Shown: positions 1 through 64,000 of the stretch, piece after piece
Layout of the letters: every line of letters begins with the position of its first letter
How positions within the stretch are numbered: the stretch's first letter is position 1
Origin: Flagellimonas spongiicola
Lineage (GTDB): Bacteria > Bacteroidota > Bacteroidia > Flavobacteriales > Flavobacteriaceae
Length of the DNA stretch: 64,000 nucleotides
Reading direction: 5' to 3'
NCBI RefSeq assembly: GCF_023502425.1
Contig: NZ_JAMFMA010000001.1
Location: 1,116,001 to 1,180,000, forward strand
The notes under the pieces: generated by a model
Databases searched by the model: none
What the model was told of the DNA's origin: nothing
Seen by the model: the letters and a program-made list of their open reading frames with translations, nothing else
Translations under genes and position numbers: made by a program

Positions 1-399
1 ATCCAATTCCAATTGAGCGGCTGCTAATTCTCCCCAATTTGGATTGCCTACGCCACTAAAATCAACATTGGCAAATATGACAAAGCGATTTGGATAGTTG
101 TCATTTACATTTTTAAGTTTAGCGCGTAAGCCAGTTCCTGAACCACCGCTTAAGTTTACCATGACACCCATATTCATCGCATCCATTTCCCGAATGAGTT
201 GGGACAAGTCTTGCGATTCCATATTAAAGTGATGGCTGTGAATATCCACAAATTTGAACTTAGCCCTCTGAATTGGGTTTTCAGGTACTATCAAGGTTGA
301 TTTCGGATTATACTCTTCAAAACCCATTTCTTGCGCATAGGTCAACGCTGAAAATGTAACAATTAGCATTAAAGAAACACTATAAATTTTACTATCCAT
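1..399 (-). CDS. Amidohydrolase family protein, secreted (3' part cut by window edge)
   Basis: The first 133 codons are visible and the gene runs off the left edge. The start ATG at 397-399 gives a signal peptide (residues 1-23, hydrophobic core, cut after a TYA-Q type site). The motif DIHSHH near residue 50 is the first metal-binding strand of the amidohydrolase_2 TIM barrel, followed by VNLSGGSG and FVIFANVDFSG strands typical of that fold. It overlaps the end of the upstream mocA-like gene by 8 bases, so it is the last visible gene of the molybdoenzyme operon. The substrate cannot be inferred; an exported metal-dependent hydrolase is the safe call. Confidence 0.75.
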   Translation of the reverse strand, partial: MDSKIYSVSLMLIVTFSALTYAQEMGFEEYNPKSTLIVPENPIQRAKFKFVDIHSHHFNMESQDLSQLIREMDAMNMGVMVNLSGGSGTGLRAKLKNVNDNYPNRFVIFANVDFSGVGNPNWGELAAAQLELD

Positions 400-994
400 A
401 ATTTTGTTTATCAATGAGTTGATTATACTTTTCAATTGTATCTACATCAACCTCTCTTCCTTTTGGTCGAATGGCGTAACATTGGCTTTTATGCTTTTGA
501 ATAAGCTTTTTTGCCCCGATTTTATCATCCAATTTAAGTAGTTCTGAAAGTAGGGATTTATGAAAAATAGCAGGTACACCATAACCCTTGTCATAGGCGG
601 TGGCCACAATTGCATGGTTCTCTTGGTTAAACACTTTGATCATTTCTTGCAAAAAAGTAGTGTCCATAAAAGGTTGGTCCGCTAAAAAGAAAAGTACACC
701 ATCTGGCATCGGTTTATCTTCCATTATTCCTTGGATACCGCTAACTATTGAGCTTCCCATGCCCGTTCTCCAATTTGGATTGATTATCCGCTGAATATCC
801 TGGGGCAGTTTTGCTTCGATTTCTTCAGCATAAGCGCCTAAGACGACCATTACTTTTATTGAGACCGGCTGAACAACTGAAATAGCATGTCCGAGAAGGG
901 TACGAGATCCCCAAGGCAATAGCTGTTTGATCTTACCGGGCATTCGACTGGATTCTCCAGCAGCTAGAATCACGGTATATATTTCGCAAGACAT
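392..994 (-). CDS. mocA: MocA-like molybdenum cofactor cytidylyltransferase / NTP transferase
   Basis: A 200-residue nucleotidyltransferase of the MobA/MocA superfamily. The N-terminal VILAAGESSRM is the nucleotide-binding signature, followed by KQLLPWG with the conserved lysine, and FFLADQPFMD around residue 105 is the metal-binding segment. In this family the enzyme attaches CMP to molybdopterin, giving the MCD cofactor used by xanthine-dehydrogenase-type enzymes. The position right after xdhC, in the same operon as a molybdenum hydroxylase, supports MocA rather than MobA. A true MobA-type protein is encoded separately at 4280-4873. The gene lies 3 bases after the xdhC stop and overlaps the following gene. 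Confidence 0.8.
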   Translation of the reverse strand: MSCEIYTVILAAGESSRMPGKIKQLLPWGSRTLLGHAISVVQPVSIKVMVVLGAYAEEIEAKLPQDIQRIINPNWRTGMGSSIVSGIQGIMEDKPMPDGVLFFLADQPFMDTTFLQEMIKVFNQENHAIVATAYDKGYGVPAIFHKSLLSELLKLDDKIGAKKLIQKHKSQCYAIRPKGREVDVDTIEKYNQLIDKQNYG

Positions 995-997
995 AAA

Positions 998-2008
998 TCA
1001 AGAATGAATACTACCCATTCGATGTTTTAAAAGGGAGGGCTCCCGTTTTCTAACAACGGCCAATATTTCTGAAATTATGGAATTGGCAATTTCTTCTGGA
1101 GTTTCGGCCCCGATATCAACACCAGCAGGACCATGCACCAATTCCAAGAAATCTTCACGTACATCAGGACATCTTTCCATTAACTCATCAAACAACTTTT
1201 CCCTTCTGCGATAAGGCCCCAGCAGCCCAAAATAGGCGGCATTTGTATCCTTTAGTTTCAATAGAAACTGTAAATCCTTAACATAACTGTGCGTCATAAG
1301 CACCACAGCAGTTTGGGCGTCAAATTCCGGCAGGTACATCTCTGGTTCAACATGGACCATTTTTTGGCTTCCTGGAAAATCCAACTCAGATTTTTCCTCA
1401 CGCGGATTTACCACTATCGTGACTTCCCATCCCGTTAATGCCGCATATTTACATAATTGAACTGCATCATGTTCCGCCCCAATGATTATGAGTTGAAAAC
1501 AGGGTTGCATTACTTGGCTGAATTCCAGTTGCGTTTCCTCCAAAATTGAACTATTGGAGTTCACTGCAAAGGAATTGCCGTCAAATTGGAAAATAGTCCT
1601 AAATCCATTGCCTGTTGCAGGTTCTTTAAGATAAGTTGATGTAATTTCGAAGGATTTCCGTTGTGCTATGGTCTTCCAAAACGCCTTGCAAAAGGCTTCT
1701 GTAGGTTTGAATTCTTCCAGTAAAATGTACAATATGCCTTCGCATCCCAGTCGGTATCGACCATCGTAAATCATAATCTTGGAGATCCCTGTTTCGAAAA
1801 CACTGTTCGCCTGTCTGAAAACTTCTTTTTCCACGCAACCTCCACTTACTGCGCCAACCATTTTACCGTCATCAAATAACAGCATTCTAACACCAGGTCT
1901 TCTATAAGAAGACCCGTCCAAGTCTACAACTGTTGCTAATACAGCTTTTCGACCTTCCTTATGTCTGTTCTCAAATTGTTGGACAATATATTTTAACTCG
2001 TGCGTCAT
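998..2008 (-). CDS. xdhC: XdhC/CoxI family molybdoenzyme maturation factor
   Basis: A 336-residue XdhC family protein. The N-terminal XdhC_CoxI domain (residues 1-90) carries VLATVVDLDGSSYRRPG and GAVSGGCVE, both hallmarks of the family. The C-terminal part (about 160-320) is the XdhC Rossmann domain, with LIIIGAEHDAVQLC and the end motif HGPAGVDIGAETPEEIA. XdhC binds the sulfurated molybdenum cofactor and delivers it to xanthine-dehydrogenase-type enzymes. Its start ATG shares one base with the moeA stop (TAATG), indicating translational coupling. It probably serves the hydroxylase encoded at 6176-8895. Confidence 0.9.
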   Translation of the reverse strand: MTHELKYIVQQFENRHKEGRKAVLATVVDLDGSSYRRPGVRMLLFDDGKMVGAVSGGCVEKEVFRQANSVFETGISKIMIYDGRYRLGCEGILYILLEEFKPTEAFCKAFWKTIAQRKSFEITSTYLKEPATGNGFRTIFQFDGNSFAVNSNSSILEETQLEFSQVMQPCFQLIIIGAEHDAVQLCKYAALTGWEVTIVVNPREEKSELDFPGSQKMVHVEPEMYLPEFDAQTAVVLMTHSYVKDLQFLLKLKDTNAAYFGLLGPYRRREKLFDELMERCPDVREDFLELVHGPAGVDIGAETPEEIANSIISEILAVVRKREPSLLKHRMGSIHS

Positions 2009-3204
2009 TAAATGATTCTTCTTGTTGGAATGAAAATTACCGAATTACCTTCGTCTAACCGCTCACCTGGAGCCAACCGAACAAAGCCATCGGATTTGGT
2101 CAATGCCAATAAATCTCCAGAACCAGTAGTATTGATTCTATTGGCGGTTGGCACACTGTTTGTCAATTTCACTTTAACGCCTATAAATACAGTGAGGTCA
2201 GTGGTGTTTTCCATTGATTCGCCTAAATGTACATTATATTGCTCTTGGTGTACTCCCAAAGTTTTGTTAAGCCACGGAACAAAATACATATGATAGCTGA
2301 CAAAGGTGGATACCGGATTTCCAGGGAATGAGAAAATCATGGAATTAGAAGCTTTATAACGGCCAAACCAAAAAGGTTTGCCCGGTCGCTGCCTTACCTT
2401 ATGAAAGATTTTCTCCACGCCTAATGCATTGAATGTTTCAGGCAAGTAATCAAATTTTCCTTTTGACACTCCACCGCTTAAAAGAAGCACATCGTATTCC
2501 AGCAGCAATCCCTGGATTTTCTTTTGAAGTGCTACAGGTTCATCCAATAAATGGTAAAGTCCAAGGTCAATCTGTTGATTTTGAAGCAAAGCCCTAAGGG
2601 TTATACTATTTGATTTCCGGATTTGGTGTGGTTCTGGGGTCTCATCTACATCCACAAGCTCATTTCCTGTAGAGATTACAGCGACTCTCGGGAGCTTTTT
2701 AACCTTGATTTTTGATTTACCCACAGAAGCCATTATCCCAATTTCCGCAGCAGTAATAAGTGTGCCTGCATGTAACAATATTTCTCCTGCTGCAATATCA
2801 CTTGCCTTATAATGAATATTCTGCCCTTTTTTCACCGGCATATTCAACTCAAAGCTAGTTGGGCTTTCCTTTAAGTGTTCGTACATGACCACGGTATCCG
2901 CATTTTTGGGTACTATGGCGCCTGTCATGATCTCTATACAAGTTTGTTCGTCTATGAGTTCTAGTTGTGGGCTTCCAGCAGGAGCCATACCGGCAATTAG
3001 CAAAGTTTGATGTCCGGATTTTATGCCGGTATACTTTAGCGCTATTCCGTCTTTGGTCGCTCGGTCAAATGGCGGAAAATCCCTGTCCGCAAGAATATCC
3101 TCATCCAAAATACGGTTGTTACTCTCCTCCAGCGTAACCTCTTCTGTCCCATAATCCAATGTGTGATTTAGGACTTTTTCAATTGCTTCTTCGTATGGAA
3201 TCAT
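2008..3204 (-). CDS. moeA: Molybdopterin molybdenumtransferase MoeA
   Basis: A 398-residue cytoplasmic enzyme that inserts molybdate into adenylylated molybdopterin. The N-terminal region has the MoeA signature DRDFPPFDRATKDGIAL (about residues 40-56) and EIMTGAIVPKNADTVVMYE (about 90-108). The central MPT-binding domain holds VAVISTGNELVD and LLLSGGVSKGKFDYLPE, and FSFPGNPVSTFVSYHMY lies near residue 295. The length is normal for MoeA. It is joined to its neighbours by TAATG overlaps at both ends (moeB upstream, xdhC downstream). No truncation or missing key residue is seen. Confidence 0.95.
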   Translation of the reverse strand: MIPYEEAIEKVLNHTLDYGTEEVTLEESNNRILDEDILADRDFPPFDRATKDGIALKYTGIKSGHQTLLIAGMAPAGSPQLELIDEQTCIEIMTGAIVPKNADTVVMYEHLKESPTSFELNMPVKKGQNIHYKASDIAAGEILLHAGTLITAAEIGIMASVGKSKIKVKKLPRVAVISTGNELVDVDETPEPHQIRKSNSITLRALLQNQQIDLGLYHLLDEPVALQKKIQGLLLEYDVLLLSGGVSKGKFDYLPETFNALGVEKIFHKVRQRPGKPFWFGRYKASNSMIFSFPGNPVSTFVSYHMYFVPWLNKTLGVHQEQYNVHLGESMENTTDLTVFIGVKVKLTNSVPTANRINTTGSGDLLALTKSDGFVRLAPGERLDEGNSVIFIPTRRII

Positions 3205-4277
3205 TAAGATTGTGTGATTAAGGAAGTCATTTTATTCATACCACCGACCACGGAATAAAATGAAATTTGCGGATACTTCTTCTGCAATTGCGCTACTGCC
3301 TTGGCACTTCGCTTCCCTGATTGGCAAATAACATATACTACTTTGTTTTGTTCATCTAAGTTAATTTCAGTCTTCAGGTCTTTTAAGGGGTAGTTGCGAG
3401 CTTCCGCTAAATGATGGTTTGCAAATTCTTTTGTGGTGCGTACATCTATCAAACAAATGGCTTGATCGCTGTTTCGTTTTGCTTGGTAAGCCTGAGCGCT
3501 AATTTCTGGCACCAATAAACATTCCATGCTTTCGTAGCTGCCTTGCAATTCTTTAATATTGAGATTATTGGGATTAAGCTTGAATTTAATTTTAGTTGAG
3601 TTCTGACTTAATCCATCGAACAGTAACAGTTTGCCTGACAATGGTTCGCCGATACCTGTCATTGCTTTTACAACTTCCAGTGCTTGTAATGTGCCAATAA
3701 TACCTGGAACAACTCCGAGCACGCCATTTTCGTTACAATCTGGCACCTCTTCAGCATTGGGCATAGTTGGATAAAGACAGCGGTAGGTTGGCCCATTTTG
3801 GTAATTAAATAGACTTACATGTCCTTCAAAAGCATGTAAAGCGCCATAGACAAAGGGTTTGTTTAAAATTACACAGGCATCGTTTATCAGATAGCGTGTA
3901 GGGAAATTATCGGTAGCATCAACAACGATATCATAGTTGGAAATGATTTCCAGGGCATTGTCCCTCGTCAAAAAGGTGTCATATAAATTGAGTTGGGTAT
4001 TGGAATTCTGTTGATTCAATTTTTCTTCAGCAACGCTAATTTTTGACTTACCCAAATCCTTTTCGGAATACAAAACCTGCCGTTGTAAATTATGGAGTTC
4101 AACTTTATCGTGATCTACCAAACCCAATACGCCAACGCCCATCGCGTTTAAGTATTGAACTACCGGTATTCCTAATCCTCCCAGGCCAACCACCAAAACC
4201 TTGCTTGCGGCAAGTGCTGCTTGACCGCCTGGGCCAAATTGACTTAATCTTGTTTGTCTGTCATACCTTAAATCCAT
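3204..4277 (-). CDS. moeB: MoeB-type adenylyltransferase fused to a rhodanese domain (MoeZ-like)
   Basis: A 357-residue ThiF/MoeB E1-like enzyme that adenylates the C-terminal Gly-Gly of MoaD, with a C-terminal rhodanese domain. Residues 1-240 show VVGLGGLGIPVVQYL (ATP loop), DHDKVELHNLQRQVLY and DCNENGVLGVVPGIIG. Residues 255-357 form the rhodanese domain with an intact active-site loop CQSGKRS. The fusion resembles MoeZ/MOCS3, so it may also hand sulfur to MoaD. Oddly, the CxxC pairs that hold the structural zinc in E. coli MoeB are incomplete: the first reads TYRC and the second, expected before the rhodanese linker, is absent. The start is 2 bases after the mobA stop. Confidence 0.88.
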   Translation of the reverse strand: MDLRYDRQTRLSQFGPGGQAALAASKVLVVGLGGLGIPVVQYLNAMGVGVLGLVDHDKVELHNLQRQVLYSEKDLGKSKISVAEEKLNQQNSNTQLNLYDTFLTRDNALEIISNYDIVVDATDNFPTRYLINDACVILNKPFVYGALHAFEGHVSLFNYQNGPTYRCLYPTMPNAEEVPDCNENGVLGVVPGIIGTLQALEVVKAMTGIGEPLSGKLLLFDGLSQNSTKIKFKLNPNNLNIKELQGSYESMECLLVPEISAQAYQAKRNSDQAICLIDVRTTKEFANHHLAEARNYPLKDLKTEINLDEQNKVVYVICQSGKRSAKAVAQLQKKYPQISFYSVVGGMNKMTSLITQS

Positions 4278-4279
4278 GA

Positions 4280-4873
4280 TTATTGGATTTTAGATTTAGC
4301 AAATTGATAATCTTCTAAGGAATTGGCATTATAAAGCAGCTCGTCGCGTTCAGGTGTTACCAACTTAATATCCGAATTAATTAGAAATTTTCTAGGACAA
4401 GTACTTTCTGCACTTGAGAGATGCTCAATTGCTTTTTGCAGTCCCTTAGGCTCCCATATTGTGATCAAAGGCTCTGGAAGTCCGCTTTGGTTTGTTGCAA
4501 AAGAAGTTGCTAGCTGTCTTGCGTTTCTACTTTTTACCAAAGTTTTTATGCTTTGTAGGTCTAATAAGGGTAAATCACATGCCAAAACAAGCCATGCGAC
4601 TTCTGGGTGCATTTTATGCGCACTCAATATGCCGTTAAAAGGCCCTCGATATTCATTATTGTCTACAACTACTTTAAAATCGTTTAAAATCGATTGATTT
4701 TGATCTTCACGTAGACTTAGAAATGCCTGATCACATACTTTATCCAATAATTCATAAAGAAATTCTTGTTGCGGTTTTCCATGATAATTGAGCAATCCTT
4801 TGTCTGTGCCCATTCGTGTACTTTTGCCACCGGCAAGAACCAACCCATATAATTTTGGCACTTCGTTCTGCAT
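4280..4873 (-). CDS. mobA: Molybdenum cofactor guanylyltransferase MobA
   Basis: A 197-residue MobA family nucleotidyltransferase. The N-terminus reads GLVLAGGKSTRMGTDKGLL, with the GTP-loop arginine and the invariant lysine, and WLVLACDLPLLD near residue 95 is the metal-binding segment. MobA adds GMP to molybdopterin for DMSO-reductase-type enzymes. Its presence beside a MocA-like enzyme implies that the cell makes both dinucleotide forms. The length is typical. It sits between moaA (13 bases upstream) and moeB (2 bases downstream) in the same operon. Confidence 0.9.
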   Translation of the reverse strand: MQNEVPKLYGLVLAGGKSTRMGTDKGLLNYHGKPQQEFLYELLDKVCDQAFLSLREDQNQSILNDFKVVVDNNEYRGPFNGILSAHKMHPEVAWLVLACDLPLLDLQSIKTLVKSRNARQLATSFATNQSGLPEPLITIWEPKGLQKAIEHLSSAESTCPRKFLINSDIKLVTPERDELLYNANSLEDYQFAKSKIQ

Positions 4874-4886
4874 GTCAGCTACTTTT

Positions 4887-5873
4887 TTAACCCCCGATAG
4901 AGGTCATGGAATTATCGAAGACAGTGGTGGAATGTTCCTTTTGGGCCTCAAAACCTGTTTTTGCACGAGAACCAATGACTTTCAAAAGTGCGTTTTCCAC
5001 ATCCACCTTGGCGTTGGATTCACGAACAATATCCCTGAGATTTATTTTTGGCTTACCATAAAGACAGGTTATCACATCTCCTGTGGCCGTTATCCTTAAA
5101 CGGTTGCAACTACCGCAAAATGTTCTGCTGAAAGAAGGGATTATACCAAATGTCCCTGTATGGCCTTTAATTTTGTAATTAACTGATGTTGAAGTCTCTG
5201 GGGATTCTAATTTAATGTATTCCGTGAAGGTTTGTGTTATGTGTTCAAGAATTGCCTTATGGTGCCATTTAATTCCTGAAAAATTCTTGGACCCACCATT
5301 AAATGGCATTTCTTCCAAAAAGCGGATAGAAACATTATGGTGTTTCATAACATCCAAAATTGGAATCATGTCTTGTTCATTCTGACCTTCCAATACTATA
5401 AAATTGATACGAACATTGAAACCCTCAGTGATCAAACGTATGAGGTTGTTATGCACCGTGTCAAATTGTTTTCTTCTTGTGATTCGCTCAAAAGTCTCAC
5501 GATTAATGGAATCCAAGCTGACATTGATATTTTTTATCCCCAGTTGCTTAAGTTCATCAATATAAGGACCAATCAAAGTTGCATTGGTTGTAACTGAAAT
5601 ATCCTTTAAATCTGGCATTTTAGCTAATGCCCGGAGCAGCACCATCAAGTCTTTTCGAACAAATGGTTCGCCGCCTGTAATTCGGATTTTATCAATCCCC
5701 TGCCCCACTACAATTTCACTTATTCGTATAAGCTCATCAATAGTCAGCAGTTTATCGTTTTTGACAAAATCAATTCCTTCAGAGGGCATGCAATAATTAC
5801 ACCTTAGATTGCAGCGATCTGTGACCGCTAATCTTAAATAATTGATTTTTCGATTGTGATTGTCAATCAGCAT
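4887..5873 (-). CDS. moaA: GTP 3',8-cyclase MoaA
   Basis: A 328-residue radical SAM enzyme of the first step of molybdopterin synthesis. The N-terminal cluster motif is CNLRCNYCM (about residues 20-28), with KIRITGGEPFVRKDL following. The C-terminal 4Fe-4S ligands are visible in FCGSCNRLR (about 253-261) and the later CLYGKP. The protein ends in a Gly-Gly dipeptide, the conserved MoaA tail needed to complete the active site. It lies 44 bases downstream of moaD and 13 bases upstream of mobA. MoaC, which acts next in the pathway, is not in this window. Confidence 0.96.
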   Translation of the reverse strand: MLIDNHNRKINYLRLAVTDRCNLRCNYCMPSEGIDFVKNDKLLTIDELIRISEIVVGQGIDKIRITGGEPFVRKDLMVLLRALAKMPDLKDISVTTNATLIGPYIDELKQLGIKNINVSLDSINRETFERITRRKQFDTVHNNLIRLITEGFNVRINFIVLEGQNEQDMIPILDVMKHHNVSIRFLEEMPFNGGSKNFSGIKWHHKAILEHITQTFTEYIKLESPETSTSVNYKIKGHTGTFGIIPSFSRTFCGSCNRLRITATGDVITCLYGKPKINLRDIVRESNAKVDVENALLKVIGSRAKTGFEAQKEHSTTVFDNSMTSIGG

Positions 5874-5917
5874 ATTCTATTCCTTCAACATAGTTGCAAA
5901 ATACGAGAAAATACCCA

Positions 5918-6172
5918 TTAACCCCCACTAACTGGGGGTATCAGGGCTATTTCATCAAAAGCATTTATTAATTGGTCATCCTCCGCATAAGCATTATTAA
6001 CTGCTACCGCCAAAGAAGAGAGTTTATTGAGTTCTGGGTAAGTGTCTCCCAAGCACTTTTTCAACTCACTGACCGTTTTTGGAATTGTTCTATTTGTTAT
6101 ACTCGAAGTTGGAACAGACAAAGTAGAACTACCTACGATATCTTTGGTTATTCCAAATAACAATATTGTCAT
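5918..6172 (-). CDS. moaD: Molybdopterin synthase small subunit MoaD (ubiquitin-like sulfur carrier)
   Basis: An 84-residue beta-grasp protein. It starts MTILLFGITKDIVG and ends LIPPVSGG; the terminal Gly-Gly is the site that becomes adenylated by MoeB and then thiocarboxylated. The length is normal for MoaD. It lies 3 bases after the stop of the hydroxylase large-subunit gene, so the sulfur carrier is cotranscribed with the enzyme that uses the cofactor. Its partner MoaE (large subunit) is not encoded in the window. Confidence 0.9.
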   Translation of the reverse strand: MTILLFGITKDIVGSSTLSVPTSSITNRTIPKTVSELKKCLGDTYPELNKLSSLAVAVNNAYAEDDQLINAFDEIALIPPVSGG

Positions 6173-6175
6173 AAA

Positions 6176-8404
6176 TTATCCTATAACCTCTTTTTCAGGA
6201 ACCTTCAATAGTTCCGGATTCTTCATTAATGGTTGTTGATAGTATCGATTACCCGTTGCCGCGCTGAAGGCATTGGCAATGGCACCACCTGCTGGTGGTA
6301 ATGTAGGCTCACCTAATCCTGTTGGTGATAATTCATTTTGAATGAAATGTGTTTCTACCTCAGGCACTTCTTTCATACGAATCAATCGATATCTGTCAAA
6401 ATTCTGAGCATGGCCTTGACCACCTTCAAAAGCAAAGTCACCGTACATAGTATGTCCAACACCATCTATTACACCGCCTTCAGCCTGATTTTCGGCTCCG
6501 CTAGGATTCACCACGATACCACAATCCACAACACAAGTTATTTTCTTTACTACGGGATCACCGTCTACGATTTCAACATCCGCAACTTGTGCCACATGGG
6601 AATTGTGACAATAATAATTTACAAAGCCTTGGTAAACCGAACTAGGTTTGGTTCCCCAACCCGATTTATCAACAGCTACTTTGATGACTTCTTTCATTCG
6701 TTCTGGTGAATATTGGATACGTTCATCTGCAGCTGCGTCTACTTTATCCAACAAATCCAATCGAAGTTGGATTTTATCGACTTCCATCAATTCCGCTAAT
6801 TCATCAAAAAAACTTTGCTCGGCAGAGGCTAAGAAATTGGTGTATGGCGCTCTCCATGCACCGGTAGTAACATTACTATCGTGTGCACCAGAATCAACTT
6901 GATAATTGTCAATGGCTCCCGCAGGAAAGAAATTCGGTATCAAACCGTACATACCATCGTTGATGGCCGCTTCTTTCAAATGATAGGCTGTAATCTGTCC
7001 ATCCTTGATACCTGCTTTGATTCGATATTTTATTGCAGGACGATAGATGCCAATGCCCATATCGTCTTCTCTTGTGAATACCACTTTTACAGGTTTGTTG
7101 ATGGTCGCTGCAAGTTCAGCGGCTTCAATTACGAAATCGCCGTAGAGACGTCTACCAAATCCACCACCCATGCGTGTCATTTCCAAAAGGATATCTTTTT
7201 CTTCCCTATCCAACATATTTGCAACCAATCCTGCTTTCCAAGCCGGTGTCTGAATCGGCCCGACTAAATGAACTTTTTCATCGGTTACATTGGCATAGAA
7301 ATTCATAGGTTCCATGCAGTTATGTGGTAGGAAAGGGGATTCGTATGTCCTTTCCAAAATTTCATCAGCTTCAGCGAAGGCTTTATTTACATCGCCATCC
7401 GACCGCATGGTGTTGAAATTGTTACCGTCCAAAATTTTGTTCAGTTCCTTGTCATGATCCGCTGTACTTTCAATTGTGGTATCATCTTCCCAAACAGTTT
7501 CAATGGCTTCTTTGGCTTTAAATGCTTGCCAAGTAGATTCTGCAATTACCGCAATCTTATCACTGGAGGAAATCTTACTACCAAAACTTGGATCCTTTTC
7601 TAAAAGCGCTCTAACCTTCTCTCCAATTTTGACAATGTCAATCACGCCAGACATCGTTCTTGCTTTGGAATCGTCATAGGACACCAACTTTTTCCCAAAA
7701 GCGGGAGGTCTGACCAGTGCAGCATAGACCATACCATCTGCTTTGTAATCCAAACCAAACAATGGCTTTCCAGTTGTTATTTTATCAATATCGACATTAA
7801 CCTTACTCTGCCCCATGATTTTATAGTCCTTCGGGTCTTTTAAGGCTACATCTTCCGGGACTTCGAGCTGTGTCGCTTCGTTTACCACATCGCCATAACC
7901 CAAGGTTTCTCCGGCAGCATTTGTGATTACACCTTCACTTACGGTACATTCAGAGGCATCTACACCCCATCTTGCTGCTGCAGCATTGACCAACATTTGC
8001 TTGGCCGTAGCCCCAGTTTGGCGCAAAGCATCCCATCCAAACCGGATGGACTGACTCCCTCCTGCTACCTGTCGCTGATAATTTTCTGTATCCAAGATGC
8101 CTTGTTCAACGTACACATCCTGCCATGCAACGTCTAGCTCTTCTGCGATGATCATTGGCATTGACGTCTTAACTCCTTGGCCAATCTCCGGATTTGGAGA
8201 GAAAATGGTTACCGCACCGTTGTCCGCTATTTTTATAAACGCATTGAAATCATTGTAGTTCAATTGCGAAAGATCTACCGGTGGTTCTGCTTTGGGCTTG
8301 CAGGCTTGAAATAGGTTGAAGCCAATGAGCATTCCACCTCCAGCTAACGACGATGTGCGCATAAACGCCCTCCTGCTAAATGTTATATTTGTTTTTGATG
8401 ACAT
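6176..8404 (-). CDS. Molybdopterin-binding large subunit, isoquinoline oxidoreductase/aldehyde oxidase type, Tat-exported
   Basis: A 742-residue molybdenum hydroxylase subunit of the IorB type. The N-terminus carries a twin-arginine signal (FSRRAFMRTS, then a hydrophobic stretch to about residue 35), so the holoenzyme is probably folded in the cytoplasm and exported. Family motifs are PEIGQGVKTSMPMIIAEEL (about 72-90), MGGGFGRRLYGDF (about 410-422), and GLGEPTLPPAGGAIANA near 695, whose Glu is the expected catalytic base. It pairs with the 2Fe-2S subunit encoded 29 bases upstream. No FAD subunit is present, as in periplasmic enzymes that pass electrons to cytochromes. The substrate (aldehyde or N-heterocycle) cannot be told from sequence. 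Confidence 0.92.
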   Translation of the reverse strand: MSSKTNITFSRRAFMRTSSLAGGGMLIGFNLFQACKPKAEPPVDLSQLNYNDFNAFIKIADNGAVTIFSPNPEIGQGVKTSMPMIIAEELDVAWQDVYVEQGILDTENYQRQVAGGSQSIRFGWDALRQTGATAKQMLVNAAAARWGVDASECTVSEGVITNAAGETLGYGDVVNEATQLEVPEDVALKDPKDYKIMGQSKVNVDIDKITTGKPLFGLDYKADGMVYAALVRPPAFGKKLVSYDDSKARTMSGVIDIVKIGEKVRALLEKDPSFGSKISSSDKIAVIAESTWQAFKAKEAIETVWEDDTTIESTADHDKELNKILDGNNFNTMRSDGDVNKAFAEADEILERTYESPFLPHNCMEPMNFYANVTDEKVHLVGPIQTPAWKAGLVANMLDREEKDILLEMTRMGGGFGRRLYGDFVIEAAELAATINKPVKVVFTREDDMGIGIYRPAIKYRIKAGIKDGQITAYHLKEAAINDGMYGLIPNFFPAGAIDNYQVDSGAHDSNVTTGAWRAPYTNFLASAEQSFFDELAELMEVDKIQLRLDLLDKVDAAADERIQYSPERMKEVIKVAVDKSGWGTKPSSVYQGFVNYYCHNSHVAQVADVEIVDGDPVVKKITCVVDCGIVVNPSGAENQAEGGVIDGVGHTMYGDFAFEGGQGHAQNFDRYRLIRMKEVPEVETHFIQNELSPTGLGEPTLPPAGGAIANAFSAATGNRYYQQPLMKNPELLKVPEKEVIG

Positions 8405-8433
8405 TTCTTTTGTTTTAGTGATGATAAGAAGGG

Positions 8434-8895
8434 TTAATCCATATTTTCAGCTGCAGTGAGTACAGCCTTTTTAATACGGGTGTAGGATGCACAACGACAA
8501 ATATTTCCGTGCATCGCATTTTTCACTTCCTCTTCTGTAGGATTCGGATTGTTTTCCAAGAAAGCCGAGGCCGTCATTATTTGCCCAGCTTGGCAGTAAC
8601 CACACTGAGGTACATCCACTTCATTCCAAGCTTGTTGAACAGGATGCGAACCATCTTCAGAAAGTCCTTCAATTGTAGTAATGGATTTACCATCAACTTG
8701 AGCCAGGGTAAGTGAGCAACTTCTCATGGCCGTACCGTCTACATGAATGGTACAAGCACCACATTGGCCTATTCCACATCCATATTTGGTGCCCACAAGG
8801 TCCAAGTGGTCCCTTAACACCCACAATACTGGAGTGTCTTCAGATACATCGACTGTTTGAGACGCCCCATTTACTTTAATTTGATACGTTGGCAT
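8434..8895 (-). CDS. 2Fe-2S subunit of molybdenum hydroxylase
   Basis: A 153-residue small subunit with two [2Fe-2S] domains. The plant-type ferredoxin fold holds CGIGQCGACTIHVDG plus a further Cys about 12 residues on (about residues 40-62). The helical domain holds CGYCQAGQ and NICRCASYTRI (about 98-140). It is the first gene of the molybdoenzyme operon and precedes the large subunit by 29 bases. It lacks its own signal peptide, so it is expected to ride out with the Tat-tagged partner. I found no clear TAnnTTTG promoter in the 182 bases before it, but a strong hairpin lies there. Confidence 0.94.
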   Translation of the reverse strand: MPTYQIKVNGASQTVDVSEDTPVLWVLRDHLDLVGTKYGCGIGQCGACTIHVDGTAMRSCSLTLAQVDGKSITTIEGLSEDGSHPVQQAWNEVDVPQCGYCQAGQIMTASAFLENNPNPTEEEVKNAMHGNICRCASYTRIKKAVLTAAENMD

Positions 8896-8957
8896 AGTTT
8901 ATTAGTAATTGATTGATATTAGCGAGTTTCCTGTTGAAGTTACCAAAATTTGATCGG

Positions 8958-8991
8958 ACTGACCCTTTTTTAACAAGGGTCAGTTGTTTTT
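8958..8991 (+). terminator. Terminator-like hairpin in a divergent intergenic region
   Basis: A perfect 10-bp stem (8958-8967 with 8975-8984), a 7-base loop and a T-rich tail on the plus strand (8985-8991). Neither flanking gene ends here: one starts at 8895 leftward, the other at 9078 rightward. It may be a leader attenuator for the vWA lipoprotein gene, a short RNA terminator, or an orphan of a lost gene. Confidence 0.6.
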
Positions 8992-9077
8992 AACTTTTCT
9001 TTAATGGTTCTAAGGATTCCATGAATACTATTCAATTGATTTGAGCGTTTTGCAAAAAGAACCACAATCTTTAGAAA

Positions 9078-10163
9078 ATGAAAAATGTATTCAACCTCCT
9101 TTTTATATCGGCTTTATTTTTATTGGTATCCTGCGGTAACGCGGATGATGATGTGAGCTTTGATATTAATCAACGAGAACTGGGCCAAGGGGAAGAGCCA
9201 GACAACTGTCTTGGTTTTGAGGATAATGACCTTTTACTTTCCATTCAGGATCAATTTACGACTCTACCCGGCAAAGTTTCCATTCTTTTCAAGGTTTCCG
9301 ATTTACTAGGGAATCCAATTTCAGGATTGACGGCGAGTCAATTCACGATTTATGAACAAGGACGGAATGACGATTGTTTCAACACTATTTCAGCTTCAGA
9401 ATCCTTAGCGCGAATCTCTTCAAATTCTCAAGTATTCAATAACAATACGATATTGATCTTGGACCTTAGTAACAGTGTTTTGGAGAATAGTTTGGATGAG
9501 TTGAAATCCGCCACTGCAAGTTTTATCGATAACGTCATGCCCAATCCAGAAAACCCCTCTTTTAAGATGGCGATTTATTGGTTTGACGGGGAAGATGAAT
9601 TGCACCTGCTAAACGAGCTTAGCTCTTCTTCCACGGAATTAATTGCGGCAGTGGAAGGCATTACTTCTGATATTAGTAACGACCCGTCTACGGATTTATA
9701 TGGTGCAGTTATAAAAGCAACTGACATCGCAGAAGATTTAATAAATGCAAGTAATCAGGAAAATATCATTGGCGCATCTTCGGTAGTGCTATTTACGGAT
9801 GGTACAGATCAGGCTTCAAGATATACGGAAGATGCTGCTTTAAATGCAGTAGAAAATGCCAACAGGAATGTATCGTTTTTCACTATTGGCCTTGGTGCTG
9901 AAATTGACGCAGATGTATTGAACAGCATTGGAACCACTTCCAGCGTATTTGCTGGAAACAAAGAACAATTAGAATCCACATTCAATCAAATTTCCCAACG
10001 CGTATCAGAGCAAGCTAACAGTTTTTACTTGTTTGAATATTGCACTCCAAAGCGTGATGGAAGCGGTACCAATAATTTAGTAATTCAACTTACACACGAT
10101 GGGCTCCAAGGTGCTGTTCAAACAGAATTCAGTGCTAATGGATTTACTGGAGGATGCGAGTAA
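9078..10163 (+). CDS. vWA-domain lipoprotein
   Basis: A 361-residue predicted lipoprotein with signal peptide and lipobox LLVSC (Cys at about residue 19). A von Willebrand factor A domain spans about 120-310: LILDLSNSV gives the DxSxS metal-site motif, and VVLFTDGTDQAS the downstream Thr/Asp. The segment before it (45-110) looks like a beta-sandwich. vWA domains bind protein ligands through a metal ion; no ligand can be named. It stands alone, divergent from the molybdoenzyme operon and separated from the next gene by 71 bases. Confidence 0.8.
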   Translation: MKNVFNLLFISALFLLVSCGNADDDVSFDINQRELGQGEEPDNCLGFEDNDLLLSIQDQFTTLPGKVSILFKVSDLLGNPISGLTASQFTIYEQGRNDDCFNTISASESLARISSNSQVFNNNTILILDLSNSVLENSLDELKSATASFIDNVMPNPENPSFKMAIYWFDGEDELHLLNELSSSSTELIAAVEGITSDISNDPSTDLYGAVIKATDIAEDLINASNQENIIGASSVVLFTDGTDQASRYTEDAALNAVENANRNVSFFTIGLGAEIDADVLNSIGTTSSVFAGNKEQLESTFNQISQRVSEQANSFYLFEYCTPKRDGSGTNNLVIQLTHDGLQGAVQTEFSANGFTGGCE

Positions 10164-10234
10164 CGACTTCAATTTCCTATAATTTTCGATTATTAGTTAA
10201 CTTGCGTGTTTCATTAACACCAGCTTTATAACAT

Positions 10235-11164
10235 ATGAAGACTTTTTCTTTTGCCCTTGTTACCATATTCCTTTTAATCAATACCCAGTTGCATGCCCAA
10301 AAATCCAATCCATTGGAAGGTAGATGGGATTTAGAGGTAGAATTCAAGGGGAAAACGGTTCCATCTTGGCTGGAAATCCGTAAGTCTGGACATGCTACAT
10401 TATTTGGCCGCTATGTCTCCTATAATGGTAGCGCAAGACCCATAGCTGAAGTGAAATTGACAGCTAATGGTTTTGAATTTAGTATTCCAAGACAATGGGA
10501 ACCTGAGGGTCAACATATGATCATAAAAGGGATGCTCGATCAAGATATTTTAAAAGGAACCATGACCTACACCGATGGTTCTGTCCATTCTTGGGTAGGT
10601 TCAAAATCTCCTGAATTGGACCATGTAAGTAATCCTACTTGGGATACACCGATTGATTTGTTCAATGGGTCAGATTTAAAGGGTTGGCATATGGATGGTG
10701 AGAACCAGTGGCTGGTGGAAAATGGAATATTAACTAGTCCGAAATCGGGAGCAAATTTGATTTCCGATGCTAAATTCATGGATTTTAAATTGGAGACTAC
10801 CTTTAGATACCCTGAAGGAAGCAATAGCGGCATTTATTTAAGGGGACGCTACGAAGTCCAAATTGCTGACAATGCTGGATTGACACCATCTGATATTTAT
10901 TTTGGGGGGATTTATGGATTTATAGAACCCAATGAAAATGCTGCTGGACAACCAGGTGAGTGGCAAACGTATGAAATCACATTAATTGGAAGAAGAGTGA
11001 CCATAATTGCGAATGGTAAGCCAATAATCACTGATCAGACCATTCCTGGGATTACGGGTGGGGCGTTGGACAGTAAAGAAGGAACTCCTGGACCATTAAT
11101 GATCCAAGGAGACCATGGACCAATTGAGTTCAAAAAACTGGTCTTGACACCACTCAAAAAATAA
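10235..11164 (+). CDS. Secreted DUF1080 (3-keto-disaccharide hydrolase family) protein with extra N-terminal domain
   Basis: A 309-residue protein with a signal peptide (cut near residue 21, before QKSNP). Residues 25-130 form a beta-rich domain of unknown type; residues 140-307 match the DUF1080 jelly-roll fold, with LFNGSDLKGWHMDG, GSNSGIYLRGRYEVQI, GEWQTYEITLIGRRVTIIA and a PLMIQGDHGPIEFK strand. This fold is found in glycan-acting and sugar-binding proteins, including enzymes acting on 3-keto-glycosides. It converges on a second, shorter DUF1080 gene 20 bases away on the other strand. Confidence 0.82.
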   Translation: MKTFSFALVTIFLLINTQLHAQKSNPLEGRWDLEVEFKGKTVPSWLEIRKSGHATLFGRYVSYNGSARPIAEVKLTANGFEFSIPRQWEPEGQHMIIKGMLDQDILKGTMTYTDGSVHSWVGSKSPELDHVSNPTWDTPIDLFNGSDLKGWHMDGENQWLVENGILTSPKSGANLISDAKFMDFKLETTFRYPEGSNSGIYLRGRYEVQIADNAGLTPSDIYFGGIYGFIEPNENAAGQPGEWQTYEITLIGRRVTIIANGKPIITDQTIPGITGGALDSKEGTPGPLMIQGDHGPIEFKKLVLTPLKK

Positions 11165-11184
11165 GGTTATTGTATTTGTGGAGG

Positions 11185-11784
11185 TTAATCCAAGGATTTA
11201 ATCTGGATATTTCTCCATTTTACCTTGATTCCGCCACCATCATGGATTTGTAGCGCAATAGCTCCTTCACCTTTTCCAATCTTTTCGTCTTCGATATGGA
11301 CCATCTCAACCCCATTTAGCCAAGAGGTAACTTTGTTGCCGTTAGCCACAATTTTTAAGGTATTCCACTCCCCCATCTTTAGTGCCTTTTCTTTTTCGGG
11401 AGCAGGTTTAATTAGCCATCCACGTCCATAAGACTCATATATGCCACCTGTGTGTTTATTAGGGGGAGCAACTTCAACCTGCCATCCGGAAACTTTAGTG
11501 CCTTCAAAGGTAGATCGTATAAATACTCCACTATTCCCATCATTCTCTTGTTTGAATTCCAAAGTCAATTCAAAATTCTTATAGAATTTTTCGGTGCTTA
11601 AATATCCATATTCCGCTTTTGGACCACTTTCACAAATCAACAATCCATCTTCAACGTACCATTTTTCTTCCCCGTGATTCACCCAACCATCTAAATCCTT
11701 TCCATTGAACAGTGCCTCAGTAGACTGGGCGTGCATTGTAGCTATTGATAATAAGAGTAGACAAATTGTAAAAAGATGTTTCAT
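11185..11784 (-). CDS. Secreted DUF1080 protein (3-keto-disaccharide hydrolase family)
   Basis: A 199-residue protein: signal peptide to about residue 19 (ATMHAQS), then a single DUF1080 domain. It starts LFNGKDLDGWVNHGEEKWYV and contains GNSGVFIRSTFEG, GWQVEV and IALQIHDGGGIKVKWRNI, all characteristic of the family. It lacks the extra N-terminal domain of its neighbour at 10235-11164. A role in glycan or sugar-derivative breakdown is inferred from the family only. Confidence 0.85.
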   Translation of the reverse strand: MKHLFTICLLLLSIATMHAQSTEALFNGKDLDGWVNHGEEKWYVEDGLLICESGPKAEYGYLSTEKFYKNFELTLEFKQENDGNSGVFIRSTFEGTKVSGWQVEVAPPNKHTGGIYESYGRGWLIKPAPEKEKALKMGEWNTLKIVANGNKVTSWLNGVEMVHIEDEKIGKGEGAIALQIHDGGGIKVKWRNIQIKSLD

Positions 11785-11936
11785 TTTAATGGGTTTTGAG
11801 GGATTGAAGTTAGTAAAACCAATACCTCCAAAGCTTTGAAAGTAGGGTTTTTAGACCAACAGTTGTTCTAGTTATACGGACAACAACTAATTACATCCCA
11901 ATAACTAAAAAATGTGTTTAACTCAAACTAAACCCC

Positions 11937-12104
11937 ATGGATGTAGTAAAAGAAATTATCAGAAATAGTGCAATTGGACCATTTTCAAGAAGGTTTCAAG
12001 GAATGGTACTGTCTTTATTTGGATCAATCGTTTGTACTTTGTTCATTATGTTGGTCTTGTTATTGATCAACGGCACCACAATGAACATACAATTTGGATA
12101 TTAA
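11937..12104 (+). CDS. Small single-pass membrane protein (55 aa)
   Basis: An open frame from ATG 11937 to TAA 12102-12104. It has an amphipathic, positively charged N-terminus (RNSAIGPFSRRFQ), then one hydrophobic helix (about residues 20-45, rich in L, F, I and V), and a short polar tail. Its last bases overlap the end of the convergent peptidase gene by 4. The composition and the lack of stops suggest a real short gene, but there is no homology I recognise. Confidence 0.45.
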   Translation: MDVVKEIIRNSAIGPFSRRFQGMVLSLFGSIVCTLFIMLVLLLINGTTMNIQFGY

Positions 12105-13552
12105 CGATAAATCAAAGCATTCCCAAAGTTTTGTCTTTCTAAGGGTTGGGAAAGATCTAAAAGAAATCCATTAATTACCGCATGAGTCAGTTTACCTTCC
12201 TTTTCAAGGAAGAATGTCGGATTTTGACCAACAGCCAGTTTAAAATCCGGTAATTGATAACCTGATTTGATTTTATGCAATGGTTCTTCGGTAAACGCTT
12301 TATTTCCAGTTTGCTTGGATACAATAAAAGCAACACCTTGTTCCAATGCTGTTTTCACTCCCCCGATTTTTTTAAGTTCTCCTTGGAAAATATTTGGTGG
12401 CACTATTTTATATCCAGAGGCATCAAAGGTTTCATAGCCGTAATGGGTAGATAAATCACCTTGGTCTACAATTATACTCTTGTTGTAGAAATCATCATGC
12501 GCATTTACATCAATTTCCTGTCTATAAATTCCAAGATCCAAGACATAATCATTGCCCATTAATTCATAAGTGACGTTTTTGATTTTCAAATCAAACAATT
12601 TACGGTCATTCCTTGGGATTTTTTCATATGCTTCAATGCGAATATTGTTATAACTTCCATTGGCAATAGTGTATAATGCGGATAAAATGGATACGTAATT
12701 CAATTTTCGTATTTCCTGTTTTTCAAGATCATTCCTATACCCGCCGGATTCGATTAGAATCAAGCTTGTACCCCACTTCGCTATATTATCCCCAAATGCA
12801 CGTGGTTCAAATTCATCACTGTACCGACCAACTTGGCCCGGCGCGTATTTTTGGATTATGTTATTCATGTAAACAATGACTTTCATAGCATTGGCACGAA
12901 CCTCATTGATGTCTTTTTCGTAATTATAAGCCGTAGCCAAATATGAAATGGTTGCTGGTTTATCGGTCAAATAAGCATTGTAATAGGTACTTTGATCATG
13001 TAGATTAAACCCAAAATCGGCATTTAAGCTATCGCGTATTCGTTTCAATGTTCGTCCTTCAGGTGATTGTAGGCGTAATGCGTCTCGATTAATATCAATA
13101 CCTAAGGCGTTTCTTCGTTGATAGACTTCCGCGCCATCTGGATTCAACATAGGTAGAAAATACAGTTTGAGCTTGGATAGAATCTCTTCCTTTTCTGATT
13201 TGAACTCAGGAGCATCAAAAAAATTGAGAATATCAAAAATAGCCTGTGTCGCTGTGGGCTCGTCACCATGCATTTGGGACCACAAAAAGATATTCTGTTC
13301 ACCTGTACCAATGCTAACCAAGGTCAAATCACGACCTTCAATTGATGTTCCTACTTTTTGGACCTCAAATTTTGGGTTTACATCAAAATTCTTGAGGAGT
13401 GGTTGTAACTGCGCATATTTTATTCTCCTCTTGTCCAGTGAAACTTCTTTATAACTTTCATAGGTGTCATAAAGATTGTTGGTGAATGTCTCCTGTGCTA
13501 GGCCTCCAAAGAGAATGAAACCAAAAACTGATGTGAGTAGTATTTTCTGCAT
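12101..13552 (-). CDS. M14 family zinc carboxypeptidase, secreted
   Basis: A metallo-carboxypeptidase of family M14. The frame is open upstream to 13705, but the ATG at 13550-13552 is preferred because it gives a clean signal peptide (LLTSVFGFILFGGLAQE) and lies 1 base after the amidase stop. This gives 483 residues. The zinc motif is MHGDEPTATQAI (HxxE) around residue 95; NPDGAEVYQRRNALGIDINR supplies substrate-binding Asn and Arg; FNLHDQ supplies the third zinc ligand; LILIESGG holds the catalytic Glu. The C-terminal 180 residues are a beta-rich extension. The context with a muramoyl amidase and a 3D protein suggests that it acts on peptidoglycan peptides. Confidence 0.88.
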   Translation of the reverse strand: MQKILLTSVFGFILFGGLAQETFTNNLYDTYESYKEVSLDKRRIKYAQLQPLLKNFDVNPKFEVQKVGTSIEGRDLTLVSIGTGEQNIFLWSQMHGDEPTATQAIFDILNFFDAPEFKSEKEEILSKLKLYFLPMLNPDGAEVYQRRNALGIDINRDALRLQSPEGRTLKRIRDSLNADFGFNLHDQSTYYNAYLTDKPATISYLATAYNYEKDINEVRANAMKVIVYMNNIIQKYAPGQVGRYSDEFEPRAFGDNIAKWGTSLILIESGGYRNDLEKQEIRKLNYVSILSALYTIANGSYNNIRIEAYEKIPRNDRKLFDLKIKNVTYELMGNDYVLDLGIYRQEIDVNAHDDFYNKSIIVDQGDLSTHYGYETFDASGYKIVPPNIFQGELKKIGGVKTALEQGVAFIVSKQTGNKAFTEEPLHKIKSGYQLPDFKLAVGQNPTFFLEKEGKLTHAVINGFLLDLSQPLERQNFGNALIYR

Positions 13553-13553
13553 T

Positions 13554-14222
13554 CTAGGATTTTGAGGGTAAAGATTTAAAGTTATTTTTTTTGGTCGCTT
13601 TGCGAACTTTTTCCATGAATTCTTCACCAGGATCGGTCTTGGTGGTTCTATATCCGTCATCCACTTCCAGCCATAATGGATGTCCCTCAAACTGGATATA
13701 TTCATGATGTCCGATTACATATTCTATTTTGTATTTAGATGCCAAATAATCCACTAGGTAAATATTTGCCTTTAATTGTGCTCTGGTCAACGGCAAATTT
13801 TCCGTACCTCCTACATTTTCAATACCAATTGCACAATGATTAAGTCCGATAACATGTCTCGCCATTGTAGTTTCATCCATCAACCTATATATGGCCCCAT
13901 CTTGATCTACCAAAAAATGAGCGGACACATTGAGTCCACTTACCCCCTTGATATCTGGTCGCCAATCTGGCAAAGTAGGATTTTCAAATGCCTCAAAGGA
14001 TTTTTGTAAATCGGGTATGGCCGTCCAATGAAGCACAATCATTTTGGGTGTTATTTCAATACTTTCCTGATTCAGATTGTAACGTTCTGATAAGTATTCC
14101 AGTGTCAGTGTGGTACGTTGTTCATTAAACACAATTGGCCTTTCCACAATTTCTTTTTTAATGGCACAGGAACCAATAATCGAAATTAGGCTAATGAGAA
14201 CAAGACATTTTCTACTATTCAT
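13554..14222 (-). CDS. N-acetylmuramoyl-L-alanine amidase, lipoprotein (amidase_2)
   Basis: A 222-residue AmpD/PGRP-fold amidase with a lipobox signal (LISIIGSC, Cys at about 19). Zinc and catalytic residues are visible: IVLHWTA (first His), IGIENVGG, YVIGHHEY (second His) and the late KTDPGEEF that carries the final ligand Asp. It cleaves the bond between N-acetylmuramic acid and the stem peptide. Its ATG overlaps the stop of the upstream 3D-domain gene by 4 bases, and the M14 peptidase starts 1 base after its stop, so the three form a cell-wall operon. Confidence 0.9.
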   Translation of the reverse strand: MNSRKCLVLISLISIIGSCAIKKEIVERPIVFNEQRTTLTLEYLSERYNLNQESIEITPKMIVLHWTAIPDLQKSFEAFENPTLPDWRPDIKGVSGLNVSAHFLVDQDGAIYRLMDETTMARHVIGLNHCAIGIENVGGTENLPLTRAQLKANIYLVDYLASKYKIEYVIGHHEYIQFEGHPLWLEVDDGYRTTKTDPGEEFMEKVRKATKKNNFKSLPSKS

Positions 14223-14647
14223 GGATTATTGTTTTGTTTGGGTTTCACGGGAATTGCATAACAAATTTGTAATTTTTTTCGCCCCCAGTCCCTAGCTTTC
14301 TGCACATCATTGCCCATATATATGTCAATTTTGTTTCGCCATCTTCTATGCATTTTATCTTTCACATAAAATGTGTCTGGAAAAGTATCAATGCGTACCA
14401 TGGTGTTATGTGTTAATCCGAGTTTAAGTAAATCCCTGGACACAGCAATGGTTTTCATTCCAGGTTTCAAAGTGTCTCCCCATGCCGCAATGTTTGGATG
14501 ATCAATTTTAGTTTGCCAAGTTACTGAGTTGTAAGCCGTGGCCGTAACTTCCAATCCAAACCATTCATGACTTGCCATTTTAGGCGGTTCCTGTGATGTT
14601 GTACAGGAAATTAAAAGAATGAATATCATCAATCCAAGTCGCTTCAA
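14219..14647 (-). CDS. 3D-domain lipoprotein (lytic-transglycosylase-like)
   Basis: A 142-residue protein with a lipobox (ILLISC, Cys at about 15). The domain starts EVTATAYNSV and ends in the 3D signature, with acidic residues in KDKMHRRWRNKIDIYMG and a nearby DVQKARDWGRKKLQI. 3D domains form the catalytic double-psi barrel of MltA-type transglycosylases. First gene of a three-gene cell-wall operon. Confidence 0.82.
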   Translation of the reverse strand: MKRLGLMIFILLISCTTSQEPPKMASHEWFGLEVTATAYNSVTWQTKIDHPNIAAWGDTLKPGMKTIAVSRDLLKLGLTHNTMVRIDTFPDTFYVKDKMHRRWRNKIDIYMGNDVQKARDWGRKKLQICYAIPVKPKQNNNP

Positions 14648-14668
14648 ATTTGGCAGTTCTAAATTGAG

Positions 14669-15559
14669 TTACTTTTTACGAAACCCATGATTTGGTAAAG
14701 GCACATATGTTGTATCGCTTGCCATCATAGGGAAGGTCCTATTCAGCCAAGCTTCTTTGGCTTTTTCAATCGTTTCCTTTTCCGAGGCTACAAAATTCCA
14801 ATAAATGTGGCGCTCTTCAGGGAATGCCTCTCCACCAAACAATAATAGGTGTGAATTGGCATGCACCGTAATATTGCAGGTATCCTCAACTTTGCTCACT
14901 AGGATATTTCCCTTTTCTATGGTTTGATCACAAGCAGTTATACTCCCTTTATCAATACAAATCCCAATTTCCCCTTTTAGATGTCCATTTACACTAAGAT
15001 TGTAATCCTCGGAGGTTTTTATTTCGACCATAAATAAAGGGGAATATGTTGGGACAGGCGATTTTCTATTATAGCCTTCCCCTGCAACCAAGGTAAAAAC
15101 GGCCCCATCGTCCCCCCATCTTGGTAAATCATCTTTTGGAATATGATGAAAGACAGGTTCCATATGCTCTAATTCCTTTGGCAATGCCACCCAGATTTGA
15201 TAGCCTTGTGCTTTGAACGTTTTTCCGTTTCGCAAATGCTCAGGAGTACGCTCTGTATGGGAAACACCCTTACCCGCAGTCATCCAGTTCACAGAGCCTG
15301 GTTGTATCAATTGCTCCGTTCCTATGCTATCACGGTGCATAATTTCTCCATCAAAAAGATAAGTCAGCGTAGAAAGACCAATATGCGGATGCTGATCTAC
15401 ATCCATATATTTATTGGGACCTAAGGTAATCGGGGCCATATGATCAATAAATATGAAAGGTCCGATCATGCGTTTTTTACGAAAAGGAATCAATCGACCA
15501 ACAAGAAAATCCCCGATATCCCTGGTTCTTTCTTCTATGATCATTCCGATGTTTGACAT
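14669..15559 (-). CDS. Pirin family protein
   Basis: A 296-residue bicupin. The pirin N-terminal domain shows DQHPHIGLSTLTYLFDG, MHRDS and MTAGKGVSHTERTP, which contain the metal-binding His and Glu residues. The C-terminal pirin_C domain contains LLLFGGEAFPEERHIYWNFV (about 235-254). Some pirins are quercetin dioxygenases and others are redox sensors; no choice is possible here. It is divergent from the serine hydrolase gene, with 50 bases between the starts. Confidence 0.92.
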   Translation of the reverse strand: MSNIGMIIEERTRDIGDFLVGRLIPFRKKRMIGPFIFIDHMAPITLGPNKYMDVDQHPHIGLSTLTYLFDGEIMHRDSIGTEQLIQPGSVNWMTAGKGVSHTERTPEHLRNGKTFKAQGYQIWVALPKELEHMEPVFHHIPKDDLPRWGDDGAVFTLVAGEGYNRKSPVPTYSPLFMVEIKTSEDYNLSVNGHLKGEIGICIDKGSITACDQTIEKGNILVSKVEDTCNITVHANSHLLLFGGEAFPEERHIYWNFVASEKETIEKAKEAWLNRTFPMMASDTTYVPLPNHGFRKK

Positions 15560-15609
15560 GGGCTAAATGTTTATATTTAGTTCCATTAAATTACAACAAA
15601 TACTTGACC

Positions 15610-16944
15610 ATGAAATTATTTAAACGAATCCTACTATTATTACTTATTGCCATAGGCATTATCGTCTATCTGAATTATCCCAAATTGAACATTATTTCTG
15701 GATATGCTGCAAAAAACATGGCATCCGGTGTGTTTGTAGCTGAGCGTTCTGCAGCATCAATTACCCAAAATGACAACAATGTTCCGCTTATTGAATTAGC
15801 GGATACAGAAGTTGACCAAACAGAAAAAACTGCAACTTCCAGGGTGTATGGCTTAATGAATAGAACCGCTATTTATCGTGATGGATTGGGAACAGTATTG
15901 GTTAACGATGATTACGACTCCGACGCCACTGATTTGCGACCCAAAAGAATCCAGAATACCGATACTATCGCCTATCCTTTTGGACAAGCAGCACCATTGG
16001 ACACTGTATTACCGGAAATTGACCAAGACCAGTTAGATAAGGCTATGGCTATTGCCTTTGGTAATGCCGATGTTCAAAAAACTCGAACTGCATTGGTTTT
16101 GTACAAAGGTCATTTAGTTGCAGAAAAGTATGTTGATGGTTTTGATAAAGACACGCCTATTCTAGGATGGTCTATGACCAAAAGTGTTTTAGCTACCTGT
16201 TATAGCGTTCTTGAGCAACAAGGTAAACTGGAAATGGACTGGCCAGCCCCCATAACTTCTTGGGAAAATGATGAAAGAAAAAACATCACCTTAAATCACT
16301 TGTTGCGAATGCAAAGTGGGTTGGAGTGGGATGAAGACTATTCTAAAATTTCTGATGTGACCCAAATGCTATTCTTGGATAGCGATATGACTAAGTCGCC
16401 AAGAATGAAACCCATGATAGCCAAACCGACTGAGATATGGAATTATTCCTCAGGAACTACGAACCTGTTATCAGGAATTTTACGACAACAATTCCGTTCG
16501 CATCAAGAGTATTTGGATTTCCCTTATTCCGCCTTTATTGACAAAATTGGAATGTATTCCATGCTAATGGAAGCAGATATTGCCGGGAATTACGTAGGCT
16601 CTTCTTACTCTTGGGCGAGTACGAGGGATTGGGCACGTTTTGGACAATTGTACTTAAATCGTGGCAATTGGAATGGCGAGCAAATTTTTAAACCGGAATG
16701 GGTGGATTATATCACAACACCTACCTTGAATTCCGAAGGCCAATATGGGGCACATTTTTGGTTAAACGCAGCCGGTAAATATCCTGATGTACCAAAAGAT
16801 TTGTTCTCGTGTAACGGCTATCAAGGACAATATGTATTTGTGATTCCCTCCAAGGATTTGGTGGTTGTGCGGACTGGTTTGGCAGAAAATCCAGAATTTG
16901 ACGTCAATGCATTCTTGTCAGCTGTCGTGAAAAGTGTACCATAA
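15610..16944 (+). CDS. Serine hydrolase, beta-lactamase/class C family
   Basis: A 444-residue penicillin-binding-protein-fold hydrolase. The frame is open from 15553, but ATG 15610 is chosen because it gives a typical signal anchor (KRILLLLLIAIGIIVYL) and clears the divergent pirin gene. Motifs: GWSMTKSVLATC (SxxK nucleophile, about residue 190), WNYSSGTTNLL (YxS) and GAHFWLN in place of the KTG box. The fold is shared by class C beta-lactamases, esterases and D-aminopeptidases. The natural substrate is unknown. A hairpin terminator follows 146 bases after the stop. Confidence 0.85.
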   Translation: MKLFKRILLLLLIAIGIIVYLNYPKLNIISGYAAKNMASGVFVAERSAASITQNDNNVPLIELADTEVDQTEKTATSRVYGLMNRTAIYRDGLGTVLVNDDYDSDATDLRPKRIQNTDTIAYPFGQAAPLDTVLPEIDQDQLDKAMAIAFGNADVQKTRTALVLYKGHLVAEKYVDGFDKDTPILGWSMTKSVLATCYSVLEQQGKLEMDWPAPITSWENDERKNITLNHLLRMQSGLEWDEDYSKISDVTQMLFLDSDMTKSPRMKPMIAKPTEIWNYSSGTTNLLSGILRQQFRSHQEYLDFPYSAFIDKIGMYSMLMEADIAGNYVGSSYSWASTRDWARFGQLYLNRGNWNGEQIFKPEWVDYITTPTLNSEGQYGAHFWLNAAGKYPDVPKDLFSCNGYQGQYVFVIPSKDLVVVRTGLAENPEFDVNAFLSAVVKSVP

Positions 16945-17090
16945 ATCGACTAAAACACCATAAAACAGTACCTAACCACAACAATAAGGTACTTCACAAC
17001 AATAATTTCATTTACGGGAACACTGGTGGTACTTTTACCATGTAATAATTAAGAAAGTAAATTTTTTCATTTTCATATAGTGTTCTCGTA

Positions 17091-17124
17091 AAAGAGTCTT
17101 GACCCAAGTGGCAAGGCTCTTTTT
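17091..17124 (+). terminator. Rho-independent terminator
   Basis: An 11-bp stem with one G-T pair (17091-17101 with 17112-17122), a 10-base loop and a T run on the plus strand. It probably ends transcripts from the serine hydrolase gene and insulates the convergent menB. Confidence 0.75.
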
Positions 17125-17177
17125 AGTTTTAAGAACATTGCAATTGCCAGCCCGCTCGGACCTATTTTATCACCAAT

Positions 17178-18020
17178 CTAAGGTATCCAATTGTTTTTAC
17201 CGAAATTGGGTTTGCGCTTTTCCAGAAATGCATTTCTTCCTTCAATGGCTTCATCTGTCATATAAGCCAAACGAGTAGCTTCCCCAGCAAAAACTTGTTG
17301 TCCGACCATTCCATCATCAGTTAAGTTCATTGCGAACTTCAACATTTTTATGGATGTAGGTGATTTTTCAAGGACCTCTTGTGCCCATTGATAGGCTGTG
17401 GCTTCCAACGCATCATGCGGAATAACCGCATTGACCATGCCCATCTCAAATGCTTCCTGTGCTGAGTAATTTCTACCCAAAAAGAAAATTTCGCGAGCCT
17501 TTTTCTGTCCTACCATTTTTGCTAGATAGGCGGAGCCATAACCGCCATCAAAACTTGTTACATCGGCATCTGTTTGTTTGAAAATTGCGTGCTCCTTGCT
17601 AGCTAAAGTCATATCACAAACTACATGTAAACTATGCCCACCTCCTACGGCCCAGCCAGGTACCACAGCAATCACTACCTTAGGCATAAAACGTATCAAA
17701 CGTTGTACTTCTAGAATGTTCAAACGGTGATAGCCATCGTCTCCCACATAACCTTGATGTCCTCTTGCTTTTTGATCACCACCACTACAGAATGCCCATT
17801 TACCATCTTTAGTGGATGGACCTTCACCAGATAATAGAATCACACCAATTGAGGTATCCTCTTGTGCGTCGTAAAATGCTCGATAGAGCTCACTTGTGGT
17901 TTTTGGTCTAAATGCATTCCGGACATTAGGCCGATTGAAAGCGATACGAGCAACGCCATCACATTTTTTATAGGTAATATCTTCAAATTCGATGGCGGTT
18001 TCCCAGTTTGGTGTTTTCAT
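17178..18020 (-). CDS. menB: 1,4-dihydroxy-2-naphthoyl-CoA synthase MenB
   Basis: A 280-residue crotonase-fold enzyme of menaquinone synthesis, cyclising o-succinylbenzoyl-CoA. Signatures: WAFCSGGDQKARG (about 74-86), VPGWAVGGGHSLHVVCD (oxyanion hole) and TSFDGGYGSAYLAKMVG (catalytic Asp/Tyr region). Just before the last motif it reads KQTDADV; the Asp is as in bicarbonate-independent (type II) MenB enzymes, whereas the E. coli type has Gly there. It stands alone, away from other men genes. Confidence 0.95.
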   Translation of the reverse strand: MKTPNWETAIEFEDITYKKCDGVARIAFNRPNVRNAFRPKTTSELYRAFYDAQEDTSIGVILLSGEGPSTKDGKWAFCSGGDQKARGHQGYVGDDGYHRLNILEVQRLIRFMPKVVIAVVPGWAVGGGHSLHVVCDMTLASKEHAIFKQTDADVTSFDGGYGSAYLAKMVGQKKAREIFFLGRNYSAQEAFEMGMVNAVIPHDALEATAYQWAQEVLEKSPTSIKMLKFAMNLTDDGMVGQQVFAGEATRLAYMTDEAIEGRNAFLEKRKPNFGKNNWIP

Positions 18021-18105
18021 AAATACGATTCTATTGGATGCAAAATAAAGGAATTTTAGTGACCCAACTCAATACCGGCTTATCATTGTTTTTTAGGATT
18101 CGAAA

Positions 18106-21100
18106 TCAATAAAACAACATGCCATTTGCAGTTATGTTCATCACTTTGTACTTCACATTTCTTTGACGGAGTGTAATCAACTTAATTTCTTCTTTGCCTG
18201 TTTGGTTGTTTTTCAGTGTGAACTTTAAGTATGTCGGTAGATTCGCTTGATTACCCATATAGGTCATGTTGATCAGCCAATCTCCTTGAGCTGCGTTTTC
18301 AATATCGAAAATTTCAGATAAATTACCTGCTTCTGCTTCCTTTTTTGAAAGCCCAGTCGTGTTGTTCCAATTAAAAAATCGTTGATTAGGCCCAACAAAT
18401 TGCAATTCAAACTGTGTATTTGGGTCATTCCATTCTACAATCAGACTTAAATCACCCAAAACTTCGCTTGGAAACTTAGTACGGTCTACACCAATAATTT
18501 CTCCATGGGTTTTAACCAATTCCAAAATTTCCCGCTTAACTATTATATCCAAACCTTTATCATTAAGGGTTTCACGGTTATTGATGTAAGACTTGTAGCG
18601 TTGCCATGCCTCTTTGGGTTGATCTAACACCACATTCACTCTCGCCAAATCACGAATTGCTTGTGGAGAGGGATTCAATTGATGTATATGTTCATAAACA
18701 AGTTTGGCTTCAACATTATTTCCTTCTGATTCATAGGCATAGGCCAAAATTTTAAGCGCATCTTCATTTTCCGGAAAGACCTCCATTAAGTTAGACTGTA
18801 CGCGATTTGCCAATTGGAGGTTTTTCCAGTATTCAAGAAATCCTACACATGCTTCGCGATAAAAACTAGGTATGGAACCATATTTTTTTTGTTCCACTAT
18901 GTATGTGTCGTAGGCATTTTCCAAAGAGTTCGCGGCAACAATTCGCTGTACATAAGCGGGTTTACTGGATATGCCTGTGGCCAATTCAATGGCATCATCC
19001 TGATATTGATTGCTTGGTTGAACATTTGAAGGCTTAATTTCTTCATCAAAGGTATTACTGATGGTCCGAACCAATATGACACCCCCTGGAGCAAGGCGAC
19101 CATATTTTGCAGTACTCCAGCCCAAAGGCATTATGGTAATATCCTTGATATCGTGTAAATCAATATGGTTTGGCGGATTTGTTGGCGGATACACATGACC
19201 GTCAATGTCCCAGGCCAAAGCCCTGCCACGTAACAGTACCATTTCGTAATCTTCTGGGTATTTTCGAACTACATCCACCCCAGGAAATTTACCTTCTAAC
19301 GCATCCATAAGTGTTTGGGCTGATCTACTTATTGCCGAACCTTCCATTTGTTTCACACTGAAACCCATCTTTTCCATGTCCAAGGTTCCAAACCGGGTTG
19401 AAATGTTCTTCTTTAATGGTTTCTCCAGTTCTTTACTCATTTTATCTTCTGAAACCACTACCTCTTCCAAGGCGGTAATTCCAATTGGCATAATGACTTT
19501 TAGCATTCGAGAACCCGTATTTACTACTGAAAATGCATTTTCCCTACCTGGATAAGAAAATTCTAAGATCTCCCCATCAAAAGCCTGAATCACAAAGTTG
19601 CCATCAGCATCTGTTCGCGATTGCCTATTGGAATTCCGTACTTGGACCAAAACGTTTTGTAAAGGTTCTTCCAAATCACCAACACTGCCCTTGACCAGAG
19701 ATGCTTTTTTAACATCCAGCCTAGTGGTATAATCCAAATTATCCTTAATGTTATATTGAGTGTACGAAACTGCTTGAGCGGCATCACCCAATTTCTCAAG
19801 GTTTAAATAGTTGCCACCATGATCTTCCGCCAACGTTTTTAAGTATTTGTGATTGGCATTATGTTGCCCATTGATGATGAACAATTCGCCCGTCCAGTCA
19901 ATACCAAGATCATCAGGAAAATACTTTCCATCTGTAAATAATAAGGTATGTGGGCCAATAACCATGGTTTCCCAAAGTTTTTGACTTGGACCACCGTCAT
20001 AACTACTCGCTAGTAATTCGGTTTTGAGTTCGTCCCAATTCCCTTTTCTAATTTGAAAGATTTTTTTCGGGAACCATTCGTTGCTAAATTGCTGTAATTC
20101 CACAGTAACATCGCCTAATCGCTGTAAATAGGCATTAAGAAAATCCAATTCCTTGGCGATGTTTCTTTCCTTCATGGATCTTGACTGATCCCACAGTAAT
20201 GACACAACTGTTGGCTTTTTTCTTTCGGCTATAGCCGTTTTATTGGATTTTAATTCTGTTTCTTCTACTTCTGATGTGTTCAAGTGATATGCTATGGTTA
20301 CGCCTTTTCTCATGCGTTTCCATTTACCTTGGCTAACCACCCTAGTATAAGATCGAGCGCCATCATCAAATGCAGATATACCAATACCTACTCTACCTCC
20401 ATAAATTTTAAGGAGCTCCAGACTAATAACAAAATGATTCTTTACTACAATATTATAGGGTGAGAGGTCTATGGTTATGGTTCCTTGCCGTTGTTTAATG
20501 GTGTGAAGAATGTTCGCTTTGGTTCTATTTTTTCTTGGAAGACCTTTATGTAAGTCGTAAATATTGACACGTACCAAAATACTATCCGAAATATTGGCTG
20601 CTACATTGAATGATACATCCTCTAATTTCAAGGGACCTTTTCTTACCATGATTTTTGAGGCATGCTCTCCTCCTAAGGCCAGACTATCGTTCCAAAATCC
20701 AAAGAGTCTGCGTGAACTACTCTCATAACCGATTCGCCGGTTATCTGCATCACTTTTTTTGACCACCACGCCATCAAGTTCATACGCTGCAGCCTGGAGC
20801 AATATGATAGGACTTTCATTTAATTGTTCTGAGAAATCTGCAATAGAAAATTTCAAAGTTTCATATCCGATTCTTGATATTTGGATGGAATCATAGGATT
20901 TCACAGCTTTGGAATTCGCTTCAATTTTAAAACTGCCATCAAAATCGGAAACCGTTCCAATGTTTTTAGTCAATACTCCGATGTTCGCAAAGTCTACTGG
21001 CTTACCAGATTCCACATCAACCAAACGTCCTTCAAGATGCGTCTGACTTGATGCAAAAAAAGGGATTAACCCACATAAAATAAACACAGAGAAATTCAAT

Positions 21101-21108
21101 GTTCGCAT
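18106..21108 (-). CDS. Mosaic surface protein: carboxypeptidase-regulatory, vWA-like, TonB-plug and TPR-like modules
   Basis: A 1000-residue protein with a signal peptide (cut near 22). In order: a CarboxypepD_reg-like domain (about 23-110, LEGRLVDVESGKPVDFANI); a beta-rich region (115-275); a vWA-like domain (about 295-440) with the DxSxS motif in LLWDQSRSM and LLFTDGKYF downstream; a second CarboxypepD_reg-like domain (about 475-545, TDADGNFVIQAFDG); a TonB-plug-like domain (about 585-680, MDALEGKFPGVDVVR, PGGVILVRT); helical repeats resembling TPRs (about 735-850); and a C-terminal beta domain. No 22-strand barrel follows the plug, so it is not a transporter. The large size and single-gene setting suggest an outer-surface or periplasmic scaffold. 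Confidence 0.75.
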   Translation of the reverse strand: MRTLNFSVFILCGLIPFFASSQTHLEGRLVDVESGKPVDFANIGVLTKNIGTVSDFDGSFKIEANSKAVKSYDSIQISRIGYETLKFSIADFSEQLNESPIILLQAAAYELDGVVVKKSDADNRRIGYESSSRRLFGFWNDSLALGGEHASKIMVRKGPLKLEDVSFNVAANISDSILVRVNIYDLHKGLPRKNRTKANILHTIKQRQGTITIDLSPYNIVVKNHFVISLELLKIYGGRVGIGISAFDDGARSYTRVVSQGKWKRMRKGVTIAYHLNTSEVEETELKSNKTAIAERKKPTVVSLLWDQSRSMKERNIAKELDFLNAYLQRLGDVTVELQQFSNEWFPKKIFQIRKGNWDELKTELLASSYDGGPSQKLWETMVIGPHTLLFTDGKYFPDDLGIDWTGELFIINGQHNANHKYLKTLAEDHGGNYLNLEKLGDAAQAVSYTQYNIKDNLDYTTRLDVKKASLVKGSVGDLEEPLQNVLVQVRNSNRQSRTDADGNFVIQAFDGEILEFSYPGRENAFSVVNTGSRMLKVIMPIGITALEEVVVSEDKMSKELEKPLKKNISTRFGTLDMEKMGFSVKQMEGSAISRSAQTLMDALEGKFPGVDVVRKYPEDYEMVLLRGRALAWDIDGHVYPPTNPPNHIDLHDIKDITIMPLGWSTAKYGRLAPGGVILVRTISNTFDEEIKPSNVQPSNQYQDDAIELATGISSKPAYVQRIVAANSLENAYDTYIVEQKKYGSIPSFYREACVGFLEYWKNLQLANRVQSNLMEVFPENEDALKILAYAYESEGNNVEAKLVYEHIHQLNPSPQAIRDLARVNVVLDQPKEAWQRYKSYINNRETLNDKGLDIIVKREILELVKTHGEIIGVDRTKFPSEVLGDLSLIVEWNDPNTQFELQFVGPNQRFFNWNNTTGLSKKEAEAGNLSEIFDIENAAQGDWLINMTYMGNQANLPTYLKFTLKNNQTGKEEIKLITLRQRNVKYKVMNITANGMLFY

Positions 21109-21268
21109 TGTTTCCAGTTTTAAAAGATCTACCGCAAAACACTAGTAGCATCTTACCTTCCAAGTCATAAATTACGGTAAGTTTGTGAAACCTATAAATT
21201 AATAGCGATAAATACGCTTCCACTTATTAAAATTCTAGAACTTTAGTACCGAAAAGAGCAAAATATTC

Positions 21269-22237
21269 ATGAAAGTTTTTACCGTAAAGAATTATGGAAC
21301 TCCAGTTGACGCCCTTCAAATTGAAGAATGTCAAATCCCTAAACCAGGAAAGGACGAGATTACATTAGCGGTCAAAGCCACCACCATAAACGATTATGAT
21401 TGGGCAATGATTACCGGAAAGCCGTTTATTTATCGTTTGATGTTCGGATTACTAAAGCCTAAAAACGCCATTCCAGGAATGGAATTATCTGGAATAGTTA
21501 CATCAATAGGTGACGAAGTTGGCACTTTTAGCGTTGGTGATAAGGTCTATGGTGATATTTCTGACCATGGTTTTGGCACTTATGCGGAATATGTTTGCAT
21601 AAATGCCAATGCTGTGCAAAAGATGCCGGAACAAATGGACTTTGTTCAAGCGACTGCCCTACCCCATGCATCACTTCTGGCTTTTCAAGCATTTAAAAAA
21701 GTTGGGTTATCCAAAGGGCAGCGCGTATTGATAAATGGTGCTGGAGGAGGGGTTGGCACGATAGGTCTTCAATTGGCCAAACTCAAAGAGTGTCATGTCA
21801 CTGGTGTGGATTCAGAAATGAAATTGGAAAAGATGGCATCACTTGGATTTGATAATGTGTTGGATTACAGAAAAATTGACTTCACTAAAATGGATGACCA
21901 GTATGATGTCATCTTAGACTGCAAATCTACTCGCTCCATATCTAGTTTGAACAAAGTGTTAAATCCAACTGGAAAATACATAACAGTTGGCGGTAGCATT
22001 GGAAAATTGCTTCATCTTGCCGTGTGGGGGAAGTTGGCCAATTGGATTACTGGAAAACATTTCGGAATTCTGGCCCTTAAACCCAATCGAGAATTACATC
22101 GAATTGCAGCGTTATTTCAACAACAAAAACTAACTGCATGTATTGATGGGCCACATTCATTTGATGCTATTCCCAATTTGGTCAACTACTTTGGAAAAGG
22201 CAATCATTTCGGAAAGGTTGTCATAATTTTGGATTGA
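21269..22237 (+). CDS. Zinc-free MDR oxidoreductase (quinone oxidoreductase-like)
   Basis: A 322-residue medium-chain dehydrogenase/reductase. The GroES-like N-terminal domain includes KPKNAIPGMELSGIVTSIG; the Rossmann domain has the NAD(P) motif INGAGGGVGTIGLQLAK (about 145-161). The catalytic-zinc Cys/His set of true alcohol dehydrogenases is absent, which fits the NADPH:quinone/enone reductase branch. It is followed after 13 bases by a small DUF1801 gene on the same strand and is divergent from the mosaic surface protein. Confidence 0.85.
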   Translation: MKVFTVKNYGTPVDALQIEECQIPKPGKDEITLAVKATTINDYDWAMITGKPFIYRLMFGLLKPKNAIPGMELSGIVTSIGDEVGTFSVGDKVYGDISDHGFGTYAEYVCINANAVQKMPEQMDFVQATALPHASLLAFQAFKKVGLSKGQRVLINGAGGGVGTIGLQLAKLKECHVTGVDSEMKLEKMASLGFDNVLDYRKIDFTKMDDQYDVILDCKSTRSISSLNKVLNPTGKYITVGGSIGKLLHLAVWGKLANWITGKHFGILALKPNRELHRIAALFQQQKLTACIDGPHSFDAIPNLVNYFGKGNHFGKVVIILD

Positions 22238-22250
22238 TAAGTTTCAAAAC

Positions 22251-22679
22251 ATGTCAGAACTTAAGATTATAACGGACCAAGCTTTCGAAAACAAATTAAA
22301 TGGATATCCAAATGATGTATCCGTCTTAATGGACAATCTGCGATCTTTGATAATCCAAACGGCTAGGGATATTGATGGACTTACTGAAATCAAAGAAACA
22401 CTCAAGTGGGGAGAACCAAGTTTCATCACACCAATCGGTAGCACATTGCGAATGGATTGGAAAAGTAAGACCCCGAACCATTATGCACTTTATTTCCAAT
22501 GTTCAAGTCGTCTGGTGGTGACCTTTAAATCCATTTTTGGCAACCAACTTAAATTTGAGGGGAATAGAGCTATTATCTTATCAATAGGCACTGAAATTCC
22601 TGAAGAAATCTTAGTTGATTGTATCAAGGCAACACTTATGTATCATACAGTCAAGCACTTACCAACTCTCGGAATTTGA
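22251..22679 (+). CDS. DUF1801 domain protein
   Basis: A 142-residue protein with the YdhG/DUF1801 fold: LRSLIIQTARDIDGL, then KWGEPSFITPIGSTLRMDWK and YALYFQCSSRLVVTFKSIF. Members are small single-domain proteins of unknown function. It starts 13 bases after the MDR reductase stop and is probably cotranscribed with it. Confidence 0.78.
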   Translation: MSELKIITDQAFENKLNGYPNDVSVLMDNLRSLIIQTARDIDGLTEIKETLKWGEPSFITPIGSTLRMDWKSKTPNHYALYFQCSSRLVVTFKSIFGNQLKFEGNRAIILSIGTEIPEEILVDCIKATLMYHTVKHLPTLGI

Positions 22680-22824
22680 TTGATTATCGATAAAAATTGG
22701 GATTTGTTGCCTCCAAAACATAAAAATAATCCGATTTTTCTTACCTTGTAGTTTACTGAAAAGTTCCCTTTAAGATTTTATTCATTCTCAATGTTCGACT
22801 ACGGTCAAGAATCAATTGTTAATC

Positions 22825-23784
22825 ATGAATAGACAATTATATACATCAGGGAAATTTGTCTTACGTATACTGCTTTTAGTGGTTTGCCTGTCATTTAGTT
22901 CTTGCAAGAATCAAAAAAAGCAAGAGAATTCAGTGTCTCCAATTCTTAAAGCCAATGTAATAGAAATAGTCACGGATAATATGGATTTCCAAATGATGGA
23001 TACCATTAAGTCCGGGTGGAACACTTTTAGGTATATCAATAATTCCACACAAACGCACTTTGTTCTTATAAACAGTTACCCTCCAGGGAAATCCTCCAAG
23101 GATGCAGAGGATATCATTGCCCCTATTTTTGAAGCTGCACTTGCATTAATCAACGAAGGTAAACAAGATGAGGCCTTGTCAGTTTTTGAACAATTACCGG
23201 AATGGTTCAAAGAGGTGCAATTCATAGGTGGAACTGGGCTACTATCGCCAAATTCCATCTGTGAAACTACTTTGTATCTCGAACCTGGCGATTATATGTT
23301 GGAGTGTTATTTAAAGATGCAAAATGGGATGTTTCATACCACAATGGGGATGACCAAAGACCTTGTAGTATCTTCTACTAAATCTGGAAATGAAGAATTG
23401 AAAGCTACTATTAACTTGAGCATATCAAGCACAGAAGGGATCTTCACCAAAGATTCCATAGTTGGTGGTCTACAAACCTTTTCCGTTCACTTTGTTGATC
23501 AAATCAAACACGAAAATTTCGTTGGTCACGACCTTAATCTTGTAAAGATTGATGAAGGTTCCGACTTGTTGGCATTGGAACAATGGATGAACTGGGCTAC
23601 ACCAAATGGTCTTATTGAACCTTCGCCAACGGGCTTTACTTTTTTGGGAGGTGTTAATGATATGCCAGCAGGTGGAACAGGTTATTTTACCGCGCAATTG
23701 GACCCTGGTAGTTATGCCTTAATCTCAGAAGTTCCAAATGCAACTTCTAAAGGGCTGTTGCGAACCTTTGAGATTAGGAAATAG
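22825..23784 (+). CDS. Lipoprotein with two cupredoxin-like halves, function unknown
   Basis: A 319-residue predicted lipoprotein; ATG 22825 is preferred over an in-frame TTG 9 bases earlier. The lipobox is LSFSSC (Cys at about 27). The body seems duplicated: the first half has KSGWNTFRYINNS, EVQFIGGTG and TLYLEPGDYMLECYL; the second has VGGLQTFSVHFVD, FTFLGGVND and TAQLDPGSYALISEV at matching spacing. These strands resemble cupredoxin-like domains, but I see no full set of copper ligands. It is not part of an obvious operon. Confidence 0.6.
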   Translation: MNRQLYTSGKFVLRILLLVVCLSFSSCKNQKKQENSVSPILKANVIEIVTDNMDFQMMDTIKSGWNTFRYINNSTQTHFVLINSYPPGKSSKDAEDIIAPIFEAALALINEGKQDEALSVFEQLPEWFKEVQFIGGTGLLSPNSICETTLYLEPGDYMLECYLKMQNGMFHTTMGMTKDLVVSSTKSGNEELKATINLSISSTEGIFTKDSIVGGLQTFSVHFVDQIKHENFVGHDLNLVKIDEGSDLLALEQWMNWATPNGLIEPSPTGFTFLGGVNDMPAGGTGYFTAQLDPGSYALISEVPNATSKGLLRTFEIRK

Positions 23785-23818
23785 TTACTTCAGGATGTCA
23801 GATGTTAAAACATAAGTC

Positions 23819-25030
23819 TTAATTTCTGTTCTTCTCCTCAATCCACTTACCCATGTATTTTGTTGCAGCTAATCCCTGTTGTAGAAGCATTCGTCCAATA
23901 ATATTATCGTTACGAAAAGTTGTCAGACTGGTATGTAACTCCTTAATCCGCTCTTTTAACGCTGTTCGATGTTTGTCTTTTGAATATACTCTAGATACAA
24001 TGTTAAATCCATTGGCCTGTGCTTCCTTCCAAACCATTTCATTTTGATACAAGCGGACCGCATTATGTACAAATTCCTCCCAATTATGAGATATTGCACC
24101 CGACCATGGCATGTCATCATACATTCCTTCTGCTCCAATGGCTGTGGTGATGTTTGGAGTTCCATTACACATTGCATCGGTCAATTTGCCCTTAATCCCC
24201 GCCCCAAATTCTATCGGCGCCAAAAGTAAACGGGCATTTTGTAGGACTTGGTCCAAGTTTAATATCCAACCCATAATTTCAAATCCTTCTTTGGGTTTAT
24301 GCATTTCCAATACTTGTTGGGGTAAATAGGCGCCGATAATTTTCAGTTTTGCATCTGGGATTTCGTTCCGAATCAACGGCCATATTTCTTGTTTTAGCGT
24401 TTTTATAGCGTGGATATTCGGAGCATGTTTTCCATTTCCAATGCATACAAAATCCGTTCTATCCTTGTAAGACGGCCATTTTTTTATTTCATCCTCAGTT
24501 GGAATATCCAACATAAATGGAAGGTGCATTAACAAGGATTCAGGAACAGCTGCTTCCTTGACAAGTAGTTCTACTTCTACCATTGAAATCATCAATGTTA
24601 GATCCGAGCGAAAAATAGAAGCAAGTTCCCGCAATGTCATGGGATGTTGTTTCCATCCGCCTAGGTTTTTTTCTTCTCTTGATTTACGTAAGGAGTGTAA
24701 ATCTTCAGTATTCAATATGCGAAGTGTATTTGGAAGAATATCCGATACACGCCATCCAAATTGCTCTTCAGTCATAAAACGGTCAAACACAACAATTTCA
24801 GGATGCAGTTCCATTAGAAACTCATCAAAACTTGAATTGTTCAATTGTAATTCAACACAATCTACCCCTTTTGAAAGAAAATTGTAACTAAATTCTGTTT
24901 TACTGGACGTGGACCCAAATGTAATTTTGTATCCAAAATCTAGAAAGGCATCCACCAATTGAAGCATGCGTTTTCCGGCAGCAGTTGTGCTAGGTTCCGG
25001 CCATACATGCCCAATAATGAGGATATTCAT
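23819..25030 (-). CDS. Family 4-type glycosyltransferase
   Basis: A 403-residue GT-B fold enzyme. The N-terminus reads ILIIGHVWPEPSTTAAGKRM, a donor/acceptor loop typical of GT4 enzymes; the second Rossmann half contains DFVCIGNGKHAPNIHAIK, LKIIGAYLPQQV and LLAPIEFGAGIKGKLTDAM, the last of which is the nucleotide-sugar contact region. It probably adds a sugar to a cell-surface glycan. The acceptor is unknown and no other polysaccharide genes lie close by. Confidence 0.82.
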   Translation of the reverse strand: MNILIIGHVWPEPSTTAAGKRMLQLVDAFLDFGYKITFGSTSSKTEFSYNFLSKGVDCVELQLNNSSFDEFLMELHPEIVVFDRFMTEEQFGWRVSDILPNTLRILNTEDLHSLRKSREEKNLGGWKQHPMTLRELASIFRSDLTLMISMVEVELLVKEAAVPESLLMHLPFMLDIPTEDEIKKWPSYKDRTDFVCIGNGKHAPNIHAIKTLKQEIWPLIRNEIPDAKLKIIGAYLPQQVLEMHKPKEGFEIMGWILNLDQVLQNARLLLAPIEFGAGIKGKLTDAMCNGTPNITTAIGAEGMYDDMPWSGAISHNWEEFVHNAVRLYQNEMVWKEAQANGFNIVSRVYSKDKHRTALKERIKELHTSLTTFRNDNIIGRMLLQQGLAATKYMGKWIEEKNRN

Positions 25031-25091
25031 ATGATCATCAATGATTTAACTAGACAATCCTAGTAATTGCTTTCCCTGAAAACGGCAAAAG

Positions 25092-26603
25092 TTACATCAA
25101 CGCGGCAAATTTCTTGGAGATGCTAGAACGTAATTTACGCTCATAATCCTCTTCCAGCCACTCCTTGTAGTTTTTGGTGTTGTTCATAATGCAATAGGAA
25201 TATTGGCGGACACGATAAGCAATTTCTTCTTTAAGTTCTTTGGCCAAAATTCTTGCATCAAAGACATCTTCACTGTTTTCCACACAAATTTGGGCATGTT
25301 GCTCAATGCTTCTTTCAAGAACTTCTTTCGATTTTCTTCCCTGCGCGAACACTTTCTTGTATTCTTCCTTGATGTCAAAAGTGATGTTTTCCGACTTGCT
25401 GAATTTGGCTTTTAAGTCATCTGGCATCTCATAGACGAATTCTCGTTCTATGTCCTCATCATTCTTGATATTCTCCAAATAAAAGTCGGGGAAATGAAAG
25501 ATTTCTTGCCAATCCACAGGAGAATCCCAGGGGCCGAACCTCGCAATATTGTTTCCTAGATCTATTACTGAAAAATCATTCTTGCCTGGAATAATTCGCG
25601 AGCCACGACCAATCATTTGGAAATAAAGTGTCAGCGATCTGGTTGCCCTATTTAAAATAATGGATTGAACTGTTGGTTCATCAAAACCAGTGGTTAAGAT
25701 ACTCACCGAAGTCAAAATAGCTTCCGGGGTGTTCGCAAACCATTCAAGGATTTCCTTTCGCTCAGATGCGGTATTTTTATTATCTAAATGCCGGATATTG
25801 TATCCTGCTTTTTTAAAAGTCTCATACACGTAAAGCGAAGTACTGATCCCGTTGTTGAAAATCAGTGTTTTGGTGCCTTTGGCCACATCTTCATAGGCAG
25901 CTAACAACTTACCCAGCATGCTATGATTACCGTAGAATTCATCCGAAGATTTTACGGTATAATCTCCATTTATACCCAGTTTTAAAGTTCTTAGGCTAAC
26001 ATCATAATTATAGAGGTTAGCTTTGGCCAAAAACTGTTTACTTATAAGCGATTTGATAGATTCCCCAATAATCAAATGCTTATAGTTATCCTTCATTGGA
26101 AGCTTGATATTGGAACTTAGCGGCGTAGCGGTTACCCCTAATATCGTAGAATCTTCAAAGTACTTGAAAAGTTTCCGGAATGAATTGTAATGTGCCTCAT
26201 CAATGATGACCAATCCAATATTATTGAGTTTGATCTTTTCTTCCTGCAATCGGTTATTAAGTGTTTCTACCATTGCAACAAAGCACATATACTCATCTTG
26301 ATCGTAGAGTTCTTTTACTTCGCTGTTGATGATCTTATTTGCAACTCCAAAACCATGTAGCATCTTAGAGGTTTGGCCACTTAACTCAATGCGGTGTGTG
26401 AGAACCATTACCTTTTTTCCCGTGTCTTGAATGTATTTACGTGTGATCTCAGAAAACACCACGGTTTTACCTCCCCCGGTAGGCAATTGATACAGAATAT
26501 TGGTGCCTTTAGGTAGCTCGTTAATATGCTGGAAAATCTTCGTGAGATCCTCCTGTTGATAATCGTATAAGTTCTTTTTGCTTACAGCTCTTTCTATCTC
26601 CAA
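25092..26603 (-). CDS. SF2 DEAD/DEAH-box helicase
   Basis: A 503-residue superfamily 2 helicase. Motif Q-like LYDYQQEDL, Walker A PTGGGKTVVFSE (about 42-53), motif II VIIDEAHYNSF, motif III GVTATPL and motif VI QMIGRGSRIIPGKNDF are all intact. The start codon is TTG at 26601-26603: a stop lies directly upstream in frame and no ATG follows until past Walker A. The C-terminal 100 residues are helical and charged. It resembles UvrB/RecQ-like general helicases of Bacteroidota. No nuclease or methylase partner is adjacent, so a restriction role is not supported. Confidence 0.88.
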   Translation of the reverse strand: MEIERAVSKKNLYDYQQEDLTKIFQHINELPKGTNILYQLPTGGGKTVVFSEITRKYIQDTGKKVMVLTHRIELSGQTSKMLHGFGVANKIINSEVKELYDQDEYMCFVAMVETLNNRLQEEKIKLNNIGLVIIDEAHYNSFRKLFKYFEDSTILGVTATPLSSNIKLPMKDNYKHLIIGESIKSLISKQFLAKANLYNYDVSLRTLKLGINGDYTVKSSDEFYGNHSMLGKLLAAYEDVAKGTKTLIFNNGISTSLYVYETFKKAGYNIRHLDNKNTASERKEILEWFANTPEAILTSVSILTTGFDEPTVQSIILNRATRSLTLYFQMIGRGSRIIPGKNDFSVIDLGNNIARFGPWDSPVDWQEIFHFPDFYLENIKNDEDIEREFVYEMPDDLKAKFSKSENITFDIKEEYKKVFAQGRKSKEVLERSIEQHAQICVENSEDVFDARILAKELKEEIAYRVRQYSYCIMNNTKNYKEWLEEDYERKLRSSISKKFAALM

Positions 26604-26642
26604 CTAATAAATGGATTAAATGTTCCAAAATATCAAACCTTA

Positions 26643-26650
26643 CAAAATTA
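26643..26650 (-). promoter_or_regulatory. Possible -7 box for the helicase gene
   Basis: Minus strand reads TAATTTTG, a perfect match to the Bacteroidota TAnnTTTG box, about 40 bases before the helicase start. No well-placed TTG -33 element is seen. Confidence 0.35.
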
Positions 26651-26860
26651 GCGGTTTTTTATATGTTGCTATTGATTTGTGGTCGCAATTCTATCAAGAT
26701 ACTATCAACAATTTCTTAGACCTCTGATAATGAATCACTTTCCGTTTTTCTAATAACATTTTGATAACAAAAACAAATCCTGTTTGGAAATTTGTCTTTT
26801 ATGGTGTATTATGAATGCTTAAAATCACCGCATTCCTAACACAGCAATTTAGTACACCAC

Positions 26861-27724
26861 ATGAGGCAGTTAAAAATCATTAAGCAGGTTACCAACCGTG
26901 AATCCAAATCCCTCGATAAATACCTTCAGGATATCAGTAAAATTGAACTGATCACTGCACAGGAAGAAGTGGAATTGGCTCAGAAGATTCGCACTGGAGA
27001 TCAGGCTGCCCTTGAAAAGTTGACCAATGCCAACCTCAGATTTGTAGTTTCGGTGGCTAAACAATACCAAAACCAAGGTCTAACTTTACCAGATTTAATC
27101 AATGAAGGAAATTTGGGCTTGGTTAAGGCGGCACAACGTTTTGATGAAACCCGCGGATTTAAGTTTATTTCCTATGCGGTCTGGTGGATTAGACAATCAA
27201 TTTTACAAGCCTTGGCTGAACAATCACGTGTGGTACGATTGCCTTTGAACAAAATTGGTTCCATTAACAAAATCAAGAAGACTTTCTCGTATTTAGAGCA
27301 AGCGCATGAGCGCCCACCGTCTGCGGAGGAAATTGCAAAGGAGCTCGATATGACAGTATCCGAAGTGAAGCAGTCCTTAAAAAATACGGGGCGTCACGTT
27401 TCTATGGATGCACCATTGAAGGAAGGTGAGACGTCTAGCTTATATGATGTATTGAATTCTAGTGAATCACCGAAGCCGGATAAAGATTTAATGCATCAAT
27501 CCCTGTATACTGAAATCAATAGAGCACTGGAAACGCTATCACCTAGAGAGGCCGATGTTGTTCGGCTTTACTATGGAATTGGCGACCAGCAATCCATGAC
27601 TTTGGAAGAGATCGGGAGTACTTTCGATTTGACTAGAGAACGTGTACGTCAAATTCGGGAAAAGGCAATTCGAAAACTTAGACATACCTCCAAGAGCAAG
27701 ATTCTTAAATCCTATCTAGGCTAA
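26861..27724 (+). CDS. rpoD: Primary sigma factor RpoD/SigA (short Bacteroidota form)
   Basis: A 287-residue sigma-70 family factor lacking region 1.1, as is usual for the primary sigma of this phylum. Region 1.2 is [20 protein letters not shown]; region 2 has [38 protein letters not shown] and [15 protein letters not shown]; region 3 has [14 protein letters not shown]; region 4 has LYYGIG and the helix-turn-helix [19 protein letters not shown]. It directs recognition of TAnnTTTG promoters such as those noted in this window. The upstream 257 bases hold no gene. A bidirectional terminator follows. Confidence 0.95.
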
Positions 27725-27745
27725 TTAACTACTATAAACAAAAAG

Positions 27746-27773
27746 AAAAGGGTCGCTCATTGCGACCCTTTTT
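27746..27773. terminator. Bidirectional terminator shared by rpoD and the micropeptide genes
   Basis: A perfect 9-bp GC-rich stem (27748-27756 with 27762-27770), extendable by two A-T pairs, with a 5-base loop. T runs follow on both strands (plus after 27770; minus after 27748), so it can end rpoD transcripts and those coming from the opposite side. Confidence 0.85.
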
Positions 27774-27796
27774 AATGCTTTATACCCTTTAGGGTG

Positions 27797-27898
27797 CTAT
27801 GGACGACTTAGTTGACTGATGTTGAAATCCGTCAACATTTGATTTAAATCCTGAATAAAACTCAAGTAAGCCGTATTTTCCTGGTTTTGATTTTTCAT
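27797..27898 (-). CDS. Micropeptide 1 of a tandem homologous pair (33 aa)
   Basis: A short open frame, ATG at 27896-27898, stop TAG at 27797-27799. The core reads AYLSFIQDLNQMLTD (residues 10-24). It aligns residue for residue with the core of the next peptide upstream, EYLAFLQELNEILS, sharing YL-F-Q-LN-L with conservative changes elsewhere, while many codons differ silently. It therefore looks like a selected protein. Amphipathic helix, no signal peptide. It lies 25 bases after the micropeptide 2 stop and 23 bases before the shared terminator stem. Confidence 0.65.
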   Translation of the reverse strand: MKNQNQENTAYLSFIQDLNQMLTDFNISQLSRP

Positions 27899-27923
27899 GA
27901 ACTAAGGTTTTGGGGTGTTTGTT

Positions 27924-28022
27924 CTATAAATAATCCAACTCTGCGAGTTCGTTTACGCTCAATATTTCATTTAATTCTTGAAGAAATGCCAAATATTCTT
28001 CACCGTAGGTATCGTATAACAT
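27924..28022 (-). CDS. Micropeptide 2 of a tandem homologous pair (32 aa)
   Basis: A short open frame, ATG at 28020-28022, stop TAG at 27924-27926. It is acidic, with core EYLAFLQELNEILS (residues 9-22) homologous to micropeptide 1, and it ends AELDYL. Both are preceded by C-rich/A-rich leaders containing CCCCAAA about 20 bases before the start. It lies 127 bases downstream of the gene at 28150-28503 on the same strand. The 425-base gap between rpoD and that gene is filled by the terminator, these two frames and this spacer; I see nothing else in it. Confidence 0.65.
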   Translation of the reverse strand: MLYDTYGEEYLAFLQELNEILSVNELAELDYL

Positions 28023-28149
28023 AATTATTAAGTGGTTTTTGTTTGGGGTTATACTTATAACGTGAACTTACTGTAAACATTATGAGTCTACAATATTTTG
28101 TGGTAAAACAGGTGATTTTAGTGGTGTAAAATGTTAAAGAAAAAAGGGC

Positions 28150-28503
28150 CTAAACATCAAAGATATCCAAGGGTACCCCAAAATCCATATCCAAATCTGG
28201 ATCCAGTTTGGATGGCTCAATATTGAACTCGTCATAAATAAAACAGAGATCCATGGGAAGCAGTGTTTTTTCTGAAGGATCCGTAATTCCCAGCTTTTCC
28301 AGGAGTGCATTCCTTACTTCAAAGGCTTTGCCACTGATCATATGATTGGAGTGGGTTTCCAATTCTTCCAATAACGCCAGGTCTTTTTTATCTCCAATTT
28401 CCAGCATCTGATCAATCAATATCAGTTTGCATTCCAAATCGGAGGCATGCTCCATTAAGGGGTAAAAAATACTCTGATGATATTCAGGAAGGTTTTTAAC
28501 CAT
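28150..28503 (-). CDS. Conserved protein of unknown function, helical, acidic (117 aa)
   Basis: I do not recognise this 117-residue protein. It is soluble and mostly helical in its first 80 residues (MEHASDLECKLILIDQM, DLALLEELETHSN), with an acidic, proline-containing tail rich in Asp (PSKLDPDLDMDFG). It has no signal peptide or membrane segment. It starts 8 bases after the stop of the 265-residue gene, with which it almost certainly forms an operon. HEAT-like repeat character is possible but not firm. Confidence 0.65.
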   Translation of the reverse strand: MVKNLPEYHQSIFYPLMEHASDLECKLILIDQMLEIGDKKDLALLEELETHSNHMISGKAFEVRNALLEKLGITDPSEKTLLPMDLCFIYDEFNIEPSKLDPDLDMDFGVPLDIFDV

Positions 28504-28511
28504 CTTATAAT

Positions 28512-29309
28512 TTACATATTTCTCAGGACATCTATTTCAAAATCAACCAATTCCTCCACTTTTGGGTACTCCACTAGGAATTGTTGATATAGAAAATTCA
28601 AGTATTTAATGTCATTGTCTGTCTTGCAAACGGTACTCATTTGTTCCGTGATTTCAAGAAGACTTACCGTTTTCATCATTTTCAGGCAAGCTTGGATTTT
28701 TTGACAAGCAAAATCGACACCTCGGAAATTCTCAGTTTGAAGATGAACCTTGATTTTGCCAATGAATTCTAGAATATTCTGTTTGTAAACCCGCACCAAT
28801 TCTTCCAATAGCTCCATTTGCCCCATACATTCATCTAAAACAGGTCTTAGATTTACTTTTTGGGTTGTCAATAGAGATTCTAAATTTTGTTCTACGGTCG
28901 TAGTACATGCTATGCCCTGCTCTACTTCTTCTGTAGGGGCATTATCCTTTAATCGCTTGGAGACTTTATACAAGCTCATTACTATTTCACGTTGACGTTG
29001 GTCCAAATTGGTTTTGTCCAGCATTGCGATTAGCGCCAAGAGCTGTGTGATATTATTTTCTTTTTCCAGCTGTTTATCTTCAATTGCGCTGGAAGCTGCT
29101 TTAATTCCCACTTGATCGTAGATCACTTCCAACTGATGCATTTCTGGTACGCCAAAGACTTTGTCCTCCAATCCATTTTTAAAAACATCAAATGACTTTT
29201 TAAGCTTTCCAGCCTCTTCGGCCCCCAATTCATCGTAGGAAAAACTACTCAATCCAATTTCCAATTTTTCTAAATAGGTCAATAATTCTCTAGTTCCCAA
29301 ACTATCCAA
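28512..29309 (-). CDS. Unknown all-helical cytoplasmic protein (265 aa)
   Basis: No family recognised. A 265-residue, Leu/Glu/Lys-rich protein predicted to be almost entirely helical, with likely coiled-coil stretches (YLEKLEIGLSSF, CMGQMELLEELVRVYKQN). It has no signal peptide, membrane helix or catalytic motif that I can see. First gene of a minus-strand group with the 117-residue protein and, further on, the two micropeptides. The helical design suggests a binding or scaffold role, which is inference. Confidence 0.65.
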   Translation of the reverse strand: MDSLGTRELLTYLEKLEIGLSSFSYDELGAEEAGKLKKSFDVFKNGLEDKVFGVPEMHQLEVIYDQVGIKAASSAIEDKQLEKENNITQLLALIAMLDKTNLDQRQREIVMSLYKVSKRLKDNAPTEEVEQGIACTTTVEQNLESLLTTQKVNLRPVLDECMGQMELLEELVRVYKQNILEFIGKIKVHLQTENFRGVDFACQKIQACLKMMKTVSLLEITEQMSTVCKTDNDIKYLNFLYQQFLVEYPKVEELVDFEIDVLRNM

Positions 29310-29458
29310 GATTTATGGTTCTTAACTGATTGAATATGCCATAAACCCATGGATAGGACAACAAAATGTTCTATACCGCCTTCAAATTGTTGTCAAAGTG
29401 CTTTATTTGTAGGTGTGCATATCAACAACAACTTAAAATCTGAACATTGGAGGAAATA

Positions 29459-30535
29459 GTGCGTAAAATCCATGACAACATAATCACCATAGATTCCCAT
29501 ATTGATATCAAAGTACACAACTTTACCGATAGCAATAATTACACCCAAAACTTAGACACACAATTGAATTTGCCCAAGATGATAAAGGGGGAACTTGATG
29601 TGGCTTGGTTGATTGTATATTCCGCCCAGGGAACATTAGACGATGAAGGTTATTCAGAGGCCTCGGACAATGCTGTTTCCAAGTTTGATGCCATTCACCG
29701 ATTGTGTGAGTCTTATGCTCCAAACCATATTGAAGTTGCACTGAATTCCAACGATGTCCGAAGAATAATAGACGACGGTAAGAAGGTCGCAATGATCGGG
29801 GTTGAAAACGCATTTCCGATTGGTGAGGATTTGAGTCTTTTCCAAAATTATTTTAATCGCGGAGCTAGATATGTTTCTTTATGCCACAACGGACATAATC
29901 AATTCTGTGATTCCCACACTGGGGAAAAAGATAACGATTGGCTGCACAATGGTTTAAGTGACATAGGTAAAGTAGCTGTAATTGAGATGAATAGACTAGG
30001 TATCATGGTCGATGTCTCCCATCTATCCAAAGCATCCATGATGCAAATTTTGGATATCAGTAAAGCACCTATTATTGCTTCGCATTCTTCTGCCAGGGCA
30101 CTTTGCGATCATAGCCGCAATTTGGATGATGAACAATTACTGGCCCTAAAACAAAATGGAGGTGTAGTACAAGCCGTTGCCTTCAATTCGTATTTGAACG
30201 AGTCCAAGCATGAAAGTTATAAGGCATATCTGGAACGAAAAGACAAAGATTCCGGTCTTGCAAGTGAAAAAACCCCGGAACCTGTTAACGTTGGGGACTT
30301 GGTGGATCATATCGACTATATGGTGAATCGTATTGGCATAGACCATGTGGGCATTAGCTCAGATTTTGATGGTGGCGGCGGTATAGATGGCTGGTCTGAT
30401 GTTTCTGAAACACCGAATGTAACCCTTGAATTGGTAAGGCGAGGTTATTCTGAAAGGGAAATCGCCAAACTTTGGGGTGAAAATCTGTTACGCGTTTTGG
30501 ATAGCGTCCAAGAAATAGCAGCTAAATTGACTTAG
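29459..30535 (+). CDS. Membrane dipeptidase family (renal dipeptidase, M19)
   Basis: A 358-residue zinc dipeptidase of family M19. Metal and catalytic residues: TIDSHIDI (HxD, about residues 10-17), MIGVENAFPIG (Glu), MVDVSHLSKASM (His), IIASHSSARALCDHSRN (His and Arg) and DHVGISSDFDGGGG (Asp). I chose GTG 29459 because GGAGGA lies 5 bases before it; an in-frame TTG at 29447 is the alternative. No signal peptide, so probably a cytoplasmic dipeptidase. It overlaps the convergent thioesterase gene by 14 bases. Confidence 0.9.
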   Translation: MRKIHDNIITIDSHIDIKVHNFTDSNNYTQNLDTQLNLPKMIKGELDVAWLIVYSAQGTLDDEGYSEASDNAVSKFDAIHRLCESYAPNHIEVALNSNDVRRIIDDGKKVAMIGVENAFPIGEDLSLFQNYFNRGARYVSLCHNGHNQFCDSHTGEKDNDWLHNGLSDIGKVAVIEMNRLGIMVDVSHLSKASMMQILDISKAPIIASHSSARALCDHSRNLDDEQLLALKQNGGVVQAVAFNSYLNESKHESYKAYLERKDKDSGLASEKTPEPVNVGDLVDHIDYMVNRIGIDHVGISSDFDGGGGIDGWSDVSETPNVTLELVRRGYSEREIAKLWGENLLRVLDSVQEIAAKLT

Positions 30536-30950
30536 CAGCCCTTTCCTGTTCTTCCTTTTCCTTTTTAGCCAATCGGTCCTTAACGTATTCTACCTTGGTC
30601 TTACCATGAGCGGTTGGGTTACCTTTATCATCCAGGTTGACCATAATAATATTGTCCACAGTCACGATGCTTTCATGGGTCATTTTATTCCGCACTTCGC
30701 AGTTCAAGGAGATGGATGTATGGCCAAACTTTATAACTTCAATACCGATTTCCACAATATCACCGACTACTGCAGTGCTCATGAAATTGATTTCAGACAT
30801 ATACTTTGTTACCACTTTCTTACTCTCCAATTGCACAATACTATAGAGGGCGGCTTCTTCATCAATCCATGCCAAAACCTTGCCACCAAATAGCGTCCCA
30901 TTGGCATTTAAATCTTCGGGTTTAACCCATTTTCTGGTGTGAAATCTCAT
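30522..30950 (-). CDS. Acyl-CoA thioesterase (hotdog fold, YciA/BFIT type)
   Basis: A 142-residue single hotdog domain: KWVKPEDLNANGTLFGGKVLAWIDEEAA carries the conserved Asn/Gly loop and catalytic Asp of the acyl-CoA hydrolase family (given here as positions 8-35), followed by FMSTAVVGDIVEI and GHTSISLNCEVRN. It hydrolyses acyl-CoA thioesters; the chain-length preference is unknown. The C-terminal tail is Lys/Glu-rich. It converges on the dipeptidase gene with a 14-base overlap. Confidence 0.87.
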   Translation of the reverse strand: MRFHTRKWVKPEDLNANGTLFGGKVLAWIDEEAALYSIVQLESKKVVTKYMSEINFMSTAVVGDIVEIGIEVIKFGHTSISLNCEVRNKMTHESIVTVDNIIMVNLDDKGNPTAHGKTKVEYVKDRLAKKEKEEQERAAKSI

Positions 30951-31148
30951 AGCAATTCAATTTTAATAATTGGAATACGCTGCAAAGCTTTAACATTTGT
31001 GGTGAAGCATAAATAATTTATTGTGTTTTAACAAAAAGTTTCATTAATTCTAAATTATGTTAATCAAAAAATAAACTTTTCTTAATTCTCTAGGGCGAAT
31101 GAATGCATAACCATAATTTGAAGCATCAATCCATACGAACAATCATTC

Positions 31149-32000
31149 ATGCAAGCTTCATTCCCGTATTATTCCGACCCCAGCTTTACTGTATTCAAGG
31201 TGCCAAAATGGCGAGCTGATTTATACAAATTTCTATCCGTAAACATTTGGGGGAATATCCCAAGTAATCTTCAAAGAGCATTTTCAACATGGTATAGTTC
31301 GTTGTATAACAAGCCTTTTTCCAAGACTATAATCGCACCTTATATTCGTTTGAATTATTCCGACAAAAACTATTTAGAAAAGTTTAAACCGCCTCATGGC
31401 AAAACAGATTTTGAATGCTTTCAAGATTTTTTCATAAGAGAGTTCAAGCATTTACCCAAAACTGATAGTCCATATGTTTGGCCCTGCGAAGGACTTCTTT
31501 GTGATGAGGAAAGACTTGAAAATTTACGACTTGTCTGTATAAAATCAGATATCAGGACAATTTCAACCGTATTTGGTGTTGAAGAGAGGCAAATTCCGAA
31601 ACACTATACATTCACCAACGTTTTTTTACACAATAAAAATTACCATCGTATTCATTCCCCTGTTGATGGTACCATTACTAGAATTCAGCATGTACCAGGT
31701 GACCTAGTTGTGCTCCGTCCATGGATTTATAAAGGAAATCCCTCCTTACCTGCCTTTAGAAACGAGCGTTATAATATTGATATTCAGGATACATTGGGAA
31801 GAACATGGTATCTGTCTATTGTTGGCGGACCTGCCGTGGGAACAATTGCCTTAGGTGAAAATATAGCTCCAGGAAACACGGTTTCAAAACTTCAAGAGAT
31901 TTCGCTTTTTTACTTGGGTTCTACCTGCTGTATGGCTGCACCTATCTCACCTAGATTTCATGCCAAAGATACTTTTGTGGAAGTTGGAGTACCCTATTAA
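31149..32000 (+). CDS. Phosphatidylserine decarboxylase family protein
   Basis: A 283-residue protein of the PSD family. HNKNYHRIHSPVDG (about 157-170) is the family motif with the triad His, and NERYNIDI and IVGGPAVGTIALGE follow in the expected order. The C-terminal LGST (about 260-263) is the self-cleavage site where Ser becomes the pyruvoyl group. In the place where the Asp of the Asp-His-Ser triad is expected (SPADG-like), the sequence reads WPCEG, with Glu instead. It may be an active paralogue with altered self-processing or one acting on a different lipid. It stands alone with no pssA neighbour. Confidence 0.8.
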   Translation: MQASFPYYSDPSFTVFKVPKWRADLYKFLSVNIWGNIPSNLQRAFSTWYSSLYNKPFSKTIIAPYIRLNYSDKNYLEKFKPPHGKTDFECFQDFFIREFKHLPKTDSPYVWPCEGLLCDEERLENLRLVCIKSDIRTISTVFGVEERQIPKHYTFTNVFLHNKNYHRIHSPVDGTITRIQHVPGDLVVLRPWIYKGNPSLPAFRNERYNIDIQDTLGRTWYLSIVGGPAVGTIALGENIAPGNTVSKLQEISLFYLGSTCCMAAPISPRFHAKDTFVEVGVPY

Positions 32001-32023
32001 TAGTCGGTTTTCGGCTTTATTTT

Positions 32024-32896
32024 TTAGAGTGTATTGGGTATTACAAGTTGAGCATCCAATTTTCGGTTCAATTTTTCTATGAGGTAAGCAGATAATAAGG
32101 GAGACTCAAGTTCTAGATTTTGATGCACGAAAAAGTGAATGTTGGTCAACCCTTTACTTTTCCATTGTTGAAGACGAGTAATCCAATCATCCAATCGATC
32201 GTAGTCCGTAGGGTGATTGGCCCCAACATATCTTACAAAAGCCTCATTATTTGATAATCGCATATGCATTAAATCCCGCCTTCCTGCGGTATCTACCAAT
32301 ACATGGGCAATGTTGTTTTCCTTTAATAAATAATACAAATCTCCTGCTATGGAATTATCCGCATACCAATCTTTGTGTCTGAATTCCATTGCTAATGGAA
32401 TTTCTTTTGGCCAATAGTTCACGTACCGCTCTACCCTATCCCAATTTTTTGGACCAAAATTACCATGCAGTTGCAAAAAAATAGTTCCCATTTTCTCTCG
32501 CAATAGTGTGGTAACTTCCAAATACCGATCTGTTATTTCATAAACCTTATCATTCAACCTTCTTAAATGACTTACTCGATTTATCATTTTAGGAAAAAAT
32601 CGAAAATTTGCTGGAGTTCTGTCATACCATTTCTGGTATTGATCTGGAGGAAATATTCGGTAGAAAGTTGCATTAAGTTCTATACTATTGAATTGCGAAG
32701 CGTAATAAACCAACTCGTCCTTTGTACCTCTGGGATAGAAATTTTTTAAGTCCTGACGGTTCCATTTGGCGCAACCTATATAAAAGTTTGAATCGTTCAC
32801 CAAATTACTTCTGGAAAGAATCCGTTCCGTATCAGGATGGTCCAAAGGCATAGTAAAATCAATAAGTTCGGGATGTTCTACTTTACCGAATTTCAT
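32024..32896 (-). CDS. DUF72 (YecE-like) TIM-barrel protein
   Basis: A 290-residue DUF72 protein: FYIGCAKWNRQDLKNFYP at the N-terminus, YASQFNSIELNATFYRI, FRFFPKMINRVSHLR, LQLHGNFGPKNW and a late VRYVGANHPTDYDRLDDW. The family has a TIM-barrel fold related to sugar isomerases, but no agreed biochemical role. It converges on the PSD-like gene, with 23 bases between the stops. Confidence 0.9.
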   Translation of the reverse strand: MKFGKVEHPELIDFTMPLDHPDTERILSRSNLVNDSNFYIGCAKWNRQDLKNFYPRGTKDELVYYASQFNSIELNATFYRIFPPDQYQKWYDRTPANFRFFPKMINRVSHLRRLNDKVYEITDRYLEVTTLLREKMGTIFLQLHGNFGPKNWDRVERYVNYWPKEIPLAMEFRHKDWYADNSIAGDLYYLLKENNIAHVLVDTAGRRDLMHMRLSNNEAFVRYVGANHPTDYDRLDDWITRLQQWKSKGLTNIHFFVHQNLELESPLLSAYLIEKLNRKLDAQLVIPNTL

Positions 32897-33021
32897 TTGA
32901 CTCAGGGATTTAAAGACGTGAATTTAAGTAAAAATGTGACTGTTTATAACATGGTTAAAAACTAAAACCAATTCGCAATTTGTGCAATTTTTGATTATGT
33001 AATTTTAATAAAACTCTCAAA

Positions 33022-33432
33022 ATGGATTCACGATCAGAAGACCTGTTGGCCATGCGGCCTGAGATTCCACAAGTTAATTTTCACGAGGAAATGGGTTCAG
33101 AAGAGCGGTTTCAAAATCAAACGCTACGTCCCATAATAAAGCTCCAAAACGATTTAATCATTGAAGTTTTCAAGAATTACATTCGAAAGCATAAAGGTGC
33201 TTTTTATGAACTAACCTTGGAAAAACGAATGCAATTCATAGACAATTCCATTCAAAAAGATATTAAGTTTAGAAATAGCTTAAAGGGCATGATTATTGGC
33301 CACTTCACGGTTCAAGAATATAGGACTTACATTTTGAATTCTTCTGCTTTGAATAAGCGAATGATGAACATGGTCATTCGAAGATTGAAAGATCAAATAC
33401 AATTATTGGAACTTCCTGTTTTAGTCCAATAG
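33022..33432 (+). CDS. Conserved flavobacterial protein of unknown function (136 aa)
   Basis: A 136-residue soluble, helical protein. The N-terminus is polar (LAMRPEIPQVNF), then LRPIIKLQNDLIIEVFKNYI, ELTLEKRMQFIDNSIQKDI, FRNSLKGMIIGHFTVQEY and a basic end. I recall similar flavobacterial proteins, sometimes labelled glyoxalase, but nothing in the sequence shows a vicinal-oxygen-chelate fold or metal ligands, so I do not adopt that label. Its end overlaps the convergent DUF2461 gene by 12 bases. Confidence 0.65.
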   Translation: MDSRSEDLLAMRPEIPQVNFHEEMGSEERFQNQTLRPIIKLQNDLIIEVFKNYIRKHKGAFYELTLEKRMQFIDNSIQKDIKFRNSLKGMIIGHFTVQEYRTYILNSSALNKRMMNMVIRRLKDQIQLLELPVLVQ

Positions 33433-34101
33433 TGATTCTCCGTTCAGGTTGGTGGTAAGGATATCACTCATTAAATCAAAATAGGGCCTAATTGCTTGAA
33501 AAGACTTATCCACATCATCTATAAAATCCTTTGATAGTGCTTCCTTGTCCGAGAAATTGCGAACAAAGATGAATTGTTTTCTTTTTATCAAATCTATATT
33601 CTGATGTTCCTTATCAAAACCTTTTGGAGCGGTTTTTACCCCATCACCTTGTAATTCTCCCCAGATGGCTTTAAAATTTTTATCCTCAATAATTTTTCTA
33701 AAGTCCGTGGCATCCATTTCAAATTCCTTTCGGATACGAAACAAGTCTTCCTTGTTGGGGTCCCAAAATCCAGTAGCAATGAATGTTCCTCCTGGTTTTA
33801 AGTGTAAGTAATATCCACCGCGCAATCGTGCACCCAATCTTGAAAATGACCCTGCAAAATGTGCTTTATATGGTGTTTTATCCTTGGAAAATCGTACGTC
33901 CCGATAGATCCGGAACATTTTTATCTTTTCAATTTCATCATGATCGTTTAACCTTTCCTTTAAATTTTCATAGAAAGATTTCACGTCAGCCTCATGCTTT
34001 TTGAAAGTACTCTTGTTGGCGTTGAACCAATCTTTGGTATTATTGTTGGCCAGATCTTTTAAAAAACCGAATGCCTCTTTGGAAATTAGGGAATTGTTCA
34101 C
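33421..34101 (-). CDS. DUF2461 domain protein
   Basis: A 226-residue DUF2461 (TIGR02453) protein. Characteristic segments are FLKDLANNNTKDWFNANK at the N-terminus, KMFRIYRDVRFSKDKTPYK and GGYYLHLKPGGTFIATGFW, then RIRKEFEMDA. The family is widespread in Bacteroidota; its function is not established. It overlaps the end of the gene at 33022-33432 and is divergent from cysE. Confidence 0.88.
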   Translation of the reverse strand: MNNSLISKEAFGFLKDLANNNTKDWFNANKSTFKKHEADVKSFYENLKERLNDHDEIEKIKMFRIYRDVRFSKDKTPYKAHFAGSFSRLGARLRGGYYLHLKPGGTFIATGFWDPNKEDLFRIRKEFEMDATDFRKIIEDKNFKAIWGELQGDGVKTAPKGFDKEHQNIDLIKRKQFIFVRNFSDKEALSKDFIDDVDKSFQAIRPYFDLMSDILTTNLNGESLLD

Positions 34102-34195
34102 ACTTGACTATTGAGATGTTATAATTAAGCTAAAGTTATACATTTCTTTAACCGTGTGGTCTTCATTTAGCTATTTTTAACCATTATTTCTAAGC

Positions 34196-34987
34196 ATGGA
34201 TAAGCAAACCATTATCGAAGAATTGAATAGGCATAAGAATTTACCCTATTTAGACTATAGACTTAAAGAAGAAACTGAAAAATTTACCAATCTATTGTTT
34301 CACACGCTATTTGATGTGAACACACCTGTTGCCGAAAATTTAGATGTGCTCGAAACAAAGTTCAGTTATTTGGTAGAGCTGGCTTGTTGGGATTTGGAGC
34401 GACCTTGTGTTAAAGTTTGGGATCATTATGTGCGATCGCTTCCAAGTATTTTGGAAAAATTGAATTTGGACGCCGAGGCAATTGTAAACGGTGACCCAGC
34501 TTCATTGTCGTTGCAAGAAGTTTATATGGCGTATCCAGGGTTTTATGCCATTGCAATTTACAGATTGGCACATGAACTTTATAATCAAGGGTTCCCGCTT
34601 GTACCTCGATTAATGACCGAGTATGCACATCGACAGACGGGTGTGGATATCAACCCAGGTGCGCAAATAGGAAAGTCGTTTTTCATAGATCATGCCACCG
34701 GTGTGGTAATAGGTGAAACCGCTGTGATTCATGACAACGTGAAGATATATCAAGGGGTAACTCTTGGTGCGCTTTACGTATCCAAGAACTTGCAAAAAAC
34801 CAAAAGGCATCCCACAATTATGTCTAATGTAACCATCTATGCGAATGCTACAATTTTAGGCGGAAAAACTGTGATTGGTGAAAATTCCACCATAGGGGGC
34901 AACGCTTGGTTGACAGTATCTGTACCCCCAAACTCAACCGTATTCCATACCTCCGAAGTTAAAATCAAGACAGTTACCAATGTCTAA
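34196..34987 (+). CDS. cysE: Serine O-acetyltransferase
   Basis: A 263-residue serine acetyltransferase of the EpsC/CysE type. The helical N-terminal half precedes the left-handed beta-helix: RLAHELYNQGFPLVPRLMTE, TGVDINPGAQIGKSFFIDHATG (catalytic His/Asp), VIGETAVIHDNVKIYQGVTLGAL and hexapeptide repeats to the end. It makes O-acetylserine from serine and acetyl-CoA. Its stop overlaps the start of the cysteine synthase gene by 8 bases, so the two steps of cysteine synthesis are coupled. Confidence 0.93.
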   Translation: MDKQTIIEELNRHKNLPYLDYRLKEETEKFTNLLFHTLFDVNTPVAENLDVLETKFSYLVELACWDLERPCVKVWDHYVRSLPSILEKLNLDAEAIVNGDPASLSLQEVYMAYPGFYAIAIYRLAHELYNQGFPLVPRLMTEYAHRQTGVDINPGAQIGKSFFIDHATGVVIGETAVIHDNVKIYQGVTLGALYVSKNLQKTKRHPTIMSNVTIYANATILGGKTVIGENSTIGGNAWLTVSVPPNSTVFHTSEVKIKTVTNV

Positions 34988-35864
34988 TTCCATACTTGAT
35001 CTAATAGGAAATACGCCTTTGGTGGAATCCAAGGTGTTGAATACCAATCCAAATGTGCAGTTGTTGTTTAAATTGGAAGGTCAGAATCCAGGGGGAAGTG
35101 TAAAGGACAGACCTGCCTTAAACATGATTAAAAGTGGTATGGAACGCGGTGAAATTACGCGCCAAACCAAATTAATAGAAGCCACCAGCGGCAACACCGG
35201 TATTGCTTTAGCCATGATTGCAGGTATTGTAGGAATGGACATAGAATTGGTAATGCCTGAAAATTCCACAAAAGAGCGTGTACAGACCATGCGTGCTTAT
35301 GGCGCAAAGGTAACTTTGACTTCTGCTGATATTGGTATTGAGGGAGCTAGGGACTATGCGGAGGCCAAAGTGGCCAACGATGGCTATAAAATGCTAAATC
35401 AATTTGCCAATGACGATAATTGGAGGGCCCATTACAAAACCACAGGACCTGAAATTTGGAACGATACGAATCAGGCAATCACGCATTTTGTTTCAAGCAT
35501 GGGAACAACCGGAACCATTATGGGAACTTCTACTTTTCTAAAGGAGCAAAATCCGGCCATACAAATAATAGGGGTGCAACCCACTGACAATTCCAGAATT
35601 CCAGGTATCCGCAAATGGCCTGAAGCTTATCTGCCAAAGATATTTGACCGTACAAAAGTTGACACCATCATGGAAGTTAGTCAAGATGAGGCTGAAAAAA
35701 CTGCGCGATTGTTGGCTTCTGAGGAGGGTATATTTGCTGGAGTAAGTAGTGGTGGAGCAACTGCAGTAGCTTTAAGGTTGGCTAATTCCTTAGAAAGTGG
35801 CACTATTGTATCCATTGTATGTGATCGTGGGGATAGGTACTTGTCTTCCGAGCTATTTGGCTAA
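34980..35864 (+). CDS. cysM: Cysteine synthase B
   Basis: A 294-residue PLP-dependent O-acetylserine sulfhydrylase. The N-terminus reads SILDLIGNTPLVES; GGSVKDRPALNMI carries the PLP-binding lysine; EATSGNTGIALAMI is the phosphate-binding loop; FVSSMGTTGTIMGTS is the glycine loop; GVSSGGATAVALRL lies near the C-terminus. Length and features match CysM rather than the slightly longer CysK. It is translated in overlap with cysE. Confidence 0.92.
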   Translation: MSNSILDLIGNTPLVESKVLNTNPNVQLLFKLEGQNPGGSVKDRPALNMIKSGMERGEITRQTKLIEATSGNTGIALAMIAGIVGMDIELVMPENSTKERVQTMRAYGAKVTLTSADIGIEGARDYAEAKVANDGYKMLNQFANDDNWRAHYKTTGPEIWNDTNQAITHFVSSMGTTGTIMGTSTFLKEQNPAIQIIGVQPTDNSRIPGIRKWPEAYLPKIFDRTKVDTIMEVSQDEAEKTARLLASEEGIFAGVSSGGATAVALRLANSLESGTIVSIVCDRGDRYLSSELFG

Positions 35865-36661
35865 TTCCCTAATTCCGATTGAATGCCATTCTGGTAAATT
35901 TCATACTGGTCTAAATCATTATGTCGACCGTTGGGAATTGTGTAGAGCTTTCTATCAGCATTTTCTATGGATTCATATAACTTAACACCAGATTCATAGG
36001 GCACTACCCTATCTTCTGTACCATGGAAAATTCGAATAGGTACATTTGTATCTGCCAGATACTTATGGGAAGGAATTGTATACTTGATCAACTGTTTTAC
36101 CGGCAATAAGGGAAATCTATCTTTAGCAACTTCCAACAAGCTATAGTAGGGTGTTTCCAAAATTAATTTACCTGGTTGATTAATGGAAGTGAGATAACTA
36201 GCCAATCCAGTTCCTAATGAACGACCATAGAGGATGATTTGCTGCTCTTCAAAGCGTTCTTTGGCATAATCATAGAATAATTGGGCATCCTGGTTTAAAA
36301 CTGACTCACTCCGCTCACCTGTACTTTTACCATAACCTCTATAATCCATAACAATCACATCGTATCCAAAATCCGTGAATTTGGAAGTAATCTCTCCCCA
36401 ACGGCTTAAATCACCAGCGTTTCCATGAAAATATAGTATCAAACCTTTAGGATTATCCACTTCAAAGTGAAGTGCATTAAGCCTTGCACCATCATTGGCG
36501 GTAAGAAACAATTCCTGGAATGGTTTGTCAAAGGAATAGGCAAAGTCATTAGGCAATTGTGTGGGCAGGAATATTAACTTGTCTTGAAATGTATGAAACA
36601 TGAGTAGGAGTAGTAAAAATAAACCAAGGCAGACGAGGACGACCTTCTTAAGCTTTCGCAT
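35861..36661 (-). CDS. Alpha/beta hydrolase, membrane-anchored (second of a tandem pair)
   Basis: A 266-residue hydrolase with an N-terminal anchor (VVLVCLGLFLLLLLMF). The catalytic apparatus is visible: LYFHGNAGD (oxyanion loop), YGRSLGTGLAS (nucleophile elbow, Ser), IFHGTEDRVVP (Asp) and PNGRHNDLD (His). It belongs to the Bem46/YqkD-like group. Its start overlaps the stop of the homologous upstream gene by 14 bases; the two are tandem duplicates. Substrate unknown. Confidence 0.88.
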   Translation of the reverse strand: MRKLKKVVLVCLGLFLLLLLMFHTFQDKLIFLPTQLPNDFAYSFDKPFQELFLTANDGARLNALHFEVDNPKGLILYFHGNAGDLSRWGEITSKFTDFGYDVIVMDYRGYGKSTGERSESVLNQDAQLFYDYAKERFEEQQIILYGRSLGTGLASYLTSINQPGKLILETPYYSLLEVAKDRFPLLPVKQLIKYTIPSHKYLADTNVPIRIFHGTEDRVVPYESGVKLYESIENADRKLYTIPNGRHNDLDQYEIYQNGIQSELGN

Positions 36662-37523
36662 TGGCGCGTTTTGAACTGTGTTTTACATTAAAACTTGAAC
36701 CTTCAAGATTGACTTTTCTAAGTTTCGAGGTCATTATTTCCGTCAACATCTTGTGGTACGATTCAAAGTTGTTCAGGTTTTTATGACCACCCCCGATAAC
36801 CGTATACAACTTGGTTGTTTTGGGTTTTATTTTTGATAGTCGAACACTAGTTTTATAAGGTATTAAGCGATCATCCGTACCATGTATAATATGGATAGGA
36901 CAATTCACATATTTCAACCATTTGTAGGTAGGCATTGGAAACTTTATCAATATGGATAATGGCATAAATGGAATGTACTTTTTAGCCACCTTGCTCAAGC
37001 TGTAGTATGGAGCGTCCAAAATCAACATTCTAGGATTGTTCATTGATGCTAGTTTAGCAGCAAACCCAGACCCCATTGATCTACCATAAAGAATGATATA
37101 TTTTTCAGGCACCTTTTCCTTTATCTTATTATAGATAACCTGCATATCACGTTTTACCGCTTTTTGAGTTCTACGGCCTGTACTTTTCCCAAAGCCTCGA
37201 TAGTCTACCATAATGACATCATACCCATGTCTTGTAAAATCAACCGCAAACTTTCCCCATCCTTTAATGCTTTTGGAATTACCCTTTAGGTAGAAAACCA
37301 CACCTTTTGGATTATCCGTTTTAAAGCGAAGTCCATTTATAGTTGCACCATCCCTAGTTTCAATATTGTATTCGTCTATTTCTTGGTTATTGTAATAAAA
37401 CTGGAAATCATCCGGTAACTTTTCAGGTTTAAAAAGAAAATAATCCTGAAGAAAATACAATAGTACACTGATGAGCACATAAATTGCCAGAACGGTAAGT
37501 AGAACAGTCAACCAGTTTGCCAT
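36648..37523 (-). CDS. Alpha/beta hydrolase, membrane-anchored (first of a tandem pair)
   Basis: A 291-residue homologue of the next gene, with an N-terminal anchor (LLTVLAIYVLISVLLYFL). Motifs: VVFYLKGNSKS replaces the usual HGN with KGN at the oxyanion loop; YGRSMGSGFAAK (Ser), IIHGTDDRLIP (Asp), IGGGHKNLN (His). The C-terminal tail is long and basic (KRANAKA end). The His-to-Lys change in the oxyanion loop is the main difference from its twin. Confidence 0.87.
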   Translation of the reverse strand: MANWLTVLLTVLAIYVLISVLLYFLQDYFLFKPEKLPDDFQFYYNNQEIDEYNIETRDGATINGLRFKTDNPKGVVFYLKGNSKSIKGWGKFAVDFTRHGYDVIMVDYRGFGKSTGRRTQKAVKRDMQVIYNKIKEKVPEKYIILYGRSMGSGFAAKLASMNNPRMLILDAPYYSLSKVAKKYIPFMPLSILIKFPMPTYKWLKYVNCPIHIIHGTDDRLIPYKTSVRLSKIKPKTTKLYTVIGGGHKNLNNFESYHKMLTEIMTSKLRKVNLEGSSFNVKHSSKRANAKA

Positions 37524-37790
37524 TCACATAAGTATTTGTTCCAAAATACAAAAAATTCAATTGTTGATGTAAGAAGCTTTAAAAACGGCGCTTCTTGAAC
37601 AAAATGAATCTTGTCTACTTGAATTATAAGTCATTCGATAAACGGTTGTGACGCGCTTAATGGGCACAATTTCACCACAGGATATTCTACTTACCCAACA
37701 TTACATGTGATTCATCGATTTATTCAGAATATTCCAAAGCCAATCTCGTTCTTAGAGTGAACTTTTGAGTTCCCCAAATCCTAAATTGAA

Positions 37791-38273
37791 ATGAACTTAG
37801 TCAAGAATTTCTTAAGTTGGCGTGTTAATAACATCCTGATTTTCATTATCCTTTTACTTTTGTCCGTGTCCAATTTCTATGGATTGTTTACAAACAAATT
37901 CTATTTTCTAAAACCGGACAATTATATATTTCCACTGTTCTCCATTATTCATTTTATCTACCTCTATGTAGTTTGGTTTAAGATTACAGAAAAAGAAATG
38001 CCAGATCCTAAAATGCGGAATTTGGAGTACATATTATACGCCGTAATGATTGTTTATGTCTTCAAAATTTATGACTCTTTTTTAATTTTGGGTTCAACTT
38101 CAGACTATGTAAACTCAGTAATTCCGGCTACTTTTATGCCCATGGCAATTTCTATACTAATCTTGTATTGTTTACTGGCCCTATTGACTTTGGTGTCCTT
38201 TTGGTATCGTAAACAACTCATTGGCAGTTATAATTTTGAAAACTACAATGACAATTTAAATCTATGGATGTAG
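37791..38273 (+). CDS. Four-helix integral membrane protein, unknown function
   Basis: A 160-residue hydrophobic protein with about four membrane segments: residues 14-32 (NILIFIILLLLSVSNF), 45-62, 80-100 (LEYILYAVMIVYVFKIY) and 120-140 (MAISILILYCLLALLTLV). No conserved motif is recognised. It is preceded by 267 bases without a gene and converges on the MoxR-like ATPase gene with a 7-base gap. Confidence 0.65.
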   Translation: MNLVKNFLSWRVNNILIFIILLLLSVSNFYGLFTNKFYFLKPDNYIFPLFSIIHFIYLYVVWFKITEKEMPDPKMRNLEYILYAVMIVYVFKIYDSFLILGSTSDYVNSVIPATFMPMAISILILYCLLALLTLVSFWYRKQLIGSYNFENYNDNLNLWM

Positions 38274-38280
38274 CAAGTTA

Positions 38281-39759
38281 CTAGAGTCCTCGAATGTAAC
38301 TGCCGTAAAGGTCCTTAAATTGATATCCCTGGGTGAATCGTTTTTTGCTAAGCTTATTGTGTGCTACCAATCCCCATAATAAGAGTTCTTTCAAAAAATA
38401 AGAATCTTCTTTTTTGACATTGGGGTGGTATTCTTTGATTAGTTTTTGAAGCGGCACAATGGAATCCAATTTTGATTGATAGTCTATGTCATTGTCTTCA
38501 TCCAATAAATCAAATCCTTCACCTTCAAAAAACCACAATACCAAATCATCATAAACCGTTTCTTCCTCCTTACGTTCCAATTTTGCAATTTTTGGAAAGA
38601 AATTTGGAAACAAGGTTTTGATGGCTTCATCCACTAAAGATTCTGCAACGGAGCCAGCTCCCTCCTGTTCTCCTTCGTAGACTAACTCTATTTTTCCAGT
38701 AATTGAAGGGATTACGCCCATAAAATCACTTAGTCTAACAGTAGTGCTGTCAATTCCAGACCTTGCTATTCGCCTTTCAGCGGTACTCAGAAGATTTTCA
38801 AATGCAGTGATGCTCATCCGCGCACTTACACCACTTTTAGCATCAACATACTCGCTGTTTCGAGCCTCAAAACTAATTTGCTCCAATACATCCATGGCCA
38901 ATTCCGGGACATGGACCTGTTCTTTTTGCCGGCTATCCAATTTTGCTTCTTGAAGGGTGATTTTTTTGGCAATTTCCAGATCTTCTGGATAATGCGTCAA
39001 TATTTGCGAGCCAATTCTGTCCTTCAGTGGTGTTACAATACTACCTCGATTGGTATAATCTTCAGGATTCGCAGTAAAAACAAATTGTAAATCCAAGGAT
39101 AACCTTAGTTTAAAACCTCTAATCTGAATATCGCCTTCTTGAAGGATATTGAATAAGGCAACTTGGATGCGCGCCTGAAGGTCGGGAAGTTCATTAATTA
39201 CAAAAATACTTCTGTTTGCCCTGGGAATCATGCCAAAATGTATGACACGATCATCTGCATAGGACAGTTTTAGGTTTGCCGCCTTAATCGGGTCTATATC
39301 ACCTATTAAATCAGCTACTGTTACATCTGGTGTTGCCAATTTTTCATAAAACCGCTCATCTCGATGTAACCATTCAATTGGAGTATCATCGCCTTTTTCT
39401 GTAATCAACTCCTTGGCATATCGTGAAATTGGCGCAAATGGATCATCGTTGATTTCGGAACCGGCAACAATTGGAATCCACTCGTCCAACAACTGGACCA
39501 TGAGCCTGGCCAAACGCGTTTTTGCCTGACCTCTAAGTCCTAACAAATTGATGTTATGTCTTGAAAGAATCGCGCGTTCCAATTCAGGTATTACAGAATT
39601 TTCATAGCCCCAAACACCATGAAAGGTTTCTTCACCTTTCTTTATACTTTCTAAAAGATTCTCCCTAAGCTCATCTTTAATGCTTTTATGGGAATACCCA
39701 GCCTTAATCAACTGGCCAAGGGTCTTTATTTTTTCATGCGTTGTAATCGCCATCTTCAC
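38281..39759 (-). CDS. MoxR/ChlI-like AAA+ ATPase
   Basis: A 492-residue AAA+ protein of the magnesium-chelatase I/MoxR group. Walker A is a variant, LLGLRGQAKTRLARLM (about 78-93); Walker B is RSIFVINELPDL, with Asn-Glu instead of Asp-Glu; sensor 1 is VFTANPEDYTNRG. The C-terminal third is helical. It lies 2 bases downstream of the vWA gene. Such ATPase/vWA pairs act as chaperone-like remodelling machines; the client here is unknown. No tetrapyrrole pathway genes are nearby, so chlorophyll synthesis is not implied. Confidence 0.88.
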   Translation of the reverse strand: MKMAITTHEKIKTLGQLIKAGYSHKSIKDELRENLLESIKKGEETFHGVWGYENSVIPELERAILSRHNINLLGLRGQAKTRLARLMVQLLDEWIPIVAGSEINDDPFAPISRYAKELITEKGDDTPIEWLHRDERFYEKLATPDVTVADLIGDIDPIKAANLKLSYADDRVIHFGMIPRANRSIFVINELPDLQARIQVALFNILQEGDIQIRGFKLRLSLDLQFVFTANPEDYTNRGSIVTPLKDRIGSQILTHYPEDLEIAKKITLQEAKLDSRQKEQVHVPELAMDVLEQISFEARNSEYVDAKSGVSARMSITAFENLLSTAERRIARSGIDSTTVRLSDFMGVIPSITGKIELVYEGEQEGAGSVAESLVDEAIKTLFPNFFPKIAKLERKEEETVYDDLVLWFFEGEGFDLLDEDNDIDYQSKLDSIVPLQKLIKEYHPNVKKEDSYFLKELLLWGLVAHNKLSKKRFTQGYQFKDLYGSYIRGL

Positions 39760-39761
39760 TG

Positions 39762-40928
39762 TTATCCTTTAATTCTTTTTCTTCTGTTTTGTTCGTAATC
39801 CTCGAAAATCATTTCACCTAAACCTTTAAGGCCTGTATAAAATGCTTTTCCTTTGTTTGCTTTGGTAAACTCACGCACAAATTTCATCAGGTACGGGTCC
39901 TCTGCAATCATAAATGTGGTAATCGGAATATGCAATTTTCTTGCTTGCTGTGCCATGTTGTAGCATTTTTCAACGATATACTCATCCAATCCAACACTGT
40001 TTTTGTAGTAATCCCCATTTGGTAGCCGTAAACAGGAAGGCTTACCATCTGTTATCATGAAAATTTGCTTATTGGTATTCCGTTTCCTTCTTAGCATGTC
40101 CATTGCAAGTTGCAATCCCGCTACGGTATTGGTATGATAAGGTCCTACTTTAAGATAGGGCAATTCCTTAATGGAAATAGGCCAAGCATCATTCCCAAAG
40201 ACCAAAATGTCCAAAGTATCCTTCGGGTATCGTGTAGTTATCAACTCGGCAAGAGCCATGGCCACCTTCTTTGCAGGGGTTATGCGATCTTCGCCGTATA
40301 GAATCATACTATGGCTGATATCTATCATCAAAACCGTACTCATCTGCGCTTTATACTGAGTATCTTCTACCACCAAGTCCTCTTCACGCAATGAAAAATT
40401 ATCCAGACCATGATTCACCTGTGCGTTCTTCAGGCTTTCTGTCATTGAAATATGTTCCAAGGCATCGCCAAAACGGTATTCCCTGAACTCACCAGTATGC
40501 TCATCTCCCCTACCAGATTTACCCGTTTTATGGTTACCGGAGCCGCTTCGTTTTAATTTCCCAAAAATTTGGTCAAGTGCGCGTTGCCGCAACATGCGTT
40601 CTAGTTTCGCGGTTATGGAAAATCCACTATTCCCCTCACCCTCATCCCCTTCGTCACCCTCAGTTCCTGCTTCATTGTTGTCCAAATCAATTTCTTCTCG
40701 AATAAACCCCTTTGCCTTTAGCTCTTCGATAAAATCATCAATAGTATAGTCATCGTCGGTTAACTCATACTCCTTGTCCAACTCGCGCAGCCAATCCAAG
40801 GCTTCTTCCACATCCCCAGAGGTATGGGTAATCAGTTCTTGAAAAATCTCGAATAGTTTTTCAAAAGGAGTTTGATGAGGTGCTTCGTAAGTAGTAAAGC
40901 GAAATCCCTTTCTAGTGTTCATAGCCAT
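39762..40928 (-). CDS. vWA-domain partner of the MoxR-like ATPase
   Basis: A 388-residue cytoplasmic protein. The N-terminal 180 residues are charged, with an acidic Gly/Glu/Asp linker (about 95-110). The vWA domain (about 195-370) has VLMIDISHSM (DxSxS), MITDGKPSCLRLPNG (Asp of the metal site) and TTFMIAEDPYLMKFV. It is the first gene of a two-gene unit with the AAA+ gene, separated by 2 bases, a classic MoxR-vWA arrangement. Metal-dependent adaptor function is inferred from the family. Confidence 0.88.
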   Translation of the reverse strand: MAMNTRKGFRFTTYEAPHQTPFEKLFEIFQELITHTSGDVEEALDWLRELDKEYELTDDDYTIDDFIEELKAKGFIREEIDLDNNEAGTEGDEGDEGEGNSGFSITAKLERMLRQRALDQIFGKLKRSGSGNHKTGKSGRGDEHTGEFREYRFGDALEHISMTESLKNAQVNHGLDNFSLREEDLVVEDTQYKAQMSTVLMIDISHSMILYGEDRITPAKKVAMALAELITTRYPKDTLDILVFGNDAWPISIKELPYLKVGPYHTNTVAGLQLAMDMLRRKRNTNKQIFMITDGKPSCLRLPNGDYYKNSVGLDEYIVEKCYNMAQQARKLHIPITTFMIAEDPYLMKFVREFTKANKGKAFYTGLKGLGEMIFEDYEQNRRKRIKG

Positions 40929-40997
40929 TACATAAAAATACGCTATTTAGCTGTAAACCTTACAGGATTAGAAAAACCTTAACGCTAGTGTTTAAGC

Positions 40998-41597
40998 TTA
41001 CTGATGCCTACCTTGTAGTGTTTTTACAATGTCGTTGAGACTGTATCCTTTGGCCTGAAGAAGAATCAAATAATGAAACAATAGGTCGGCACTTTCATTA
41101 AGAAATAGCTCGTCGTTATCGTCTTTTGCTTCTATTACGGTTTCAACCGCTTCCTCTCCTACTTTTTGAGCTATCTTGTTAATACCTTTTCGGAACAACG
41201 ATGCGACATAACTATTAGGGTCTTCTGAATTATCTTTTCTTGATGCGATAATCATTTCCAACTTAGACAAAAAACCATATTCTTGGTCGTTAGTACCACC
41301 CCAGCAGGTAGCGGTTCCTTTGTGACAAGTCGGACCTTGAGGATGCACAAAAACCAAAAGCGTATCCTTATCACAATCATTTTGGATATCCACTAACTGC
41401 AAATAATTACCACTCTCCTCTCCTTTTGTCCACAATCGGTTCTTACTTCTGCTGTAAAATGTAACTTTTTTGGTTTTTAAGGTGACGTCTAAGGCTTCTT
41501 GGTTCATGTAGCCCAACATCAGCACATTTTTAGTTTGTGCATCTTGAATTATCGCTGGTACCAAACCTTCACCACTTTTTGAAAAATCTACATTCAT
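40998..41597 (-). CDS. hisIE: Bifunctional phosphoribosyl-AMP cyclohydrolase / phosphoribosyl-ATP pyrophosphatase HisIE
   Basis: A 199-residue fusion for steps 2 and 3 of histidine synthesis. The HisI domain (1-110) shows MLGYMNQEALDVTL, WTKGEESGNYLQLVD and zinc-ligand motif CHKGTATCWGG; the HisE domain (115-199) shows SYVASLFRKGINKIAQKVGEEAVETVI. The last gene of the his operon; hisF ends 29 bases upstream. Confidence 0.96.
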   Translation of the reverse strand: MNVDFSKSGEGLVPAIIQDAQTKNVLMLGYMNQEALDVTLKTKKVTFYSRSKNRLWTKGEESGNYLQLVDIQNDCDKDTLLVFVHPQGPTCHKGTATCWGGTNDQEYGFLSKLEMIIASRKDNSEDPNSYVASLFRKGINKIAQKVGEEAVETVIEAKDDNDELFLNESADLLFHYLILLQAKGYSLNDIVKTLQGRHQ

Positions 41598-41626
41598 TAC
41601 TATGTTTTTAAATCGGTCCGAATAGC

Positions 41627-42382
41627 TTACAAACGAACTGCTATTCCATTTTCCCGTAATTCTGTTTTTAATTCCTTTATCCCGATTTCCTTAAAATGAA
41701 ATATACTAGCTGCCAAAGCGGCATCTGCTTTTCCATTTTGAAAGGTATCTGTAAAATGGGACATGTTGCCTGCCCCTCCTGATGCAATTATCGGAATGTT
41801 CACCAATTCAGACAATTTTCGAAGTGCCTGATTGGCAAATCCATTCTTTGTGCCATCATGATCCATTGATGTGAACAGTATTTCTCCAGCTCCTCGTTGT
41901 TCAACCTCCTTTGCCCATTCAAACAAATCAATTTCCGTTGGTACTTTACCTCCAACCAAATGTACTTTCCATTGGTTGTCTTTTCTTTTGGCATCAATTG
42001 CAACAACTATGCATTGGGAACCGAATTTGGCAACCAATTCATTGATCAATTCCGGACGTTTGACTGCGGAGGAATTTATGGATACTTTGTCTGCGCCATT
42101 CTTTAAGAGTATATCCACATCTTCCACGGAGGAAATACCACCGCCAACAGTAAAGGGGATGTTCACCTTTTCCCCAACATGATATACCAATTCTGCCAGT
42201 GTTTTCCGTTTTTCCTCCGTTGCTGAAATATCCAAAAAAACCAATTCATCAGCACCTTCTTGTGCATAAATTGCTGCGAGCTCGACAGGGTCACCCGCAT
42301 CACGTAAATCAACAAAATTTACACCTTTAACCGTGCGTCCGTCTTTGATGTCCAAACAAGGAATTATTCGTTTTGTGAGCAT
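41627..42382 (-). CDS. hisF: Imidazole glycerol phosphate synthase cyclase subunit HisF
   Basis: A 251-residue TIM barrel. It starts [19 protein letters not shown], with the catalytic Asp; [23 protein letters not shown] and [14 protein letters not shown] (second catalytic Asp), then [12 protein letters not shown], are all intact. It uses ammonia from HisH to make imidazole glycerol phosphate and AICAR. It lies 24 bases after the DinB-like gene that interrupts the operon. Confidence 0.97.
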
Positions 42383-42406
42383 AACTACTAGGTTTAGTTC
42401 TATGGA

Positions 42407-42931
42407 CTAATTGTTCTTCTCATTTTTGGCGTTTAAATCCATTCCATCATAAAACCCTAGGTCTGAATCAAGAAACAGTTTAGTCAATAGTGCAATTTGA
42501 CCCGTATGATAGGACAAATGTTCCACGACATGAACAACAGTACCAATCCCAGAGAAATCAAAGCCCTGTACGGTTCTCACCCGTACATATTCGGATGTTG
42601 GAGTGGATTTAAAAGTTACTTTGGCCTGACCCACTGTTTGTGTAATTTTTGATAACAATTCGTCTTTGGTATAGCCACCTTTCTTGGTAAATTCTTCATC
42701 TCTAAATCGGTTATCGGGTTGATTACCCAGGGAGGAGATGGCATACTGGGTTATGTTTCCACATAAATGCAATATGAGATTGCCAATACTGTTTGACGAA
42801 TCATTGGGCCTTTTCCAAATCAATTCTTCGGATAATTTGTCGAAACAAATTTCAATCATACGAAGACTTTCATCCATACGGAATGCTGCATTTTGTAGAA
42901 ATTCCTTTTGAAATTGCTCAAGTGCTTCCAT
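42407..42931 (-). CDS. DinB/DUF1572 family protein inside the his operon
   Basis: A 174-residue four-helix-bundle protein of the DinB superfamily. [19 protein letters not shown] supplies the first metal-ligand His, and [18 protein letters not shown] supplies the later pair (HxxxH). Members are putative metal-dependent enzymes, some using bacillithiol or other low-molecular-weight thiols. It overlaps the hisA stop by 14 bases and is thus locked into the his operon, although no histidine role is known. Confidence 0.82.
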
Positions 42932-43703
42932 TATCCAAAATGTAATTTTCCAATTGTTTTAAACTTATCTTGTTCTCATAAATCGCTTTACCGATAATGG
43001 TTCCTTCGCAGCCTAATTCTTGAAGATGATATAGTTCTTTAAAAGCTGAAATTCCCCCGCTGGCTATCAAATTCACTCCAAGGACTTCTTTATCCTCTAC
43101 TCCACTTCCTGTAATACGTGTGGTTGTTTTTTTTGTCTTATCAAGGATTTTATGGTACAAATCAAATGAAGGGCCTTCCAGCATGCCGTCCTTGCTGATA
43201 TCCGTACAAATCACATAGGCTATCCCTTTTTTCAAATAGTCTTGGATAAATGGAATCAATGATAAGTTGGATTCTTCTTGCCATCCTGAAACTGCTATCT
43301 TTTCGTTGTTTGCATCAGCGCCAAGAATAATCTTATCGGCTCCATAGGTTTCCAACCATCCCAAAAACACTTGGCTGTCTTTCACTGCAATACTACCTCC
43401 TGTTATTTGATGTGCTCCTGATTCAAATGCGATATGCAAATCTTCATTTGATTTCAAACCGCCACCAAAATCAATTTTCAAATTTGTTTTGGAGGCAATT
43501 CCGTCCAATATCTTATAATTGACAATATGTTTTGATTTAGCGCCATCCAAATCTACCAAGTGCAAGTATTCAATACCATGTGCCTCAAATTGCTTGGCAA
43601 CCTCAAGTGGATTTTCGTTGTAGATGACTTTGGTGTCATAGTCACCTTTAGAAAGCCGTACACATTTACCGTCAATAATATCTATCGCAGGAATAATTCT
43701 CAT
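42918..43703 (-). CDS. hisA: Phosphoribosylformimino-AICAR ribotide isomerase HisA
   Basis: A 261-residue TIM-barrel isomerase. Motifs: [20 protein letters not shown] (catalytic Asp), [37 protein letters not shown] (second catalytic Asp) and [17 protein letters not shown]. It is a little longer than usual, with an insertion around residues 205-215 ([11 protein letters not shown]). It begins 2 bases after the GNAT gene stop. Confidence 0.95.
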
Positions 43704-43705
43704 AT

Positions 43706-44125
43706 TCAGTCGTATTTAGCGTTATCCATGGCCATCCACATTTCAGAATCCCCTACGGTCTTAAATCCATATGATTCGTATAGACTGTGTGCATCCTTTG
43801 TCTTTAATGCCACTGTATGGACTGCTTTGATTTCTGGGAGATTCAATATATGCTTGATCAATATTTTTCCTAGACCTTTACCTTGATGCACTGGTGCAAT
43901 GATCACATCCATTAGGTAAGCGAATACCACTTCATCAGTTAATAATCTAGCAAACCCAATTAACTCATCATTTTCATTAAAAATCCCGAAGCAACGCGAA
44001 TTTGCTATTGTTTTTTTGGTCATTTCCAATGTACGATAGCCACCCCAATACGAGTCTTTTATTAACCCGTGGATTAAGGAAACGTCCATTTTGGAGGTGT
44101 CTGTTGAAATATAGTATCCCTTCAT
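43706..44125 (-). CDS. GNAT acetyltransferase inside the his operon
   Basis: A 139-residue single GNAT domain: [20 protein letters not shown] leads into the acetyl-CoA motif [16 protein letters not shown], and [17 protein letters not shown] is the C-terminal motif B region. Substrate unknown. Its ATG overlaps the hisH stop by 4 bases and hisA follows 2 bases on, so it is translationally embedded between hisH and hisA. Confidence 0.88.
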
Positions 44126-44709
44126 GATATTCGTTCTAGGAAGTTTTGTAAAATCACGCTTCCAATAGTGCTACTCTTTTCTGGATGAAATTGAACTCCG
44201 TAAAAATTGTCCTTGTTCAATGCTGCGCTATATTTCAAATCATAATCGCTGGTTGCAATCGTCTCATCACACAAAGAGGCATAAAAACTGTGCACTAAAT
44301 AGATATATGAATTATTGGGTGTGTTAAGGAAAAGATCGGTCTTTAACCCCTCAATTTGATTCCACCCAATTTGCGGAACTTTTACCGAATTGGAAAAGCG
44401 TCTGACATCAATGTCAAATATGCCCAAACCTTTTGTGTTTCCCTCTTCTGACGAATTGCACATCAATTGCATTCCTAAGCAAATACCAAGTACGGGTTGT
44501 TTAAGTTGCGGTATGATTTTATCCAATCCGCTTGATTTCAATTTTGTCATGGCAGAACTTGCCTCCCCCACCCCGGGGAAAATAACCTTATCCGCTGCAA
44601 GAATTTCTGAAACATTATCGGTAAGTACCGCCTTATAACCTAATCGTTCTACCGCAAAAATGATACTTTGTATGTTTCCTGCCCCGTAATCGAGTATTAC
44701 CAGTTTCAT
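44122..44709 (-). CDS. hisH: Imidazole glycerol phosphate synthase glutamine amidotransferase subunit HisH
   Basis: A 195-residue class I glutaminase. It starts LVILDYGAGNIQSI; VLGICLGMQLMCNSSEEG carries the nucleophile Cys (about residue 77), and YGVQFHPEKSS carries the His and Glu. It supplies ammonia to HisF. It lies 34 bases after hisB and overlaps the GNAT gene. Confidence 0.96.
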   Translation of the reverse strand: MKLVILDYGAGNIQSIIFAVERLGYKAVLTDNVSEILAADKVIFPGVGEASSAMTKLKSSGLDKIIPQLKQPVLGICLGMQLMCNSSEEGNTKGLGIFDIDVRRFSNSVKVPQIGWNQIEGLKTDLFLNTPNNSYIYLVHSFYASLCDETIATSDYDLKYSAALNKDNFYGVQFHPEKSSTIGSVILQNFLERIS

Positions 44710-44743
44710 CGCTACTTTTCTTTGTTAATTTAAACGTGGATGG

Positions 44744-45880
44744 TTAAAGCATTCCTTTGGTTGACGGAAGCACCATTTTTTCAACATCCCTTTTGACAGC
44801 CATTTTAATGGATTTCGCAAATGCCTTGAAAATGGCCTCAATTTTATGGTGCTCGTTTTTTCCCTCTGCCTTTACATTTAAATTGGCCTTAGCTCCATCC
44901 GTGAAGGATTTAAAAAAGTGGTGAAACATTTCCGTAGGCATATCGCCAACCATTTCTCTTTTAAAATCTGCTTCCCAAACGAGCCAATTTCTACCGCCAA
45001 AATCAATAGCTACTTGCGCTAGGCAGTCATCCATGGGTAAACAAAAACCATAGCGCTCTATGCCCAATTTATCACCCAATGCTTGATAGAAAACTTCACC
45101 CAGTGCGATCCCAGTATCTTCAATAGTATGGTGTTCATCTACATGCAGGTCTCCATTCACCTTAATAGTAAGATCCATTTGTCCATGTCTTGCAAGTTGG
45201 TCCAACATATGATCAAAAAAAGCGAGCCCTGTTTCTATTTTACATTTACCCGTGCCATCAAGATTTAATTCGATGTGAATGTCAGTTTCATTGGTCTTTC
45301 TCGTGATTTGGGCAGTACGATTATCCAGTTTTAGGAACTCATATATTTTTTCCCAGTCGTTACTTTCCAAAGCAATAAAAGGAGCCAACTCGCTCTTATT
45401 TACGGTAATTTCACCTGAGCCAAGATTTGTCTCGTCATTAATGAATATTCCTTTAGCGCCAAGGTTTTTTGCCAATTCAACATCAGTCAAACGGTCTCCA
45501 ATTACAAACGAATTTTCGAGATCATATTCTTTTGTAAAATAGTCCTTCAGTAGTCCTGTTCCAGGTTTTCGTGTATCGGCATTTTCATCTGGAAATGTCC
45601 TATCTATAAATACCTTGTCGAATTTCACACCTTCATTTTCAAAAGCCTTTAGAATGAAATTGTGTACGGGCCAAAAGGTTTCTTCCGGAAATACCTTGGT
45701 ACCCAAACCATCTTGATTGGTAATCATCACCAATTCAAAATCCAGTTCTTTGGCGATTTTTCCCAAGTATGTGAACGATTTGGGGTAGAAAATCATCTTT
45801 TCGAAAGCATCAATTTGCTCATCAACTGTTTCTTTGATGATCGTTCCATCCCTGTCAATGAAAAGTACTTTTTTAGCCAT
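44744..45880 (-). CDS. hisB: Bifunctional histidinol-phosphatase / imidazoleglycerol-phosphate dehydratase HisB
   Basis: A 378-residue fusion. The frame is open for 27 more codons upstream, but ATG 45878-45880 is chosen: it overlaps the hisC stop as TAATG and gives the conserved [13 protein letters not shown] start of the HAD phosphatase (DxDGT). The C-terminal dehydratase domain (about 185-378) has [31 protein letters not shown] and a second [15 protein letters not shown], the manganese-ligand motifs. Confidence 0.96.
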
Positions 45881-46929
45881 TATCCTAGTGCCTTTAAGGT
45901 TGCTATTAATTTTTGATTCTCTGATGGTGTACCTATTGTAAACCGTAAAGTATTCGCGCACAGCGGTTGTGTACTTCTATTCCGTATTACGATTTTCTCG
46001 CGTAAAAGTTCATTATATCGTTTATTCGCGTCATCCACTTTCACTAGAAGAAAATTGGTATCCGTTGGGTACACAATTTTCACAAAATCCAATTCAATCA
46101 TGGCTTTGGCTAGTTTACCTCTTTCTTCCAGTATCTGTTGAACTTCTTGCTTGGTTTTATTTCCTGCCAACAGATGATCTAATGCCTTGCCCTGAGTCAA
46201 CTGATTTACATTATAAGGTGGCTTGATCTTATTCAGAATTTCTATGATAGCACTTGATGCATAGCATGTTCCAAGGCGGATGCCAGCCATACCATAGGCT
46301 TTTGAGAGCGTTTGTGTGACGATCAAATTTGGAAATTGCTCCAAAGATTCAATCCAAGATGGTGTTTTGGCAAAATCGATATAGGCTTCATCAATTACGA
46401 CAATACCGGAAAAATTTTCCAATATTTTGATCACCGCCTCTTTATCAAAAATGTTAGCTGTTGGATTATTAGGTGAGCAAATAAAAATTAATTTACTCTT
46501 TGAATCTATGGCTTTAAAAATTCTTTCAGCATCCAATTCAAAATCAGAAGTCAATAGAACTTCCTTGTTTTCAACTGCATTTATTCCTGCCAGCACCTTA
46601 TACATGCCGTACGTTGGAGGCATTGTAATTATGTTATCTACATTGGGTTCGCAAAAGGCCCTAAAAATCAAATCCAAGACTTCGTCGCTGCCATTACCCA
46701 ATAAAATTTGATCTTCCAAAACATTTTTCTGTTCTGCCAAAACAGTTTTTAGAGATCGTTGTTGCGGGTCCGGATAGCGATTGACCCCATTTTCAAATGG
46801 GTTTTCATTCGCATCCAAAAAAACCATCTGTGACCCATCTGAAACATATTCGTCCCTTGCTGATGAATAGGGTTTTAATCCCTTCACGCTGTCACGTACA
46901 AGCTTGTTCAAATCAAAATTGGAACTCAT
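45880..46929 (-). CDS. hisC: Histidinol-phosphate aminotransferase HisC
   Basis: A 349-residue fold-type I PLP aminotransferase. [19 protein letters not shown] is the substrate-binding start; [42 protein letters not shown] and [14 protein letters not shown] (PLP lysine in TLSK) are all present. It overlaps hisD by 4 bases and hisB by 1. Confidence 0.96.
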
Positions 46930-48209
46930 AGCAAACTATTTAATCGTACTGTTACCGCGTTTTTATGTGCTTGCAAACCTTCAGCCTCTGCCATTAATTC
47001 AATGGCATTTCCGATGCGCTTCATGCCATCTTCACTGATTTTCTGGAAGGTCATACTTTTCATAAAACTGTCAAGATTTACCCCGCTGTATTGCTTTGCA
47101 TATCCATTAGTTGGTAAAGTGTGGTTGGTTCCTGAAGCATAATCCCCGGCACTTTCGGGAGTATAGTTACCCACAAAAACGGAACCGGCATTTGCTATAT
47201 TATTCACGTAAAACTCATCTTCGGCAGTGCAAACAATGAAATGTTCAGGTCCATACGCATTAATAAGTTCTAAGGCTTCTTCCTTATTTTCCATAAGAAT
47301 CAACCGGCTATTAGCTATTGATTTTTTGGCAATATCCTTCCTTGGTAACACAGCTATTTGCAACTCCAATTCGGTTGCGACACTATCCAACATGGTTGAA
47401 GAAGTTGATACGAATAGCACCTGACTATCCACACCATGTTCTGCCTGACTTAGTAAATCTGCAGCCACAAATTTGGGATTGGCAGTATCATCAGCTACCA
47501 CCAACAACTCACTCGGACCAGCTGGCATATCAATGGCTACTCCGTATTTTGTGGCCAACTGTTTTGCTACTGTAACATATTGGTTTCCTGGGCCAAATAT
47601 TTTGTAAACTTGAGGAATTGTTGCCGTTCCAAATGTCAATGCAGCAATAGCTTGAATGCCACCCACCTTACAAATATTAGTAATCCCGCAGAGTTGTGCC
47701 GTATAAAGTATTGCAGGATTAATGGCACCTGATGTATCTGGCGGGGTACAAAGAACAATTTCTTTACAGCCAGCTATTTTAGCAGGAACTGCCAGCATTA
47801 AAATTGTTGAAAATAACGGAGCAGTTCCTCCTGGGATGTACAAGCCAACTTTTTGAATAGGACGTTTTTCTTGCCAACACTTTACGCCTGGCATGGTTTC
47901 CAAGCTTACCGTAGCGGTCTGTTGGGCTGAATGAAACTTCTCAATATTCGATTTGGCCAGTTTTATGGCATTCTTAAGCTGGTCTGGAACTTGATTTATT
48001 GCTTCTTCTATTTCTTCTGAGCCAACCAGCATATTTTCTAATTTGACCCCATCAAATTTGGCGGTATAGGAATTCACTGCGACATCCCCATCACGTTCAA
48101 CATCCTTAAAAACTCCTGTTACCGTCGACTCAATATCGGATACGGTAGCCGTTGGACGTTGCAATATGTTTTTCCAATCTGCTTTTTCTGGATATTCGAA
48201 TTGTTTCAT
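46926..48209 (-). CDS. hisD: Histidinol dehydrogenase HisD
   Basis: A 427-residue zinc enzyme of the last two steps. VGLYIPGGTAPLFSTILM, GPGNQYVTVAKQLA, DMPAGPSELLVVAD and LLSQAEHGVDSQV (zinc ligands Gln and His), then YASGTNHTLPTNGYAK (Asp and His ligands), are intact. Its ATG shares a base with the hisG stop, so hisG and hisD are translationally coupled. Confidence 0.97.
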   Translation of the reverse strand: MKQFEYPEKADWKNILQRPTATVSDIESTVTGVFKDVERDGDVAVNSYTAKFDGVKLENMLVGSEEIEEAINQVPDQLKNAIKLAKSNIEKFHSAQQTATVSLETMPGVKCWQEKRPIQKVGLYIPGGTAPLFSTILMLAVPAKIAGCKEIVLCTPPDTSGAINPAILYTAQLCGITNICKVGGIQAIAALTFGTATIPQVYKIFGPGNQYVTVAKQLATKYGVAIDMPAGPSELLVVADDTANPKFVAADLLSQAEHGVDSQVLFVSTSSTMLDSVATELELQIAVLPRKDIAKKSIANSRLILMENKEEALELINAYGPEHFIVCTAEDEFYVNNIANAGSVFVGNYTPESAGDYASGTNHTLPTNGYAKQYSGVNLDSFMKSMTFQKISEDGMKRIGNAIELMAEAEGLQAHKNAVTVRLNSLL

Positions 48210-49066
48210 CAGAGCACCATTTTTTCAATTGGACAAACCAAAATACCTTCTGCGCCAGCAGCTTTCAATTCATCCAGAACATCCCAAAACGTATCCCTGT
48301 TAATAACAGTATGTACTGAACTCCATCCTTCTTCAGCCAAGGGCAATACCGTTGGGCTGCGCATACCTGGTAGTATGGCAATGATTTCGTCAAGTTTCTC
48401 GTTAGGCGCATTTAAGAGTACGTATTTATTCTGTCTTGCTTGTAAAACGGAATTGATTCGAAATCGCAGTCTCGTCAATATCTCTTCTCTTTCTTCAGAG
48501 ATTTTAGGTGACACTGCAAGAACTGCTTCACTTTTAAGAATAACTTCAACTTCTTTCAAGTTGTTTTTAAAAAGTGTACTGCCACTGGATACTATATCGC
48601 ATATCCCATTAGCCAAACCAATATTGGGCGCAATTTCAACAGATCCATTGATAATATGTAATTCTGCCTTTACCCCTTTGGATTCCAAGTATTTTTTTAC
48701 CGTATTGGGATATGAGGTTGCAATACGCCTGCCTTCAAAGTCTTGTACGGAATTGTATTCCATGCTATTAGGCACGGCCAAGGAAACACGGCATTTGGAA
48801 AAATTGAGCCGCTCCATTACCAAAATGTCCTCCCCTTTTTCAACTAGAACATTCTCCCCAATAATGGCTATATCCACAACACCATCCCTTAGATATTGTG
48901 GAATGTCCCCATTTCGTAAATAGAATACCTCCAACGGAAAGTTACGTGCAGTAGCCTTCAACTGATCTTTACCATTATCTATTGAAACACCGCAATCTTT
49001 TAAGATTTTCAGGGAGTCCTCATTTAATCTTCCACTTTTTTGGACCGCGATTCTAATCTTTGTCAT
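48209..49066 (-). CDS. hisG: ATP phosphoribosyltransferase HisG (long form)
   Basis: A 285-residue HisG of the long, HisZ-independent form. IRIAVQKSGRLNEDSL starts the protein; DVVSSGSTLFKNNLKEVEV is the PRPP-binding segment; the last 80 residues form the ACT-like domain through which histidine inhibits the enzyme, ending AEGILVCPIEKMVL. First structural gene of the operon, 38 bases after the attenuator stem. Confidence 0.96.
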   Translation of the reverse strand: MTKIRIAVQKSGRLNEDSLKILKDCGVSIDNGKDQLKATARNFPLEVFYLRNGDIPQYLRDGVVDIAIIGENVLVEKGEDILVMERLNFSKCRVSLAVPNSMEYNSVQDFEGRRIATSYPNTVKKYLESKGVKAELHIINGSVEIAPNIGLANGICDIVSSGSTLFKNNLKEVEVILKSEAVLAVSPKISEEREEILTRLRFRINSVLQARQNKYVLLNAPNEKLDEIIAILPGMRSPTVLPLAEEGWSSVHTVINRDTFWDVLDELKAAGAEGILVCPIEKMVL

Positions 49067-49103
49067 TTTAAGTCAATTTATGTCTGAGTATCAAATGGCC
49101 TTA

Positions 49104-49136
49104 AAAACAAAACCCGTTTGATTTCTCAAACGGGTT
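49104..49136 (-). terminator. his operon attenuator terminator
   Basis: Minus strand: a perfect 10-bp stem AACCCGTTTG/CAAACGGGTT (49111-49120 with 49127-49136), 6-base loop, then TTTTGTTTTT. It lies between the His-rich leader peptide and hisG. A segment 5' of it (CTGTTTG, 49150-49156) can pair either with AAACAG in the leader coding region or with CAAACGG of this stem, giving mutually exclusive structures. Confidence 0.85.
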
Positions 49137-49166
49137 AGAATATATTTTACAAACAGCAATACATTT

Positions 49167-49220
49167 CTATCTCGCTTGAGGGCAAGGATAAAAATGATGA
49201 TGTGTGTTTCTGTTTCTCAT
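49167..49220 (-). CDS. hisL: his operon leader peptide (17 aa, three consecutive His codons)
   Basis: ATG at 49218-49220, stop TAG at 49167-49169. The peptide carries T-HHH-FYPCP at residues 6-14, with CAT CAT CAT as the His run. It lies 100 bases upstream of hisG and just before a terminator hairpin. As in enteric hisL, ribosome stalling at His codons when charged tRNA-His is scarce should prevent the terminator from forming. Confidence 0.85.
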   Translation of the reverse strand: MRNRNTHHHFYPCPQAR

Positions 49221-49228
49221 TATGCTGT

Positions 49229-49255
49229 CAAAAGTAGTATATAATTTTTTATCAA
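49229..49255 (-). promoter_or_regulatory. his operon promoter
   Basis: Minus strand: TTG (49253-49255), 16-base spacer, TACTTTTG (49229-49236), a perfect TAnnTTTG box; the spacer is slightly short. Transcription would begin about 49224, only about four bases before the hisL ATG, so the leader peptide may be translated from a near-leaderless RNA. Confidence 0.6.
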
Positions 49256-49266
49256 AAAAGACAGAA

Positions 49267-50082
49267 TTAGTTATTTCCCAAAATTAATGGTAAACCATCA
49301 CCACTGGAACCTACCACTACAACTTTTGAGTTTGGTGATTGAGAAAGTTTTAAAGTGGCTTCAATCCCCTTGTCTTGAAGAATTTTATCGGTTAATGACG
49401 CGCTTAGAATTTTGTTCGCATCAGCTTTACCCTGTGCTTCAATTCGTTGGCGTTCTGCTTCTTTTTGTGCAGTGACCAGTCTAAATTCATACTCTAAAGA
49501 TTCTTGCTCTTGCTTCAATTTACGTTCAATTGCTTCTTTAATAGTTGGTGGTAACGTAACGTCCCTTACAAGAATATCATCTAAGACTATATGCTGCGTT
49601 TCAACGATTTTCTTTGTTTCCTCAAATATTTCAGCTTGAATGGCGTCTCTTTTACTGGAATACAATTGTTCTGGGGTATATCGTCCTACCACACTTCTTG
49701 CAGCTGAACGAATAGTCGGTAGAATAATCCTTTGAAGGTAATTTTCACCAATTTCCTGGTGTAATTTGCCTAATTCATTGTAATTAGGTTGGTACCACGC
49801 TGAAGCATCTAATTGAATGTCCAATCCGTTCGAGGACAACACTTTCATTTTCTCAAAAATCTCTTGTCTTCGCACTTCATAGACATAAACCCTGTTCCAA
49901 GGTGCAACTAAGTGGAATCCTTCTCCTAGGGGTGGTTTATCCGTTACTACACCATCCCCAAACGTCTTGTATAATACGCCTGCTTCACCAGAACCTATGG
50001 TTACCGCAGATTTTGATATCAAAATGATGACAAAAATAATAGCTGCAACAGCTGGTAAAGCAATTTTTGGTAATCTTTCCAT
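49267..50082 (-). CDS. Prohibitin/SPFH-domain membrane protein
   Basis: A 271-residue prohibitin-family protein: one N-terminal membrane helix (ALPAVAAIIFVIILIS), then the SPFH/band 7 domain (about 30-190: GEAGVLYKTFGDGVV, RRQEIFEKMKVLSSNGLDI, SAARSVVGRYTPEQLYSSK) and a coiled-coil stretch (KLKQEQESLEYEFRLVTAQ). It probably forms large membrane-bound rings that organise lipid domains or proteases. It lies 12 bases after the vWA membrane gene. Confidence 0.92.
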   Translation of the reverse strand: MERLPKIALPAVAAIIFVIILISKSAVTIGSGEAGVLYKTFGDGVVTDKPPLGEGFHLVAPWNRVYVYEVRRQEIFEKMKVLSSNGLDIQLDASAWYQPNYNELGKLHQEIGENYLQRIILPTIRSAARSVVGRYTPEQLYSSKRDAIQAEIFEETKKIVETQHIVLDDILVRDVTLPPTIKEAIERKLKQEQESLEYEFRLVTAQKEAERQRIEAQGKADANKILSASLTDKILQDKGIEATLKLSQSPNSKVVVVGSSGDGLPLILGNN

Positions 50083-50094
50083 TCTAATTTATGT

Positions 50095-52128
50095 TTAAAT
50101 TAATCCGTTGTATTTTCTAATAAACCACTCAAAAGCCAAAGCCAGGGCTATAATCCCCAAGAGTACACTAAAATCTATTAAAGATACTACATTTTGCCTG
50201 CTCTTTTGGATAGGGGTATACTTTTGGCCATTGGCCAGTTCGGCAACCAAGTCTTCCAATTGATTTGTAAAGAATACATTGCCTCCATTATTTTCACTTA
50301 ATTGTTTTAGTCTTCCAAAATCAGCGGAAAACTGCTGCTTCTCTGGATTGTGGTCTATGATCTTAAAACTGCCGTTAGCAGAAATTCCTTCTATACTTTC
50401 AGTAACGGTGAATCTATATTCTCCAGCCTTTAAATCGCTAAGATCTATTTCATAAAACGGGCCTTTTAAAAGCATCGGGGCATTGCGCGTAAAATCATTT
50501 GAAACGCCTTCAATGCTTATGGTTAGATTGGCATCTGGATCAAAGGCATAGCTTTTGTCATAAAATGATGTGCGAACTTTTGCATTACGGCCAATATCAT
50601 AGACTTTATCATAATCCAACTCAAGACGGTTACGTCGGTTATTCGTGGATAAAAACACCATAATTTTGGAAATCAAACCATCAAAATCCTCAAAACTCTG
50701 TGTATCTCTATAGTTTTGAGCTCTCCATCGCCATACATTCTCGCCAAATAGGACTGCTTCTTTTTTACTCCCCTCGGTTAAGAAGCAAAACAATGGAGCA
50801 TCCAAATCCACTCCCCGAATGCGTTGTGTTATCAAAATATCCAAGGCGCCATTAAGTTCAATATCCCCTAGCTGCCCAATTAAAGGAGGATAACCTGTCA
50901 TGCTTAATTCTCCAATACCAAATGTGCTAAACCCTTGGTTTAAAACAGGAAGTAATTCTTCGGTTTGGTTGAGTCCTTCTTTAAAAAAAGAACGCTGAAT
51001 CTGGTTCAAGAAAAACCAATCTGTTTTAGAACCCGTAATCGTAAATCGATTAACACCAGTTTGATCCAAATAGTCATAAACTCTTTTAAAGCTACGATTT
51101 GGCTGGTAAAGAATAAATAGATTTATGTCTTCAAAGTTTTCAGCGGAATCATTGGGCCTTAATAGAACAACCTCCCTTTGTTCATTTTTTTCAATAGCTC
51201 TTTTCAAAGCGCCGATATCTGGGTGCAACAGTTCTGATACAATACCTATCTTGGATTTCTCATCGATAACTTCAATTGCTGATTCTTTGGTATTGTTGAA
51301 CTGATTTCGCTCGTTATCCAGCACACGAGTTTGAACAACGATAGACTTATTTCCAACGCTCGTGGCCTCTATCAAAGCATTTACCGTATGACTTTTCTTT
51401 TGCCTATGAAAGTTTAAATTTTCCTGATAAACAATTCGACCATCCATTTGAATGGTTAAAGATGAAGTTACCGCACGTTTTCCATTGTAAACCAATTGCA
51501 CTTCTAGCGGAAATTGATTTTCTAGAAATGCGTATTTGTTTACATTGACGGAAGTAATCACCAAATCTTCAAATTGCGTGGTATCCCCTACTATAACTGA
51601 ATGTATACTAGAGTTAGATGGAGCATTATAATAGGAATAATCTTGACCCAAGGTTTGATTCCCATCCGAAAAAAGTATTACAGTTCTAGGTCCTTTCCCA
51701 AAAATTTCGTCAATACCCTTAAGTGATTTGGCAATATCAGTGTTGTTTTCTTGCATGCTGATAGAGTCCATCTGATACAAATCACTACCAAAACCATATT
51801 GATGAAAATCAAAGCGTTGTTGCAACGCAGCATTGGAAAGAACAAATTGGTGAAACTTGTTTAGAGAATCCGAATCGGTATGTTCCTGCATTGAAGAAGA
51901 CCCATCTGTTAGAAGAATGAGCTTGCTTTTTTCAATGAAATAATCATTCTTGACGAACTGGGGGTTTATCAATAAAAGGAAAACACAGAAAATGGTAATA
52001 AACCTCAAAGCACCCAAAACATACTTTTGGGTGCCTTGTTTTTTTTTCTTGAAAAAATATTGAAAATACACGATACCAAGTGCAGCTAGAGCTGCAAGTA
52101 TTACAAAAAGTACCGTAAGTATATCCAT
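50095..52128 (-). CDS. vWA-domain integral membrane protein (BatA-like topology)
   Basis: A 677-residue protein with two N-terminal membrane helices (about 4-24 and 37-56), a vWA domain with LILLTDGSSSMQEHTDS (DxSxS variant DGSSS) and VILFSDGNQTLG, a long beta-rich periplasmic part (about 200-630), and a last membrane helix (FSVLLGIIALALAFEWF) near the C-terminus. It lies 6 bases after fabG and 12 before prohibitin. The topology matches BatA/B-like proteins of Bacteroidota, but no companion ATPase is adjacent. Function unknown. Confidence 0.78.
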   Translation of the reverse strand: MDILTVLFVILAALAALGIVYFQYFFKKKKQGTQKYVLGALRFITIFCVFLLLINPQFVKNDYFIEKSKLILLTDGSSSMQEHTDSDSLNKFHQFVLSNAALQQRFDFHQYGFGSDLYQMDSISMQENNTDIAKSLKGIDEIFGKGPRTVILFSDGNQTLGQDYSYYNAPSNSSIHSVIVGDTTQFEDLVITSVNVNKYAFLENQFPLEVQLVYNGKRAVTSSLTIQMDGRIVYQENLNFHRQKKSHTVNALIEATSVGNKSIVVQTRVLDNERNQFNNTKESAIEVIDEKSKIGIVSELLHPDIGALKRAIEKNEQREVVLLRPNDSAENFEDINLFILYQPNRSFKRVYDYLDQTGVNRFTITGSKTDWFFLNQIQRSFFKEGLNQTEELLPVLNQGFSTFGIGELSMTGYPPLIGQLGDIELNGALDILITQRIRGVDLDAPLFCFLTEGSKKEAVLFGENVWRWRAQNYRDTQSFEDFDGLISKIMVFLSTNNRRNRLELDYDKVYDIGRNAKVRTSFYDKSYAFDPDANLTISIEGVSNDFTRNAPMLLKGPFYEIDLSDLKAGEYRFTVTESIEGISANGSFKIIDHNPEKQQFSADFGRLKQLSENNGGNVFFTNQLEDLVAELANGQKYTPIQKSRQNVVSLIDFSVLLGIIALALAFEWFIRKYNGLI

Positions 52129-52134
52129 GTATTA

Positions 52135-52884
52135 TTAAGTTAGCATACCCCCGTCTACGTTGAGAACCTGACCCGTAACGTATGCCGATAGGTCCGATGC
52201 CAAGAACAGGCAGGCATTGGCAACATCTTCAGGACTTCCTCCACGTTTCAATGGTATAGCATCTCTCCAGCCTTGCACGGTTTTTTCATCCAATTTATCG
52301 GTCATCTCCGTTTCAATAAAACCTGGTGCAATTGCATTACATCTAATATTTCTGCTACCTAATTCAAGTGCCACCGATTTGGTGAATCCTATCATTCCGG
52401 CTTTTGAAGCAGCATAATTGGTTTGACCAGCATTTCCTTTAACGCCAACTACACTACTCATATTAATTATGGAACCCTTACGTTGTTTCAACATCGTACG
52501 TTGAACCGCCTTGGTCATATTAAAAACGGACTTCAAATTGATTTCTATTACTGAGTCAAAATCTTCTTCTCCCATTCGCATCAAAAGATTGTCTTTGGTA
52601 ATTCCCGCATTATTGATCAGTACATCGATAGTACCTCCAAAATCTTCCAATACTTTCGCCACTAATTCTTCTGATTCGGTAAAACTTGCTGCATTACTCT
52701 TGTACGCTTTTGCTTTTACGCCCATGGCACTAAGTTCATTTTCCAATTCCAAAGCTGGGGCTTCACTGGAGCTGTATGTAAATGCGACATTAGCACCCGC
52801 ATTTCCGAATACCTGTGCAATTCCTTTACCGATTCCTCTACTAGCTCCTGTTATAATTACATTTTTGCCTTCCAAAAGTTTCAT
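52135..52884 (-). CDS. fabG: 3-oxoacyl-[acyl-carrier-protein] reductase FabG
   Basis: A 249-residue short-chain dehydrogenase of fatty acid synthesis. The frame is open to 52914, but ATG 52882-52884 gives the standard MKLLEGKNVIITG start and lies downstream of the putative promoter box at 52912-52919. Motifs: TGASRGIGKGIA (NADP loop), NNAGITKDNLLMRM, SSVVGVKGNAGQTNYAASKAG (Ser-Tyr-Lys triad) and IAPGFIETEMTDKL. The last strand ends VTGQVLNVDGGM. Confidence 0.95.
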   Translation of the reverse strand: MKLLEGKNVIITGASRGIGKGIAQVFGNAGANVAFTYSSSEAPALELENELSAMGVKAKAYKSNAASFTESEELVAKVLEDFGGTIDVLINNAGITKDNLLMRMGEEDFDSVIEINLKSVFNMTKAVQRTMLKQRKGSIINMSSVVGVKGNAGQTNYAASKAGMIGFTKSVALELGSRNIRCNAIAPGFIETEMTDKLDEKTVQGWRDAIPLKRGGSPEDVANACLFLASDLSAYVTGQVLNVDGGMLT

Positions 52885-52911
52885 AGTTTCCAAGTTTGAT
52901 TGGTTGAATAT

Positions 52912-52919
52912 CAAATATA
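52912..52919 (-). promoter_or_regulatory. Probable -7 box for fabG
   Basis: Minus strand reads TATATTTG (TAnnTTTG), 27 bases before the chosen fabG ATG and after the sucD terminator. No good TTG -33 element. Confidence 0.5.
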
Positions 52920-52940
52920 GTTTTTGTTTTATGTTTTAGC

Positions 52941-52969
52941 GAAAAAAAATCCCGTTGAAAACGGGATTT
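52941..52969 (-). terminator. Rho-independent terminator after sucD
   Basis: Minus strand: a 10-bp stem AAATCCCGTT/AACGGGATTT (52947-52956 with 52960-52969), tight loop, then a run of eight T. It lies 22 bases after the sucD stop, between sucD and fabG. Confidence 0.85.
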
Positions 52970-52990
52970 ACAATAGTTTTAACGGTTGTG

Positions 52991-53863
52991 TTATCCAACT
53001 ACTTCCTTGACTTTTAGGCCAATTTCTGCAGGGGAATCAACTACATGGATTCCACATTCCCGCATAATTCTTTTTTTAGCCTGCGCAGTATCATCACTAC
53101 CGCCTACTATGGCTCCAGCATGTCCCATTGTTCTACCTGCGGGTGCAGTTTCACCGGCTATAAATCCAACGATAGGCTTGTTACTTCCGCTTTCCTTGTA
53201 CCATTTGGCTGCGTCAGCCTCTAGTTGACCGCCAATTTCACCGATCATAACAACACATTCGGTTTCTGGATCATTGATAAGCAATTCCACAGCTTTTTTG
53301 GTAGTAGTACCAATTATTGGGTCACCGCCAATACCGATAGCAGTGGTAATACCCAATCCTTGTCGTACAACTTGATCAGCAGCTTCATAGGTTAAGGTAC
53401 CAGATTTGGATACAATACCTACATTCCCTTTTTTGAAGACAAATCCAGGCATAATACCCACCTTGGCCTCTTCAGGTGTTATAACTCCTGGGCAATTTGG
53501 CCCAACTAAGGTGCAGTCAAAATCTTTTATATAATCATTGGCTTTCACCATATCTGCAACTGGGATACCTTCAGTAATGGTTATAATCACCTTGATTCCA
53601 GCACTTGCCGCCTCCATAATGGCATCTGCAGCAAATGCAGGGGGCACAAATATGATCGTAGTGTCCGCACCTACTTCCTTCACAGCCTCTTCAACTGTAT
53701 TGAAAACAGGTTTGCCCAAATGTTCCTGGCCTCCTTTTCCTGGTGTAACACCACCAACTACATTAGTTCCGTATTCAATCATTTGACCCGCATGGAAAGT
53801 ACCTTCACTTCCAGTAAATCCTTGGACGATTATTTTAGAATCTTTGTTAACTAGAACACTCAT
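52991..53863 (-). CDS. sucD: Succinate-CoA ligase alpha subunit SucD
   Basis: A 290-residue citrate-cycle enzyme subunit. Motifs: IIVQGFTGSEGTFHAGQM (CoA-binding), VGPNCPGVITPEEAKVGIMPG, VSKSGTLTYEAADQVV, GIGGDPIIGT and APAGRTMGHAGAIVGG, which holds the phosphorylated His. The beta subunit gene sucC is not adjacent, as is common in Bacteroidota. A terminator follows the stop. Confidence 0.97.
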   Translation of the reverse strand: MSVLVNKDSKIIVQGFTGSEGTFHAGQMIEYGTNVVGGVTPGKGGQEHLGKPVFNTVEEAVKEVGADTTIIFVPPAFAADAIMEAASAGIKVIITITEGIPVADMVKANDYIKDFDCTLVGPNCPGVITPEEAKVGIMPGFVFKKGNVGIVSKSGTLTYEAADQVVRQGLGITTAIGIGGDPIIGTTTKKAVELLINDPETECVVMIGEIGGQLEADAAKWYKESGSNKPIVGFIAGETAPAGRTMGHAGAIVGGSDDTAQAKKRIMRECGIHVVDSPAEIGLKVKEVVG

Positions 53864-53884
53864 ATTCTTGATTTAATTACAGGA

Positions 53885-53892
53885 CAAAAGTA
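53885..53892 (-). promoter_or_regulatory. Probable -7 box for sucD
   Basis: Minus strand reads TACTTTTG, a perfect TAnnTTTG match 21 bases before the sucD ATG. The same octamer occurs in the his promoter. No TTG is well placed at -33. Confidence 0.45.
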
Positions 53893-53927
53893 GCCTTTTG
53901 CACCTAAACTATAAAGTAAATTTTATG

Positions 53928-54863
53928 CTATTTATCTTTGATTTTTTCCATTAGAAATGGGATGTTTTTGATCATCGCCAATTCCTTCATTTTGGAACGT
54001 GCTTCTCCCGCTGGGCTGCCAAAATAGGCCTTCCCACCTTCTAGACTGCCACCTACTCCAGATTGCGCGTACACCGTGGCACCTTTGCCTATTGTAATTC
54101 CACTTATTACACCCACTTGCCCCCAAAGTGTCACTTCATCTTCAATGACCACACAACCTGCAATTCCGGTATGGGATGCAATCAAACACTTTTTACCAAT
54201 GGCAGTATCATGACCTATTTGGATTTGGTTGTCCAATTTGGTTCCCTCCCCAATGGTAGTGTCACCAGTCACCCCACGATCTACAGAACAAGAAGCGCCA
54301 ATGTCAACATTATCCTCTATAATCACCCTACCTCCGGAAATCAATTTGTCAAAACCAGTAGGTCTATTTTTATAGTAAAAGGCATCGGAACCCAAAACCG
54401 TTCCACTGTGAATGATAACATTATCACCAATAATACAATCATCATAAATGGAAACATTAGCATGTATAAGGCAATTTTTACCGATGACCACATTATTCCC
54501 AATAAACACGTTGGGTTGAATTATGGTATCCTTTCCTATTTTGGCAGTAGACGAAATCGCAGAATTTGTCGATTGGAACGGACGAAAGTGTTTAGTCAAT
54601 GTATTAAAATCCCGAAAAGGATCATCCGAAATCAACAAGGCTTTTCCTTCTGGACATTCTACATCTTTGTTTATCAGAACAATTGTCGCCTTTGATTGCA
54701 AAGCTTTATCGTAGTATTTTGGATGATCAACAAATACGATATCACCAGGTTCCACAACATGGATTTCATTCATTCCCAAAACAGGAAAATCCTCGGCTCC
54801 TACATATTTGGTGCCCAGGATTTCCGCAATTTCCTTTAAGGTATGGGTCCTTGGAAATTTCAT
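53928..54863 (-). CDS. LpxD-like acyltransferase paralogue
   Basis: A 311-residue left-handed beta-helix acyltransferase resembling LpxD: an N-terminal substrate domain (1-95) followed by hexapeptide repeats (IGKDTIIQPNVFIGNNVVIG and onward) and GTKLDNQIQIGHDTAIG, with the presumed catalytic His at the same place as in LpxD (NQIQIAHN). The C-terminal helix is short and differs from that of the genuine lpxD at 57625-58656. It follows efp by 5 bases. It may acylate another sugar nucleotide or give a second lipid A acylation variant. Confidence 0.85.
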   Translation of the reverse strand: MKFPRTHTLKEIAEILGTKYVGAEDFPVLGMNEIHVVEPGDIVFVDHPKYYDKALQSKATIVLINKDVECPEGKALLISDDPFRDFNTLTKHFRPFQSTNSAISSTAKIGKDTIIQPNVFIGNNVVIGKNCLIHANVSIYDDCIIGDNVIIHSGTVLGSDAFYYKNRPTGFDKLISGGRVIIEDNVDIGASCSVDRGVTGDTTIGEGTKLDNQIQIGHDTAIGKKCLIASHTGIAGCVVIEDEVTLWGQVGVISGITIGKGATVYAQSGVGGSLEGGKAYFGSPAGEARSKMKELAMIKNIPFLMEKIKDK

Positions 54864-54868
54864 TTGTG

Positions 54869-55435
54869 TTATTCTTTTACACGTTCTAAATAATTTCCTT
54901 TTTCCGTGTCAACTTTAACCTTATCTCCCTCATTTATAAATAAGGGAACGTTTATTCGGGCACCGGTCTCCACAGTAGCAGGTTTGGTTGCATTTGTTGC
55001 AGTATTACCTTTAACTCCTGGTTCTGTATGGGTTACTTCCAGAATGACACTTGCTGGCATTTCCACTGACAAAGGCATGCTATCTTCCGTATTGAACAAA
55101 ATGGTCACAACCTCACCTTCTTTCAACAAATCTGGAGCATCCAAAGAGCTTTTTTGCAATGAAATTTGGTTGTAATCACTGGTATTCATAAAATGAAAAG
55201 TATCTCCTTCAGCATACAAATATTGGTATGATCTGGTCTCAACACGTACATCTTCAATTTTATGACCTGAAGAGAAGGTGTTGTCAATTACCTTACCCGT
55301 AGTAACACTTTTCAGTTTGGTTCTTACAAATGCTGGTCCTTTACCGGGCTTTACGTGTAAAAATTCAACAATTTTATAAATATCGTGGTTGTATCGGATG
55401 CACAATCCTTTTCTAATATCTGAAGTATTCGCCAT
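54869..55435 (-). CDS. efp: Elongation factor P
   Basis: A 188-residue three-domain EF-P. The N-terminal domain has IRKGLCIRYNHDIYKIVEFLHVKPGKGPAFVRTKLK in residues 7-42; the loop KPGKGP carries the Lys that reaches the peptidyl-transferase centre. The C-terminal OB domain ends RINVPLFINEGDKVKVDTEKG. EF-P relieves stalling at proline runs. Embedded in the lipid A block, 4 bases after lpxA. Confidence 0.96.
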   Translation of the reverse strand: MANTSDIRKGLCIRYNHDIYKIVEFLHVKPGKGPAFVRTKLKSVTTGKVIDNTFSSGHKIEDVRVETRSYQYLYAEGDTFHFMNTSDYNQISLQKSSLDAPDLLKEGEVVTILFNTEDSMPLSVEMPASVILEVTHTEPGVKGNTATNATKPATVETGARINVPLFINEGDKVKVDTEKGNYLERVKE

Positions 55436-55439
55436 AAAT

Positions 55440-56225
55440 TTAATTTGAACTAAAGTAACCTTTCATGATTCCACGCTGGGAATCCCTTATAAACTGAAGA
55501 ATTTCGTCACGTTCAGGAGTTGCTACCATTTCGGCTTCTATTATGGAAGCTGCCTGAGTGTTGTTGTAATTCTTTTGGTATAAAATCCTATATACATTCT
55601 GTATTTCACGAATTTTTTCTGAAGTAAAACCACGCCTTCTAAGCCCAATGGAGTTGATGCCAACGTACGACAGGGGTTCACGTGCTGCTTTTACATATGG
55701 AGGTACATCTTTACGAACCAAAGAACCCCCTGTAACAAATGCATGATTGCCAATGGAAACAAATTGATGGACAGCTACCATACCTGCCAATACCACATTG
55801 GTGCCAATAGTCACGTGTCCTGCGAGCGTTGAGTTATTGCTGAAAATGCAATTATCCCCTATAAAACAGTCGTGGGCCACGTGGCAATATGCCATGATCA
55901 AACAATTGTTCCCAATAACCGTTTTCATTCGGTCAGAAGTTCCTTTATTTATTGTTGCACACTCCCTGATGGTTGTATTATCTCCAATATGAACGGTAGT
56001 TTCTTCTCCTTGATATTTTAAATCTTGAGGAGTTGCTGAAATCACCGACCCTGGAAAAATATTACAGTTCTTACCAATACGAGCACCTTCCATAATTGTA
56101 ACGTTGGAACCAATCCAGGTTCCTTCTCCAATTGTTACATTATTATGGATAGTTGAGAAGGGTTCAATCACCACATTCTTGGCAATTTTTGCACCCGGGT
56201 GGACATAAGCCAAAGGTTGATTCAT
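55440..56225 (-). CDS. lpxA: UDP-N-acetylglucosamine acyltransferase LpxA
   Basis: A 261-residue trimeric beta-helix enzyme for the first step of lipid A synthesis. YVHPGAKIAKNVVIEPFSTI begins the hexapeptide repeats; MAYCHVAHDCFIGDNC carries the catalytic His; VSIGNHAFVTGGSLVRKDVPPYV and RRRGFTSEKIREIQNVYRIL are the family C-terminal segments. It lies 6 bases after the lpxC-fabZ stop. Confidence 0.96.
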   Translation of the reverse strand: MNQPLAYVHPGAKIAKNVVIEPFSTIHNNVTIGEGTWIGSNVTIMEGARIGKNCNIFPGSVISATPQDLKYQGEETTVHIGDNTTIRECATINKGTSDRMKTVIGNNCLIMAYCHVAHDCFIGDNCIFSNNSTLAGHVTIGTNVVLAGMVAVHQFVSIGNHAFVTGGSLVRKDVPPYVKAAREPLSYVGINSIGLRRRGFTSEKIREIQNVYRILYQKNYNNTQAASIIEAEMVATPERDEILQFIRDSQRGIMKGYFSSN

Positions 56226-56231
56226 CTAGTG

Positions 56232-57638
56232 CTAGTTGTTTTTTGTTTTGACGATTTGAGCCATCAGTTCTGCCTCAGAAGCTAATTTTCCGTTGGCATA
56301 GGCATAGGCTTGCATATGGCAAATTCCTCTCCGAATAGGTGAGATCAAGTCACATTTAAATATTAAAGTATCCCCAGGGGAAACCTGTTGTTTGAATTTC
56401 ACATTATCCATTTTCATGAAAAATGTGAGGTAGTTCTCTGGATCGGGCACGGTACTTAAAACCAAAATCCCTCCAGTTTGAGCCATAGCTTCTACCTGAA
56501 GAACACCAGGCATTACTGGAGCTCCCGGAAAATGTCCAACAAAGAAGGGTTCATTCATAGTTACATTCTTGACCCCTACTACATGTGTTTCTGAAAGTTC
56601 CAAAATCTTATCTACCAATAAAAAAGGAGGTCTATGTGGTAATATATCCATGATTTGGGTTACATCCATCAATGGAGGTTGATTCAAATCATAATTTGGC
56701 ACCTTGTTCCGCTTTTCTATTTTAATGATCTTGGATAGTTTTTTTGCAAACTGCGTATTTACGTAGTGCCCAGGTTTATTTGCAATTACCTTTCCTCGTA
56801 TACGCGTACCAGCTAGCGCCAAATCCCCAACAACATCCAACAACTTGTGTCTTGCCGCTTCATTCGGATAATGCAAAGTCAAATTGTCTAAAATACCATT
56901 GGGTTTAACCGACAATTTTTCTTTTTTGAAGGCCTTTTCCAATTTTTTCATTGTGGGTTCGGAGATTTCCTTGTCCACGTAGACTATGGCATTGTTCAAA
57001 TCACCTCCCTTGATCAAACCGTGTTCCAATAGCATCTCCAATTCATGAAGAAAACTAAAGGTACGTGCATCAGCAATCTCGGATTTGAAGTTGCTCATAT
57101 GGTCAAGTGTGGCATTTTGTGTGCCAAGGACCTTTGTACCAAAATCAACCATCGTTGTAATCTGATATTCTTCAGAAGGAATTACGGTAATCTCGCTACC
57201 GGTGGCTTCATCCTTATAAGAAATGACATCCTTGACTATATACTCCTCGCGGTCTTGTTCTTGATCCACAATTCCAGCATTCTCCAAGGCTTCTACAAAG
57301 AACTTGGAAGAACCGTCCATAATTGGAGGCTCTGGGGCATCCAATTCTATGAGAACATTATCAATGTCCAATCCCACAAGTGCTGCAAGTACATGTTCCG
57401 AAGTTTGGATTTTAACTCCATTCTTTTCAAGATTTGTACCGCGCTGGGTATTCACCACATAGTTGGCATCCGCCTCTATTATGGGTTCTCCTTCTAAATC
57501 TACTCTCTTAAATGCAAAACCGTGGTTTTCTTTGGCAGGAACGAAAGTCATGGTAACGTTCTCACCAGTATGCAACCCTACTCCTTTTAGAGTTACTTTA
57601 TTTTGGATAGTGCGCTGTTTAACGCTAGTTGTGCTCAC
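56232..57638 (-). CDS. lpxC/fabZ: LpxC-FabZ fusion: UDP-3-O-acyl-GlcNAc deacetylase / 3-hydroxyacyl-ACP dehydratase
   Basis: A 468-residue fusion typical of Bacteroidota. The LpxC part (1-310): GVGLHTGENVTMTF, SEHVLAALVGLDIDNVLIEL (zinc His), FSFLHELEMLLEHGLIKG, and HYPNEAARHKLLDVVGDL (HKxxD zinc/catalytic motif). The FabZ part (about 320-468): ILPHRPPFLLVDKIL and FFVGHFPGAPVMPGVLQVEAMAQ with the His/Glu pair. It ties commitment to lipid A to the acyl chain supply. Its ATG overlaps the lpxD stop by 14 bases. Confidence 0.97.
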   Translation of the reverse strand: MSTTSVKQRTIQNKVTLKGVGLHTGENVTMTFVPAKENHGFAFKRVDLEGEPIIEADANYVVNTQRGTNLEKNGVKIQTSEHVLAALVGLDIDNVLIELDAPEPPIMDGSSKFFVEALENAGIVDQEQDREEYIVKDVISYKDEATGSEITVIPSEEYQITTMVDFGTKVLGTQNATLDHMSNFKSEIADARTFSFLHELEMLLEHGLIKGGDLNNAIVYVDKEISEPTMKKLEKAFKKEKLSVKPNGILDNLTLHYPNEAARHKLLDVVGDLALAGTRIRGKVIANKPGHYVNTQFAKKLSKIIKIEKRNKVPNYDLNQPPLMDVTQIMDILPHRPPFLLVDKILELSETHVVGVKNVTMNEPFFVGHFPGAPVMPGVLQVEAMAQTGGILVLSTVPDPENYLTFFMKMDNVKFKQQVSPGDTLIFKCDLISPIRRGICHMQAYAYANGKLASEAELMAQIVKTKNN

Positions 57639-58656
57639 TGTCTATCTTTTTTTCTAAATTGGAAATTTGATTTACCAACTTGGGTAAATTTTTAAAGTGT
57701 ACGTAAGATTTATTGTAATCACCATAATTCAATGCTGGTGAACCTTGAAGCACTTCATCATCTTTTACATTGCGGCCTATTCCAGATTGCGCTTGAATTT
57801 TTACGCGATCTCCGATTGTAATATGTCCTACAATTCCGACCTGCCCTCCTATCAAACAATTTTTGCCAATTTTGGTAGACCCTGCCACACCAGTTTGAGC
57901 TGCAATAGCAGTATGCTCACCGATTTCTACGTTATGCGCAATCTGAATTTGATTATCCAGTTTTACACCTCTACGCAAAATTGTTGAGCCCAAGGTGGCG
58001 CGATCTATCGTGGTACCAGCACCTACATCCACATTATCCTCAAGAATTACATTTCCGGTTTGAGGTACTTTACTGTATTCACCATTTGAATTGGGTGTGA
58101 ACCCAAAGCCATCAGCACCAATAATAGCTCCACTATGGATAACGCAGTTATTACCGATAATGGATTCAGAATATATTTTAGCTCCGGCGAATACCATAAC
58201 ATTATCCCCAATAGCCACATTATCACCGATATAAACATTAGGATAGATTTTTACATTCTTCCCAATATTGACGTTGTCACCTAAATATGAAAATGCGCCA
58301 AAGTAAAAACCTTCAGCATAATTTGCACTTTCAGAAATGTATGATGGATTTTCAATTCCTATTTTGTTGTTTTTCACTTGATTGTAATACTCCAACAACT
58401 TTGAAAAGGACTTATAAGCGTCATCCACTTTAATTAATGTCGTAGAGATATCCTGTTCTGGGATGAAATCTTTATTGACAATAGTAATTGAGGCTTTAGT
58501 GGAATAGATGTAAGAAGTGTACTTGGGGTTAGCCAAAAATGTTAACGAACCCTTTTCACCCTCTTCAATTTTTGATAATTTATGTACCGCAATCTGAGGA
58601 TTTCCCTCAACTTCTCCCTCTAAAATTCCGGCAATTTGGGTGGCTGTAAATTTCAT
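57625..58656 (-). CDS. lpxD: UDP-3-O-(3-hydroxyacyl)glucosamine N-acyltransferase LpxD
   Basis: A 343-residue LpxD. The N-terminal domain (1-105, TATQIAGILEGEVEGNPQI) is followed by beta-helix repeats and KLDNQIQIAHNVEIGEHTA with the catalytic His; GVAGSTKIGKNCLIGGQVG is the lipid-binding region. The C-terminal helix is complete. First gene of the lipid A block. TACTTTTG lies on the minus strand 6 bases before the ATG (58662-58669), so a nearly leaderless transcript is possible. Confidence 0.95.
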   Translation of the reverse strand: MKFTATQIAGILEGEVEGNPQIAVHKLSKIEEGEKGSLTFLANPKYTSYIYSTKASITIVNKDFIPEQDISTTLIKVDDAYKSFSKLLEYYNQVKNNKIGIENPSYISESANYAEGFYFGAFSYLGDNVNIGKNVKIYPNVYIGDNVAIGDNVMVFAGAKIYSESIIGNNCVIHSGAIIGADGFGFTPNSNGEYSKVPQTGNVILEDNVDVGAGTTIDRATLGSTILRRGVKLDNQIQIAHNVEIGEHTAIAAQTGVAGSTKIGKNCLIGGQVGIVGHITIGDRVKIQAQSGIGRNVKDDEVLQGSPALNYGDYNKSYVHFKNLPKLVNQISNLEKKIDSEHN

Positions 58657-58679
58657 TTCTGCAAAAGTAACAAAATTTG

Positions 58680-59906
58680 TTAAACAGCTTCTTTAGGGTA
58701 GCAGCAGTAATATTTGGTCACCGTCTTGGACAACGCCTTTAAATTAAGTTGGTCTGATTCCTTTAAAACATCGGTGACTTTACCATTCTGTTTCAGTATG
58801 CGGATTGCTTGATGATCTTGACTGTATGCCTTGTTTGAAATTTCACCTGTGAATACAAAATAAGGTATATCTTGAGCATTTATGTGAGTCTTTGCAATAA
58901 TCGCACTTACAATTGCTTCCATCCTATCCTCTGCAATTGGTTTCTTTTTGATTTTAACCTGAAGTAAATTCCTATTCAAAAGCATTGCACACAACTTGGA
59001 CAATACAGTATCTGAATGGTTCTGCCACGATTTGATCGCTCCTATTATATCAACATCATCCAGTAGTGCGAATTTCTCCAAGGTTCCTTGATCAAAAACG
59101 TTGGACTGGATCCCCTTCAGAAAGAAAATAAATGAGCTACTGCCCTCCAACTCCACGCCCTTATTCACAAGTTCACGGGCTCTTGTCATTATTCGTATCA
59201 ACATTTGCTCTGCGCATAACCCGGTTTTATGTAAGTACACCTGCCAGTACATAAATCTTCGGGCCATCAGAAATTTTTCCACTGCATAAATCCCTTTTTC
59301 TTCTACAACCAAGTTGCCATCAACAACATTCAGCATGGAAATTAAGCGCTCTGAATTAATATTCCCTTCTGTTACCCCAGAGTAAAAACTATCACGTTTA
59401 AGGTAATCCAATCGGTCCATATCCAATTGACTGGATACCAATTGATTCATAAAAGGTCTTGGATATTCTCCTTTGAAAATTGCTATGGCCGTGGTTATTT
59501 GGCCTTGAAATTCATGATTTAAACTATTCATAAATTCAAGGGACAAACGCTCATGACTCCATCCACTAACCACGAAACCCTCCAATGCATGTGAAAATGG
59601 ACCATGTCCAATATCATGCAGTAATATGGCGCAGAGCAGACCGGTTTCCTCTTCCTCGTTGATTTCTACACCCTTCACTCTTAGGGTGTTAATGGCCCTG
59701 GTCATAAGGTGCATGCTACCTAAAGCATGATGAAATCTCGTATGATGGGCACCGGGATATACAAGGTAGGACATTCCCATTTGTGAAATTCTCCTCAAAC
59801 GTTGAAAATAGGGATGCCCTATTAGCTTAAAAATAAGTTCGTTTGGAGTTCCAATAAAACCGTAAATTGGATCGTTAAATACTTTGAGCTTATTGGTCTG
59901 TACCAA
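58680..59906 (-). CDS. HD-domain phosphohydrolase (SAMHD1/dGTPase-like)
   Basis: A 408-residue HD hydrolase: LKVFNDPIYGFI, YPGAHHTRFHHALGSMHLM (metal His), LLHDIGHGPFSHALE (HD pair), LDMDRLDYLKRDSFYSGV (final Asp). I chose TTG 59904-59906, because it matches the expected N-terminus (VQTNKLKVFNDP) and lies downstream of a TAnnTTTG box; a GTG at 59939 would give 11 more residues but would precede the inferred transcription start. It is divergent from porX. Hydrolysis of a nucleotide triphosphate is likely, substrate unproven. Confidence 0.85.
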   Translation of the reverse strand: MVQTNKLKVFNDPIYGFIGTPNELIFKLIGHPYFQRLRRISQMGMSYLVYPGAHHTRFHHALGSMHLMTRAINTLRVKGVEINEEEETGLLCAILLHDIGHGPFSHALEGFVVSGWSHERLSLEFMNSLNHEFQGQITTAIAIFKGEYPRPFMNQLVSSQLDMDRLDYLKRDSFYSGVTEGNINSERLISMLNVVDGNLVVEEKGIYAVEKFLMARRFMYWQVYLHKTGLCAEQMLIRIMTRARELVNKGVELEGSSSFIFFLKGIQSNVFDQGTLEKFALLDDVDIIGAIKSWQNHSDTVLSKLCAMLLNRNLLQVKIKKKPIAEDRMEAIVSAIIAKTHINAQDIPYFVFTGEISNKAYSQDHQAIRILKQNGKVTDVLKESDQLNLKALSKTVTKYYCCYPKEAV

Positions 59907-59926
59907 GGGCTTTGTGTTTAATTCCG

Positions 59927-59958
59927 CAAAGATAACCACTATATGAACAAGATCACAA
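59927..59958 (-). promoter_or_regulatory. Promoter for the HD hydrolase gene
   Basis: Minus strand: TTG (59956-59958), 21-base spacer, TATCTTTG (59927-59934), a perfect TAnnTTTG box. It overlaps the first codons of porX, so firing in one direction may affect the other. Confidence 0.5.
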
Positions 59959-61487
59959 TTCTGTGGGTCGATGATGAAATCGACCTATTAAAACCCCATA
60001 TTCTTTTTCTTGAGAAAAAAGGTTACAAAGTGGTGACCAGTCAAAGCGGGCAAGATGCCTTAGAGGAAATACGCAGTACTTTTTTTGATATTGTTTTCTT
60101 GGATGAGAACATGCCCGGTATTTCTGGACTGGAAACTTTGAACGAACTTAAAAAATATGACGCTTCCATCCCTGTGGTAATGATTACCAAAAGTGAAGAA
60201 GAATATATAATGGATGAGGCCATTGGTTCAAAAATTGCAGATTACCTTATTAAACCTGTAAATCCGAACCAGATTCTTCTATCACTTAAAAAGAGTTTGG
60301 ACAATTCCAGATTGGTGTCAGAAAAAACCACTGCCAATTATCAGCAGGAATTCAGAAAAATTGCAATGGATCTTTCGATGGTGAATAGCTGTGAGGAATG
60401 GACCGAGTTATACAAAAAACTTATCTACTGGGAATTGCAACTGGAAGAAATTGAGGATTCCGGAATGTTCGAAATATTGGAATCCCAGAAGGTGGAGGCC
60501 AATGCCCAATTCAGCAAGTTCGTTGACAAAAATTATCAAGATTGGTTTTCTGACGGAAACGGTCCAATTATGTCTCACACCTTGTTTCGAAATAAAGTGC
60601 AACCTGAACTCGAGGGCAACAAAACGCTCTTAGTTGTAATTGACAATTTAAGGTACGACCAATGGTTGGCCTTTGAGGAAACTTTGGCCGTTCACTACAA
60701 GAAGAAGCTGGAAAGTTCCTATTACAGTATCTTGCCTACGGCAACCCAATATGCCCGAAATGCCATCTTCTCAGGATTAATGCCAGCTGATATGGAGAAA
60801 CGCCATCCTGATTGGTGGAAGAATGACACCGATGAAGGCGGCAAAAACCTTTATGAAGCTGAATTTTTAGGCGCTCAGCTTAAAAGACTGGGGCTGGATA
60901 TTAAATGGGACTATCATAAAATAAGTAATCTACGACAGGGCAAGCAACTGGCACAGAACTTCAAATCTCAAAAGAACAATGACCTCACCGTGGTAGTATA
61001 CAACTTTGTTGACATGTTATCGCATTCCAAAACAGAAATGGAGGTCATAAAAGAACTGGCTGCAAATGATAAGGCATATCGCTCGCTTACATTGAGTTGG
61101 TTTAAGAATTCCCCCCTTCTGGATATAATCCAAAGTGCGCAATCATTGGGAATGAAGTTGATTTTAACCACGGACCATGGCACCATTAATGTGAAACAAC
61201 CTTCAAAGGTTATTGGTGATAGGGATACTAGCTTAAACTTGAGATATAAAACAGGAAGAAGCCTTACTTATAATGATAAAGAAGTTTTGGCAACTAAGAA
61301 TCCACAAAGCATTCATTTACCAAATATCAACTTAAGTAGCTGCTTTATTTTTGCAAAAAATGATATGTTTTTCGCTTACCCTAACAATTACAATCATTAC
61401 GTCAGTTATTATCGAAATACTTATCAACACGGAGGGCTTTCTTTAGAAGAAATGATTGTACCTTTTGTAGTTTTGGAGCCTAAATGA
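59943..61487 (+). CDS. porX: PorX-type response regulator with PglZ-like phosphodiesterase domain
   Basis: A 514-residue response regulator. The receiver domain (1-120) has ILWVDDEIDLLKPH, VFLDENMPGISGLE (phosphoacceptor Asp about 54) and DYLIKPVNPNQI. A helical linker follows (130-205), then an alkaline-phosphatase-superfamily PglZ domain (about 215-514): VVIDNLRYDQW, ILPTATQYARNAIFSGL, LILTTDHGTINVKQPS, and a final YQHGGLSLEEMIVP. This architecture is that of PorX, which controls type IX secretion genes. No PorY kinase or por genes are adjacent. Confidence 0.93.
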   Translation: MNKITILWVDDEIDLLKPHILFLEKKGYKVVTSQSGQDALEEIRSTFFDIVFLDENMPGISGLETLNELKKYDASIPVVMITKSEEEYIMDEAIGSKIADYLIKPVNPNQILLSLKKSLDNSRLVSEKTTANYQQEFRKIAMDLSMVNSCEEWTELYKKLIYWELQLEEIEDSGMFEILESQKVEANAQFSKFVDKNYQDWFSDGNGPIMSHTLFRNKVQPELEGNKTLLVVIDNLRYDQWLAFEETLAVHYKKKLESSYYSILPTATQYARNAIFSGLMPADMEKRHPDWWKNDTDEGGKNLYEAEFLGAQLKRLGLDIKWDYHKISNLRQGKQLAQNFKSQKNNDLTVVVYNFVDMLSHSKTEMEVIKELAANDKAYRSLTLSWFKNSPLLDIIQSAQSLGMKLILTTDHGTINVKQPSKVIGDRDTSLNLRYKTGRSLTYNDKEVLATKNPQSIHLPNINLSSCFIFAKNDMFFAYPNNYNHYVSYYRNTYQHGGLSLEEMIVPFVVLEPK

Positions 61488-61493
61488 TTTACG

Positions 61494-61910
61494 TTGAAAA
61501 AGGAGTTCCAACTTTCAGAAATTGATACCATTGCGCGGCAACTTGTAAAAGATTTACCATCGAAGTCCATCTGCTTTTATGGTGAAATGGGTGCTGGCAA
61601 GACTACTTTGATCAAAGCATTGGTAAAACAGCTAAATGGTATTGATGAAGCCAATAGCCCAACCTTTGGACTTGTGAATGAATATCATGATACTTCTGAA
61701 AATTTGTTGGGGTATCACTTTGATTTTTACCGACTTGAAAGCGAGGAAGAAGCTTTAGACTTGGGGCTCGAGGATTATCTGAATTCAAATGCTTGGTTAT
61801 TTATGGAATGGCCAGAGAAAGTTTCATCGCTATTACCTACCGATTCAGTATCCATTTACTTACACTTTATCGATGAAAACACTCGTTCAATCGAGTATAG
61901 TCTTGATTGA
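61494..61910 (+). CDS. tsaE: tRNA threonylcarbamoyladenosine biosynthesis ATPase TsaE
   Basis: A 138-residue P-loop ATPase. Walker A is FYGEMGAGKTTLIKAL (about 28-43); NSPTFGLVNEY and YHFDFYRLESEEEALDLGLEDYL follow, then LFMEWPEKV. It drives t6A formation on tRNA with TsaB/TsaD. The only plausible start is TTG 61494, 7 bases after the porX stop; no ATG lies in frame until after residue 25. Likely cotranscribed with porX. Confidence 0.93.
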   Translation: MKKEFQLSEIDTIARQLVKDLPSKSICFYGEMGAGKTTLIKALVKQLNGIDEANSPTFGLVNEYHDTSENLLGYHFDFYRLESEEEALDLGLEDYLNSNAWLFMEWPEKVSSLLPTDSVSIYLHFIDENTRSIEYSLD

Positions 61911-62009
61911 GCACTTTAACTTCTATCTTTTTTACACTTTTCGATAAACGGCATTATTGTCGATTAAAAGAAGTGTTTTTTAGATTAAATGCAATTTTTA
62001 TCGATGAAA
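61866..62009. repeat. 13-bp direct repeat and related TCGAT sites upstream of the secreted micropeptide
   Basis: TTTATCGATGAAA occurs exactly twice, at 61866-61878 (end of tsaE) and 61997-62009. Further TCGAT cores lie at 61941 and 61960. All are within 150 bases upstream of the promoter at 62014. Possible operator cluster. Confidence 0.4.
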
Positions 62010-62013
62010 TGCA

Positions 62014-62042
62014 TTGTGGGTAAGGAAATTTTCCTACATTTG
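62014..62042 (+). promoter_or_regulatory. Promoter of the secreted micropeptide gene
   Basis: TTG (62014-62016), 18-base spacer, TACATTTG (62035-62042): close to the Bacteroidota consensus. Transcription should start near 62047, about 38 bases before the ATG at 62085. The 402 bases between tsaE and the next long gene hold this promoter, the micropeptide gene, its terminator and the upstream repeats. Confidence 0.75.
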
Positions 62043-62084
62043 TTATTGAAATGAATTCATTTATTAACCAAAAACTCTTTTACG

Positions 62085-62222
62085 ATGAACACTAAAAGAT
62101 TATTTTTTGGAATGTTGGCTATTGCTTTCTTGGCGATGACTGCTATGTCTGCTGACGTTGTTACTCTTGAAGAAGATCAAACAACAAATATTGACAAAAG
62201 CAAGTTGAAAAGAGAACATTAG
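62085..62222 (+). CDS. Secreted micropeptide (45 aa)
   Basis: ATG 62085, stop TAG 62220-62222. Residues 1-23 are a clear signal peptide (basic NTKRLF, hydrophobic FGMLAIAFLAMTAM, cleavage SA-D). The predicted mature peptide is about 22 residues, acidic then basic (DVVTLEEDQ, DKSKLKRE). It has its own promoter and a strong terminator, so it is probably a real, well-expressed monocistronic gene. I know similar short exported proteins in flavobacteria, but no function. Confidence 0.72.
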   Translation: MNTKRLFFGMLAIAFLAMTAMSADVVTLEEDQTTNIDKSKLKREH

Positions 62223-62244
62223 TCAGATTTACTGAATTAATTTA

Positions 62245-62273
62245 AAAGCTCTTTCTAGGAAAGGGCTTTTTTT
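62245..62273 (+). terminator. Terminator of the secreted micropeptide gene
   Basis: An 11-bp stem with one G-T pair (62245-62255 with 62259-62269), a 3-base loop and a run of seven T from 62267. It begins 23 bases after the micropeptide stop. Confidence 0.85.
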
Positions 62274-62312
62274 ATTGCAATAATTTCATGGTTTTGCAGT
62301 TATGCTTATATC

Positions 62313-62855
62313 ATGAAGGAAAGAAGTACGATTAGGAATAAGCTTATTTTTGAAGGATTATTGGCATTGATAATAGCATTTACGCCAATAATTTTTTACT
62401 CCCACAAATACTTCTCGGATGGTCAACAAGAGCTTGACTTTATTCTCTTTACTGTAACAGCAAATGGATTTGTTGATGCAGTCACTGCCTATTGGTATTA
62501 TCTTATCAAGATTGTTCCTTTAGTATTACTCGTAATTTGGTTTGTCACCTGTAAAAATTGGTGGTATTATGCAATTCTAATTCCCATATCCATGTATAGT
62601 TTTCAACTATACTCCTCCATATGGGGTACTGCTCACAAGGTAGATGAAAATGAAGTGTTGTATGTCGTTGCTGTTTCCATGGTAGTCATACCAGTGGTTT
62701 ATTTCGTAAGGGTAAAATTGGTGGACAAGCATGTTCATGGAATTGATTTGGACGCTATGGATACCGAACTTCAAATTTTGAAAGAAAAAGAAGAGCTTAG
62801 AAAGGAACGGGAGAAACTGGAACAACGACAACACACCCTTTCAAAAAAAATGTAA
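62313..62855 (+). CDS. Four-helix membrane protein with C-terminal coiled coil, unknown function
   Basis: A 180-residue protein with about four membrane helices (residues 10-28, 38-55, 60-80 and 112-130; for example IVPLVLLVIWFVTC) and a highly charged C-terminal coiled coil (LQILKEKEELRKEREKLEQ, about 153-172). It lies 41 bases before the alanine dehydrogenase gene on the same strand and may share its transcript. No recognised family. Confidence 0.65.
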   Translation: MKERSTIRNKLIFEGLLALIIAFTPIIFYSHKYFSDGQQELDFILFTVTANGFVDAVTAYWYYLIKIVPLVLLVIWFVTCKNWWYYAILIPISMYSFQLYSSIWGTAHKVDENEVLYVVAVSMVVIPVVYFVRVKLVDKHVHGIDLDAMDTELQILKEKEELRKEREKLEQRQHTLSKKM

Positions 62856-62896
62856 ATTTGCGCTAGGCCTTAGAGCCACAGCCAGATTTACATTCT

Positions 62897-64000
62897 ATGG
62901 ACCAACCCTCTTCACCTTTTAGTAAACAACAGCTTTTACCTCAAGAAGAAACACTTGAAATCCTAAAACAAAAGGGGGAATTGTTCATTGGGATACCCAA
63001 GGAAAATCAATATCAAGAAAAAAGAATTTGCCTAACTCCAGATGCAGTAAATGCAATTACTGCTCATGGTCATCGCGTACTTATTGAATCCGGTGCAGGC
63101 GAAGGTGCAAGTTTTTCTGATGCGGATTACACCAATGCTGGCGCAGAAATTAGCCGGGATACCAAAAAAGTTTTCTCTTGTCCTATTATTCTTAAGGTAG
63201 AACCTCCTACCCTTTCGGAAATTGATTTAATCAATCCACAGACCATAATCATATCCGCATTACAAATTAAAACACAATCCAAGGACTACTTTGAAACGTT
63301 AGCCAAAAAACGTTTAACTGCAATTGCTTTCGAATACATTCGTGATGAGGACGGAAAATATCCAGCTGTACGATCTTTAAGCGAAATCGCTGGTATTTCT
63401 TCCATCCTAGTTGCTTCTGAATTAATGGCCACTACCAATAAAGGTAACGGACTTATGTTTGGAAATATTAGTGGTGTTCCTCCAGTGGAAGTTGTAATCA
63501 TAGGTGCTGGTACTGTAGGAGAATTTGCAGCCCGTTCTGCTTTGGGCCTAGGAGCCAATATTAAGGTATTTGATAATTCGATTACGAAACTCAGGAACAT
63601 TCAAACCAACCTAAATAGAACCATCTATACTTCAACCATACAACCTAAGAATTTACTTAAGGCATTAAAACGATGTGATGTGGCCATTGGCGCAACGCGT
63701 GGGAAGGACAGATCTCCTATTGTGGTGTCCAGTTCTATGGTGGAAAACATGAAAAAAGGAGCGGTGATCATAGATGTTAGCATTGATATGGGCGGCTGTT
63801 TCGAAACATCTGAAGTAACAACGCACGACAAGCCTACCATTGAAAAGTTTGATGTGACACATTATGGGGTTCCTAATATCCCATCTCGATATCCACGAAC
63901 ATCCAGTATTTCCATCAGTAATATTTTTACCCCTTATTTACTTAAGATAGGAGAAGATGGAGGTTTGGAACATTCTTTACGCTTTGACAAGGGGCTACGC
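62897..64000 (+). CDS. ald: Alanine dehydrogenase (3' end beyond the window)
   Basis: 368 codons are visible from ATG 62897 and the frame is open at the right edge. The N-terminal domain reads FIGIPKENQYQEKRICLTP, with substrate-binding residues, then VLIESGAGEGASFSD; the NAD domain has VVIIGAGTVGEFAARSALGLGA, and DVAIGATRGKDRSPIV and VIIDVSIDMGGCFETSE follow, then VPNIPSRYPRTSS. It interconverts alanine with pyruvate and ammonia. The N-terminal extension of about 30 residues (PFSKQQLLPQEETLEIL) is of the flavobacterial type. About 30 residues are probably missing. Confidence 0.9.
   Translation, partial: MDQPSSPFSKQQLLPQEETLEILKQKGELFIGIPKENQYQEKRICLTPDAVNAITAHGHRVLIESGAGEGASFSDADYTNAGAEISRDTKKVFSCPIILKVEPPTLSEIDLINPQTIIISALQIKTQSKDYFETLAKKRLTAIAFEYIRDEDGKYPAVRSLSEIAGISSILVASELMATTNKGNGLMFGNISGVPPVEVVIIGAGTVGEFAARSALGLGANIKVFDNSITKLRNIQTNLNRTIYTSTIQPKNLLKALKRCDVAIGATRGKDRSPIVVSSSMVENMKKGAVIIDVSIDMGGCFETSEVTTHDKPTIEKFDVTHYGVPNIPSRYPRTSSISISNIFTPYLLKIGEDGGLEHSLRFDKGLR

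Follow-up and report, generated by a model that had tools for sequence, protein, structure and literature searches.

A LytTR site, as described in PMC4847170, consists of two repeats, each 9-11 nt long and separated by 11-13 nt, with no common consensus. In the LRS of Streptococcus mutans, HdrRM and BrsRM, the 9-nt direct repeats lie mostly 12 bp apart and just upstream of the -35 element, and each system comprises a LytTR regulator and a transmembrane inhibitor, an arrangement that its description sets apart from two-component systems (PMC6193735). Small proteins are also described as inhibitors of two-component circuits, among them the 46-aa Sda, which acts on KinA/KinB in Bacillus, and MgrB, which acts on PhoQ (PMC8534201). 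For the promoters of Bacteroidetes, the consensus TTTG/TANNTTTG has been given (PMC6847099).

The locus described here, from Flagellimonas spongiicola, lies in a stretch of 64,000 nucleotides that was analysed as a whole (hereafter the window; positions are counted from its first letter). It holds two very short tandem frames beside rpoD, termed A and B. We compared this locus with its relatives and with the systems above.

Two tandem micropeptide genes

The sequence-only reading of the window had placed two homologous frames of 33 and 32 aa on the minus strand in the gap after rpoD, and both are present there (Table 1). Their cores, YLAFLQELNEIL and YLSFIQDLNQML, align without a gap as had been claimed, and a profile-profile comparison of the A family with the B family returned a probability of 94 and an E value of 9.7e-8 over 24 columns. 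The impression that they belong to no described family was also borne out, as searches of Pfam and NCBIfam gave no family for either peptide at E<=1. Against solved structures the best E value was 0.32, which is not believable, and a viral origin was rejected, no relative having been found among viral contigs. A literature search by title and abstract opening, covering few subscription journals, returned nothing on the A/B peptides or on the promoter set described below. Between B and the end of rpoD lies a perfect 11-bp inverted repeat (arms at 27746-27756 and 27762-27772), in keeping with the defined 3' end proposed earlier; this hairpin could terminate transcription on both strands.

Table 1. 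Features of the A-B locus, in window coordinates.
Feature	Position	Strand	Basis
Micropeptide A, 32 aa, MLYDTYGEEYLAFLQELNEILSVNELAELDYL	27924..28022, stop included	minus	frame and conservation
Micropeptide B, 33 aa, MKNQNQENTAYLSFIQDLNQMLTDFNISQLSRP, paralogue of A	27797..27898, stop included	minus	frame and profile comparison
Terminator-like hairpin, common to rpoD	27746..27772	.	sequence
First direct repeat, degenerate here (TACACCACT); TTYACMACA in relatives	28120..28128	minus	repeat scans
Second direct repeat, TTTACCACA, 21 bp downstream of the first	28099..28107	minus	repeat scans
-33 element, TTG	28091..28093	minus	scan and consensus as given in PMC6847099
-7 element, TAAGTTCA, 37 nt from the start of the second repeat	28063..28070	minus	scans
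5' leader of the predicted mRNA (approximate), containing CCCCAAA	28023..28058	minus	inferred transcription start

A at E<1e-11 together with B at E<1e-4 was found in 73 of 148 related genomes (the first set). Three of these belong to other genera, and the remaining 70 come from the 71 genomes of the window's own genus, which is Flagellimonas/Allomuricauda (Muricauda) according to named records. The single genome of the genus without A, G037, is 79% complete, and the remaining matches among the 148 (five genomes for A and 12 for B) were weak and were taken as chance. In all 73 loci A consists of 32 codons beginning with ATG, and 24 of its 32 residues are invariant despite 69 different nucleotide sequences; its identity of 84-100% is close to that of rpoD (89-100%). 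By the start rule of our script B varies from 30 to 37 aa, and the spacer between the two genes from 19 to 43 nt. A (70 genus loci, 1392 usable pairs) has a median dN/dS of 0.033 and B (59 genus loci, 949 pairs) one of 0.116, saturated pairs being dropped from both medians and, for B, the 11 of 70 genus loci in which it does not have 33 codons being left out. These medians support the earlier proposal of an old duplication kept under protein-level selection. Frameshifts or stops in relatives, and conservation at the RNA level only, had been named as observations that would speak against that proposal; there was no internal stop among the strong A and B matches of the 73 genomes, and the codon pattern is one of protein-level selection. 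A and B are real, strongly conserved genes.

Across the family, a joint A/B profile matched 79 of 397 genomes at E<=0.01, of which six matches were weak and 73 strong. Seventy of these 73 strong family genomes carry the tandem pair and three (G186, G206 and G416) carry A alone. A occurs in about 43 of the 237 sampled genera of the family. From the 67 further strong family genomes, 40 were fetched so that the locus could be read; in these other-genus loci A begins with MLYD in 40/40 and B is present in 37/40. Frames so short are hard to establish as genes by comparison alone; here, 113 loci were available. In the GTDB collection 242 stretches encode relatives of A, the best 80 of which include Croceitalea, Croceivirga, Arenibacter, Maribacter and Kriegella, while no believable homologue of A or B outside the family was found in 395 genomes of the order, many of which are from the same family.

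A promoter with LytTR-type repeats upstream of A

The promoter of A consists of TTYACMACA-N12-TTYACMACA at a fixed spacing from a Bacteroidetes promoter: upstream of A, TTTYACAAC is followed 21 bp on by TTTCACCACAATTTATTG, the TTG of which leads after 20 nt to a -7-like box. With up to two mismatches and within 200 nt upstream of A, the repeats were found in 70 of the 73 loci of the first set and in 37 of the 40 others, against 3/73 and 1/40 in the reversed control. The three loci without repeats among the 40 are those of the A-only genomes, and A is therefore not always under this control. Over the 113 loci, a -7-like box placed N20 after TTG or TTT gave 82 counts, with two at other spacings, and in 51/73 and 33/40 loci both TTG and the -7 box are exactly positioned. 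The promoter fits the TTTG/TANNTTTG consensus, except that its last letter is mostly A; the strict pattern TTG-N17-23-TANNTTTG with its final G was found upstream of A in only one of 113 loci, because most loci have TAnnTTTA.

The arrangement is that expected of a LytTR promoter. In the loci of relatives the repeats are 9 nt long and 12 nt apart, and the second repeat ends 5 nt before the TTG, just upstream of the -35/-33 element. In the window's own promoter the first repeat is degenerate, so that the composite pattern of repeats plus promoter is matched there with three mismatches.

The same switch elsewhere in the genome

In the genome of origin, the composite pattern (up to three mismatches) gave 15 matches and its reversed control none. 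It replaced a looser pattern of the repeats alone (up to two mismatches), which gave 29 sites against 25 in the reversed control. Of these loose sites 16/29 were intergenic, compared with 4/25 in the control (Fisher p 0.003). With the site of A excluded, 11 of the 16 intergenic sites have a -7-like box exactly 37 nt after the beginning of repeat 2, and none of the 12 within ORFs has one (10/15 versus 1/13 if L236, moved by hand from an opposite-strand ORF to the intergenic set, is left in place). Offsets other than 37 nt averaged 0.6 among the intergenic sites.

Besides A-B, the genes that follow composite sites encode a HisKA_2 kinase (two sites), a DUF4114 protein, a regulator made up of a receiver only, a 107-aa protein homologous to one that carries a T9SS sorting domain, an RmlB-like protein and further proteins of surface type; a 35-aa frame and sRNA-like transcripts also follow such sites. 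Labels without a Pfam assignment were given by eye. The CCCAAA motif of the A leader was considered as a further mark of the set and set aside, since it occurs in 4/15 leaders against 6/58 background leaders and is not clearly enriched. Two composite sites lie between the gene of a REC-LytTR response regulator and that of a TPR-TM-HisKA_2 kinase, whose membrane segment was assigned by eye. Judged from sequence, A-B is most likely a target of this REC-LytTR system.

Several other members of the set were noted. A composite-type promoter lies in the window at 16972-17037 on the plus strand, ahead of a predicted RNA at about 17043-17125 on the same strand, and a second copy is found in L463. This short, terminator-ended stretch has the core TTTTTTCATTTTCATATAGTGTTCTCGTAAA. 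Of 28 genomes, 12 have this core at their LytTR-regulator locus with at most one mismatch, and 14 have it there within eight mismatches; the terminator stem of the stretch varies, by eye, and the RNA had no match near the gathering score in Rfam. Pairing of its U-rich portion with ATGAAAAA start regions is conceivable. A 35-aa frame, MAPKLTRSSVEDNVQVYRNDFFTGIMLLIKKLFML, in L460 (C6:848143 of the same genome) may be a third micropeptide of the set; it is similar to a 35-aa frame in another genome of the genus (L227, G015) and has a hydrophobic C-terminus by eye. A further sRNA-like stretch with the same promoter type is represented by L464 (C6:879700 of the genome of origin), L208 and L216; no conserved frame was seen in it by eye, and in L464 a terminator-like hairpin follows about 100 nt after the -7 box. 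In L473/L474 (C7:110132 onward, same genome), a composite promoter is followed 23 nt past its predicted start site by the RmlB-like gene and then by RmlA-, RmlC- and RmlD-like genes, all named by eye.

Peptide structure and a proposed role

The earlier prediction of helical peptides agrees with AlphaFold models of modest confidence, in which A forms one helix (residues 2-31; pLDDT 77, pTM 0.41) and B two (residues 4-24 and 27-30; pLDDT 78, pTM 0.41). An amphipathic helix in A was not borne out, its hydrophobic moment being no higher than in shuffles (p 0.28 and 0.74 in the two stretches examined); in B the moment exceeds shuffles only over residues 8-25 (p 0.02), a longer stretch giving p 0.35. 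No signal peptide or membrane segment was seen by eye in either peptide, and both are thus likely to be cytosolic.

In the explanation that we propose, A and B would form a two-gene micropeptide operon with its own promoter. A single REC-LytTR response regulator, working with the TPR-TM-HisKA_2 kinase, would bind the repeats and activate A-B, and would also control surface, T9SS, polysaccharide and small-RNA-like genes. The peptides would be soluble alpha-helical modulators that pair mutually and/or bind a protein of the circuit, which is the least certain step; candidate targets are the kinase, the LytTR regulator or RNA polymerase. In this way they may tune the output of the circuit that makes them, a feedback proposed by analogy with the small-protein inhibitors of two-component systems. 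Taken whole, with an operon activated by the regulator and peptides that modulate the circuit, this is the explanation towards which we lean.

The main rival, which we think somewhat unlikely, makes A and B effectors, that is, end products of the LytTR programme such as surface, secretion or polysaccharide adaptors, with no feedback. Many of the other promoters of the set do precede surface, T9SS or polysaccharide genes (several labels by eye), and the extreme conservation of the peptides would suit binding to a conserved machine as well as binding to a regulator. However, the likely cytosolic location of both peptides argues against such a role, and regulators are not unusual in the set, which includes a kinase, a receiver-only protein and sRNA-like transcripts. 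The modulator explanation can also be put in a more specific form, which is speculative and, in its full detail, unlikely: A would be a peptide cofactor or brake of the very LytTR two-component system that switches on its gene, would have been duplicated to A:B in one lineage and, with the ultra-conserved sRNA of the same promoter type, would provide layered feedback over a surface/exopolysaccharide programme in marine Flavobacteriaceae. The proposed circuit lends itself to testing: its DNA switch is defined, a single regulator is the candidate, one genome offers 15 promoter matches, and there are candidate sRNAs. Whether a family of micropeptides takes part in controlling surface and polysaccharide genes in marine Bacteroidetes can likewise be put to the test.

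Co-occurrence of A and the candidate regulator

The regulator was sought in 159 family genomes, one per genus, with 17 regulator candidates scored in each. At E<=1e-60, a threshold of our own choice, it was found in 28, comprising all 25 A-positive genomes together with G159, G189 and G225, in which A was not detected. Repeat sites at up to one mismatch number 3-11 in each of the 25 A-positive genomes, whereas only G189 and G225 among the 134 A-negative genomes have three or more. In some genomes, G215, G233 and G279 among them, the promoter of A is itself one of the sites counted; with it excluded, G215 and G279 have two sites, and 11 of the 134 A-negative genomes have two or more. The co-occurrence supports functional coupling without proving it, and since the distribution is largely that of one clade, it may reflect one gain instead.

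Genes of one clade cannot be separated by co-occurrence, and the repeats might accordingly be bound by another transcription factor of the same clade. We regard this as improbable, given that, of the 27 genomes in which the end of the regulator gene was found (G189 being dropped), 25 have a repeat no more than 650 bp beyond it, the A-negative G159 and G225 among them, against 2/27 in the reversed control, and that the architecture of the site is LytTR-like. In G225 (L476, C1:264419 onward), where A is undetected, four repeat pairs at up to one mismatch lie between the regulator and kinase genes.

A tree of the regulator (27 rows, G189 left out as no regulator end was found) has long basal branches and a midpoint root that serves for drawing only. 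It places the A-only genomes G206 and G186 outside 23 A-B genomes, with supports of 95/84, 93/83 and 97/92. B looks like a later copy of A; the three genomes with A alone argue for this order, and the position of G206 and G186 in the tree fits it. A possible succession in the assembly of the circuit is the regulator first, A next and A-B last. A fusion or donor gene for A was also looked for, but the weak matches, which come from five genomes of the genus and fall within ORFs of 754-778 aa, were taken as chance; one such ORF, when followed, was TonB-dependent receptor-like by eye.

rpoD and the upstream genes

A regulatory link to the sigma factor had been suggested by the sequence-only reading, and in the first set rpoD does adjoin the pair, convergently, in 73/73 loci. 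Among the other-genus loci, however, it lies within the stretch read in only 35/40, being missing from L185 and L192, which carry B, and from the three A-only loci. Constant linkage to rpoD, which for a sigma-factor regulator would be a lead and not a strict definition, is therefore not seen, and the suggested link is not supported. L185 and L192 keep the repeat promoter, and the A-B locus has in its own promoter with the LytTR-type repeat a steadier feature than in its rpoD neighbour. That A and B regulate the neighbouring housekeeping sigma factor is in our view very improbable: frequent as the association is, five of 40 loci carry A, and two of them also B, with rpoD absent from the stretch read, the pair and rpoD are convergent throughout the first set, and 324 of the 397 family genomes have no strong A/B match, although a housekeeping sigma factor is required by all. 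Since their promoter switch is shared with cell-surface, polysaccharide and small-RNA genes, A and B would seem to belong to a sensing system and not to be partners of the sigma factor.

The two upstream genes, u117 and u265, had likewise been suggested as partners. In the first set they lie upstream in 68 of 73 loci and are missing from the three other-genus loci; two of the five loci without them are at contig edges. Elsewhere the upstream neighbour changes between loci and may be a YaiO-like, GDPD-like or kinase-like gene, the first two labels given by eye and the kinase domains of one neighbour assigned by Pfam. The partnership was therefore rejected.

The C-terminal ~100 aa of u265 (window 28150-29309, minus strand) match the C-terminal end of the PAS-HisKA-HATPase-REC kinase encoded upstream of A in L197 (34% identity, E 2e-11), and u265 is also similar to a 416-aa protein in L185; it is perhaps the remnant of a hybrid kinase. 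By eye, u117 is like the final part of a longer L165 protein.

The leader of A-B

A leader hairpin with a CCCAAA loop occurs in many other genera, the motif being present in 33/40 loci, and its mean stem is 4.8 bp against 2.2 in shuffles (L197-L199 dropped from this test and L126, L129 and L132 added). It is scarcely credible that an RNA element or sRNA accounts for the conserved region and that the frames in it are incidental, as this hairpin and its conserved loop might suggest, since the length, start codon and frame of A are constant in 113/113 loci read while third positions vary, and a search of Rfam gave no match near the gathering score.

Comparison with known systems

With YpdA/YpdB- and AgrA-type systems, as described in PMC4847170 and PMC4227749, the A-B locus shares a LytTR regulator and two direct repeats upstream of a promoter, the binding being a prediction here. 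It differs from them in organism and repeat sequence, and in its kinase, which is of the TPR-TM-HisKA_2 type. To our knowledge, no micropeptide pair is a target of either type of system.

The likeness to the LRS of PMC6193735 lies in a LytTR-family regulator, in 9-nt repeats 12 apart upstream of a promoter, in autoregulation, which is a prediction in the present case, and in a repeat sequence that is poorly conserved between systems. In contrast, the regulator here has a receiver domain and adjoins a HisKA_2 kinase, which places it outside the LRS definition, and the micropeptides, judged soluble by eye, have their genes elsewhere.

Among small-protein inhibitors, MgrB is a kinase modulator, while Sda, which is very short and helical, tunes a two-component circuit (PMC8534201), and with both the likeness is one of analogy only. 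MgrB is a membrane protein, whereas A and B have no membrane segment by eye, and unlike Sda, A and B are tandem paralogues.
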